From a virus, in IMG/VR virus record IMGVR_UViG_3300008219_000041, positions 1 to 36,436 of that record: DNA of 36,436 nucleotides; one strand, given 5' to 3'. Position numbers and translations under genes: made by a program. Shown here one piece after another: positions 1 through 36,436 of this stretch (positions within the stretch are counted from its first letter, which is position 1; every line of letters starts with the position of its first letter). The notes beneath the pieces were generated by a model, which was not told the origin of the DNA, ran no database searches, and was given only the letters and a program-made list of their open reading frames with translations.

Positions 1-422
1 AAAATGAGTTTGTAGATTTCTCATTACTGACAATTCAAATCTAGGGTTGAAACAAATACCAACAGCAAGGATGGGAATCCGAAAATGTGAGTCTCTAAAG
101 GGAGATCAAATAATCACTTTTTAGATAACTGGATTTTTAATCCTGATTGCCGAATCTTTTGGGAAGAAAAAGAGGGCAGTAGATGGAAACAGATTGATAG
201 CGATATCATGGTTGCCAAGTCTAAAATCAGGAAGTAGCGAAAGCATTAGCAAAGTGAGTAGCAAAAATAAAAATCATTAATTATCTTTATCTAAAAAGCA
301 GAATTTGAAAAGCCAAGTCGCAAGACATAATGAGCATTAGCGAGGTCTATATAAGTAGTCCTAAGAATTTAATTTATAACTGGCGGTAGCGGGGTTTCTC
401 CCCTTGCTACCGCAATACAGTT
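1..422. other. Left-end region without a convincing complete gene
   Basis: No complete gene with a ribosome-binding site is visible. A short open frame enters from the left and stops at 42-44. A second open stretch, roughly 98-237 on +, reads like the C-terminal part of a protein (it contains NWIFNPDCRIFWEEKEG and ends at TAG 235-237) but has no start codon, so it may be a gene remnant. A weak promoter-like pair, TTGAAA (305-310) and TAATGA (328-333), is separated by 17 bp. A strong hairpin at 383-413 precedes the first ribozyme. Confidence 0.5.
383..413 (+). terminator. Stable GC-rich hairpin upstream of the first ribozyme
   Basis: GCGGTAGC (383-390) pairs with GCTACCGC (406-413), and inside it GGGG (391-394) pairs with CCCC (400-403) around TTTCT. 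No long T run follows, so it is more likely an RNA 3'-end stabiliser or processing hairpin than a classical terminator. It lies 9 nt upstream of the hammerhead at 423-477, as in other gaps of this operon. Confidence 0.6.
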
Positions 423-477
423 TTCTGATCACTAGGTATTGGTAACCTAGTCTGAATGAGTAACCACGAAATCAGAA
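423..477 (+). ncRNA. Hammerhead ribozyme, type III, with an extra A in the core
   Basis: Stem III pairs TTCTGAT (423-429) with ATCAGAA (471-477), 7 bp. The predicted cleavage nucleotide is C430. Stem I pairs ACTAGGT (431-437) with ACCTAGT (445-451). The core reads CTGAATGA (452-459), one A more than the consensus CTGATGA. Stem II is minimal (G460-C467, possibly also U461-A466), and GAA follows at 468-470. Everything except the inserted A fits the consensus, so activity is uncertain. It lies 30 nt upstream of the first gene of the operon. Confidence 0.65.
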
Positions 478-507
478 TTAACCAACTCAAAATAAGGAGA
501 AACTATT

Positions 508-867
508 ATGAGTAAATTAGAAAAAATAAAATCACAAATTGAAACCAACATTTACAACTTTTTGAATGCTGAAGAAAAAAGCGATAAAGAATGGTCAGAG
601 AAACATGGTTTTTCATGTTCTTTCAAAAGATCAGATTATGACTATCTGGTTAGAATCAATGAAGATGAAAATGCTGTATCAATTACATTTGATGGCGGTA
701 TGTTCTATGAATTGATCAATACACACTTTGTATCAACTGGTAAGGGTGCTGAAGATTACATAGAAGAATCTTGGTTCTGTAGTGATACAGCAGAAGAAAT
801 ATTTGGTCTATCCAAATATCATTGGGAAATTTGGAACAAAGTTTCAATAGATGTTTTTGCCAATTAA
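508..867 (+). CDS. Hypothetical protein, first gene of the left operon (119 aa)
   Basis: I do not recognise this acidic protein of 119 residues. It has no membrane segment or signal peptide. The start is supported by AAGGAGA placed 9-10 nt upstream, in a leader that recurs before other genes of this operon (AATAAGGAGAAAnTATT then ATGAG). The N-terminal third is lysine/glutamate-rich and probably helical; the rest mixes beta-like stretches (YLVRINED, AVSITFDGG) and aromatic residues. It is preceded by a hairpin and a hammerhead-like RNA and followed by the first copy of an unclassified structured RNA (868-950). Function unknown. Confidence 0.8.
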   Translation: MSKLEKIKSQIETNIYNFLNAEEKSDKEWSEKHGFSCSFKRSDYDYLVRINEDENAVSITFDGGMFYELINTHFVSTGKGAEDYIEESWFCSDTAEEIFGLSKYHWEIWNKVSIDVFAN

Positions 868-950
868 CCCAACTGTCCTGAGCAAGACTAAAACTGCTCA
901 ACTCCCCATAAGTACATTTATTGTAAGTGTGCTTATTGGGAATTAATCCC
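868..950 (+). ncRNA. Unclassified structured RNA motif, copy 1
   Basis: This intergenic RNA shares sequence and fold with 1184-1270 and partly with 6719-6799. After AACCCAAC comes a small pairing GTC (875-877)/GAC (886-888) around CTGAGCAA. Alternatively TGAGCA (879-884) pairs with TGCTCA (895-900); the two pairings could coexist only as a pseudoknot. A second hairpin pairs CCC (904-906) with GGG (938-940) and, after a C/U mismatch, ATAAGTACA (908-916) with TGTGCTTAT (928-936). It ends in GGGAATTAATCCC. It occupies the same place as the hammerheads in other gaps but has no CTGATGA/GAAA core. Confidence 0.5.
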
Positions 951-979
951 AAAACATAATACAAACTGGAGAAAAAATT

Positions 980-1171
980 ATGCCAAAAACATATAAGAAA
1001 AAACTGTATAAACTTGAACACGAAACTGATGGTCTGTACTACGTAGCAAAACTTACACAAAATGAACTATATTATTTGTTAAAAATCGGATACGCATTAG
1101 TAGAAGAAATTTCTGGCAGATCACACGAACTGCATGTGTATTCCTATGGCGATTTGCGGTTGTTAAGATGA
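980..1171 (+). CDS. Hypothetical protein (63 aa)
   Basis: A small basic protein of 63 residues rich in tyrosine, leucine and lysine (many YY and LL pairs), with no clear transmembrane segment. I do not recognise the family. The start has TGGAG upstream at normal spacing, separated from the preceding gene by the structured RNA at 868-950. It ends in TGA at 1169-1171, 12 nt before the second copy of that motif. Its position between two copies of the motif suggests separately processed transcripts, but its function is unknown. Confidence 0.7.
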   Translation: MPKTYKKKLYKLEHETDGLYYVAKLTQNELYYLLKIGYALVEEISGRSHELHVYSYGDLRLLR

Positions 1172-1183
1172 ATGTGTCTGACA

Positions 1184-1270
1184 ATTAACCCAACAGTCCT
1201 GAGCAAGACTTACAAACTGCTTACTTCCCCTTAGATATATTCAATGAGTGTATCTAATGGGAATTAACCC
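1184..1270 (+). ncRNA. Unclassified structured RNA motif, copy 2
   Basis: Begins with the same AATTAACCCAAC as copy 1. AGTC (1195-1198) pairs with GACT (1207-1210) around CTGAGCAA; TGAGCA (1200-1205) can alternatively pair with TGCTTA (1218-1223), where a C-to-T change relative to copy 1 keeps pairing as G-U. The second hairpin has CCC (1227-1229)/GGG (1259-1261), a C/U mismatch, then TTAGATATA (1231-1239)/TGTATCTAA (1249-1257). The hairpin sequences differ from copy 1 but pairing and even the mismatch are kept, which supports a selected structure. Confidence 0.55.
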
Positions 1271-1296
1271 AAACTCAAAAATAAGGAGAGATTATT

Positions 1297-1431
1297 ATGA
1301 GTAAACCAAAAAGAAAAATAACCAATTATGAAAAAGCCAAAAGGGCTAAGTATCGTGGGAAACCTCATACTGTGACCATTGGCGATTTAGTGTTAGATAG
1401 TTTGCTTAGGCAACAACTAGCGAGATCATAA
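1297..1431 (+). CDS. Hypothetical small basic protein (44 aa)
   Basis: This 44-codon gene has a strong Shine-Dalgarno (AATAAGGAGAG) and the operon's usual ATTATTATGAG start context. The product is very basic in its first half (MSKPKRKITNYEKAKRAKYR) and more hydrophobic at its end (GDLVLDSLLRQQL). Its TAA stop (1429-1431) overlaps the ATG of the next gene by one base, implying translational coupling. A nucleic-acid-binding role would fit the charge but is only inference. Confidence 0.7.
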   Translation: MSKPKRKITNYEKAKRAKYRGKPHTVTIGDLVLDSLLRQQLARS

Positions 1432-1658
1432 TGGTTAAATCAAAAGTATTCACATTAAAAAAATATGATGGCAATGCTTTCATCTTAGATGATGGAATAT
1501 TGTTGACTACTGCTTTATGGGAAGATGAATCAAGAACACCACCTTATGACGATGAAAATTGGGGTGAAGTGGATATTGAAGCATTTGAAACCGATGAGGA
1601 ATATCGAGAGATATACGAATTGGCGAATGACCCAAAAGAAAGAATCATAATAGAGTGA
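1431..1658 (+). CDS. Hypothetical acidic protein (75 aa)
   Basis: A strongly acidic protein of 75 residues (clusters such as DDENWGEVDIEAFETDEEYRE) with no membrane segment. I do not recognise it. Its ATG overlaps the stop codon of the preceding basic 44-aa gene by one base and has no separate strong ribosome-binding site, so the two are probably translated together; a basic/acidic pair could interact, which is inference. It is followed by a palindrome copy and a type III hammerhead. Confidence 0.7.
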   Translation: MVKSKVFTLKKYDGNAFILDDGILLTTALWEDESRTPPYDDENWGEVDIEAFETDEEYREIYELANDPKERIIIE

Positions 1659-1663
1659 ATAAA

Positions 1664-1701
1664 AAAGGGTTGAATATTGACCAGTCAATATTTGACCCTT
1701 T
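1664..1701 (+). terminator. Extended hairpin built on palindrome copy 1
   Basis: The 20-bp palindrome at 1673-1692 is flanked by AAAGGGT (1664-1670) and ACCCTTT (1695-1701), separated from it by TG on both sides. The RNA can form a long hairpin of 7 bp, a small internal mismatch and 8-9 bp. It lies 5 nt after the stop of the 75-aa gene and 15 nt before the hammerhead, so it takes the place of the 3' hairpins seen before the other type III ribozymes. Confidence 0.55.
1673..1692. promoter_or_regulatory. Dispersed palindrome, copy 1 (perfect arms)
   Basis: AATATTGACCAGTCAATATT. Both 9-bp arms are perfect around a central CA on the + strand, which is also the transcribed direction here. It is one of 11 copies in the window. 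Confidence 0.75.
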
Positions 1702-1732
1702 CTGTCTCTGGAATTTTTCTGTCTCTGGAATT
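1699..1732 (+). repeat. 17-bp tandem duplication covering the ribozyme cleavage strand
   Basis: TTTCTGTCTCTGGAATT occurs at 1699-1715 and again, perfectly and immediately adjacent, at 1716-1732. Each copy holds the 5' strand of hammerhead stem III, the GTC cleavage triplet and the 5' strand of stem I. Only the second copy is in the right place to fold simply with the core at 1740-1776, but the first could pair by slippage. Confidence 0.8.
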
Positions 1733-1776
1733 AACCAGACTGATGAGCATCCTGTAATGGGATATGCGAAACAGAA
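1717..1776 (+). ncRNA. Hammerhead ribozyme, type III, canonical core
   Basis: Stem III pairs TTCTGT (1717-1722) with ACAGAA (1771-1776). The cleavage triplet is GTC with predicted cleavage after C1723. Stem I pairs TCTGG (1724-1728) with CCAGA (1735-1739). The core is CTGATGA (1740-1746). Stem II starts with the canonical G1747-C1767 and pairs GCAT with ATGC (1764-1767), with a further CC/GG pairing and a bulge. GAA follows at 1768-1770. All conserved core positions are present. Cleavage would put the core on the 5' leader of the gene at 1799. Confidence 0.85.
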
Positions 1777-1798
1777 TCTTTTAAATAAGGAGAAAATT

Positions 1799-2377
1799 AT
1801 GAGAAAGATAACAAAAGAAAGTTCAAAAGCATTTGTGAATTTTGAGCCATATAAAAATGACAATACTAAAGTAGAATGGTCTTATTCAGTATGTCATTCA
1901 AGGACATGGGGTTTCATTAGGGGTGAAAGAGTCGCTAAATTTTATCTTCATGGAAATCTAATAGCTGAGATTTCTCAGACTGGACATTTGTGTGAAGATA
2001 AAGACCATAAATCTGGAAATTTATTTCAAGAGATTGATTATCAAACTGTGAAGATTGATCTATGCGGTTGGCATACACCAACTACTAGAGAAAGAATCAA
2101 TGGTGTTCTTGATGCATTGGGTTATGACTTTAGAATTGCTCAGAGAAATGAGGAGCAAGTTTTAGTTAGAAATGCTGATCTTGATGAAGAATTGCACATG
2201 ATGGAAACTTGGAAACCGAAGAAACATAACGAACAAATAATAAAATTATCAGATGATAGTTTTAATCCAGATATTGTTCAAAAGGTATTCGACTCTAAGT
2301 TCTTTCGTACTCCAAGATTAGATGCTGATGGATACTTGGAAACTGGCATTGATCTAAATGCAATCACAGACTTTTAA
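1799..2377 (+). CDS. Conserved-type phage protein of unknown function (192 aa)
   Basis: The frame is open from 1655, but the start at 1799 is chosen because AATAAGGAGA lies just upstream, whereas an earlier start would run through the palindrome and the ribozyme. The product has a central GWHTPTTRERIN stretch (about residues 88-99) that I associate with small phage proteins sharing a GGW-T-TT-R-N signature near early genes; that resemblance is from memory. No membrane segment, metal-binding cluster or catalytic motif is evident. A hairpin at 2391-2410 and a type III hammerhead follow the stop codon. Confidence 0.75.
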   Translation: MRKITKESSKAFVNFEPYKNDNTKVEWSYSVCHSRTWGFIRGERVAKFYLHGNLIAEISQTGHLCEDKDHKSGNLFQEIDYQTVKIDLCGWHTPTTRERINGVLDALGYDFRIAQRNEEQVLVRNADLDEELHMMETWKPKKHNEQIIKLSDDSFNPDIVQKVFDSKFFRTPRLDADGYLETGIDLNAITDF

Positions 2378-2390
2378 CTTTCAACCAAAA

Positions 2391-2410
2391 GGGGAATCGA
2401 AAGATTCCCC
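2391..2410 (+). terminator. GNRA-capped hairpin after the 192-aa gene
   Basis: GGGGAATC (2391-2398), GAAA tetraloop (2399-2402), GATTCCCC (2403-2410): 8 perfect pairs with a GNRA loop and no following T run. The first base of the next ribozyme follows immediately (2411), so after cleavage the upstream mRNA would end 8 nt beyond this hairpin. Confidence 0.65.
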
Positions 2411-2464
2411 TTGCTGTATAGGAATGTAGTTCCTACTGATGATTCGGAAACGATGAAACAGCAA
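2411..2464 (+). ncRNA. Hammerhead ribozyme, type III, U-U base of stem II
   Basis: Stem III pairs TTGCTGT (2411-2417) with ACAGCAA (2458-2464), 7 perfect pairs. The predicted cleavage nucleotide is A2418. Stem I pairs TAGGAA (2419-2424) with TTCCTA (2430-2435). The core is CTGATGA (2436-2442). Stem II is TCG (2444-2446)/CGA (2451-2453) capped by GAAA, with U2443 and U2454 facing each other where most hammerheads have G-C. GAA is at 2455-2457. The same U-U pattern recurs at 4051-4109 and 7034-7091. Confidence 0.8.
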
Positions 2465-2493
2465 TATTAATTTACAAATATAGGAGAAAAATT

Positions 2494-3582
2494 ATGAGTA
2501 AATTAAAACCAAGTGAGTTAGTGGAAGTGATCTTACACAATTTGCAGAACGCAACTAATAGCGTGCCTTTCATAAAAGGAAGTCCAGCTATTGGTAAATC
2601 TGCTTTAGTGTTTGAGATTGCTCAGACTCTAGCTGATGAATCCAAACTAAAACTGGTCAGGGATTACAAAGGTCGACCCAAATATAATGTTAAACCAAAA
2701 AAGAATGAATTTGGTTTTGCAGACTTTAGGGTTGCCATGTATGAAACGATTGATTTTTCTGGACTACCATATATCGATGATAAAACTGGCAGTCAGAAAA
2801 GAGCATTACTGGACAATCTGCCTACAGATAAAAACAGTAAAGGTCTTTTGTTTTTGGATGAAGTCGCTCAAGCAAATGCATCACTACAAAATACGATCCG
2901 ACAATTAACTTTTGAGGGTCGTATTGGTACTGATTATATTTTGCCTAAAGGTTGGAAAATTGTCCTAGCGGGTAATCATTCAACTGACAGGGCGGGTGCT
3001 CAAAGGATATTGACCCATTTTCAATCTGCTTGTTTAACTCTGGACTTAGTTCCAGATACTAAAGAGTGGTTGGATTGGGCATATCAAAATGATATTAATG
3101 CAGACATTCTTGCATTTCTATCATTCCAGCCTCAATTTTTACATCAATTCGATGCTAAGAAAGAGGGTGGTTTCCCAGCACCTAGAACATGGCATCAAGT
3201 GAGCGAGATGTTGGATGGGGATTTGAGAAAATCCTTAGTCCAGCCAGTCTTGGAATCTTATCTAGGCGAAACAGTAGCCAGAGAGTTTGAAACTTTCTGT
3301 GCTTTCCAAAATGATTTGGAATCGCCTACTAAAATTCTAAAGAGTCCAAAGAAAGCAAAACTACCTGAGAAAACAGAATTGCAATACGCGAGTGTTGCCT
3401 CTTTGATCAGTGCGGTTGAAACTCCAAAGGACTTTGAAAATGCTCTGACTTATGTAGAGCGTTTCGATGCTCAAGAGTTCGCAGTTTTGTTTGTCAAAGC
3501 GCTCACTACAAAGGAATCAAAATTAAAAGAGACATCAGTCTTTATTGATTGGCACATTAAAAACCAAGATATCTTGGTCTAA
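2494..3582 (+). CDS. MoxR-like AAA+ ATPase (362 aa)
   Basis: The protein has a Walker A motif GSPAIGKS (residues 29-36), a Walker B motif LLFLDE (118-123) and a sensor-1 asparagine in AGNHSTDRAG (N161), the pattern of MoxR/AAA_5 ATPases. Such proteins act as ATP-driven remodelling chaperones, usually with a VWA-domain partner. That partner is present downstream (5268-6656), with a DUF3150-like gene between them (4144-5136). The start has ATAGGAGAAAAATT directly upstream. Length is typical. The substrate in infected cells is unknown; insertion of metal or remodelling of a host complex are only possibilities. Confidence 0.85.
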   Translation: MSKLKPSELVEVILHNLQNATNSVPFIKGSPAIGKSALVFEIAQTLADESKLKLVRDYKGRPKYNVKPKKNEFGFADFRVAMYETIDFSGLPYIDDKTGSQKRALLDNLPTDKNSKGLLFLDEVAQANASLQNTIRQLTFEGRIGTDYILPKGWKIVLAGNHSTDRAGAQRILTHFQSACLTLDLVPDTKEWLDWAYQNDINADILAFLSFQPQFLHQFDAKKEGGFPAPRTWHQVSEMLDGDLRKSLVQPVLESYLGETVAREFETFCAFQNDLESPTKILKSPKKAKLPEKTELQYASVASLISAVETPKDFENALTYVERFDAQEFAVLFVKALTTKESKLKETSVFIDWHIKNQDILV

Positions 3583-3604
3583 ATAATCTAATCAAAAATT
3601 GATG

Positions 3605-3675
3605 CACAATGGCACTACCTAGAGATAGGGGATAAGGGTCTTTTTGATTTCTCCTATACCTTATTCGCCATTGTG
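3605..3675 (+). terminator. Long hairpin after the AAA+ gene
   Basis: CACAATGGC (3605-3613) pairs perfectly with GCCATTGTG (3667-3675). Inside, a run of T (3641-3645) and further pairing between the GGGGATAAGG and CCTTATTC segments are possible. Its last two bases also belong to stem III of the next ribozyme, so complete formation of both helices is mutually exclusive at 3674-3675. Confidence 0.6.
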
Positions 3676-3731
3676 TAATCCTTGTATGACATTAGTAGTC
3701 ATGCCTGATGAGTTACTTCGAAAGGATTACA
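3674..3731 (+). ncRNA. Hammerhead ribozyme, type III, one-base-pair stem II
   Basis: Stem III pairs TGTAATCCT (3674-3682) with AGGATTACA (3723-3731), 9 pairs. The predicted cleavage nucleotide is U3683. Stem I pairs GTATGAC (3684-3690) with GTCATGC (3698-3704), 7 pairs including one G-U. The core is CTGATGA (3705-3711). Stem II is only G3712-C3719 with loop TTACTT. GAA is at 3720-3722. All conserved core bases and the G-C at the base of stem II are present; the very short stem II resembles minimal hammerhead designs. Confidence 0.8.
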
Positions 3732-3774
3732 ATTCAGTTAATTAATTTTTAATCGTAAATAAGGAGAAATTATT

Positions 3775-4050
3775 ATGTATTTAGATTATAGAGAAAGAAG
3801 AAGGTACGCAGAAAATCTTGGTAAAAAATGGCGACAACAAGTTAAGAACAGTAGCGATATTGTTTTTGGAAGCACAGATGCTTCTACAGTCATATTTGCA
3901 GTAAAGGATTACATTGATTTTTTGGAATCTAAGAAAGAAGATTTAGATTGGATGATTCGAGATAGAAAAAAATCTATTGATGAAACTATAGGGTATGAAA
4001 AAGAGTTTATTAAGAGAATCCAAGACGACCCTGATTACTTAAAATCTTAA
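3775..4050 (+). CDS. Hypothetical protein, helical (91 aa)
   Basis: A charged, probably alpha-helical protein of 91 residues with arginine/lysine-rich ends (DYRERRRYAENLGKKWRQQ; MIRDRKKSIDETIGYEKE) and a predicted coiled-coil-like second half. No recognised family. AAGGAGAAATTATT precedes the ATG. Its stop codon (4048-4050) is immediately followed by the first base of a type I hammerhead, so a separate 3' hairpin is absent. It sits inside the AAA+/DUF3150-like/VWA block, which may indicate an accessory role; that is inference. Confidence 0.75.
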   Translation: MYLDYRERRRYAENLGKKWRQQVKNSSDIVFGSTDASTVIFAVKDYIDFLESKKEDLDWMIRDRKKSIDETIGYEKEFIKRIQDDPDYLKS

Positions 4051-4109
4051 ACCAACTGATGATTAGCTGAGATGCTATGAAACTGGATAAGAGATTATCC
4101 AGTATTGGT
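4051..4109 (+). ncRNA. Hammerhead ribozyme, type I
   Basis: Stem I pairs ACCAA (4051-4055) with TTGGT (4105-4109). The core is CTGATGA (4056-4062). Stem II pairs TAGC (4064-4067) with GCTA (4074-4077), with U4063 facing U4078. GAA is at 4079-4081. Stem III is a 9-bp hairpin, ACTGGATAA (4082-4090), GAGA, TTATCCAGT (4095-4103). The predicted cleavage nucleotide is A4104. It begins on the base after the stop codon of the 91-aa gene. Cleavage would leave the folded core on that mRNA's 3' end and a 39-nt leader on the next gene. Confidence 0.85.
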
Positions 4110-4143
4110 AATTAAACCAACTCAAAAATAAGGAGAAATTATT

Positions 4144-5136
4144 ATGAGTAAAAAGAAAACTAGCGACAAGAAAACAGCATTAGCAGAATCTTGCGTTAAG
4201 GTTCAAGTCACTATAAAAACTTATAGTGGGATAAAGGCAGACACCAAAGCCAGAAATGAATTAGCAGATATTAAAGATGCTAATCAAGAATTGGTTAGGG
4301 TATCTAAACATTTATTAAAAGAGAAGCGTCTTAAACAGCCTATTAAAATCAAAGGTAGGTTTAGGAATCAGGTTATGTATAAACATACTCTGCCTTGGAT
4401 TGATGCTGATGATCAAGCTTTAGGTGGTGGGAAGTCCTATGTCTCTTATGACCGACAGGTTAAAAAGGGCGAATGGAGAATCCTACCCGCCAAAAAACTT
4501 GAATGGTTTGAAGAACAGGTAAAGATGTTCCAAAAGGAATTTAATGATGCTGTTCAGAAAGTCATAGATGGTTATTCGGATGCGATTGAAGAAATGAAAG
4601 CAAAAGAAACTGGTCTAGGCGATCTGTTCAATGAATCAGATTATCTTAGTGCTGATGAATTGAAAGCAAGATACATCTTTGATCATGAAATCGGGATAAT
4701 AAATGAGTTCAATGCTGATGATATTAGAGTATCAATATCGGAAGATGTTAAATCTAATATTATTGCTACTGCTCAAGAAAGAAACAAGGGAGTGCAGAAA
4801 AATGCCGACAGGATTACTGCCAAGAAACTGGTTTCCAGTATTGAAAGACTGGCAAATGCATTGGAAAGCTATGATCCAAAAGAACCATCTAAACATCCAT
4901 TGAGAGATGGTAGCTACAATGATCTTAGAGAAATGTTGGAAACAATAGATGATTATCTATTGAGTGATGATGATGATCTAAAATCAACTGTTGATGATCT
5001 GCGAAAGGACATTGTGAAAGCAAAATCCCAAAGCAATCTCAAGAAGGATGATAAAACTAGAAAATCCACAGCCAAGAAACTTAGGAAAGCTGAAAAGCAA
5101 GTCAAAGTTTCTGACACTGCTAAAGGATTATTTTAG
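4144..5136 (+). CDS. DUF3150-like protein (330 aa)
   Basis: A long, charged, largely alpha-helical protein with a basic lysine-rich C-terminus (about residues 285-325). The middle holds a conserved-looking aromatic/acidic stretch (HTLPWIDADDQALGGGKSY, about 81-99) and helical segments around 120-160. The composition, size and position between a MoxR-type ATPase and a VWA protein match DUF3150 proteins, which accompany this pair in bacteria and phages; the assignment rests mainly on context. The start has AATAAGGAGAAATTATT upstream. Likely role: adaptor or substrate of the ATPase/VWA machine, as inference. Confidence 0.7.
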   Translation: MSKKKTSDKKTALAESCVKVQVTIKTYSGIKADTKARNELADIKDANQELVRVSKHLLKEKRLKQPIKIKGRFRNQVMYKHTLPWIDADDQALGGGKSYVSYDRQVKKGEWRILPAKKLEWFEEQVKMFQKEFNDAVQKVIDGYSDAIEEMKAKETGLGDLFNESDYLSADELKARYIFDHEIGIINEFNADDIRVSISEDVKSNIIATAQERNKGVQKNADRITAKKLVSSIERLANALESYDPKEPSKHPLRDGSYNDLREMLETIDDYLLSDDDDLKSTVDDLRKDIVKAKSQSNLKKDDKTRKSTAKKLRKAEKQVKVSDTAKGLF

Positions 5137-5145
5137 TCTGGATAT

Positions 5146-5165
5146 GGGGAGTCGCAAGACTCCCC
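5146..5165 (+). terminator. GNRA-capped hairpin after the DUF3150-like gene
   Basis: GGGGAGTC (5146-5153), GCAA (5154-5157), GACTCCCC (5158-5165): 8 perfect pairs with a GNRA loop. No T run follows. Unlike the other gaps of this operon, no hammerhead core follows before the next gene. Confidence 0.6.
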
Positions 5166-5192
5166 TAATCCTAGAGTGTTTAATTGAAAGCA

Positions 5193-5212
5193 AGTATTGA
5201 CCAGTCAATATT
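5193..5212. promoter_or_regulatory. Dispersed palindrome, copy 2
   Basis: AGTATTGACCAGTCAATATT, one mismatch to the consensus in the left arm; the CA centre is on the + strand. It lies in the gap before the VWA gene. Confidence 0.7.
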
Positions 5213-5220
5213 TGTTTTCA

Positions 5221-5239
5221 TGTGAACATTCTGTTCACA
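5221..5239. other. 8-bp inverted repeat before the VWA gene
   Basis: TGTGAACA (5221-5228), TTC, TGTTCACA (5232-5239). A perfect inverted repeat 28 bp upstream of the start codon at 5268. It could be an operator or an mRNA hairpin; the sequence does not decide. Confidence 0.5.
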
Positions 5240-5267
5240 AAATTTGTTTATATATAGGAGAAAAATT

Positions 5268-6656
5268 ATGGATAAACAAACAACTGCCAGTAAAGTGGCA
5301 GAACATAAAATCGTCAAGGCTAGAACCTCGATCATCCAAGAAGGAAGATTGGGTATGGCATCGATGATTACTCCTCTGATTCTGAAAGAAGTTTCAGAAG
5401 GGGTCTGTTCTACAATGGCAACTGATGGTAATCATATCTTTTGGTGTGAATCCTTTGTCAATGAATCGAGTCATGAAGAATTAAAATTCGTTTTAATGCA
5501 TGAAGCGTTACATTGTACTTGGGCGCACCATTTAAGAAGAAATGGTAGAGACCCAAAGCTATGGAATATCGCAACTGATTATGCAATCAATGGCGAGTTA
5601 CATAGATCAAGGGCGATATCATATTGGGAAATGCCAGAAGATGCTTTGTACGACAGCAAATATGATGGCAAAACTGCTGATGAAATCTACGCTATATTGT
5701 CAAGGGAACAAGAAGAAAAACAAAAGGGTAGTTCTGATGGTAAATCTGATGAACAGTCCGATGATGATTCTTCTGATTCTCAAGGCAATAGTGGAGACAG
5801 TAAAGATGGTGATGATTTAGCTAATGCTAATGAAGGTAAACCATCTGATACTTCTCAAGCTGGTGGGGTTTGGGATGCAGTGAACCAAGATGGAAAACCA
5901 TTAACCGAAAAAGAAAAGATTGATGCTCAAAGAGATTTGGCTAACAAAGTCAGATTGGCTGACAGCATGAGTCGATCTTGCGGTGATGGTTATGACAACT
6001 CATTCAATCGAAGGGTTAATGAGATTGATGTGGAAACTGCCAACTATCTTGAGAAAATTCAAGATTGGTTGGTTAGTGTATATCCCGATCAAACATCTTG
6101 GAATAGACCTCATAGAAACCATATCTGGAAAGACAAAACTTATAAGAAAGGAAACTATCTTCCGAGTAGAGTCAGTTCAGCTATGGGTGGCACTTTGGCA
6201 ATTGGTGTTGATGTATCTTATTCAACTCTTTATTACATGGATGGATTCATGGAACAAATACAGGGGTTGGTTGAGCAATGCAACATTGAGAAAGTCAAAG
6301 TTTGTTGGTGTAGCACTATACTTCACCATGACGAAGATGGTAATTATTGGGATGAAATCGATATCTCTGCTGGTGAGTCTTTATCAGACTTGACACCTAG
6401 AGGTAGCGGTGGGACTCGATTAACTCCGATCTTTGAATATGTGAATAAGCACACCGATGATGTTGCCGATCTACAGGGTCTTATTGTTTTTACTGATGGA
6501 GAATTTTGTCCAGTAAAAGCAAAAGATGAACCCGATATACCAGTCCTATGGGCTACAACTGATGATAAAGAAGAAGGCATTGTTGAGCGCGAGTTTGGGG
6601 AAGTAATCCATTTACCTCCCCATTGCTTACAAGCTGATTTAGATTTAGCTGTTTAG
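5268..6656 (+). CDS. Metallopeptidase/VWA-like protein, DUF2201-type (462 aa)
   Basis: The start is the ATG after ATATAGGAGAAAAATT. The N-terminal domain has a zinc-protease-like HEALH (residues 78-82) followed by HH (87-88) and WNIATDYAIN (99-108), as in putative metallopeptidase domains fused to VWA-like domains. A low-complexity Ser/Asp/Gly linker covers about 150-200. The C-terminal domain has a MIDAS-like DVSYS (315-319), GGT (381-383) and FTDGE (D410), typical of von Willebrand A folds. Such proteins work with MoxR ATPases, here encoded at 2494-3582. Whether the peptidase site is active or only binds metal is unknown. Confidence 0.85.
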   Translation: MDKQTTASKVAEHKIVKARTSIIQEGRLGMASMITPLILKEVSEGVCSTMATDGNHIFWCESFVNESSHEELKFVLMHEALHCTWAHHLRRNGRDPKLWNIATDYAINGELHRSRAISYWEMPEDALYDSKYDGKTADEIYAILSREQEEKQKGSSDGKSDEQSDDDSSDSQGNSGDSKDGDDLANANEGKPSDTSQAGGVWDAVNQDGKPLTEKEKIDAQRDLANKVRLADSMSRSCGDGYDNSFNRRVNEIDVETANYLEKIQDWLVSVYPDQTSWNRPHRNHIWKDKTYKKGNYLPSRVSSAMGGTLAIGVDVSYSTLYYMDGFMEQIQGLVEQCNIEKVKVCWCSTILHHDEDGNYWDEIDISAGESLSDLTPRGSGGTRLTPIFEYVNKHTDDVADLQGLIVFTDGEFCPVKAKDEPDIPVLWATTDDKEEGIVEREFGEVIHLPPHCLQADLDLAV

Positions 6657-6660
6657 GATT

Positions 6661-6721
6661 GGTGCAAAAAGGGGGGTTTTAAGGGTATAACATACCCTTA
6701 CTACCCTCCTAACTTTGCATC
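6661..6721 (+). terminator. Large branched hairpin after the VWA gene
   Basis: GGTGCAAA (6661-6668) pairs with TTTGCATC (6714-6721); inside, GGGGGG (6671-6676) pairs with CCCTCC (6704-6709) and TAAGGGTAT (6680-6688) with ATACCCTTA (6692-6700) around AAC. It begins 5 nt after the stop codon. Its 3' strand overlaps the beginning of RNA motif copy 3, so the two may compete. Confidence 0.6.
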
Positions 6722-6799
6722 CTGAGCGATCTGAGAGGGTCGATTTTAGAGAGATTCCCATTAATAACATCATTTGGTGTTATTAATGGGAATTATCCC
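6719..6799 (+). ncRNA. Unclassified structured RNA motif, divergent copy 3
   Basis: Shares the TCCTGAGC start (6720-6727), the CCC...GGG hairpin and the GGGAATTATCCCAAAACATAAT end with copies 1 and 2. ATC/GAT (6719-6721, 6728-6730) replaces GTC/GAC around CTGAGC. An alternative longer hairpin pairs CTGAG (6722-6726) with TTTAG (6745-6749) and CGATC (6727-6731) with GGTCG (6738-6742). The second hairpin is a perfect 15 bp, ATTCCCATTAATAAC (6754-6768) with GTTATTAATGGGAAT (6779-6793). The start codon of the next gene is 22 nt beyond the motif. Confidence 0.45.
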
Positions 6800-6821
6800 A
6801 AAACATAATAGGAGAAAAATT

Positions 6822-7049
6822 ATGAAACTAACCAAAAAAGAGTTAGATGAAATAAAAGGTAATGTTCAAATAAGTCTAAATAGGACTGGTGTCTATGCAC
6901 ACTACTCACAACCTGTGCTGAATAAAGATGGCTCAGTTAGGAAAAATAGCGGATTCACTTATGAGGACATTGAAAAAGCAAAAGTGAGATACGCCTTTTT
7001 AGAGGGTTTATTAACTAAGTTAAACAAAATAGAACCAACTGATGATTAG
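6822..7049 (+). CDS. Hypothetical protein whose stop codon lies in a ribozyme (75 aa)
   Basis: A small charged protein of 75 residues without a recognised family. The ATG at 6822 follows AATAGGAGAAAAATT; the frame is open further upstream (6774), but that start would lie in the structured RNA. The last codons, reading EPTDD then TAG (7047-7049), are also the 5' strand of stem I, the CTGATGA core and the start of stem II of a type I hammerhead (7034-7091), so protein C-terminus and RNA core are encoded by the same bases. Confidence 0.75.
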   Translation: MKLTKKELDEIKGNVQISLNRTGVYAHYSQPVLNKDGSVRKNSGFTYEDIEKAKVRYAFLEGLLTKLNKIEPTDD

Positions 7050-7091
7050 GTGAAATTCCTATGAAAGCCAATCGCAAGATTGGCTATTGGT
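7034..7091 (+). ncRNA. Hammerhead ribozyme, type I, overlapping a stop codon
   Basis: Stem I pairs ACCAA (7034-7038) with TTGGT (7087-7091). The core is CTGATGA (7039-7045). Stem II pairs TAGG (7047-7050) with CCTA (7058-7061), with U7046 facing U7062. GAA is at 7063-7065. Stem III pairs AGCCAATC (7066-7073) with GATTGGCT (7078-7085) around a GCAA tetraloop. The predicted cleavage nucleotide is A7086. Its 5' 16 nt are identical to those of the hammerhead at 4051, while stems II and III differ in sequence but keep pairing, which is strong comparative support. Confidence 0.85.
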
Positions 7092-7109
7092 GCTAACAAT
7101 TCTGTTAGC
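7092..7109 (+). other. Short hairpin downstream of the type I ribozyme
   Basis: GCTAAC (7092-7097), AATTCT, GTTAGC (7104-7109): 6 perfect pairs. After cleavage at A7086 it would lie at the very 5' end of the mRNA for the gene at 7143, and may protect that end. Confidence 0.5.
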
Positions 7110-7142
7110 TAATATTAACTTTCATTTATAGGAGAAGAAATT

Positions 7143-7376
7143 ATGAATGAACAAATAATCCATTATCTATTGATTGCTATTGCAACAATGGGAGCGATTA
7201 CAATTCCTTTTGCCATTAATGCAATAAGGCAACTTCATAACTGGAATACTAAGTCAGTTATTATTGTCTTAGGGCTGGCATTTGTGTTGGTTAATTGTCT
7301 CTTTGTAGCGGTGGTTGGTTATGCATTTATTTTTGATGCATGGCACTTGACCATCAAGGAGGTTATCAATGGGTAG
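7143..7376 (+). CDS. Small membrane protein with two transmembrane segments (77 aa)
   Basis: Two hydrophobic helices are visible, about residues 7-27 (HYLLIAIATMGAITIPFAIN) and about 38-63 (SVIIVLGLAFVLVNCLFVAVVG), joined by a short basic loop (RQLHNWNTKS). This is the layout of an inner-membrane hairpin protein; a holin-like role cannot be excluded, but the position in an early-type operon argues against lysis. The start has ATAGGAGAAGAAATT upstream. The 3' end overlaps the next gene by 8 nt. Confidence 0.75.
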   Translation: MNEQIIHYLLIAIATMGAITIPFAINAIRQLHNWNTKSVIIVLGLAFVLVNCLFVAVVGYAFIFDAWHLTIKEVING

Positions 7377-8013
7377 TGTTGATAAATTAAAGATCAAAGA
7401 AGAAAACATCCACAAGTTCAAAGACTATCTTGACGATGACAAAATTCCAAACTGGAGTTTTGGATTTGCCACCAGTCTATTTGAACAGTTTAAAAAGAAA
7501 GGTTATCTTTCTGATAAACAGTGGTTTCATGTTCATAAATTCATTGATCAAATAGAGAACCCACCACCGCCTCCGAAACCAGAAGATAAACTACCTAATA
7601 TAAATGGTGTTTATTCTCTGATGAAAAGGGCGATGTCTGCAAAAAGTAAATCGTTTCCTAAACTCTGGCTGAAACTTAATGACTCCGATTTAAAAATATC
7701 GAGAGCCACCAATAAGTCAAAGCATAGAGGACAACTATTTCTCAGCAATGGGGAATGGGGAAATGAAAATATTTACTTTGGGCGGATCGATACCAATGGC
7801 GATCTTTACTTAGTAGCTAATGGCAAAAAAGTAAAAGATGAATTGATTAATCTATTAACTAGATTAGTTAATGATCCTGAAAAGGTTGCGAGTGAATATG
7901 GAAAACTCACTGGTAACTGCTTTGCCTGTCATAGACAACTGACCGATGACCGATCTATTGAAGTAGGTTATGGGAAAGTTTGTGCTGATAAGTTCGGATT
8001 GAATTGGGGATAA
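7369..8013 (+). CDS. Protein with C-terminal zinc-binding DUF6011-like domain (214 aa)
   Basis: The ATG is preceded by AAGGAGG inside the end of the membrane-protein gene, so the two are coupled. After a helical N-terminus comes a proline run (PPPPPKPEDK, about 66-75), then a beta-rich middle domain (about 80-170). The C-terminus has CFACHRQL (two Cys, one His) and GYGKVCADKFG (third Cys), the treble-clef-like pattern G-C-x2-C-x-R-x-L...G-x-G-x2-C found in DUF6011-type tails of phage proteins. Zinc binding is likely; the target is unknown. It is the last gene before the terminator at 8152-8204. Confidence 0.75.
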   Translation: MGSVDKLKIKEENIHKFKDYLDDDKIPNWSFGFATSLFEQFKKKGYLSDKQWFHVHKFIDQIENPPPPPKPEDKLPNINGVYSLMKRAMSAKSKSFPKLWLKLNDSDLKISRATNKSKHRGQLFLSNGEWGNENIYFGRIDTNGDLYLVANGKKVKDELINLLTRLVNDPEKVASEYGKLTGNCFACHRQLTDDRSIEVGYGKVCADKFGLNWG

Positions 8014-8018
8014 GTGAT

Positions 8019-8038
8019 GATATTGACTGGTCGTTTAA
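8019..8038. promoter_or_regulatory. Dispersed palindrome, decayed copy 3a
   Basis: The left arm and centre (ATATTGACTGGTC) are intact, but the right arm has decayed to GTTTAA. The centre reads TG on +, opposite to its neighbour, with which it is contiguous. Confidence 0.5.
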
Positions 8039-8057
8039 ATAATGACCAGTCAATATT
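8038..8057. promoter_or_regulatory. Dispersed palindrome, copy 3b
   Basis: AATAATGACCAGTCAATATT, one mismatch to consensus, CA centre on +. It lies directly next to the decayed copy 3a in opposite centre orientation. Confidence 0.65.
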
Positions 8058-8151
8058 TGAATCCCTTTATGGTTTCCCTATTTGCGTTCACAGCAAATTT
8101 TCAACAACTGGACAGAAACTTACAATCGTTAGTTATAAATAAATAAAATTT

Positions 8152-8204
8152 GACCTCACTGGTCTGTATCTTTTTAGATATGGGCTAGTGGGGTCTTTTT
8201 TTTT
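8152..8204 (+). terminator. Rho-independent terminator of the left operon
   Basis: GACCTCACT (8152-8160) pairs with AGTGGGGTC (8187-8195). An inner stem pairs TGTATCT (8165-8171) with AGATATG (8176-8182). Nine T follow directly (8196-8204). This is the clearest intrinsic terminator in the window and marks the end of the ribozyme-bearing operon, 138 nt after its last stop codon. Confidence 0.85.
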
Positions 8205-8228
8205 GGTCTAAATTCTGGAGCTTTTTGG

Positions 8229-8275
8229 AAAATATTTTAATTTGGTGACCGGCGTTTTGCCGGAAAAATATTTTT
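8229..8275. repeat. CCGGC hairpin flanked by AAAATATTTT elements, copy A
   Basis: CCGGC (8249-8253), GTTTT, GCCGG (8259-8263), flanked by AAAATATTTT (8229-8238) and AAAAATATTTTT (8264-8275). A similar arrangement recurs at 19270-19316. Function unknown; candidates are a replication or processing element or a bidirectional terminator. Confidence 0.5.
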
Positions 8276-8311
8276 GTAGTGAGCAGGGGGGTCTGTGGAT
8301 TTTTAATCAGG

Positions 8312-8331
8312 AAGATTGACCAGTCAATATT
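8312..8331. promoter_or_regulatory. Dispersed palindrome, copy 4
   Basis: AAGATTGACCAGTCAATATT, one mismatch in the left arm; CA centre on +. Confidence 0.7.
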
Positions 8332-8424
8332 TGACGACCAAACAGCTCTGGGACTGGGAACACAAAATATTTTTATGAGCCCGAAGAAAGCTGTTGACCC
8401 GTGTTTTTCTGAATAAATTGTTTA

Positions 8425-8444
8425 AATATTGACCAGTCAATATT
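8425..8444. promoter_or_regulatory. Dispersed palindrome, copy 5 (perfect arms)
   Basis: AATATTGACCAGTCAATATT, perfect arms, CA centre on +. It lies about 60 bp upstream of the promoter at 8502-8529, a fair distance for an upstream operator or activator site. Confidence 0.75.
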
Positions 8445-8501
8445 ACATACATGAAGATAGTTTGAAGGTAGTCCAATGATTGTCTTGTGGTATCTTTTTG
8501 C

Positions 8502-8529
8502 TTGAATTTATGTCATTCGTCTATATAAT
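8502..8529 (+). promoter_or_regulatory. Sigma-70-type promoter of the 8565-10389 operon
   Basis: TTGAAT (8502-8507), a 16-bp spacer, and a consensus TATAAT (8524-8529). The expected transcription start is near 8536, giving a leader of about 30 nt before the ATG at 8565. Confidence 0.65.
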
Positions 8530-8564
8530 CCATAGTATGAATAAACAAAAAACAAGGAATTATT

Positions 8565-8843
8565 ATGAATAAGATGACCGAGAAACAACTGGATAATTTA
8601 TTCTCTTTTGATGCTGGAGATATTCTATCTCTTAATATATTTGGTGGGGTATATAACAACAACAGCATGAGCATAGTGTTTAATGCCGAATCAAAATATT
8701 CTGAGATCAATAAACTCAGAATCACAACAGACATTCTGTTAGACCTAATACAAAACCCATTAAAGAAAGATCAACTTATTGTTGCCAAGAAGAACGGAAA
8801 ATTCTGGTATGTAATGGGAAGGCATCAATCAGAGGAAGTGTGA
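8565..8843 (+). CDS. Hypothetical protein (92 aa)
   Basis: First gene after the promoter at 8502-8529, with AAGGA upstream of the ATG. The 92-residue product mixes acidic and basic patches and has beta-like segments (GDILSLNIFGG, NSMSIVFNAESK) and a KKNGKFWYVMG end. No family is recognised. Its stop codon overlaps the start of the next gene. Confidence 0.75.
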   Translation: MNKMTEKQLDNLFSFDAGDILSLNIFGGVYNNNSMSIVFNAESKYSEINKLRITTDILLDLIQNPLKKDQLIVAKKNGKFWYVMGRHQSEEV

Positions 8844-9511
8844 TGGGTAAAGATATATTAACACCAAAGAAAATACAGACATACGCGGAGAGAGATTACT
8901 CTACTCCAAAGGCGCATTGTGACCTTGATGTTATGCAAAAGGCGGAACAAGTAAACACAATCTCTAAAATAAATCCCCATACTGATGAAGATGTCCTTGC
9001 CATGATGGATGAAAAATCCAAGATGTATAAGGAAGGGGTTTTAACCAAACCAAAGCAAAGAAGTCACAACCAAGAGTGGACAGACATTGAAAGACAGCTT
9101 ATAAAGAAAGCGGGTGATGGGTATTTTGATAAAAGAGGACACAGAAGGAATCTTGTTTCTATATCAAACAAAGATGGGGAGACAGAATATATTGTTAATA
9201 CATCTCTGTTGGCTGAGATTGTTGGTATGCATCCCCTTATAAGAGGTGTTCATACCCTTGTTACTGTGTGTAATTTTCACAAAAGCATCTATCAGAAAAT
9301 ATCCACATCAAAAACATCTGCCAGAAAAGCAATAACAAAAAAACAATTACAGCAAATAGCAGAAGTGCTTAGTTTAGAAGACTGGAAAACTCTTATCGAT
9401 ACAAAAGCATATGAAATGAGAGAGATTAAAAGACGAGAAACAATTAAAACAAAAATGAAAGATTACAAAGACCAAATTAAACAACTAGAAAAGGAGATAA
9501 AAGATGCTTAA
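8843..9511 (+). CDS. Hypothetical protein with C-terminal coiled coil (222 aa)
   Basis: The ATG at 8843 overlaps the TGA of the upstream gene, with AGAGGAAG as ribosome-binding site. The middle carries a possible zinc-free helical domain (WTDIERQLIKKAGDGYFDKRGHRRN, about residues 75-100), then LLAEIVGMHPLIRGVHTLVTV. The last 45 residues are strongly heptad-like and basic/acidic (REIKRRETIKTKMKDYKDQI), implying a coiled coil and oligomerisation. No catalytic motif. Function unknown. Confidence 0.75.
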   Translation: MGKDILTPKKIQTYAERDYSTPKAHCDLDVMQKAEQVNTISKINPHTDEDVLAMMDEKSKMYKEGVLTKPKQRSHNQEWTDIERQLIKKAGDGYFDKRGHRRNLVSISNKDGETEYIVNTSLLAEIVGMHPLIRGVHTLVTVCNFHKSIYQKISTSKTSARKAITKKQLQQIAEVLSLEDWKTLIDTKAYEMREIKRRETIKTKMKDYKDQIKQLEKEIKDA

Positions 9512-9590
9512 ACACATAATAGAATATTCATTTCACTATCTGTCAGTTCTTTTGCTGATCATGATTTTAGTAATGGGGTTTCAAGTATGA
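9504..9590 (+). CDS. 28-aa single-pass membrane peptide
   Basis: A 28-codon gene with a strong AAGGAGATAA Shine-Dalgarno inside the end of the upstream gene, overlapping it by 8 nt. After a short polar start (MLKHIIEYSFHY) the rest is a hydrophobic helix (LSVLLLIMILVMGF). This is a plausible phage micro-protein acting in the inner membrane. The ribosome-binding site and composition argue that it is real; function is unknown. A further 12-codon frame (9587-9625) overlaps its stop and leads into the next start. Confidence 0.6.
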   Translation: MLKHIIEYSFHYLSVLLLIMILVMGFQV

Positions 9591-9617
9591 ACAAAGAAAA
9601 CAGGAAAGGAGTAAATT

Positions 9618-9848
9618 ATGATTAAATATTTTTGTGATGAATGCGGAAGGCAAATGATTATAGACGAACATCCTTTAGATGTTGAAGATGGCGGAGAAGG
9701 GGTCGATATTATCTATCACGAAATGGGAATAGAGGTTCATTCATACGACAGAAGATCAGATGAAAGAACCCGACAGCATCAATGCAAGTTATGTCATGTC
9801 AAAGACAATGGAGAAGAATCTTTCTATTACGAGGTAGACACAACATGA
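9618..9848 (+). CDS. Small zinc-ribbon protein (76 aa)
   Basis: Two CxxC pairs, CDEC (residues 6-9) near the N-terminus and CKLC (56-59) near the C-terminus, indicate a zinc ribbon; the long acidic insert between them (EHPLDVEDGGEGVDIIYHE) carries histidines. AAAGGAG precedes the ATG. The TGA overlaps the next ATG (ATGA at 9845-9848), so translation is coupled. The role is unknown; a nucleic-acid- or protein-binding adaptor is typical of such small phage ribbons. Confidence 0.75.
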   Translation: MIKYFCDECGRQMIIDEHPLDVEDGGEGVDIIYHEMGIEVHSYDRRSDERTRQHQCKLCHVKDNGEESFYYEVDTT

Positions 9849-10156
9849 ACGACCATAAAGAGGCATTAAAAAAGTTCTTTGACCAAAGCCTTTATGCAAC
9901 AATAGTTCATTACAAAACCCAAATAAATGGTCACTGGGGATTTCGAACCGAGTGTTATGTTTATGATGACGAAATGAGGGCGGTTGAACATGGGCAAGAT
10001 GCCATCTTTGACCACAAACTATATTTTAGCGAGGAACAACTAAAGTTCGCTTTTGAGTTCTTAGCGGAAACTAAACGATACGATTACGCATCTGCATTTG
10101 TAGAGGTGGTTAAAGTATCAAATATTGACCAGTCAAAATTAAGGAGTACATCATGA
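9845..10156 (+). CDS. Hypothetical protein with palindrome-encoded C-terminus (103 aa)
   Basis: The start is the ATG overlapping the previous stop. The protein is soluble and helical with aromatic patches (YATIVHYKTQINGHWGFRTE). Its C-terminal residues SNIDQSK are encoded by palindrome copy 6 (10121-10140), and the stop overlaps the ATG of the ribbon-helix-helix gene. No family recognised. The C-terminus looks imposed by the operator rather than by protein function, which is inference. Confidence 0.7.
   Translation: MNDHKEALKKFFDQSLYATIVHYKTQINGHWGFRTECYVYDDEMRAVEHGQDAIFDHKLYFSEEQLKFAFEFLAETKRYDYASAFVEVVKVSNIDQSKLRSTS
10121..10140. promoter_or_regulatory. Dispersed palindrome, copy 6, upstream of the RHH gene
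   Basis: AATATTGACCAGTCAAAATT, one mismatch; CA centre on +. It ends 12 nt before the RHH start codon and abuts that gene's Shine-Dalgarno (AAGGAG), a position suited to autoregulation at either the DNA or the RNA level. Confidence 0.7.
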
Positions 10157-10389
10157 CTGAATTACAGAAAGAAGAAGTAACACATAATTTCATGTGCAGG
10201 CTTTCTCCTGAAGACCACAGGAAACTAAAGGTCATCGCAGACTCGAATAACAGAAGTATGACTTCTCAAATTCGACAGTTCATACAAGATGATTTTCGTC
10301 AGTATGGTAGCCAAATGGAAGAAATGTTAGGGGGTAGAATAGAGCAAGCAGAGGAAGGTCTTGACCAAGAAGATGCAATGCCTTTCTAA
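10153..10389 (+). CDS. Ribbon-helix-helix (Arc/MetJ-type) DNA-binding protein (78 aa)
   Basis: Residues about 11-44 give the ribbon-helix-helix pattern: a beta strand (HNFMCRLS), then helix 1 (PEDHRKLKVIADSNN), a turn with RSM, and helix 2 (TSQIRQFIQDDF). RHH proteins are dimers that bind short inverted repeats through the strand. A copy of the dispersed palindrome lies directly upstream, making this the best candidate binder. The C-terminal tail is acidic and ends in EDAMPF, resembling the SSB acidic tip. AAGGAG supports the start. It is last in its operon and overlaps the convergent gene's stop by 4 bp. Confidence 0.8.
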   Translation: MTELQKEEVTHNFMCRLSPEDHRKLKVIADSNNRSMTSQIRQFIQDDFRQYGSQMEEMLGGRIEQAEEGLDQEDAMPF

Positions 10390-10916
10390 AGAAGGGCTTG
10401 TAGCACCATTCTCTGCAACTTAACTTCTTGTTTAGACTTTCTTTTCGGATACCAATAGTCTGAAAGGATATCCAAACCAAACCTCAAGGGGTCGATCTCA
10501 TGATCTCTTGGGGTTTTTTCTTTGGCGATCACATTCCATAATAAAATTTCCACGCTGCTGCTCGCCTCCTTTTGTAAATATTTTTGCACACCAGACAGAA
10601 CCAAAGTTCTTGTTGGGGGCGTGGGTGGGGTGTGATTATTTTTCATATCTCTAAATTCCCAAGATGGACTTTTGAGATATGCGCCAGATTTAAAAACAAT
10701 TTCTGTGTATTTCGTGCCAACATGGTGTTGGTCAATGGATATTGTTTTTTCTATTAAGAGTTTGTCGATTGGAGTCTGGTCATTGACTTTCATGTGATGG
10801 AAGGGACTATTCTCTCCCTTGTCGAGAGAGTATGAGTGTCTTTTTCTTAACTCCTTATTGCCTAATTCATTAAGAATAATCTTAGAAGTCTGTTGTCCAC
10901 TCGTAGTCTTTGTCAA
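10386..10916 (-). CDS. Phage protein of unknown function, uncertain start (about 176 aa)
   Basis: The frame is open from a GTG at 10952, but that would overlap the primase gene by 71 bp. I prefer a TTG at 10916 with GAGGA upstream; an ATG at 10793 is a shorter option. The segment RKRHSYSLDKGENSPFHHMK followed by VNDQTPIDKLL and IDQHHVGTKY resembles a recurring phage family (RH...DQT..D.LL...QH.AG..Y) seen near replication genes; this is from memory. The C-terminus is basic. It is translated after the primase-helicase. Confidence 0.55.
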   Translation of the reverse strand: MTKTTSGQQTSKIILNELGNKELRKRHSYSLDKGENSPFHHMKVNDQTPIDKLLIEKTISIDQHHVGTKYTEIVFKSGAYLKSPSWEFRDMKNNHTPPTPPTRTLVLSGVQKYLQKEASSSVEILLWNVIAKEKTPRDHEIDPLRFGLDILSDYWYPKRKSKQEVKLQRMVLQALL

Positions 10917-12633
10917 AACCAATGTCCTCAGATAGTTCAACAAATCTACCACTATTCAAATCATAACTCAACTTTGCCACTCCTTGAGTGCCTTGAAAGT
11001 TCCAACGAACCTTTTGCACATGAACCTCTGTGTCATGGTCATTCCTAGAAACACTTAATAGGAAATCGGCTTTGGTGTACCACGATATTGACCCAGATAT
11101 GTCGAGTCCAGTAGCTACCTTTTGTCCCCTGTCTTGTGGCTTGGCTGGATGTGCCACGAACATGACGATTGATTGAGTCTGTTTTGCCCACTGAGATGTT
11201 TTGGTAAGCATCTTATTGATTGCCTCAGTTAGTAACTGTCTTCCCTGTTTAATATCAATGAAGTTAAAGGGGTCAATAACTAGGACAGAAGTATTGGCTC
11301 TCAACAAACTAGAAGATGCAAAATCTAAAATCCCCTCAATCGTAAAAGGACTGCCCGCTTGGTGATCTTGGAAAACGAAATTGTTTTCTATAAATTCCAT
11401 AGCATATTCCATTTCTTCCTGTGACATCCTCTGTTCTTTTCCCTTGAAGAAAGGCTTGCCAACAATCTTAGATGCTAACTGCAATGCATGAAGCTGTGGT
11501 GGTTTCTCGAAAGAAGCAAAGCAAGTTTTCATTCCCTGTTTGGCGAGTCGTATGCACACCTCATCAACCAGTTCTGACTTTCCATGAGAGGGATATCCTG
11601 TAATGACATATAGATTGCTTGGGTTAAACGATATCAGCCTGTCTAATGATGGAAGTCCTGTCTGTACTCCTTTAGGATATCCTGTGTCGTATAAAGATTG
11701 TATTGAATCCTTGTAGGTTGAAATCGTATTAAGTCCAGCAAGAGGCAAAGGCTTTGCATTTTCAATCGCGTCAACAATCTTCTCAACACCGCTTGTCATT
11801 AGGACTTCATTCACATCCTTGTATTCCCCTAAATCAACCTCAAAAGATTTGGCTTTCCCAATCCTTCTTCCCAACACTTCCTTCAAAGAATCTCCCGCAG
11901 AATCCTGATCGGTCAGTAAAATTGACTGGTCAATATTTGATAAAATCAATTCCGCATCACGAAGATAATCATACTTTTTATCGTCAACTGTATTGTCATT
12001 AACCTTTGATGGCGCACCATTTGGCACAGAAACAACCAAAGTATTATGCTCATCATCTCCAAAACCAATACCAGCAGTCGCCAGTGAAAGAACATCCAGT
12101 TCCCCTTCGGTAATAATTATTTTGTTTTGCCCATTCAGTTTTTCTGGCAGATTAAAAAATGTTTTAGCACCACCTTTTGTCTGTGTGAAATGCTTGTGCT
12201 CATCACTTGCTGATCGCCACTTAATCGCATAAGTAATTCCTTGTTTTTTATAGGGAAATCCCACGCTCGGCAACTCCCCACTACCATTAAACTTTTGTGT
12301 TGAAAAGATAATCCCAAACTCTTTGATAACTTCTTCGGATATGCCTCTGCTCATCAGCCAGTCTTTAGCTGTGGTGTCAGGCTTGTAAATTGTTGTGTCC
12401 AGCTCTTTGTAAAATATTTTGTTTTGCTTCGCTTCCGAAACTCTGCCCTCAACTCCACAATGATGACAACGATACAAAGCACAGTCAGAAGTGACTGTTA
12501 GAGACAAGGGTTTGTCGTGTTTGTGTTTCTTGCGAGTATGACTGCATGAAGGGCATACGATTTTGTGTGTCCCATAATCCAGTCTTTTTGATATCGTTAA
12601 TAATTCATTTTGAAGATTCGTGTTTATACTCAT
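10882..12633 (-). CDS. T7 gp4-like DNA primase-helicase (583 aa)
   Basis: The zinc-binding primase domain has CPSC (C27, C30) and CHHC (C56, C59). The Toprim fold has TEGELD (E176) and TDQD (D242, D244), the primase metal-binding pair. The DnaB-type helicase domain has Walker A GYPSHGKS (346-353), Walker B LVIDPFNF (D454) and FVAHPAKP (H495, motif H3-like). Order and length match bifunctional phage primase-helicases acting at the replication fork. The start has AGGAATAAATT upstream. A palindrome copy inside the gene encodes residues SNIDQSI just before the Toprim TDQD. No polymerase gene is seen in the window. Confidence 0.9.
   Translation of the reverse strand: MSINTNLQNELLTISKRLDYGTHKIVCPSCSHTRKKHKHDKPLSLTVTSDCALYRCHHCGVEGRVSEAKQNKIFYKELDTTIYKPDTTAKDWLMSRGISEEVIKEFGIIFSTQKFNGSGELPSVGFPYKKQGITYAIKWRSASDEHKHFTQTKGGAKTFFNLPEKLNGQNKIIITEGELDVLSLATAGIGFGDDEHNTLVVSVPNGAPSKVNDNTVDDKKYDYLRDAELILSNIDQSILLTDQDSAGDSLKEVLGRRIGKAKSFEVDLGEYKDVNEVLMTSGVEKIVDAIENAKPLPLAGLNTISTYKDSIQSLYDTGYPKGVQTGLPSLDRLISFNPSNLYVITGYPSHGKSELVDEVCIRLAKQGMKTCFASFEKPPQLHALQLASKIVGKPFFKGKEQRMSQEEMEYAMEFIENNFVFQDHQAGSPFTIEGILDFASSSLLRANTSVLVIDPFNFIDIKQGRQLLTEAINKMLTKTSQWAKQTQSIVMFVAHPAKPQDRGQKVATGLDISGSISWYTKADFLLSVSRNDHDTEVHVQKVRWNFQGTQGVAKLSYDLNSGRFVELSEDIGFDKDYEWTTDF
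11918..11937. promoter_or_regulatory. Dispersed palindrome, copy 7, inside the primase gene
   Basis: On + it reads AAAATTGACTGGTCAATATT, one mismatch; on the coding (-) strand the centre is CA, co-directional with transcription. It encodes NIDQSI in the Toprim region. Confidence 0.7.
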
Positions 12634-12811
12634 AATTTATTCCTACTGTATATATACCAACTATTATTAAACTAACAGTTATAAAACAGACTGGTTATAT
12701 ACTAGCTAGTAATATACTAGATATATATATATACTAGCTATTACTGGTCGATGAGATCAGTTATTCATAATTACTCGTAATGAGTATCTCCTTGTAGCCT
12801 TCTGTAGATTT
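12634..12811. other. AT-rich repeat region upstream of the primase gene; candidate origin or promoter region
   Basis: ATATACTAGCTA occurs at 12697-12708 and 12729-12740, with ATATACTAG again at 12712-12720 and an (AT) run at 12721-12732. TATATATA near 12650 could serve as a -10 for the primase on the - strand. At the other end AGCCTTCTG (12796-12804) pairs with CAGAAGGCT (12820-12828), a 9-bp inverted repeat spanning the stop of the upstream gene. No gene is seen here. Confidence 0.45.
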
Positions 12812-13102
12812 TTAATTTGCAGAAGGCTCTTGCATAGAGAAACTATCGAGAACACTAATCGCATTGTCAGCCAATATTCTTCTTTCTATCTTTGGTCTTT
12901 TACTCATTTCAAGAAAGAACATTGCTAAGTAATCTGGGTCAATGTCTGCACCTTCACAAATCATATGAAACTCCTCACCACTAGCAACCCAATCTGCTAC
13001 ATCTGTAACTTTTCCTGAGTCAGAAGAATGGAAGTCTCTCAATGCCTGTTTCAAAATTGCTCTGCTTAAATTGAAAGCCATTCTTTCATCCATCGATAAC
13101 AT
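12812..13102 (-). CDS. Hypothetical helical protein (96 aa)
   Basis: The protein is helical and acidic, with AFNLSRAILKQALRDFHSS near the start and a WVASGEEFHMICEGADIDP segment (about residues 38-56). No family is recognised. It overlaps the end of the RusA gene by 17 nt. An internal ATG at 13093 is an alternative start; neither has a strong ribosome-binding site. Its position between resolvase and primase-helicase suggests a replication or recombination accessory role, as inference. Confidence 0.65.
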   Translation of the reverse strand: MLSMDERMAFNLSRAILKQALRDFHSSDSGKVTDVADWVASGEEFHMICEGADIDPDYLAMFFLEMSKRPKIERRILADNAISVLDSFSMQEPSAN

Positions 13103-13451
13103 TTACTTCTATCTCTGCTCTTGGGTTTTCTTTATCTAAACCATGATAAATGTGTTTCTCTTTCACGCTACGATCATTCTCATAAATCTTTCCTTGCATC
13201 AAATCGAGAACCAAAGATTCATCTAAATCTGGTCTGCGGTTAGAGTAGTAAATAGTCATGGTTACTGAAACATCCTTATCTTTTGGTATTAAAGTTTTTT
13301 GTTGAGGGCATTGCCAAGAAAAGTCTTCAGCGTATTTAAGTGCTTGTTTTGATTTGATAAATCGTGGTTTGCCACCTATCGAAACAAGCCTTCTACTATT
13401 GGCTTTGCTATAGCATTGTCCCTTGACAACAAACTTAATCTTATCACTCAT
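13086..13451 (-). CDS. rusA: RusA-like Holliday junction resolvase (121 aa)
   Basis: The RPDLDESLVLDLMQGKIYEND segment (about residues 73-93) has the RusA arrangement of acidic residues, D75, D77 and D93, comparable to D70, D72 and D91 of the E. coli enzyme. RusA is a small dimeric nuclease that resolves four-way junctions and trims branched DNA before packaging. Length is typical. The start is supported by AAGAGG. It is the first gene of this leftward unit and is divergent from the gene at 13550. Confidence 0.85.
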   Translation of the reverse strand: MSDKIKFVVKGQCYSKANSRRLVSIGGKPRFIKSKQALKYAEDFSWQCPQQKTLIPKDKDVSVTMTIYYSNRRPDLDESLVLDLMQGKIYENDRSVKEKHIYHGLDKENPRAEIEVNVIDG

Positions 13452-13494
13452 TAATACCTCTTACAAGTTATTATCAACAACCCCTTGACATTTT

Positions 13495-13522
13495 ATGTAC
13501 GTTCTATACACTTTCTATTTCA
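13495..13522 (+). promoter_or_regulatory. Sigma-70-type promoter of the recombination/methylation operon
   Basis: A consensus TTGACA (13495-13500) and TACACT (13517-13522) with a 16-bp spacer. It lies in the 98-bp divergent gap between the RusA gene and the gene at 13550. A leftward promoter for RusA must overlap the same gap, but I cannot place it with confidence. Confidence 0.6.
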
Positions 13523-13549
13523 CAAGGAAAAAAAATCACAAGGATTCTT

Positions 13550-13828
13550 ATGAATAAACCAATCAAACCAGTTGTTTTGAAGGCTGAACTTCCCAAAAAA
13601 TCAAGCTGGTCTAAATGGAATCTGCCCCTTGAGTCTATCAAAAAAGGGGAACTGATTAAACTAGAAATGACAGAGGATGGTGCAAGAGACAACAGCAATA
13701 CCATAAGAACAATCGTTCATAGATTCCAGAAAAAAACCCCCTCAAAAAAATTTACAGTAAGGCTCGTCTTAAACGATGTAGCCAAGGAACTAGGTTGGCG
13801 AGGCATAGGTATTTGGAGAATAAGATGA
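13550..13828 (+). CDS. Small phage protein, DUF7303-like (92 aa)
   Basis: The basic protein has a stretch RTIVHRFQKKTPSKKFTVR (about residues 59-77) and ends in GIGIWRIR. This N-IR-...-F-...-R...WR pattern is familiar from short phage proteins of the DUF7303 kind, whose function is unknown; recognition is from memory and tentative. ACAAGGATTCTT precedes the ATG. Its stop codon overlaps the nuclease start (ATGA at 13825-13828), so they are coupled. Confidence 0.7.
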   Translation: MNKPIKPVVLKAELPKKSSWSKWNLPLESIKKGELIKLEMTEDGARDNSNTIRTIVHRFQKKTPSKKFTVRLVLNDVAKELGWRGIGIWRIR

Positions 13829-14691
13829 AGTACACCAACGTTTATAATCTTGATCAGATCATAGTCACCGCATTAACTCATGATGAATATAGTGCTGGCG
13901 GTGCAGACTACAGCATGACCACCCTTTTGAAAGCACCCCAACAAGTAATACTAAAAAATGAAAACGAAGGCGCATTGGTGCAAGATGTTTCCGATCTTTT
14001 CTTTTCAAGAATGGGCACATGGACTCATGAAGGACTTGAGAAAGCCAACAGAGATAACGATGACATAATCTGTGAGCAAAGACACACTATCACTATAGAT
14101 GGAGTTACTATATCAGGAGCAACCGATGTCTATGATCGTGTTAAACACGAAGTTGTTGATTATAAAACCACCTCTTACTATGCGGTCAAAGATGCTTTGG
14201 CTTATGGCAAGGTCAAACTAGATTGGGAACAACAAACCAATGGCTATGCTTATATGTGGCGAAGGAATGGTTATGCGGTCAGAGGAATTAAGGTTATAGC
14301 GATTCTAAGGGACTGGAGTAGAGCAATGTCATTCAGGAACAAAGACTACCCTAAAACGCCAATCGTTAGCTTAGAGATACCCTTGTGGAGCGAGAAGGAA
14401 CAACATGATTTCATCTTTGACAGGGTAAGAGTGCATGAACAAGCAAGAAAAGAATATTTAATTACTGGAGAAACCCCAGAATGCACCGATGAGGAGCGAT
14501 GGAAAATTCCAGACAAGTGGGCATTGATGACAGAAGGAAAAAAGAGAGCATTGAAGTTGTATAACACTGAATCAGAGGCATTTCAAAACATTGGAGACAA
14601 TGAGTATGTAGAATTTCGTGAGGGCAAAGCTAACAAATGTGAAAACTATTGTCCCGCTAACCAGTTTTGTTCACAGTTTTTGGGCAAATAA
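13825..14691 (+). CDS. PD-(D/E)XK nuclease, RecB/Cas4-like with Fe-S-type cysteines (288 aa)
   Basis: The active-site pattern is GATDVYD (D101) then VVDYKTTS (D112, K114), followed by EQQTNGYAYMWR (Q137, Y141 region), as in PDDEXK_1 exonucleases. Four cysteines (one in ETPECTDEE, then C272, C276, C282 in NKCENYCPANQFC) match the Fe-S cluster of Cas4 and AddB-type nucleases. The start overlapping the previous stop is preferred over one 30 nt upstream. Together with the downstream annealing protein it forms a phage recombination pair: the exonuclease makes single strands and the annealer pairs them. Confidence 0.85.
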   Translation: MKYTNVYNLDQIIVTALTHDEYSAGGADYSMTTLLKAPQQVILKNENEGALVQDVSDLFFSRMGTWTHEGLEKANRDNDDIICEQRHTITIDGVTISGATDVYDRVKHEVVDYKTTSYYAVKDALAYGKVKLDWEQQTNGYAYMWRRNGYAVRGIKVIAILRDWSRAMSFRNKDYPKTPIVSLEIPLWSEKEQHDFIFDRVRVHEQARKEYLITGETPECTDEERWKIPDKWALMTEGKKRALKLYNTESEAFQNIGDNEYVEFREGKANKCENYCPANQFCSQFLGK

Positions 14692-14706
14692 TGACGAGTC
14701 AATATT
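14687..14706. promoter_or_regulatory. Dispersed palindrome, divergent copy 8
   Basis: AATAATGACGAGTCAATATT, two mismatches including the centre (GA). It fills the gap between the nuclease stop and the annealing-protein Shine-Dalgarno (AAGGAG, 14714-14719). Confidence 0.6.
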
Positions 14707-14725
14707 TAATCACAAGGAGTATATT

Positions 14726-15430
14726 ATGGCTGACAAGTTAACACACAAAGAGGTTTGGGAAACCTTATCTAAAGTAGATTGCTCAGAGCATATCGAAAAG
14801 AAGATGAACTTATCCTACTTATCATGGGCTTGGGCTTGGGGAGTGTTGATGGAACACTATGCTGATGCACAGTTTACCTTTCAAGCATTCACCGATTCAG
14901 ATGAAATCATGCGTGATGCAATGTTTTATCCCGATGGGAGTGCCAGTGTTCATGTCACTGTTTCTATAGGCAATCTTACTAGATCAATGTGGTTGCCTGT
15001 TATGGATTACAAGAACAATGCAATTTCTAATCCATCTGCTAGACAGATATCTGATGCCAAAATGAGATGTCTGGTTAAAGCGATAGCGCTGTTTGGTCTT
15101 GGACATTATATCTATGCTGGTGAAGATTTGCCCTCACAAGATAAAAAAGAAACAAAAGAAGACAGTGGTTCGGCAGATGCCTTCAATAACGAGAATAAAT
15201 CACCCACAAGTGACGAGTCTGCCGAATCCAATGACGATGGTTTTGTTAAGTTGGTGGAAGCCTTCTTAGCTGACTGTAATACCATTGAGTCTCTTGAATC
15301 CTTCTGGAAAGAAAATGCCAAAGAGTTTAAGAAAATCAAGGAAGGTCAAGAGGATATATACAATGGCTTGCTTGAATCTTTTGCAAAAAGAAAAAGTGAA
15401 CTAACCAATGAGGAGAAGAAAGATGGCTGA
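14726..15430 (+). CDS. Single-strand annealing protein, DUF1071/Sak-like (234 aa)
   Basis: The ATG after CACAAGGAGTATATT is chosen; the longer open frame upstream lies in the nuclease gene. Residues 1-140 carry the DUF1071 pattern: LSYLSWAWAWG (about 27-37), MWLPVMDYKNNAI (about 90-102), SDAKMRCLVKAIALFGLGHY and IYAGEDLP (about 112-140). These proteins belong to the phage annealing-protein group that pairs single strands in recombination. The C-terminal part (145-234) is acidic and low-complexity, then helical. It is paired with the upstream nuclease and downstream SSB-like gene. Confidence 0.85.
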   Translation: MADKLTHKEVWETLSKVDCSEHIEKKMNLSYLSWAWAWGVLMEHYADAQFTFQAFTDSDEIMRDAMFYPDGSASVHVTVSIGNLTRSMWLPVMDYKNNAISNPSARQISDAKMRCLVKAIALFGLGHYIYAGEDLPSQDKKETKEDSGSADAFNNENKSPTSDESAESNDDGFVKLVEAFLADCNTIESLESFWKENAKEFKKIKEGQEDIYNGLLESFAKRKSELTNEEKKDG

Positions 15431-15695
15431 TCGAATTAAAGTCGAAGGCGCAGTGTTTGCTAACACTTACAAAAAGCAACCAAAACACCCAGACTTTACT
15501 GGGAAAATTGAACTGTCTAAAACCATATTAAAAGCGTTGGTCGAGAGAGCGAAAGCCAACCAAGACCTTTCTATTAGTATGGCTATGTGGGACAGGGTTT
15601 CTAAAGATGGAAAGGTTTACAAGTATGTTTCCATAGAACTTCCAGAGATTAAGGAAGAAGAAGTTGATCCTTTTGATGATGAGATTCCATTTTGA
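15423..15695 (+). CDS. Probable single-stranded DNA-binding protein with SSB-type tail (90 aa)
   Basis: A 90-residue protein with beta-rich central segments (DFTGKIELSKTIL, KVYKYVSIELPEI) and an acidic C-terminus ending DDEIPF, very close to the DDDIPF tip of bacterial SSB that recruits partner proteins. The size is smaller than cellular SSB, so an OB-fold single-strand binder specific to phages is the likely identity. Its start lies in the end of the annealing-protein gene (8-nt overlap), with GAGGAGAAGAA as ribosome-binding site, fitting a recombination operon. Confidence 0.65.
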   Translation: MADRIKVEGAVFANTYKKQPKHPDFTGKIELSKTILKALVERAKANQDLSISMAMWDRVSKDGKVYKYVSIELPEIKEEEVDPFDDEIPF

Positions 15696-16114
15696 GCGCT
15701 TTAAGTTTTGAAGCTGTCAAGGTTAGGATAACCCAGAACAAGCAAGGAGTTTATCTGGTGCTTAGTGTCCACCCAGACGAAGTACCAGAGGACTTGCTAA
15801 GAAGTTGGGTAGGAACAAGGTATTACTGTGCAATGGTAGGAATACAAGATGATGAGACACCAGCGCCACATAAACCCATAACCAAGAAAAGTCATGGGCA
15901 GAAATTTGTTGATAGGGCAGGAATCATGGCAAGAGAAAAGGAGTTTTGGAAATTCTCAGAGGTGGACAACGAGGCAGATGCGTCTGAGTTTATTAGGAAC
16001 TTCTGTAACATACATTCAAGAAGTGAACTCAAAAATAACGAGTTTGCTCAAATTCTTTTTGAAAACATTAACGATAAATATAATCAATGGTATGAAAAAA
16101 ATGGCAAACAATAA
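15692..16114 (+). CDS. Hypothetical protein near recombination genes (140 aa)
   Basis: The likely start is a TTG overlapping the previous stop codon. The N-terminal half is beta-rich (AVKVRITQNKQGVYLVLSVH, then WVGTRYYCAMVGI, about residues 8-52), a pattern of phage proteins that accompany annealing and resolvase genes. The middle linker has HKPITKKSHGQKF, and the C-terminal half (about 75-140) is helical with FIRNFCNIHSRSEL. Function unknown; a role in DNA metabolism is inferred from position. Confidence 0.65.
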   Translation: MSALSFEAVKVRITQNKQGVYLVLSVHPDEVPEDLLRSWVGTRYYCAMVGIQDDETPAPHKPITKKSHGQKFVDRAGIMAREKEFWKFSEVDNEADASEFIRNFCNIHSRSELKNNEFAQILFENINDKYNQWYEKNGKQ

Positions 16115-16310
16115 ATACATAGTAGAAATGCAAGTGTCGGTAACAGAATTTTATAAGATAGAATCAGATGTGGCTCTGACTGAACATGAGGCTTTGTTTA
16201 GAGCAGTCAGCAGAAACAAACCAGATGAGGTTGATACTGGTACTGGGGAAACCCCTTATGAGGTTATTGTTATAAAAGGCAAACTAGAAAAAGAACCTTC
16301 CCTTGACTAA
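16092..16310 (+). CDS. Hypothetical protein (72 aa)
   Basis: A small protein reading MKKMANNKYIVEMQVSVTEF at its start; an ATG at 16101 is an equally good start. The sequence has a beta-alpha-beta character (YIVEMQVSV, EHEALFRAVSR, YEVIVIKG). No family recognised. It overlaps the preceding gene by 23 nt and the next by 8 nt. Confidence 0.6.
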   Translation: MKKMANNKYIVEMQVSVTEFYKIESDVALTEHEALFRAVSRNKPDEVDTGTGETPYEVIVIKGKLEKEPSLD

Positions 16311-16542
16311 GATTTGGAGAAAGGAAGAATGGGAGAGGGCAGAAGAAAAGATTAATCCACCCTATTATCGTAAGTCCATAGAGGTCACAGACTTCATTGT
16401 TGAATACGAAATGGGATTTCTTGAGGGGAACATTGTGAAGTATATTGCGAGATACAAGCATAAGAATGGGTTGGAAGATTTAAAGAAGGCAGAGTGGTAT
16501 CTGCGTAAACTAATAAAAAAAGAGGAACAAAAAGATGAGTGA
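16303..16542 (+). CDS. DUF3310 family protein (79 aa)
   Basis: The sequence has the DUF3310 signature: NPPYYRKSIEVTDFIVEYEM followed by FLEGNIVKYIARYKHKNG and LEDLKKAEWYLRKLI (about residues 18-69). This family is very common in phages and sometimes fused to nucleotide kinases; its exact role is not established. No in-frame ATG is available near the N-terminus, so a TTG at 16303 is taken as start. It overlaps both neighbours slightly. Confidence 0.85.
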   Translation: MTKIWRKEEWERAEEKINPPYYRKSIEVTDFIVEYEMGFLEGNIVKYIARYKHKNGLEDLKKAEWYLRKLIKKEEQKDE

Positions 16543-16726
16543 AGAACACCAACAATGGATTGCGGTTATAAAATATGGCGATCCGAACACACATGAAGCA
16601 CTGAAAACATCTATGGGAGTGTTTGAATCAAAAGAACAAGCAGAAGATTGGGCACATAATATATACGAAGGAACTAACTTTATAGTCGATGTGTTGCCTT
16701 TAAACGATTTCACAAAAATTAACTGA
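16535..16726 (+). CDS. Hypothetical protein (63 aa)
   Basis: A small acidic protein with a beta-alpha-beta-like pattern (QQWIAVIKYGD, FESKEQAEDWAHNIYEG, NFIVDVLPL), reminiscent of short ferredoxin-like folds but without a recognised family. The start has AGAGGAACAAAAAG upstream, overlapping the DUF3310 gene by 8 nt; its stop shares one base with the next ATG. Confidence 0.65.
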   Translation: MSEEHQQWIAVIKYGDPNTHEALKTSMGVFESKEQAEDWAHNIYEGTNFIVDVLPLNDFTKIN

Positions 16727-16935
16727 TGGCTAAGGAAACATACGACACACTTAAAGCGTGGGGATTGGACAAGCCTAAGCCAAAAGGCAATAAACAAAAG
16801 GCAGAATACTGGGAAAGCATGGCTAAATCTTTAAGAAGGGTTCTTGCAGAGAAAGAGATTTACATAGAGCAACTGGAAGAAAAACTATCTTCAGTACAAG
16901 ACTATATAAACTATATGGAAAAAACAAACCAGTAA
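16726..16935 (+). CDS. Small coiled-coil protein (69 aa)
   Basis: The N-terminal third is lysine/proline-rich (LDKPKPKGNKQKAEYWESM); residues about 30-65 form a heptad-like helix (SLRRVLAEKEIYIEQLEEKL) typical of a short coiled coil. Such proteins are frequent in phage early operons; the function is unknown. It is coupled to the upstream gene and followed by palindrome copy 9. Confidence 0.65.
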   Translation: MAKETYDTLKAWGLDKPKPKGNKQKAEYWESMAKSLRRVLAEKEIYIEQLEEKLSSVQDYINYMEKTNQ

Positions 16936-16944
16936 AATGAATCA

Positions 16945-16964
16945 AATATTGACTGGTCAATATA
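16945..16964. promoter_or_regulatory. Dispersed palindrome, copy 9
   Basis: AATATTGACTGGTCAATATA, one mismatch. The centre is TG on + although the genes here run on +; it is the only well-preserved copy with the centre against transcription. It ends 3 nt before the start codon at 16968, occupying the place of a Shine-Dalgarno sequence. Confidence 0.7.
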
Positions 16965-16967
16965 ACG

Positions 16968-17267
16968 ATGAGCAAGGAACTTGACGATAGAAAACAGGAC
17001 TGGTGGGCATGGCATAGGCTGAACCCTCATGTCTGGAGATTGTTTGAGAAGTACAGTTTCGAGGCAATCAAAAGCGGTAGAGAGAACTACAGTGCATGGG
17101 CAGTCATTCAGAGGATTCGTTGGCACACAACGATAGAAACACAAGGTGCAGATTTCAAAATATCAAACGATTACATAGCTTTCTATTCCAGATTGTTCCA
17201 TGTGAAACATCCAGAATACGATGGCTTTTTTAGAACTAAGAAACTAAAGGGAGAAGATGAGTATTGA
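16968..17267 (+). CDS. Conserved-type phage protein (99 aa)
   Basis: A tryptophan-rich protein (WWAWHRLNPHVWRLFEKYSF near the N-terminus) with IRWHTTIET and ISNDYIAFYSRLFHVKHPEY then GFFR. I recognise this pattern (a helical N-terminus, then IxNxYxxYYxRLF...P...GFF) as a recurring phage protein of unknown function, often next to methyltransferase or replication genes. There is no Shine-Dalgarno sequence; palindrome copy 9 lies immediately upstream instead. It overlaps the methyltransferase by 11 nt. Confidence 0.7.
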   Translation: MSKELDDRKQDWWAWHRLNPHVWRLFEKYSFEAIKSGRENYSAWAVIQRIRWHTTIETQGADFKISNDYIAFYSRLFHVKHPEYDGFFRTKKLKGEDEY

Positions 17268-18318
17268 AAAAGAAATTATTGGAGATGCCACAATCTATCA
17301 TGGCGATTGCATGGAAGCATTGGAATCCCTAGAAAACATAGACAGTTGTGTGGCTGATCCGCCTTATGGCTTATCCTTTATGGGCAAGCAATGGGATTAT
17401 GATGTGCCACAAAAGGAGTTATGGGAAAAAATATATCAATCCATCAAGCAAGGTGGACACCTTCTATCATTCTTTGGCTCACGAACTTATCACAGGGGAG
17501 TTATCCCGATTGAAGATGCTGGATTTGAGATACGAGATCAATTGATGTGGCTTTATGGCAGTGGCTTTCCTAAGTCGCATAACATAGGTAAGAAAGTAAA
17601 AGAATACGAAGGGTGGGGTACAGCACTCAAGCCAGCTCACGAGCCGATTGTCATGGCGAGGAAACCATTTAAGGGAACTGTGGCTGAGAATGTCCTAGAG
17701 CATGGTACTGGTGGGATTAACATAGATGAATGTAGGGTTGGTATCAATCCAGAAGTAGATGATAAAAGGTTGGGTGGTCGAGGTGAGTGGAAGACTGATA
17801 AGACTGCAAAAAATGTATATGAAGGTGGTTATGAAGGCAAAAACATATCATCATCTGAACAAGGCAGATTCCCTGCCAATGTCATGCACGATGGTTCTGA
17901 GCTGGTGCAAGATGTATTCGGTGATAAGTCGCGCTACTTCTATTGTGCGAAAGCGAGTAAGCAAGATAGAGATGATGGGTTGGATGGCTTCCAAGAAGTT
18001 AGAACTGGAGCTATGAGTGCAACAGCAGATGGTTCAATGCTTACTGGAAGTGGTAATTTGAGGGAAACAAAAAGAAAAAACACCCACCCAACAGTCAAGC
18101 CAACAGAGTTGATGCAGTATTTATGTCGCCTAGTCACACCGAAAGGTGGTGTTATTCTCGATCCTTTTATGGGCAGTGGCAGCACTGGCAAAGGTGCATT
18201 ACTGGAAGGGTTTAGGTTTATAGGAATTGAAATGGAGCAAGAGTATTTTGATATTGCTTGTGCCAGATTGGAAGATGTGCAGAAGAATATGCAAGTAAGT
18301 TTGTTTGATGAGCATTAA
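17257..18318 (+). CDS. DNA methyltransferase, beta-class amino-methyltransferase (353 aa)
   Basis: The catalytic motif IV DPPYG (D34-Y37) comes near the N-terminus, and the S-adenosylmethionine-binding motif I LDPFMGSGSTGKG (F304 region) near the C-terminus, with HPTVKP just before it. This order defines the beta class of N6-adenine/N4-cytosine methyltransferases; DPPY favours adenine. The middle (about 130-260) is probably the target-recognition region. GAGAAG precedes the ATG. Likely role: protecting phage DNA from host restriction or marking it for packaging or expression. No cognate endonuclease is visible. Confidence 0.85.
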   Translation: MSIEKEIIGDATIYHGDCMEALESLENIDSCVADPPYGLSFMGKQWDYDVPQKELWEKIYQSIKQGGHLLSFFGSRTYHRGVIPIEDAGFEIRDQLMWLYGSGFPKSHNIGKKVKEYEGWGTALKPAHEPIVMARKPFKGTVAENVLEHGTGGINIDECRVGINPEVDDKRLGGRGEWKTDKTAKNVYEGGYEGKNISSSEQGRFPANVMHDGSELVQDVFGDKSRYFYCAKASKQDRDDGLDGFQEVRTGAMSATADGSMLTGSGNLRETKRKNTHPTVKPTELMQYLCRLVTPKGGVILDPFMGSGSTGKGALLEGFRFIGIEMEQEYFDIACARLEDVQKNMQVSLFDEH

Positions 18319-19237
18319 AGTATTAAATGGGGATTGTTCGGAAGTGCTTGATCAACTGCCTGAAAAGTCAGTTGATACTTGTATTACCTCTCCGCCTTAC
18401 TATGGACTCAGAGATTACGAAAGAGAAGGTCAGATAGGGCTTGAAGAAACGCCAGAAGAATATGTTGATAAAATGGTGGAAGTCTTTAGGAAAGTTAGAC
18501 GAGTGCTAAAAGACGAGGGAACTGTTTGGTTAAATCTTGGGGACTCTTATGCAAGTAATCACTACACTGGAGCAAGAGATTCCGATACTGGATGGAAACA
18601 TGGAGAACTCTCTCAAGGACATCAAGCGAGAGCAGGTGGTGCGAGGGGAGTGTTTAAGGTAAAAGACTTGATGGGTATTCCTTGGATGGTTGCCTTTGCT
18701 TTAAGAGAAGATGGTTGGTATCTAAGACAAGACATTATATGGCACAAACCTAATCCAATGCCTGAAAGTGTGACTGACCGATGCACCAAAGCACATGAAT
18801 ACATCTTCCTACTTACTAAACAAAAGAAGTATTACTACGATCATGAGGCAATCAAATACCCAGTGAAAGAAGATTGGGGAACAAGGGATAGAACTGATGG
18901 AAAATACCACAATGAAGGTTCTGGGCTGTCTCCACATACTGGATTAGAAGATTCTTATGAGACTGCAAACAAGCGATCTGTTTGGACTGTCACCACAAAA
19001 CCATTTAAAGGCGCACACTTTGCTGTGTTTCCGCCTGATTTAATAAAGCCTTGTGTTCTTGCGGGTTGTCCCGAAGATGGAACTGTTCTTGATCCTTTTG
19101 GTGGTGCGGGGACTACTGGCTTGGTTGCTGACCGAAATGGTCGTAATGCCATATTGATTGAACTCAACGATGAATATGCTGAGATGTCCAGAGATCGACT
19201 CTATAATGATGCTCCACTTTTCGTGGATGTAGAATAA
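18308..19237 (+). CDS. Second DNA methyltransferase, beta class (309 aa)
   Basis: The catalytic motif is TSPPYYGLRDY (residues 27-37) and the cofactor motif LDPFGGAGTTG lies near the C-terminus (about 261-271), again the beta-class order. SPPY is common in N4-cytosine methyltransferases but also in some adenine enzymes, so the methylated base is uncertain. An ATG at 18308 is taken as start, overlapping the first methyltransferase by 11 nt. It differs in sequence from its neighbour and probably has another specificity. It is the last + gene before the convergent junction. Confidence 0.85.
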   Translation: MSIKVLNGDCSEVLDQLPEKSVDTCITSPPYYGLRDYEREGQIGLEETPEEYVDKMVEVFRKVRRVLKDEGTVWLNLGDSYASNHYTGARDSDTGWKHGELSQGHQARAGGARGVFKVKDLMGIPWMVAFALREDGWYLRQDIIWHKPNPMPESVTDRCTKAHEYIFLLTKQKKYYYDHEAIKYPVKEDWGTRDRTDGKYHNEGSGLSPHTGLEDSYETANKRSVWTVTTKPFKGAHFAVFPPDLIKPCVLAGCPEDGTVLDPFGGAGTTGLVADRNGRNAILIELNDEYAEMSRDRLYNDAPLFVDVE

Positions 19238-19269
19238 TCTACCCTAAATCTACCCTAACTTTTTCAGTA

Positions 19270-19316
19270 CAAAAATATTTTCATCCGGCTGCCGGCCCAA
19301 GCCGGTAAAATATTTT
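19270..19316. repeat. CCGGC hairpin flanked by AAATATTTT elements, copy B
   Basis: CCGGCT (19285-19290) pairs with AGCCGG (19300-19305); the loop GCCGGCCCA itself contains another CCGG. It is flanked by AAAAATATTTT (19271-19281) and AAAATATTTT (19307-19316). The arrangement matches 8229-8275 though the loop differs. Confidence 0.5.
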
Positions 19317-19369
19317 AGTTTACCGACAGCAGTATTATTGTTCGCGGAAATTAATCTAATAATGTAGCT

Positions 19370-19444
19370 GTTGGCGTGGTTAAATATTTTAAATCCTACA
19401 GGTTTATTGATTTACCTGTAGTGTTGGCGTAGTTAAATATTTTA
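19370..19444. repeat. 22-bp direct repeats around a hairpin
   Basis: GTTGGCGTGGTTAAATATTTTA (split as GTTGGCGTGG and TTAAATATTTTA) lies at 19370-19391 and, with one change, at 19423-19444. Between them CTACAGGT (19396-19403) pairs with ACCTGTAG (19414-19421). The repeats are short iteron-like units, each ending in the AAATATTTT element found elsewhere in non-coding DNA here. Confidence 0.65.
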
Positions 19445-19488
19445 GTTTGAACACGACTGGTGCAAGGAATGTAGCAATAGGTCAATCA

Positions 19489-19508
19489 AATATTGACTGG
19501 TCAAAATT
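19489..19508. promoter_or_regulatory. Dispersed palindrome, copy 10, touching a stop codon
   Basis: AATATTGACTGGTCAAAATT on +, one mismatch; the centre is CA on the - strand, along the transcription of the adjoining 1388-aa gene. It overlaps the first two bases of that gene's stop codon (19507-19509). Confidence 0.7.
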
Positions 19509-22500
19509 AGTCGAACCGACCTACTTTCTCATCGTATTTCTTGTTGAAATCCTTGTAAATGCTTTGCATTTTTTCGTCTATAGCTTCTATTTCGTCTGCT
19601 ATCTTTAGTGCTTCTGTTGTCGTTGCAGGGATTTTTGCATCCCACTTGTTTCTTCTATCCCTTAATCGCTTTAATTTCTTGTCGATTCTTTTAACATCAT
19701 TCTCCATTTTCATCAATGGCTTATTCTTTGCTTTAAAGTCTCTTTTTCTTTGACTTTGTACTGTGCCAGAGAACTCATCGTACTCAGCCACCGCATTAGT
19801 GATCAACTGTTTTCTTCTAAAGTAATCAGTCTGTGCTGAGAATTGATCTGGGTCGCCCATAATCCTTCTAAGAAAAGGTATCTGTGTTTTATCCAATTCT
19901 GGCATCTTGCCTTCAACAAGCTGTGATGTGATGGTTTCTCTAATCGCATTGGTGCTTCGACCAAAGGTTTTTCCTGCGCCACCGAATACAGTGTCAAATA
20001 AATGCTGAATGACATCTGGAGATACATCAATTGCCCCAGACTTATACTTGCTACCGCCAGTCATTTCATTAAGGAAGGGCATTAACTTTTTAATAAACTC
20101 GTTTGTGTTCCTCTTGGCTAAAGCACTATCCGCTTTCTGTGCGCCTATAGGAAAGTTCTCTGTGTAAACTGGTGCACCAAAGAAGTTCTCGTTCATCATG
20201 ATATCAATAGTAGGTACGAGCACAGTTGGTGTTACTGTTTTACCAAGAGTTCCAGCATAACTGTCTGATCGAGAATACCCCAGAGGGTTGAAAGAACCAA
20301 GAAAGCCAGATGTCAATAACGAAGCAGATTGCGCAGGACTTCTGATTCCCAATAGCATTTCAGCAGTTGCTGTTCCTAAGTTATGGAAAACACTATAACC
20401 ATAAGGCAGTGGCAGTTTCCAATATTCTCCCGATCCATCTCGTTTCATAAAGACTAAGTTTCTTTCTTTAACATAATCTGGCACTTGAGAATAATGACTG
20501 CGACCACTTTCTTCATCATCTCCGCCCATCATTTCGTTTAAGGCGGTTTGAACCATTGCAAAGCTCGCCAACCCTGCAACAGCAGCCTGTTTTCTTTTTG
20601 ATGTTCTCAAGCCTCTAAGCATATTGGCTGTACCTTGAACACTGGCATTAAAGAATAAGTAAAGACTATTAAGGGTCTGACCACTCATTCCTTTTCTGTT
20701 GAAGTTTACTGTTAAGTTCTTAGCGAGAATGGCTGACTGTTTCTTAGAAACGCCTTGTTTTCTAGCATTTTTATATACTGCAAAACGAACCCCATTCTCC
20801 ACCGAAGCATTGCCGTCATCGACCCATGTTTTTAATGCGCCCATTCTTTTCTTAAAGTCCCCTTTAAAAGTTCCCTCTTGCATTTCGATTAGGTTATTAA
20901 CATTTTTTGCTACTTCATTCAAAGTAGGAACATGAAACCAATCTGCTTTTGCGCCTGATGATAGAAAATCATTAAACATTTGCTGTTCTTCTAGCGGAAG
21001 TTTAGCAAAGGCTTTTGGGTTTTGATATTTTCTAAATCCTACCCACATTGTTTTTACTGCTGAAGATTTTGGGTTAAAAACATCAGCCATTACTTGTTTC
21101 ACAATAGTATCTTTATCCGCAAGAGTTCCTATTTCTTCCTCTGCCAAAAGGTTTCCAACAGCAGTCTGTATATCTCTTGAAAAGTTTGAAATTACAAACT
21201 CTGGGTTAAGAGATGTATTAACCATTGAAAGAAAACGACTGGCTGGACCAAAAATCTTAGTTATTTTATTGCTTTGATCAACCCCTAAGTTCTTTAGGGC
21301 ATTTAATAATCTAGTGTTGTTTATCTTAATATAATGTTGCTTTCCATCACGCTTAACACCAACCAAGTCTTCCATGTTATTTAATTGGTATTGTGATCTT
21401 GCCTGAGTCTTTACTTGATAGTTCTTATAATAACCCTCTTTTCTAGTATTGGTTGTCTGACCTGTTGCGGGATTAATATAATTAACTGAAAAGGCTTCTT
21501 CAAAGATAGGTGTATCTTCAGTAAACACAGTCCACAGTGGGTCGTTAGGATTCTGTTCTGCTAGAGTTAGAAGTTCATTTAAAACTGTATTCTTTTCAGA
21601 TCGAATAATTTTTGCTGTTCTGTCGGCAATCGTATTTAACAAAGGTGAAGCTGATTCTACACCGCTTCTTCCTCTAACCCTTCTATTTTCTCTCCCAATA
21701 ATACTCATTCCTTTGCCAGTTGTCGGAGGAAATCCCTGTGAGCTTTCATCTCCAGCTAAACCTTTTAACGGCACATAATTATTATAGTTCTTTTGCCAAC
21801 CATCAACTTCTTCATTGGTAGCCAAACCGCCTTCACGAATCACATCTCTATTCTTTTGCAACATTGGGTCGATATGGGTTTCAAAGAATGTCTGCATCTT
21901 TCTCCCAAGCTGATTGCCACCAGTCCACTCATAACTAATTCTGTCAACATTCTCAACCTGATTAGTCTTATTTAATTGTTCCTGAAGTTTCTTTAATCTG
22001 GTTTGTTCTTGTGCATTTAAAGCAGTTCTTGATTGCATCTCAGCAATAACATTAATTAGATTCTGATAATCTGGATTAACAACCTGCTCAGTAATGACAT
22101 TTGGCTTTAAATCAAACCCATACTTAGACTTCATGATTGCCTTTGCATCGGCTGTATTAATTCCAGAACCGCCATCAGGCTGATTCTCATTAATACTTGC
22201 AACAAACGCATTCCTTTCTGGTGCATGACGATTCTGTGCAAACTCATCAATCATATCCTGATCAACCTTTCTTGCCTTCATGTCCTGAATCATTGGTTTG
22301 ATCTCGGTGTTCTCAAACTCTCTTATCTGATCCTCTGCTTTTCCTTCAAATATGGATATACCTCCATACGCATCAGCCTCATCTGCAATAGGGTCTAGCC
22401 CTTCTTTCTTGCGCTTTTTTGTAATCTGTTCCTGTATTTTTTTCAGATCAATGTATTTGTCTTGAATCCAATAAAGAAAATTAGTGGTGTTAGTGTTGTC

Positions 22501-23673
22501 CGACTGATTGAATTGAACACCTGCATTCGGTTCTATATCAATGCTTGGAGTTTGAAAGAGATTGAATCTTTCAAGTGTTTGAGAAACAATGTTTTCTTTT
22601 GCACTTTCTTCCTCATCTATTTTCAATCTTCGAGCATTTTTGAAGTTCGTGACAAAATTCCCATTAGGCACAAAGCGACTACCTTCTTTCTGGATAACAT
22701 TGTCTGCAAACAATCTATCTCTTAATGCTTTTAATTCAGTATTAGATTTAAGACCAGTTGCTGTTCTTAGCATCGGAATATTCACATACTCTGCATCAGC
22801 GACAGCCTCTAAAGCTAATTGATAACTGTCTTGTGTTTCTGGAGCAACCTGTTGGTTTCTTGCCAGCATCATTGTGGGTACTTGCACACCCCCTGCGGCT
22901 GTTCCACCTAATATACCTTCACCAATTGCCTGCTTCGGATCAATATCCAAGCCCGCTAAAGTTCCTGCGGTGCTTCCTGTTTGCTCTACAATAGACTGAG
23001 TAGCTTCTGTAAGAGCCTCTGTACCAACAGCAGTAAGCCCTGCCTTTAAAGAACTATTAAGAAGTCCTACATTTTTAATACCGATAGCATTCAATAAGCC
23101 TGATAAACCAGCAGAACTAGCAGCTATAGTCCAATCTCTCCATGTTGGCTCATCTCTTTTATTGTTTCTGGCTCTGCTTAAAGCAACCGGACCAAGTAAT
23201 TGCACTGCCTCAAATAATCCCGGACCAGCTAATGCACCTACTGGACCAGCAACAGCAGCCCCAACCCCTCTTGCAGCTAACGATCCTGCGAGTTGACCCG
23301 CTTGTTCAACAGCCGCTCTAGGTAAATATCCCCAATTAAAGCCTTTGCCCTGCTTATTGATAAAATCTTCTGTAGCATTTTCATAGTTTTCTGGTTGATC
23401 TGTAAGATCACGCAACCATTCTCCGACTCCTTCAGCACCTAATGCTTCAAGAGTAATGCCAATATTCTCAAGAGGCTGGTCTATTCCATAGGAAATAGCC
23501 GAGCGAAAGGATGTATCTTCTTCAATTAAAGGGGATTTTTGCTTAGGACTAAGCGTAGGTTGTGCCACCTCTCCAGAAGGAGAAGTGGATTCGTACATAG
23601 CTAGAATTTCCTCGTCTGGTATATCTTGAAATTGAGGATTCTGTCGCTTAAATTCTTCTACAGAAAAAGCCAT
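19507..23673 (-). CDS. Large virion/ejection-type protein, LPD38-like region (1388 aa)
   Basis: The size, position at the end of the structural operon and mixed composition fit internal virion or ejection proteins. The start MAFSVEEFKRQNPQFQDIPD is a short motif typical of such proteins. Residues about 115-175 are Gly/Ala-rich and hydrophobic (AARGVGAAVAGPVGALAGPG), possibly membrane-interacting. Around residues 800-1000 the NTSLNPEFVISNFSRDIQTA segment and what follows resemble the large polyvalent-protein domain LPD38. The C-terminus is a basic coiled coil. Phage polyvalent proteins enter the host with DNA. Assignment to LPD38 is from memory. Confidence 0.7.
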   Translation of the reverse strand: MAFSVEEFKRQNPQFQDIPDEEILAMYESTSPSGEVAQPTLSPKQKSPLIEEDTSFRSAISYGIDQPLENIGITLEALGAEGVGEWLRDLTDQPENYENATEDFINKQGKGFNWGYLPRAAVEQAGQLAGSLAARGVGAAVAGPVGALAGPGLFEAVQLLGPVALSRARNNKRDEPTWRDWTIAASSAGLSGLLNAIGIKNVGLLNSSLKAGLTAVGTEALTEATQSIVEQTGSTAGTLAGLDIDPKQAIGEGILGGTAAGGVQVPTMMLARNQQVAPETQDSYQLALEAVADAEYVNIPMLRTATGLKSNTELKALRDRLFADNVIQKEGSRFVPNGNFVTNFKNARRLKIDEEESAKENIVSQTLERFNLFQTPSIDIEPNAGVQFNQSDNTNTTNFLYWIQDKYIDLKKIQEQITKKRKKEGLDPIADEADAYGGISIFEGKAEDQIREFENTEIKPMIQDMKARKVDQDMIDEFAQNRHAPERNAFVASINENQPDGGSGINTADAKAIMKSKYGFDLKPNVITEQVVNPDYQNLINVIAEMQSRTALNAQEQTRLKKLQEQLNKTNQVENVDRISYEWTGGNQLGRKMQTFFETHIDPMLQKNRDVIREGGLATNEEVDGWQKNYNNYVPLKGLAGDESSQGFPPTTGKGMSIIGRENRRVRGRSGVESASPLLNTIADRTAKIIRSEKNTVLNELLTLAEQNPNDPLWTVFTEDTPIFEEAFSVNYINPATGQTTNTRKEGYYKNYQVKTQARSQYQLNNMEDLVGVKRDGKQHYIKINNTRLLNALKNLGVDQSNKITKIFGPASRFLSMVNTSLNPEFVISNFSRDIQTAVGNLLAEEEIGTLADKDTIVKQVMADVFNPKSSAVKTMWVGFRKYQNPKAFAKLPLEEQQMFNDFLSSGAKADWFHVPTLNEVAKNVNNLIEMQEGTFKGDFKKRMGALKTWVDDGNASVENGVRFAVYKNARKQGVSKKQSAILAKNLTVNFNRKGMSGQTLNSLYLFFNASVQGTANMLRGLRTSKRKQAAVAGLASFAMVQTALNEMMGGDDEESGRSHYSQVPDYVKERNLVFMKRDGSGEYWKLPLPYGYSVFHNLGTATAEMLLGIRSPAQSASLLTSGFLGSFNPLGYSRSDSYAGTLGKTVTPTVLVPTIDIMMNENFFGAPVYTENFPIGAQKADSALAKRNTNEFIKKLMPFLNEMTGGSKYKSGAIDVSPDVIQHLFDTVFGGAGKTFGRSTNAIRETITSQLVEGKMPELDKTQIPFLRRIMGDPDQFSAQTDYFRRKQLITNAVAEYDEFSGTVQSQRKRDFKAKNKPLMKMENDVKRIDKKLKRLRDRRNKWDAKIPATTTEALKIADEIEAIDEKMQSIYKDFNKKYDEKVGRFD

Positions 23674-23675
23674 TA

Positions 23676-25169
23676 TTATTCAGGAGACTCTTCTTTTTCT
23701 GGAACTGGTGGCAATGTTAATTTTATTGCCTCTTCTATTTGAGCTAAAATTGAATCAGCGCTATCTGGATAATTCTCTGTAAGAAAATCTACTCCTTCTA
23801 TTTGCAATAAACGAAGCAACTCTTGTAAAGTTCTTCCTGTTCGATTTTCGATATCAGCTTGAATTGTTGCCATCTTAATAGCAACATCAATATCCATTGC
23901 TCTTGATTCTCCAAGAACTCTTGCTCTTTCTTTAGCTACTTCAATCTGTTCGGCTCTTGCTTTAGTACCAGCTTCTTGGAAACCTTTGGCAATATCACCA
24001 CCATGACTGGCATTAGCAATAGCTGCGCCTAAATCCATAAGAACCTGACCCTTACGACTTTCTTCCATACCTTCTAATGTAGAAAGATAGTCTTGGAAGG
24101 TTTCGTTTTCAGGCACATTCGCCATAGCATCTTCCATTATTCTTCCAATTTCTGGTAGGGCTGCTCTTCTGTCTCGCTCTGCATCTTCTACTGCTGTTTT
24201 TTCTGCGGATAGTTTATCAGCAAGCTCTTGCAGTCTGTTGTCATTTTGCCTTTCTGCTATCACTGCTTGAAGGTCCTCTATAGTCATATCATCTATTGAT
24301 ATAGTTTCAGCATTCACATCTTCAATTATAGAAGCATCTGATTCGGTTCCTATTCCTGAATCTTCGCCACCAACTCCAGAAAGCAGTCCACCGACTGCAC
24401 CAATAGGTGCGGTTGTTGACCAGAATGGAGATGATAAAGATAATGGAAGCGGATTTCCATATCCTTTTATTGCTTGTTTTCCAACTTCTGTCATGGGTAT
24501 TGAGCCTGCGCCCCCATAAGAAGGCTTAAATCCAAGCCGTTTGGTTGAAAAACTACCAATACCTTCAAGAAGATTCTTTATTGGGTCGGCAGATTTTTCA
24601 GCAATCTTTCCTTTTAATGCTTTGGCGCCACTAACAGCGCCCTTAATGCCAGCTTTTCCTAATAAGCCCGCACCAGTTACTAATCTACCACCAAAAGGAA
24701 GTACCACAGATGCAGCTAACAAAGCATTATCAATTTTGCTGCTTGGGTCATATAGCCAACCATCTTTACCAAGCATCTTCCTGCCCAAAGGTCCTCTAAT
24801 AAAGCCTCCTGTTTCATCAAAATCAATATCTTCGCCTTCTTGATACCGAACAGCGCCACCCTCTCTCATCTGCATAGGTGCGCCCTGTGGCATCTGTTGT
24901 TGTGGCATAGGCTGTTGCATCATTTGCTGTTGCATTGCATTAGGATCAGCATTAGCAATTCCGCCTAATTCCATAGCCTCTTCCTCAACCACACTTGTTT
25001 GAGGCTGTGGATTCATTTGTGCTTGATAAGAATTACGCATATCGTTTCGTCTTTTAATCTCAGTAGCAACCAAAAAGCTAGGAGCAATCCCAGTGGGTTG
25101 CATCATTTCCTGAGCTAATACCTCATCAGGATAGTATTCTAGTTCCTTTTGTTGATCAATTAGGCTCAT
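23676..25169 (-). CDS. Virion-associated protein, Q/M-rich with helical C-terminus (497 aa)
   Basis: The N-terminus has a short helical segment and then a Gln/Met/Pro-rich low-complexity stretch (about residues 60-105, QQQMMQQPMPQQQMPQGAP). A motif REGGAVRYQEGEDID follows; a near copy, [17 protein letters not shown], is in the collagen-like protein. Residues about 150-290 are glycine/hydrophobic-rich. The C-terminal 200 residues are acidic and helical (DDMTIEDLQAVIAERQN). Found between structural genes with 2-4 nt spacing. Probably a minor virion protein; the exact role is unknown. Confidence 0.6.
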   Translation of the reverse strand: MSLIDQQKELEYYPDEVLAQEMMQPTGIAPSFLVATEIKRRNDMRNSYQAQMNPQPQTSVVEEEAMELGGIANADPNAMQQQMMQQPMPQQQMPQGAPMQMREGGAVRYQEGEDIDFDETGGFIRGPLGRKMLGKDGWLYDPSSKIDNALLAASVVLPFGGRLVTGAGLLGKAGIKGAVSGAKALKGKIAEKSADPIKNLLEGIGSFSTKRLGFKPSYGGAGSIPMTEVGKQAIKGYGNPLPLSLSSPFWSTTAPIGAVGGLLSGVGGEDSGIGTESDASIIEDVNAETISIDDMTIEDLQAVIAERQNDNRLQELADKLSAEKTAVEDAERDRRAALPEIGRIMEDAMANVPENETFQDYLSTLEGMEESRKGQVLMDLGAAIANASHGGDIAKGFQEAGTKARAEQIEVAKERARVLGESRAMDIDVAIKMATIQADIENRTGRTLQELLRLLQIEGVDFLTENYPDSADSILAQIEEAIKLTLPPVPEKEESPE

Positions 25170-26326
25170 CCTTGTCTCCCTCCCATGCCTTGATATAGAC
25201 CCAGAGCACCAAGCCCTGCGCCTAATGTTTGTTGAAATAAGCCGGGTCGTTGAGCATAACTACTAACAGTCTGTGATGGTTGTAAGTTAAGTCCACGAAT
25301 AATATTGCTTTGGAATCCGATTTGTTGCTGTGGATAACCTTGTTGTCTAAGGAAGTCCTCATAACCAATATCCATTCCAGCTTGTCTAAAGCCTCGTCTT
25401 TGTCCACCGACACCGCCTAGAGCACCGATTCTTTCAAGTGCCATTTGCTGTGCTTGTGGAGCAAACCCACCTAAGAGTTGAGCCGCACCAAGTTGTGCAC
25501 CTTCTTGTCCTAGTCGAGCCGCACGATCTGCTTCAAACATTTGTTGGGCATTTTGATAACCAGATTGTAAACCCTGTGTCTGTATATTACTTAGGTTTCT
25601 CATTAAATCTCTATTGAGATTGGATTCTACAATCCCTTCTCTATAGCCACCTAATCCGCCCTGTGAGGCGGCATTCAAACCGATCTCTGAGCGCATTCTA
25701 TTGGCATCTCTTATTGCTTGTTCCTTGGCAATATCGGTTACTCCCTGTTGATAAGGAGACATATAACGCTCTCTTGGGCTTTGGTAGCCTGTGCTCATGC
25801 CGGGTATTCCATAATTAGCGCCCATAAGCGTTGTGTCTTGTTGCCACGGCTGTCTTCCTCTTCCATAAGGCTGTGGAGCAGGGGTCATTGGTTGTTGCAT
25901 CATTTGTTGTTGCGGACCCATTTGTCCACCATACATAGGCTGTCTTAATCCTCTGTCGTCTACACCTAAATTAGGTCCCCACATCCTTGGGTGTGGTATG
26001 CGCGGTTGAGGTATTTGTGGTTGAAATCCTGTCCACGGCTCAAAAGGTCTACCTCTTGCTTGTTGACCTGCGGTTTGCTGTGCCTGTTGCATTGACCACG
26101 GCGTTCCCTGATTGGCAAGATGTGTGGTCATACCAAAGGCTTGTTGCTCTTCTGGAGCAAACTGAGCTAATCGTTGAGCTGGATAAGCCGCATAAGGCTG
26201 CAAACTCTCCGCTTCTCCTCTTGAGAGGAGACGACTATAATAAGGTTTCGCCTCTGCGGGAAACTGTGTTTGTGTTATTGTTTGATCCACTGGTTGTGGT
26301 TGAGAGCCACCGCTACTTCCGCCCAT
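25166..26326 (-). CDS. Virion-associated protein, Gln/Gly-rich (386 aa)
   Basis: A Gln-, Gly- and Pro-rich protein beginning MGGSSGGSQPQPVDQTITQT, with AEAKPYYSRLLSRGEAESL and APEEQQAFGMTTHLANQGTP, patterns I associate with structural proteins in marine podophage-like gene clusters. About residues 185-300 form a helical segment (YQQGVTDIAKEQAIRDANRM). No enzyme motif. Overlaps the next gene by 4 nt (ATGA). Probably part of the tail or an internal virion component; inference from context. Confidence 0.6.
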   Translation of the reverse strand: MGGSSGGSQPQPVDQTITQTQFPAEAKPYYSRLLSRGEAESLQPYAAYPAQRLAQFAPEEQQAFGMTTHLANQGTPWSMQQAQQTAGQQARGRPFEPWTGFQPQIPQPRIPHPRMWGPNLGVDDRGLRQPMYGGQMGPQQQMMQQPMTPAPQPYGRGRQPWQQDTTLMGANYGIPGMSTGYQSPRERYMSPYQQGVTDIAKEQAIRDANRMRSEIGLNAASQGGLGGYREGIVESNLNRDLMRNLSNIQTQGLQSGYQNAQQMFEADRAARLGQEGAQLGAAQLLGGFAPQAQQMALERIGALGGVGGQRRGFRQAGMDIGYEDFLRQQGYPQQQIGFQSNIIRGLNLQPSQTVSSYAQRPGLFQQTLGAGLGALGLYQGMGGRQG

Positions 26327-26329
26327 TTA

Positions 26330-26782
26330 TTACTCCTGTATTCTAACTTCAAAAAAGGTGGCGTGTTTTTTCCACCCTATATTTTTAATCCAATTCCAAA
26401 AACCCTTTCTGCCAATTCCTTCTATGCCATCGTAACCATTTTTTTTGCAAAAATTAATTAACATTTCTAATCCATCATCCATCCATCTGTTCATATCACT
26501 GCCTGATATATGGTCTATATGCAACATTCTTAAATCTGTAGGATATTCTTTTAAAAAAGTAACAATACAACCTATAATTTTAAGAGTAGATGTATCATAA
26601 ACTATCCAGATTTGACATCTACCAGAGTCAACATCTCTATAAACATCATCAATAGTAACCCGACCACCGCTTCTTTTAACTGATCTTCTTAATAGTTTTG
26701 CACACTCATCCCAACAATTGTCTAATATTTCTGGGTGTACCATTGACCACTCTAACTCATATTTTAAAGCAGGCTCGTTCAT
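26330..26782 (-). CDS. GNAT-like phage protein (150 aa)
   Basis: The protein has a strand-helix arrangement with [20 protein letters not shown] (about residues 54-73), [20 protein letters not shown] (about 85-104) and [20 protein letters not shown] (about 114-133). This matches phage proteins with a GNAT acetyltransferase-like fold that lie among tail genes; an acetyl-CoA-binding loop is not clear, so the enzyme may be degenerate. It overlaps the collagen-like gene by 4 nt, showing coupled translation. Confidence 0.65.
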
Positions 26783-29295
26783 GCGGGCAATACTCTTCTA
26801 CTATCTATAGGTGGCGCTTGTTCTATTGTGCCTGTCTTCGCCATCCGAGTTCTCTCTAGCATTCCATCCAACTTTCTTGAGCCTTCAGTAGAATTGCCAT
26901 CCCCTAATTGAGAGACAACATCGGCTGGCACTATATATTCACCGGGTGATGCGGCTATTCTATCTTGATTGCCAGCAACCCCTTGAACAAAGTCATCCAT
27001 ACCACCGCCAAATCCTTCTATCATTCCTTGAGTTTGTGCTCCACCATCAGGATTTAATACCTGTTCTCTTAAAGCCATAAATGCTTCTTGTCCATATAAT
27101 CCAATAAACTGATTAATAATGGCATCGGCTGTTGCTTGATCTGGAGCCATCCCTTGAATAGTCATTATGGTAGCTTCTATCAATTGTTGATTGCCTTCTG
27201 TCATCTCAGCATCATCTCCTAACCCAGCAATTCCTTCTCCTTCTTGATATCGAATCAATCCGCCCTTTGCAAAGCCTAGAGGTCTATCGCTTGGACCAAG
27301 CATTGGATTGTAAGGATCATAAGACTGTTGGCTTGCAGCAATTAATGCTTCAAGCTCTGAAGGATCAATAGACTCTCCAGCCGCCCCTGTTAAACCTATA
27401 TCTCCTTGTAAACCCTGCATTCCTTGAAGCCCTTGTGCTCCGGTAGCTCCCATAGCTCCCATAGCACCTGTCGCTCCAGTTAGTCCTTGAAGCCCTTGGA
27501 GTCCTTGTAATCCTTGAAGCCCTTGTAAACCTTGTGCGCCGGCAGCTCCTGTTAGTCCTGTGGCTCCCATAGCACCTGTTAAGCCTTGCTCTCCTTGAAT
27601 GCCTTGGAGTCCTTGAGCACCTGCGGCACCTGTTAAGCCTTGCATTCCTTGTGCCCCTATAGCTCCAGCTAGTCCTTGCATTCCTTGGAGACCTTGGAGA
27701 CCTTGCATTCCTTGGAGTCCCTGTAGTCCCTGTAGTCCCTGTGGTCCACGCAAGCGAGGATCATTTTGAATCGCTGATTCCAATGCTTCCCCAGTCATAT
27801 AGTTACTAAGATCAGGAGCTTGATACGATGGCATTATTCCTTGAATGTCCTCTAAACTTGGACCACCATAACCAAGACCACCTATCTGTTGTTGTAGATT
27901 TTCAAATTGCGAAGAATAATCAGGCGTTTGATAACTAGGCATTATTCCCTGTATGTCTTCCAAACTAGGTCCGCCATAACCCATGCCTCCTATCTGTTGC
28001 TGTAAATTCTCGAATTGCTGATTATAATCAGGCATCTCAAAACTAGGAGTCTGTAATCCACCTATTTGTTCTCCTAATCCACCAAGACTTCCTTGTAAGC
28101 TCTCGAATTGCTGAGAGTAATCTGGCATCTGGAATGACGGCATATTTCCTATCTGTTGTCCTAGACCGCCTAGACCAGTTTGTAGGTTTTCAAATTGTTG
28201 TGTGTAATCTGGCATATTAATTTTACCTGCCAAAAGATCGTAATTAATTTCTGGAGCTTTAAATTCAGGAGCCTGAAAATTCTGGAATCTATTTTGTAAT
28301 CCACCTAAACCAGTTTCTATCCCTGCCAATCTTTCGCTTAAATCACTATAATCTGGCATTTCAAAAGCAGGTTGACTGGGAAGATTAATCTTGCTAGCCA
28401 GAAGATCATAGTCTATTTCTGGCATTGTTGGCTGTGCTATCTGAGGCATTTCCGGTTGTTGCACAGAAGGGGTTGAGGGTTGAGAAAAACCTAAGCCTGA
28501 TAAATCTAAATTGGATAAATCAAAATTAGAAAAATCTAAATTTTCAACCCCAGCTAAAGCATTACCAAAATTTGGTAAGTTAGCAGGAGTTGTAATGCCA
28601 TAAGGATATTGACCCATTGTTGTTGCAGGCGGATTTGAATTAGGAAAATAATTCCATTCAGGATCAATGCCCGGTCTGTAACCGGGTGGTGGAGCAACAG
28701 GAGTTCTTGCTGCTGTCGGTACTATATTTTGATTTCCCATATTGTTCATTGGGTTGTTGTATATTGGATTATTACCACCACTTCTATTAGGTCCGCCAGT
28801 TCTCCCATAATTTGGATTAAAAGGATTGTTGGTAACGCTTCCTATTCCAGCGCCACTTCCCGCAGTTCTAACATCTGATTCAGGAATATATGAATAAGGC
28901 TGAGGCTCATCAGGAAGATAAGAATAAGGATCATTAAAATATGGAGAGGCATATGGGTCTGGCGGCATCAAAGTATTGCCTATACCAAAGGACTCTGGAG
29001 GAGGTTGTCCTAAATTTGGATCAAAAGTTGGTAGTGTACCGACACTAGGTGGTTGAATCATAGGTGGCGGGGGCGGGGTAATTGGAGGTAAATCTGTTCC
29101 GAACAATTCTGGTTGACCAATAGTTTCTGGATCAGCAACAAATTGTGGAGGCATATATGTGCCGGGAGCAGGTATATTAAAACGAGGGTTATCTCCTTCA
29201 AAGCGTGGTTGTTCCTCTATCCACTCTCTATCAGGTCTTCTTGTTACTCTCGGAGTAGGAGTTTTAACACCTGTTGTTTTAGGTCGTGCTGCCAT
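26779..29295 (-). CDS. Collagen-like virion protein, probable tail fibre or decoration (838 aa)
   Basis: The N-terminal 220 residues are Pro/Asn/Gly-rich. Residues about 270-500 hold repeats built around [12 protein letters not shown] and GGLGQQIG, including two near-identical blocks with [16 protein letters not shown]. Residues about 515-635 are uninterrupted Gly-X-Y triplets dominated by GLQ, GMQ and GAA/GAT with almost no proline. The C-terminal domain carries [10 protein letters not shown] and [19 protein letters not shown], the latter familiar from marine phage structural proteins. Likely a trimeric fibre or spike. Codon-level repeats suggest expansion by slippage or recombination. Confidence 0.75.
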
Positions 29296-29297
29296 AA

Positions 29298-31391
29298 TTA
29301 ACTCCAGTTCCCATTAATATAACGATTCTTGTAAAGTGATCCACCACCCCTATAAGGTATATTTTCAGGGTACATACGATAAAGCTCTTCTTCTTCTTTT
29401 TTTCTTTGTTCTTCTCTGTCTAATATGCTTTGATCCCATCTTCTGGTTGCATCGCGAGTAGCGCCTAATCCTGTTCCTGCTATTGTAAGCATACCTTCAG
29501 GACTCATTAGCGCATCTGTTACTGCTGGAAGTCCAGCGCCTATGTTTTTAATATTTTGACCAAAAGTATTAGGAAGATTTGTTTGAGCAACATCTGATAA
29601 TCCTGATGCAAAAGAAGAAATCTGTGCTGGTTTAGCTACTGTAGATAAATAAGAAAGAGGGTCAGCTCCTCCGCTTACTGCTGTTTGTAACAAATTAGGA
29701 TCAATTGCAGCTTTAGCAGCAATATTTTTAAATCCCTCTTCTCCAATTCCTTGCATTGCTTGCGAAAAAGTTTCTGGACTAGATAGGGCTGTAGTTGCAG
29801 CCTCATTAGCAAGATTAACTGCACCAATATCAGGTACTTCAGATAACTTGCCACCAAGTTTACCCATCAAAGCACCAGTTCCTGCACCAAGTACCATATC
29901 TTTAAAGTCGCCACCTCTAAGTTTTGCGCCGACTGCGCCACTCAACCACGGTGGAATACCAACCATTGTGCCTAAAAATGGTAAAGCAAAACCAAGTATA
30001 TCTTTAAAAATTCCAGCTTCAGGCAATCCTGTTTGTGGATTAGTGGTCATCATGCCGGGAGCTAATGATGCAATGCCTTGAACCTCGCTAGGAGTAACGT
30101 GCATTAACATGGTATCTTCACCACGACCTGCATTGGCAAGCTGTTGTGCATGACCCATTAGTTGTCCACCGCCTGCATAATTACTGTTCATATTTTCAGG
30201 ACTCCAAGCATCAACATCTTCTCCATAAAATGCTTTTTCTTTTTCAATTTCAGATAATATTCTTTCCATTTTATCCATTTCTTCTTCTGTTAATTCTTTT
30301 ATCTCTTTTTCGTCTTTAGAAGTATCTCTGTTTGCCATATATCCAGCAAGAGCAGTAATTCCAAGACCTCCTTTTTTAACCCCTTCAAATAATTGCTTCT
30401 CTGCCATTTCTTCTAATGCTTCTCTTGTTGGCTGTAGTGCTGTTACACCGCTTTTTGTTTTTGCTCTCGCTCCTAATTGTGCCCATGTAAGAGGAGCGTC
30501 AGCACCAGTAAATACTGGATCAAATTTCATATTTTTAGGATTCATACCAGATTTTAGGTTTGCTAATTTATGCACTATATCTCTTGTCTGATTATCTCTT
30601 ATAAAATTAGACTTACGAAAATCTTTTAGTTTTGCTAATTTCCTAAGTTTGCCAGCGCCAGCAGCTATTCTTGCACCGGGTATAGGTGCCATTCCCAATC
30701 CCAGTAAAGCTAAATCTGTAGGATCAGTTGGATCAAATAGAGTTCCGCCTTCGCCTATCATTCTGTTTCCTTCTATGGTTTTACCTTCTGCGTACTTAAA
30801 CATTCCTTCAGGAGTTGCATAATCAGGCGGATAGGCATCTGGATATTGAGCTACTCTTTTCTTTCTTCTTTCAAGGCTTCTAAGTTGATTTCTACCTAAT
30901 TTAGATATCATGCTTTTTTGTGGTTCTGTTTCATTCCCAAATTGTTCTGCCAATTCGCCAGTATAAATTCCAAATGGAACCTGTGCTCTTAATGATGGCG
31001 CTCTACTCTGAGTAACAGGAAGTTCGGCAAGCTCTATATTTGGTTCGCTTCTCCTCCTTCTTTTAGCATCAACAGTAATTTCTTCTATTGGAATATCAGG
31101 AACAGGTGGCGCTTCTGCCATAGTTCCGATCCCAATAGGGCTTTCAGGAACACCCGGAAAACCCATTGTTGATGCAGCGCCTGAAGCGGTTGCTGGAACA
31201 GGATATTTCCTAGAACCAAACAAACCTCTAATTCCAGATAAAATTCTATCTTCCCTTTTACGTCTTATTTTATTAGATAAAGCACGGTGTTTTCTTCTAC
31301 CTGTTTTTGTGCTCCTGTCAATAGACTCAAGCTCCGCAAACATAGCATCTAATTCTTCATTTGCTCTACCTAAATACTTTCTTCTTGCCAA
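29298..31391 (-). CDS. Virion-associated protein with membrane-like Gly/Ala regions (697 aa)
   Basis: A basic N-terminus ([20 protein letters not shown]) is followed by Pro-rich linkers. Residues about 225-250 ([20 protein letters not shown]) and 490-530 ([20 protein letters not shown]) are hydrophobic and glycine-rich, as in ejection proteins that insert in membranes. [21 protein letters not shown] segment (about 428-447) resembles motifs in virion proteins that end in the SPGEYIVP-type fold. The C-terminus ends in a charged helix and [16 protein letters not shown]. Likely an internal or tail-associated protein. Confidence 0.6.
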
Positions 31392-31400
31392 AACTTTCTC

Positions 31401-31736
31401 CTAATCGTTGCTTGTTTCACAGCCAAATAAGTTAAAACTCATATCTACTGCGCTTGTATAAACTTTTAAAACATCATCTTGATTCAAAGTGATGCCTATT
31501 ACTATTGTTAATGAATCATTTGCCGCTACTGATTTGTCATAATACAAATACTGTTTATCATCAGCACCTGCTCCGCCCACATGAACACTGAGTCTAAATG
31601 TTATAGCAGAGCCTGTTCTGTTAGCGGCTACCACAGAACTAATTGTAGTCATGGTTTTATCAGGAACAGTATATAAGGTCGTTGTTGTTGTCGCTGATGG
31701 GTCTAACTGCCCTAAAACCTTTAAGGTATCAGCCAC
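31401..31736 (-). CDS. Small beta-rich structural protein (111 aa)
   Basis: A Thr/Ser-rich, beta-rich protein (ATTTTTLYTVPDKTMTTISS, then AITFRLSVHVGG and SLTIVIGITLNQDDVLKVYT) without cysteine clusters or membrane segments. The pattern is that of head or tail decoration and baseplate-like proteins seen next to tail genes in marine phages. Starts 8 nt inside the end of the upstream gene. No enzymatic function is indicated. Confidence 0.65.
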   Translation of the reverse strand: MADTLKVLGQLDPSATTTTTLYTVPDKTMTTISSVVAANRTGSAITFRLSVHVGGAGADDKQYLYYDKSVAANDSLTIVIGITLNQDDVLKVYTSAVDMSFNLFGCETSND

Positions 31737-31932
31737 CAGAGGCTCCCATTAATAAGAACTGATGTCTCCTTACAGAAAGAGAAGATATTTTGTTCTTCAT
31801 TTGATTAGCTCCGCCAATGTCAGAATTAATATCAACAATAGTTCCTTCAATGGTTGATCTTAATATTGACTGGTCAATATTTGAATATTCTGGAGGAGCC
31901 ACAGGTAAGGGTATTGCACTTTTCTCAGCCAT
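31729..31932 (-). CDS. Small protein with palindrome-encoded NIDQSI segment (67 aa)
   Basis: A 67-residue protein with a Pro-rich N-terminus, a middle helix, and SVRRHQFLLMGASGG at the end, resembling small proteins found between tail genes in marine phages. Residues SNIDQSI (about 17-23) are encoded by a perfect copy of the dispersed palindrome (31862-31881). It overlaps both neighbours by a few bases. Function unknown. Confidence 0.65.
   Translation of the reverse strand: MAEKSAIPLPVAPPEYSNIDQSILRSTIEGTIVDINSDIGGANQMKNKISSLSVRRHQFLLMGASGG
31862..31881. promoter_or_regulatory. Dispersed palindrome, copy 11 (perfect arms), inside a virion gene
   Basis: AATATTGACTGGTCAATATT on +, perfect arms; the CA centre is on the coding strand. 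It is the only copy in the right arm away from the junction. Confidence 0.75.
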
Positions 31933-33779
31933 TATTGTCTCCCATCTAATCTTGTATCAAGCCTAAAATATCCCAATCTCCATCCATATCCTGACCCACT
32001 GCTTTCAAATCTTAAAACAGCTTGTCTGGATCGACATCGAACAAAGGCTTGTTGTGTTGAGTTTGTTAAAGAAGATGTTGATAAAGTAGACAAACTATCG
32101 CTTGGATAATTTCTACCTTTAATAGAAATATCTAATTCATTTTCACTGTCAGCATCTCTAAACTGTATATCTGGAATTACTTTTGAAACCAGCATAAAAT
32201 TATTGCCATCTTGTATATCAAAGTCTGCGGTTTCAATATAAGCAGTCATCGCACTGTCATCGTCATCATGCCCAAACTCTTGGTTGTATAAATAATTTGA
32301 GCCTGTTCCTGTTTTACCAGCAGCAATTGGATTATTCTCTAAATGAGCTTCAATCCAAGCCGTTCTAACCATTGTTCCAACAGACCAGACACCCTCAATA
32401 TAGTTATATAAAACATAACGATCTATTTCATCAGAGCCGGACGAAGGATAAAACCACATGACCTCATTAAAATCGATATTTGCAGTACCAAACACTTTAT
32501 AGGCTTGACCTATATTTATATCACTATAAATATAATCTCTTACCGAACAAGGCAATGGACTGACTTGACCTGAATAAGTAAAGAAACCACCACGATCCAT
32601 AAAATAAACCATGCCATTAGCATTCACTGCCGAATTGGGCGACATCATAGAAACCCCTGCTTTCAGCTCATTAAATGAGAAAATAAAAGGTGCGCCTACA
32701 AATCTCATTGAATGTAAAGCAGAATCAGTCCATATAAGAATTTCCTGTCGGGTTCTTAATGCGCCTACAATTTTACTACCACTACTTATTTTTACACCGC
32801 CTGCTGAATTAGTAGAGCTTGGTGTCCAATCAACAGCAGACTCTTGATCCGACCATCTAACCAATAAAGGATCAAGCGTTGATGATCCTATAGGATTAGA
32901 GCCAAAACAAATAATATGACGATCAACATCAGACACCATTATTTGCAATGATTTTGTTGGCACATTAGATGCGCTACCTAAAGAAGAAAAATTAACTGCT
33001 CTTGTGCTAGTTCCTGAACTTTGATCCCAATAATAAATACCACCAGCTCTGGGGTTAAAAACTAAATCATCACCAAAATTATCTTGGCTATAAAGCCTTA
33101 ATTGATTGGTATCATCTAAAGATGCAGCAGAACCAAAAGTACCATCGCCCCACGCACTCGCCCCCCAGCCTGTACTAGAAACATATTCATCTAGCCCAAC
33201 ATTAATTTGATAAGCTCCAACAACACTACTACCACCGTTTCCAGAGTCACTACTATTAGCTGTAACTGTGTCGCCATCAGTGTCTTTAGCTTCAATAGTG
33301 TAACTATTAGCATTAACAATAGTAGCAATCTGATATTCTTGATTAAGAACAGTTGCAGTAATTAAACCACCCAAAGTGGCAGCACCACTAAAGGTAACAA
33401 AATCATTTTTAACTGCTCCATGCGCAGTATCTGCTACAGTAATCGTAGCGTCTCCATTAGACGCTGAAAAAGTAACATCGCCCGCCGAAGTTGTGGCTCT
33501 AATTGGCGTTATGTCGTTATAAGTGTTTCCATCAGCAATATAAAATTTAAGATGGGTTCCTATACCTATATAGTTTGTACCAGTAGCAGCAGAATAATTG
33601 TATAAAGATCGTGCTGTTCCTAAAAAAGTGTTGATTGAATATTTAGCCCAACCTCCTATTTTTTCTGGATGCCCAGAACGAAAACGAATTTTATCAGAGT
33701 TATACCAACCAAATTCATTAGTGTAGGATGTTCCCTCTTTGTCTATTCCCGGCTTAAATTGATATTTTAATAACGGCAT
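31932..33779 (-). CDS. Tail/virion structural protein (615 aa)
   Basis: Starts MPLLKYQFKPGIDKEGTSYT, with NEFGWYNSDKIRFRSGHPEK after it, a characteristic N-terminus of structural proteins in many podovirus-like and marine phages. Most of the sequence is beta-rich with Ser/Thr/Gly repeats; about residues 100-190 resemble a beta-sandwich insert (FSASNGDATITVADTAHGAV). The middle includes DRHIICFGSNPIGSSTLDPL and EILIWTDSALHSMRFVG, as in beta-propeller-like tail proteins. It probably builds the tail tip or tail stabilising ring. The ATG is one base from the end of the downstream neighbour's start, with no intergenic room. Confidence 0.7.
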   Translation of the reverse strand: MPLLKYQFKPGIDKEGTSYTNEFGWYNSDKIRFRSGHPEKIGGWAKYSINTFLGTARSLYNYSAATGTNYIGIGTHLKFYIADGNTYNDITPIRATTSAGDVTFSASNGDATITVADTAHGAVKNDFVTFSGAATLGGLITATVLNQEYQIATIVNANSYTIEAKDTDGDTVTANSSDSGNGGSSVVGAYQINVGLDEYVSSTGWGASAWGDGTFGSAASLDDTNQLRLYSQDNFGDDLVFNPRAGGIYYWDQSSGTSTRAVNFSSLGSASNVPTKSLQIMVSDVDRHIICFGSNPIGSSTLDPLLVRWSDQESAVDWTPSSTNSAGGVKISSGSKIVGALRTRQEILIWTDSALHSMRFVGAPFIFSFNELKAGVSMMSPNSAVNANGMVYFMDRGGFFTYSGQVSPLPCSVRDYIYSDINIGQAYKVFGTANIDFNEVMWFYPSSGSDEIDRYVLYNYIEGVWSVGTMVRTAWIEAHLENNPIAAGKTGTGSNYLYNQEFGHDDDDSAMTAYIETADFDIQDGNNFMLVSKVIPDIQFRDADSENELDISIKGRNYPSDSLSTLSTSSLTNSTQQAFVRCRSRQAVLRFESSGSGYGWRLGYFRLDTRLDGRQ

Positions 33780-34163
33780 TTATTCCTCTTCTTCTTCGTC
33801 AATATCTTTGTAATATCCTACAATGTGTAATATTTGTTCTATGTATCGGGTAACTTCGCCCATTGTCATCGATAAATTCTCATAACCTTGAGAAGTTAAT
33901 CCATAATACGCGACTCTTGGTTCTTCTCCAGCCTCAATTGCGATTAAATATTCCTGCATCACATCAGGAGAGAGTATTCGCCACTCAATCGCAGCCGATT
34001 CAATGGGTTCTGGCAGCGGTGGATGGTAGATTGGTGTTCTTTTTGCCACACTGACCACTTCCACAGGCTTAACTTGTGGTTGTCTGTCTGCCAACTCACC
34101 TAAAAGCGAATATGTGCCACACCCGTTAATTAGTAGTAATGGTATTATCAGCAGCTTTTTCAT
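33780..34163 (-). CDS. Lipoprotein, probable outer-membrane spanin (Rz1-like) (127 aa)
   Basis: The N-terminus MKKLLIIPLLLINGCGTYSL has a lipobox-like INGC, so Cys15 is expected to be lipidated after signal-peptide cleavage. A Pro-rich segment follows (TPIYHPPLPEPIESAA, about residues 44-59), then a helical domain and an acidic tail. It overlaps the upstream i-spanin-like gene by 38 nt, a typical Rz/Rz1 arrangement, though 127 residues is long for Rz1. Role: outer-membrane partner fusing the envelopes at the last step of lysis. Confidence 0.65.
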   Translation of the reverse strand: MKKLLIIPLLLINGCGTYSLLGELADRQPQVKPVEVVSVAKRTPIYHPPLPEPIESAAIEWRILSPDVMQEYLIAIEAGEEPRVAYYGLTSQGYENLSMTMGEVTRYIEQILHIVGYYKDIDEEEEE

Positions 34164-34548
34164 TGAATTGGTCTGGATTGGTTATTGTGGTTAGATTTGC
34201 AATTACTCTCGCCGAAGCCTTATTAACTTTGCCTTGTAACAAGGTTGGTTTAGCGAGCGCCATACCTTCAAGATTGTGTTTAGCAAACTTATTTCTTAAA
34301 TTAGTAACTTGCGCTTGGCTTGCAGAATACTGGGAGTTCAAGTTTTGAATTTGAGCTTGAGTTTTTTTAGCCGATTCAAGCGCTTTTACAATCTGTTCGT
34401 TTTGCTCTTGAATAGTTCTTTCAAGTACCGCTTGATTACTGATAGCGGTTTGTAGTTCTATTTTTGCTTTGTCCAATTTAGTGAACACAATCGCATTAAT
34501 AGAAACGGAGACAAATAAAAGTCCCCCTAAAACTAGAGCCAGCTTCAT
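34126..34548 (-). CDS. Probable inner-membrane spanin (Rz-like) (140 aa)
   Basis: An N-terminal signal-anchor helix (LALVLGGLLFVSVSINAIVF, residues 3-22) is followed by a long Gln/Ala-rich coiled coil (about 28-90) in the periplasm. This is the Rz pattern, and the next gene, overlapping by 38 nt, encodes a lipoprotein. The pair probably spans the periplasm and disrupts the outer membrane. The start ATG overlaps the stop of the 55-aa gene (ATGA). No endolysin gene is identified in the window. Confidence 0.7.
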   Translation of the reverse strand: MKLALVLGGLLFVSVSINAIVFTKLDKAKIELQTAISNQAVLERTIQEQNEQIVKALESAKKTQAQIQNLNSQYSASQAQVTNLRNKFAKHNLEGMALAKPTLLQGKVNKASARVIANLTTITNPDQFNEKAADNTITTN

Positions 34549-34712
34549 TTATCTTTTTTTATTTTGACGTTTACAGTTGTGTAGGCTTCATTAATATTAG
34601 GCGTTGATTTATCATCACCCACATATTTGCCATCTTCATCTCTGGAACGAACCCTTTTCTCTTCATAACCAAGAAAAGTTTTCTTAAACCAATTACTTAA
34701 ACCAATAGCCAT
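34545..34712 (-). CDS. Small charged protein of the lysis cluster (55 aa)
   Basis: This 55-codon gene has CGGAGAATAAT directly upstream and ends in TGA overlapping the Rz-like ATG. The product starts with an amphipathic helix (MAIGLSNWFKKTFLGYEEKR), is acidic in the middle (SRDEDGKYVGDD) and ends in a basic beta-like tail (VNVKIKKDK). No family recognised. Its strong ribosome-binding site and tight coupling support it being real; a membrane-surface role beside the holin-like protein would be inference. Confidence 0.7.
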   Translation of the reverse strand: MAIGLSNWFKKTFLGYEEKRVRSRDEDGKYVGDDKSTPNINEAYTTVNVKIKKDK

Positions 34713-34724
34713 ATTATTCTCCGT

Positions 34725-35120
34725 TTATTCTTTTTCACCCTTAAAGCTCTTTGAGCTTCCTGATGTTCCTGCATATAATCCAAACCATGCTGCACCTGCA
34801 CCAACAACAATAGATATTAAACCCGATTGTTCAAAACTAGGTTCTGGTAAATCCATAAACCAAAAGGTTGTGTAATAGAGCAAGTACATATAAATAGACA
34901 AAAAGGCTCTAGGAAAGATCCTCCAGCTATCAACAGCTTGAGCCACAAAGATAATCTTTTGATAAGGGTTGTTGTTATTAACATCTTCTAAGTCCCTGAT
35001 CTTGTCTTTAAGTGCACCAATTTCTTGCACCATCGCCATGAACTTACTAAGGTCCATTTCGACTTCATTGCGATCCATGTCGCCGCCAAATCTGCCGGTT
35101 GGATAATGCTCATCACTCAT
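34725..35120 (-). CDS. Holin-like membrane protein (131 aa)
   Basis: A hydrophilic N-terminus (GRFGGDMDRNEVEMDLSKF) leads into a short coiled coil (EIGALKDKIRDLEDV, about residues 34-48). Two hydrophobic segments follow, about 65-95 (RAFLSIYMYLLYYTTFWFMD) and about 102-120 (GLISIVVGAGAAWFGLYAGT). Closely similar small proteins sit beside spanin genes in marine phages, so a holin role is likely though not proven. It follows the cyclase gene with a 7-nt gap, placing that gene in the phage operon. Confidence 0.65.
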   Translation of the reverse strand: MSDEHYPTGRFGGDMDRNEVEMDLSKFMAMVQEIGALKDKIRDLEDVNNNNPYQKIIFVAQAVDSWRIFPRAFLSIYMYLLYYTTFWFMDLPEPSFEQSGLISIVVGAGAAWFGLYAGTSGSSKSFKGEKE

Positions 35121-35127
35121 AATTCAC

Positions 35128-36436
35128 CTATACTGTATATACGTCCAAGGCATCAGCCTTGCCTTTAACTTTAATTGTTGATATTAAGTTTAACTTAAAT
35201 TTTGTAAATTGAGCAGTGCTTTCTCCTATAAGAAGATCAACACCCACCTCTTTAGTTGCCGATTCAAGTCGTGCTGCCGTGTTTACCGCATCGCCAATAG
35301 CTGTATAGTCAAACCGACTATCACTACCCATATTACCAATTACTGCCTCACCTGAATTAATGCCAATACCTATGGCTACTGGTGGTAAGTCTTTACCTTT
35401 AAGCTCTTTGTTTAGCTCTTCCATGTTTTTCATAATGTCTAATGCACAGTCAATTGCTAAGTTTTCATGGGCAGGCTGGTCTAAAGGCGCATTAAATATT
35501 GCCATCATTGCATCGCCTATGTATTTATCAACCATACCTTCGTATTTTTGTACCGATTCTTGTTGTGCTGTCAAAGCTCTATTCATAATGTAGGTGACAT
35601 CTTCTGGCGGTAACGACTCAGACATAGAGGTAAACCCTCTAACATCGGTAAACAAATAGGTTGCGTATCTTTTTTCGCCACCTAATTTAAGCAGCTCTGG
35701 GTTATCTTGTAATTTTTTAACTTGTCTAGGATCAAGATAATGTTCAAATTGCTTTTTAATCTGCTGTCTGAGCTTGTACTGCTCTCTAAAATTCAAGTAA
35801 AACGCAATAGACCCTGTAATAAAACCAGCTATTAACGACCAAGTAACATCGATTAATAAATTAGACTGGATAAAATAAACGCCCAAATATGCGATTAGAG
35901 CGTTTGTAAGCAAAAAGAATACCAAACCCCATGTGACACCAAAGAAGTTTAGAAAAAACCAAACCAGAACCGTTGTCGATAGATATATACCTAACTCAGC
36001 GAGCAAAGCATAATCAGGAATTAATGGGCTGTCTTCTATTAAAATGCTTTCAGACAACGCTGTTTGTATTTTGTGTGGTTCTAAAAGACCCGCAGGCGTT
36101 GCTATTTGAGGCATAACCCCTTTTGCTGTGACACCGACAAACACAAAACGATTTTTAATAAGCTCTGTGCTTTTAATCTCTGTTAGAGAAAATTCAGGTG
36201 TGTTGACCCAACTGATCCATTTTCTGCCCAAGGTATCGGTCTTAACTGGCGGCAATCCCTTAACTCTAATCTCTTGTATACCTGCTTCTGAAGTTTTTAT
36301 TAGGTAGGTGTCCGCACCAGTTAAAACTTTTAGAACCTCTGTGCCGTAGGCAGAAACCCATCCGTCAGGGGTTCTTAGTAATAATGGCATACGCCTAACT
36401 AATTGGTCAACTTCTGTGGGAGCTACTGCTATGCCC
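35128..36436 (-). CDS. CHASE2 domain class III adenylate cyclase, 5' end outside the window
   Basis: The frame runs through the right edge; a Met at 36390 lies inside the CHASE2 domain (VDQLVRRMPLLLRTPDG spans it), so the true start is beyond the window. Numbering from that Met: CHASE2 sensor part to about 125, transmembrane helices about 127-150, 152-175 and 180-200, then the cyclase domain from about 238. The metal aspartates D249 (FTDVRGF) and D293 (KYIGDAMM), the adenine-specifying K289 and D361 (FDYT), and the N370/R374 pair (NTAAR) are all present, so an active, ATP-specific enzyme is expected. Seven nt separate it from the holin-like gene. Confidence 0.9.
   Translation of the reverse strand, partial: GIAVAPTEVDQLVRRMPLLLRTPDGWVSAYGTEVLKVLTGADTYLIKTSEAGIQEIRVKGLPPVKTDTLGRKWISWVNTPEFSLTEIKSTELIKNRFVFVGVTAKGVMPQIATPAGLLEPHKIQTALSESILIEDSPLIPDYALLAELGIYLSTTVLVWFFLNFFGVTWGLVFFLLTNALIAYLGVYFIQSNLLIDVTWSLIAGFITGSIAFYLNFREQYKLRQQIKKQFEHYLDPRQVKKLQDNPELLKLGGEKRYATYLFTDVRGFTSMSESLPPEDVTYIMNRALTAQQESVQKYEGMVDKYIGDAMMAIFNAPLDQPAHENLAIDCALDIMKNMEELNKELKGKDLPPVAIGIGINSGEAVIGNMGSDSRFDYTAIGDAVNTAARLESATKEVGVDLLIGESTAQFTKFKLNLISTIKVKGKADALDVYTV

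Follow-up and report, generated by a model that had tools for sequence, protein, structure and literature searches.

The locus

The window that we analyze here is the whole stretch of 36,436 nucleotides of viral DNA. An operon of 12 genes runs along its + strand from a leader (around position 380) to a terminator (around position 8200). The genes and the terminator to which we refer below are:

508..867, + strand: first gene, 119 aa
1799..2377, + strand: Kyano_Gp96-like gene (PF23790, E=4e-9)
2494..3582, + strand: phage AAA ATPase gene, MoxR-like (phrog_1297, E=4e-70)
3775-4050, + strand: short gene between HHR4 and HHR5
4144..5136, + strand: 330-aa gene, which adjoins the ATPase gene in relatives too
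5268..6656, + strand: DUF2201 metallopeptidase-like / VWA-like gene (PF13203, E=9e-27; PF09967, E=1e-8)
6822-7049, + strand: gene upstream of HHR6
7369..8013, + strand: DUF6011 gene, last in the operon
8152..8204, + strand: intrinsic terminator of the operon, 20 pairs and a T9 tail

Relatives keep the form of this terminator despite differing stem sequences. We located no promoter for the operon, and found no strong internal + strand promoters within it; gene order, one strong terminator (8152-8195) and this absence of internal promoters suggest that the operon is a single transcript. The gaps between its genes are long, and they vary among relatives.

Identification of six hammerheads

We scanned the window with a descriptor that covers all three hammerhead types and tolerates a 1-nt core insertion, bulges in stem II and a short stem II. 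The scan returns exactly six elements, four of type III and two of type I, with the following predicted cleavage sites:

423..477, + strand: HHR1, type III, in the leader upstream of the first gene; cleavage after C430
1717..1776, + strand: HHR2, type III, in the gap preceding the 1799-2377 gene; cleavage after C1723
2411..2464, + strand: HHR3, type III, in the gap preceding the MoxR-like ATPase gene; cleavage after A2418
3674..3731, + strand: HHR4, type III with a minimal stem II; cleavage after U3683
4051..4109, + strand: HHR5, type I; cleavage after A4104
7034..7091, + strand: HHR6, type I; cleavage after A7086

These are the same six elements, with the same types and cleavage sites, that a sequence-only reading of this DNA had proposed. 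That reading had also placed them in the gaps of one operon ending at the 8152-8204 terminator, and indeed all six cuts are intergenic, even though intergenic sequence makes up only 19% of the operon span. The scan finds no hammerhead on the - strand of the window, and none in its remaining 28 kb. In 20 dinucleotide shuffles, searched on both strands, we observe 2 matches in total, that is, about 0.1 expected per window versus the 6 seen (Poisson P ~1e-9). A stricter descriptor, requiring a perfect CUGANGA core and a stem II no shorter than 2 bp, recovers four of the six (1717-1776, 2411-2464, 4051-4109 and 7031-7094), and 362 kb of strand of control DNA gives no match scoring 25 or more.

A covariance-model search, the check that the sequence-only reading had called for, gives a divided answer. 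At the Rfam gathering thresholds no element in the window has a match. At a relaxed threshold, RF00008 matches 1716-1777 (HHR2) and 2411-2464 (HHR3) with 38.1 bits and E=6.8e-5, compared with a gathering score of 48.5, which is a curation cut-off and not a defining property of hammerheads. A type I model built from relatives only, leaving out every sequence of the window, finds HHR6 (E=2.8e-12) and HHR5 (E=1.2e-9).

Folds and covariation

All of HHR2 to HHR6 have the CUGANGA core, the GAA(A) strand and a UH cleavage site at a three-helix junction. HHR1 departs from the CUGANGA core by one extra base after A6, which gives an 8-nt core, CUGAAUGA, and its stem II has 2 bp. Such an A6a insertion is known from another hammerhead, where activity is slow and low; we file HHR1, on its sequence, as a hammerhead-like variant, with homologs that show the covariation of hammerheads. 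In HHR4, stem II consists of a single pair followed by a U-U mismatch, and there is precedent for a stem II this short. In HHR5 and HHR6, stem II opens with a U-U mismatch. The earlier description mentioned CTGATGA-type cores with one variant; it passed over the inserted base, the short stem II and the U-U mismatches.

Pairing is maintained while the stem sequences change, as the sequence-only reading had it. In the type I alignment 95.6% of cells are paired and 12 of 17 pairs show changes on both sides, a result reached in 0 of 500 shuffles. In the family of HHR1 and HHR4, both-sided changes occur in 11 of 19 pairs, spanning stems I and III and the loop-loop pairs, one of which goes from G-C to A-U. 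The latter counts come from an alignable subset of type III elements; aligning every type III element jointly with MAFFT gave a result too poor for counting pairs, which was set aside. Because covariation is seen both in type I and in the HHR1/HHR4 type III family, helices I, II and III are supported, and the two weak elements (423-477 and 3674-3731) appear backed by covariation, including that between loops. Among the type III elements, a 4-nt Watson-Crick complementarity between loops I and II is present in HHR1, HHR2 and HHR4 (AGUA/UACU in HHR4), and not in HHR3.

Relatives

Hammerheads are found in the same operon of relatives whose ATPase identity ranges from 90% down to about 28%; these relatives are not independent of one another. 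Of 16 whole records, 12 have a match to the type I model, always near this operon, and one of the other four records carries a type III element. Weak matches to RAGATH-1 (RF03152) come from type I hammerheads of two relatives, L003 and L004 (E 0.03-0.24); scores in relatives are 25-34, all below the gathering score of 56.3, and the window's own type I elements do not match that family.

In bacterial genomes, we found only one distant relative of the ATPase, a MAG locus without hammerheads, which points to no host. We also compared the ATPase regions of five cultured phages, four Schitoviridae (Vibrio phage VBP47, Pseudoalteromonas phage pYD6-A, Stenotrophomonas phage Philippe and Pseudomonas phage Zuri) and Roseobacter phage CRP-7. 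These regions are compact and their operon has no hammerhead, so we found no close cultured model.

Placement and exchange with a hairpin

Where a hammerhead sits depends on its type. Overall, 29 of 32 type I elements have their start no more than 16 nt from a stop codon: the first base of HHR5 directly follows the stop codon of gene 3775-4050, and HHR6 overlaps that of gene 6822-7049. Type III elements mostly start 33-95 nt past a stop codon and are preceded by hairpins of -13 to -36 kcal/mol. The difference in position between types has P=2e-6. There are exceptions: one type III element (L070:9950) starts 4 nt past a stop, and three type I elements lie 53-239 nt from one, by ORF calls made here. 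Placement by type should leave both ends of a cut structured, as judged from predicted folds; for some type I products, the 5′ hairpins are weak only (-0.7 to -1.7 kcal/mol).

The hairpins of the operon are:

382..413, + strand: strong hairpin directly upstream of HHR1; region to the cleavage site z=-4.5
1664..1701, + strand: hairpin past a stop codon, upstream of HHR2; z=-3.7
2389..2412, + strand: hairpin past a stop codon, upstream of HHR3; z=-4.7
3604..3676, + strand: large hairpin past the ATPase gene, upstream of HHR4; z=-3.5
900..953, + strand: GGG hairpin, a conserved long hairpin with GGGAAUUA..CCC, in a hammerhead-free gap
1223..1274, + strand: GGG hairpin, copy 2
6753..6803, + strand: GGG hairpin, copy 3, downstream of the VWA gene
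5137..5267, + strand: gap with neither hammerhead nor GGG hairpin; it has a GGGGAGUC hairpin and a long interrupted hairpin around TTGACCAGTCAA, folding at -52.8 kcal/mol (z=-8.3)

Four gaps of the operon are free of hammerheads, and each holds long hairpins. The GGG hairpin has 17 pairs with two mismatched positions; 6 pairs covary, and 0 of 500 shuffles reach its covariation score. It is conserved as an RNA and is an irregular double-stranded hairpin of at least 12 bp, a build similar to that of R1.1-type sites. It matches no Rfam family at a relaxed threshold. We considered whether it is a non-circular hammerhead permutation (Eckert et al. 2023, PMC10085705) and rejected this, as it is a single long hairpin and lacks the CUGANGA block.

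Between relatives, hammerheads and GGG hairpins replace one another in four homologous gaps: the leader, the gaps before and after the ATPase gene, and the gap after the VWA gene. Stretches shared with hammerheads are seen for 14 of 15 true GGG hairpins, and for 0 of 8 chance pattern matches. The GGG hairpin is probably an RNase III-type site that does the same job as the hammerheads; it could be instead a protein-binding or translation element.

A proposed role in mRNA processing

We find it probable that the ribozymes divide the polycistron, while it is being made, into mRNAs that are each stable by themselves, a task that falls to RNase III in phage T7. One RNA would be read from the leader to the terminator, and the hammerheads would fold as they emerge and cut themselves, leaving the leader and mRNAs of one or a few genes. 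A type I element, starting at the stop codon, would cut at its own 3′ end, so that the upstream mRNA retains stems II and III as a 3′ structure. A type III element would cut near its own 5′ end, and the separate strong hairpin upstream would become the 3′ end. The downstream mRNA would begin with a 5′-OH and a hairpin, which may be stem I, a hairpin within the freed strand of stem I, or one just after. The outcome would be separate mRNAs that resist exonucleases, with no protein required. Where a GGG hairpin takes the place of a hammerhead, cutting by an RNase III-type enzyme would have an equivalent effect. The sequence-only reading had proposed a cutting into cistron-sized mRNAs, and this is still the best reading, but the ribozymes alone would not part all the cistrons because four gaps hold hairpins and no hammerhead.

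A broader version, which we put forward tentatively and with more doubt than belief, is that this group of phages makes mRNA ends between cistrons with a modular set of elements that can stand in for one another: type I hammerheads placed at the stop codon, type III hammerheads preceded by a strong hairpin, and the GGG hairpin swapping with both. Nearly every cistron would then obtain a structure at its 3′ end and a hairpin at the start of its 5′ end. The GGG hairpin would be an undescribed processing element, whose cut is made by RNase III or, with lower probability, by the hairpin RNA alone.

Other explanations have to be weighed against mRNA processing. The hammerheads might instead lower or time expression, either because 5′-OH and cyclic-phosphate ends mark RNA for decay, or because a ligand or translation tunes the cleavage rate. 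HHR6, like several type I homologs, overlaps the stop codon of the gene before it, which could let ribosomes compete with folding; the core insertion of HHR1 lowered activity in another hammerhead; and four gaps do without a hammerhead. We nevertheless consider regulation unlikely: both product ends are predicted to be structured, as one would expect of protection more than of decay, transcript level in E. coli goes up and not down with the ribozyme insulator RiboJ, and we see no conserved aptamer-like domain attached to the ribozymes. It is quite improbable that the ribozymes are passengers that belong to, or are left over from, small mobile elements of RNA or DNA sitting harmlessly in the gaps. 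Selfish elements often carry hammerheads (PMC3088659), and the gaps here are long and differ among relatives. Yet the elements differ from each other in sequence and permutation, they occur on the sense strand only and in one operon only, type I elements mostly begin at stop codons, a hairpin replaces them within the same gaps, and flanking repeats or signs of insertion are not seen.

The ends left by hammerheads, 5′-OH and 2′,3′-cyclic phosphate, are substrates of RtcB-type ligases, and pairs of hammerheads might release RNA pieces that are ligated into circular mRNAs or small circular RNAs. A single short gene (3684-4104) lies between HHR4 and HHR5, an arrangement from which a monomer could be set free; still, Perreault et al. 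searched similar arrays for products that were spliced or circular, without finding any, and the layout of RBS and hairpin suits linear mRNAs, which makes circles very improbable. As for inactive chance folds, all six elements score below the Rfam gathering threshold and stem II is very short in two of them, but this explanation is hardly credible given the excess over shuffled sequence, the covariation, the matches to the leave-out model and the conservation of the elements in homologous gaps.

Comparison with known systems

The sequence-only reading took the arrangement to be undescribed, which holds only in part, since its kind is known. Clustered hammerheads flanking genes in prophages were reported by Perreault et al. 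in 2011 (PMC3088659), who proposed mRNA processing; such arrays cleave in vitro, and one does so in E. coli. The six intergenic + strand hammerheads between 423 and 7091 form a cluster of that kind, with several hammerheads flanking single phage genes or short blocks, and processing of a long transcript is proposed for both. The arrays tested there are tandem, the largest a triple, whereas here there are six in one operon, types I and III are mixed, the place of an element with respect to stop codons and hairpins depends on its type, and a hairpin element exchanges with the ribozymes. In the literature that we searched we found no description of a hammerhead series as long as six elements, and no report of type-dependent placement or of hairpin exchange.

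In T7, the R1.1 site drives mRNA maturation and protection (PMC8708148). The T7 RNase III sites are likewise intergenic structures that yield separate, protected mRNAs, and the GGG hairpins are similar to them in build; unlike in T7, most cuts here would be self-cleavage of the RNA, with 5′-OH and 2′,3′-cyclic phosphate ends. RiboJ is hammerhead-based, a self-cleaving ribozyme in the 5′ UTR before the RBS, and HHR1 would be its natural counterpart by layout; RiboJ is engineered and single, whereas HHR1 is a predicted ribozyme with a variant core in a phage leader. The RiboJ insulator gives about twofold higher transcript level in E. coli (PMC6206723). RAGATH-1 resembles the relatives' type I hammerheads only through the weak matches given above, and differs in that those stay below its gathering score and the window's elements go unmatched.

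What hammerheads do in bacteria and phages was still counted among the open questions in a 2017 review (PMC6155905). This operon offers a specific role that can be tested: type predicts position, both cut ends are predicted to be structured, and a hairpin of RNase III type appears to replace the ribozymes within the same gaps. If this is true, phages have repeatedly swapped self-cutting RNA for another kind of processing site, and hammerheads would be ordinary parts of mRNA processing, and not oddities.

Hammerheads in the operon gaps

The sequence-only reading had placed six hammerhead ribozymes in the window, with these types and predicted cleavage sites:

423-477, + strand: HHR1, type III, cleavage after C430
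1717-1776, + strand: HHR2, type III, after C1723
2411-2464, + strand: HHR3, type III, after A2418
3674-3731, + strand: HHR4, type III, after U3683
4051-4109, + strand: HHR5, type I, after A4104
7034-7091, + strand: HHR6, type I, after A7086

A strict descriptor with a perfect CUGANGA core, applied to both strands of the entire window, finds four elements. A relaxed descriptor, which tolerates a 1-nt core insertion and a weak stem II, recovers precisely these six with the same cleavage sites, and nothing more in the window; 20 dinucleotide-preserving shuffles gave two matches in total (0.1 per window), and 362 kb of strand of control DNA gave none at score >=25. There is no Rfam match in the window at gathering scores, but HHR2 and HHR3 reach E=6.8e-5 with the Rfam type III model (below its gathering score), and the two type I elements have E=2.8e-12 and 1.2e-9 with a covariance model built from relatives only.

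HHR1 has CUGAAUGA in place of CUGANGA and a stem II of 2 bp, and the stem II of HHR4 is a single pair plus a U-U mismatch. In relatives of these two weak elements, stems I and III are preserved with both partners changed, and complementarity of loop I to the loop of stem II is maintained (AUUGGUA with ACC, AUUAGUA with ACU), one loop-to-loop pair switching from G-C to A-U; overall, both sides are changed in 11 of 19 pairs. Natural hammerheads with a stem II of 1-2 pairs and a U-U at 10.1-11.1 are known, as is an insertion after A6, which is slow (PMC3088659). We take both HHR4 and HHR1 to be real hammerheads, the latter perhaps a slow one.

At 1701-1732, TTCTGTCTCTGGAATT stands in two tandem copies, so that the upstream copy of the HHR2 substrate strand could be a decoy. 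A putative HHR3 variant occupies the gap before the ATPase gene in three related loci (L004:6346-6505, L005:6838-7000, L008:6855-7000); its stem II is replaced by three successive hairpins (CUGAUGA CUGCGAAAGCAG AACCUGUUUACAGGUU GAYUC..GARUC GAAA), with a compensatory change in the last of them.

The operon and its relatives

About 12 genes form a single + strand operon in the left part of the window, a whole IMG/VR virus record of 36,436 bases that lacks an end repeat: small unknown genes and genes for Kyano_Gp96-like, MoxR-like AAA ATPase (phrog_1297), 330-aa, DUF2201/VWA-like and DUF6011 products. No strong + strand promoter was seen within the operon, which would be read as a single transcript, and a strong intrinsic terminator with a T9 tail closes it at 8152-8195.

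The well-conserved non-coding stretch 1-420, 5′ of the first gene and homologous to regions in L016, L006 and L008, may be either a leader with structure or an RNA of its own. The gene at 5268-6656 is labelled 'HNH endonuclease' by PHROG 1314 and several phage records; by Pfam it is a DUF2201 metallopeptidase with a VWA-like domain, and the phage annotation of this family looks wrong. Very stable conserved structures follow the 330-aa gene (5137-5267) and the VWA gene (6657-6720), each with a gap z-score of -8.3, and are retained in relatives despite altered stems.

Hammerheads are present in matching gaps of contigs with 86-90% and 68% ATPase identity. A distant group (L070, L073, L075, L076, L082, L086; 34.5% ATPase identity for L075) has as many as five within this operon, and still more distant contigs (~26-30%) mostly have one or two of type I 5′ of the ATPase. 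The type I covariation is strong, with 95.6% of cells paired and changes on both sides in 12 of 17 pairs; no shuffle reached either the pairing score or the covariation score. In whole-record searches every match of the type I model falls near this operon, and three distant records gave none. In five cultured phages the related region is compact, and the operon has no hammerhead. The cultured Stenotrophomonas phage Philippe has a type I hammerhead (L068:9197-9256; model R2, E=5e-5) 5′ of a tRNA-Cys gene within a tRNA cluster, a convenient test object.

Placement depends on hammerhead type

Placement was counted over 51 distinct elements, relatives among which are not independent. Type I elements start at a median of 0 nt from the upstream stop codon (<=16 nt in 29 of 32), whereas type III elements mostly start 33-95 nt past it, and a hairpin (-13 to -36 kcal/mol) lies between the two (P=2e-6 for the difference, with relatives not independent). 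HHR2 lies at 58 nt, a corrected value because the automatic ORF call missed a gene ending at 1658; L070:9950 is an exception to the rule.

The rule fits the cleavage chemistry of both layouts. Type I cleaves at its own 3′ end and thereby leaves its stems on the upstream RNA; type III cleaves near its 5′ end, and the RNA upstream must then have a separate hairpin. Compared with shuffles, the upstream tails of all six window hammerheads have much stronger structure (z -3.5 to -4.7). In window folds, each of the six downstream products begins with a hairpin, located at the new 5′ end or no more than 5 nt from it. The strand that HHR5 sets free, UUGGU, pairs with ACCAA farther 3′.

A conserved hairpin takes the place of hammerheads

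Three of the four hammerhead-free operon gaps hold a conserved hairpin adjoining the RBS, of 17 pairs with two positions often mismatched, then GGGAAUUA..CCC; it covaries, with six pairs changed on both sides. The window copies are:

900-953
1223-1274
6753-6803

In the loci searched, its model matches only within this operon's gaps in near relatives; the weaker matches on the - strand come from these palindromic hairpins themselves, taken in reverse. This hairpin substitutes for hammerheads in homologous gaps.

Occupant of homologous gaps
Leader: hammerhead in the window and L007; hairpin in L002, L004, L005, L006 and L008
Before ATPase gene: hammerhead in the window; hairpin in L075 near 2455-2505
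After ATPase gene: hammerhead in the window and most relatives; hairpin at L008:8201-8254
After VWA gene: hairpin in the window and most relatives; hammerhead at L007:11187-11246

In a scan of a viral collection, 14 of 15 true hairpins lay in the same stretch as hammerheads, against none of eight chance pattern matches. In size and mismatches the hairpin is similar to RNase III sites of the T7 type, where a 12-bp stem is enough (PMC8708148), and we infer that it may be cut by RNase III.

Other features of the window

The palindrome TTGAC[CT][AG]GTCAA has nine copies (1677, 5197, 8316, 8429, 10125, 11922, 16949, 19493, 31866), mostly within a longer AATATTGACCAGTCAATATT. They lie in gaps, apart from one within the primase-helicase gene, and are present in relatives too; possibly they serve as an operator for a phage regulator. 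In two cases the copy forms a hairpin in a transcribed gap. On the - strand, 35128-36390 encodes an adenylate/guanylate cyclase catalytic domain (PF00211, E=3e-20) with a weak CHASE2-like part, and 26779-29295 a collagen-like repeat protein (PF01391, E=3e-20).

Implications

The arrangement had been thought undescribed; that claim fails, since the same kind was reported in 2011. In the literature searched, which left out most subscription journals and preprints, no description was found of type-dependent placement or of the exchange between hammerhead and hairpin. Similar phage hammerhead arrays cleave in vitro and in E. coli (PMC3088659), and RiboJ, a self-cleaving ribozyme in the 5′ UTR, can increase transcript level in E. 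coli (PMC6206723). Most likely, the ribozymes of this phage would cleave the polycistron, while it is being made, into mRNAs that are each stable on their own and whose ends the flanking structures may protect.
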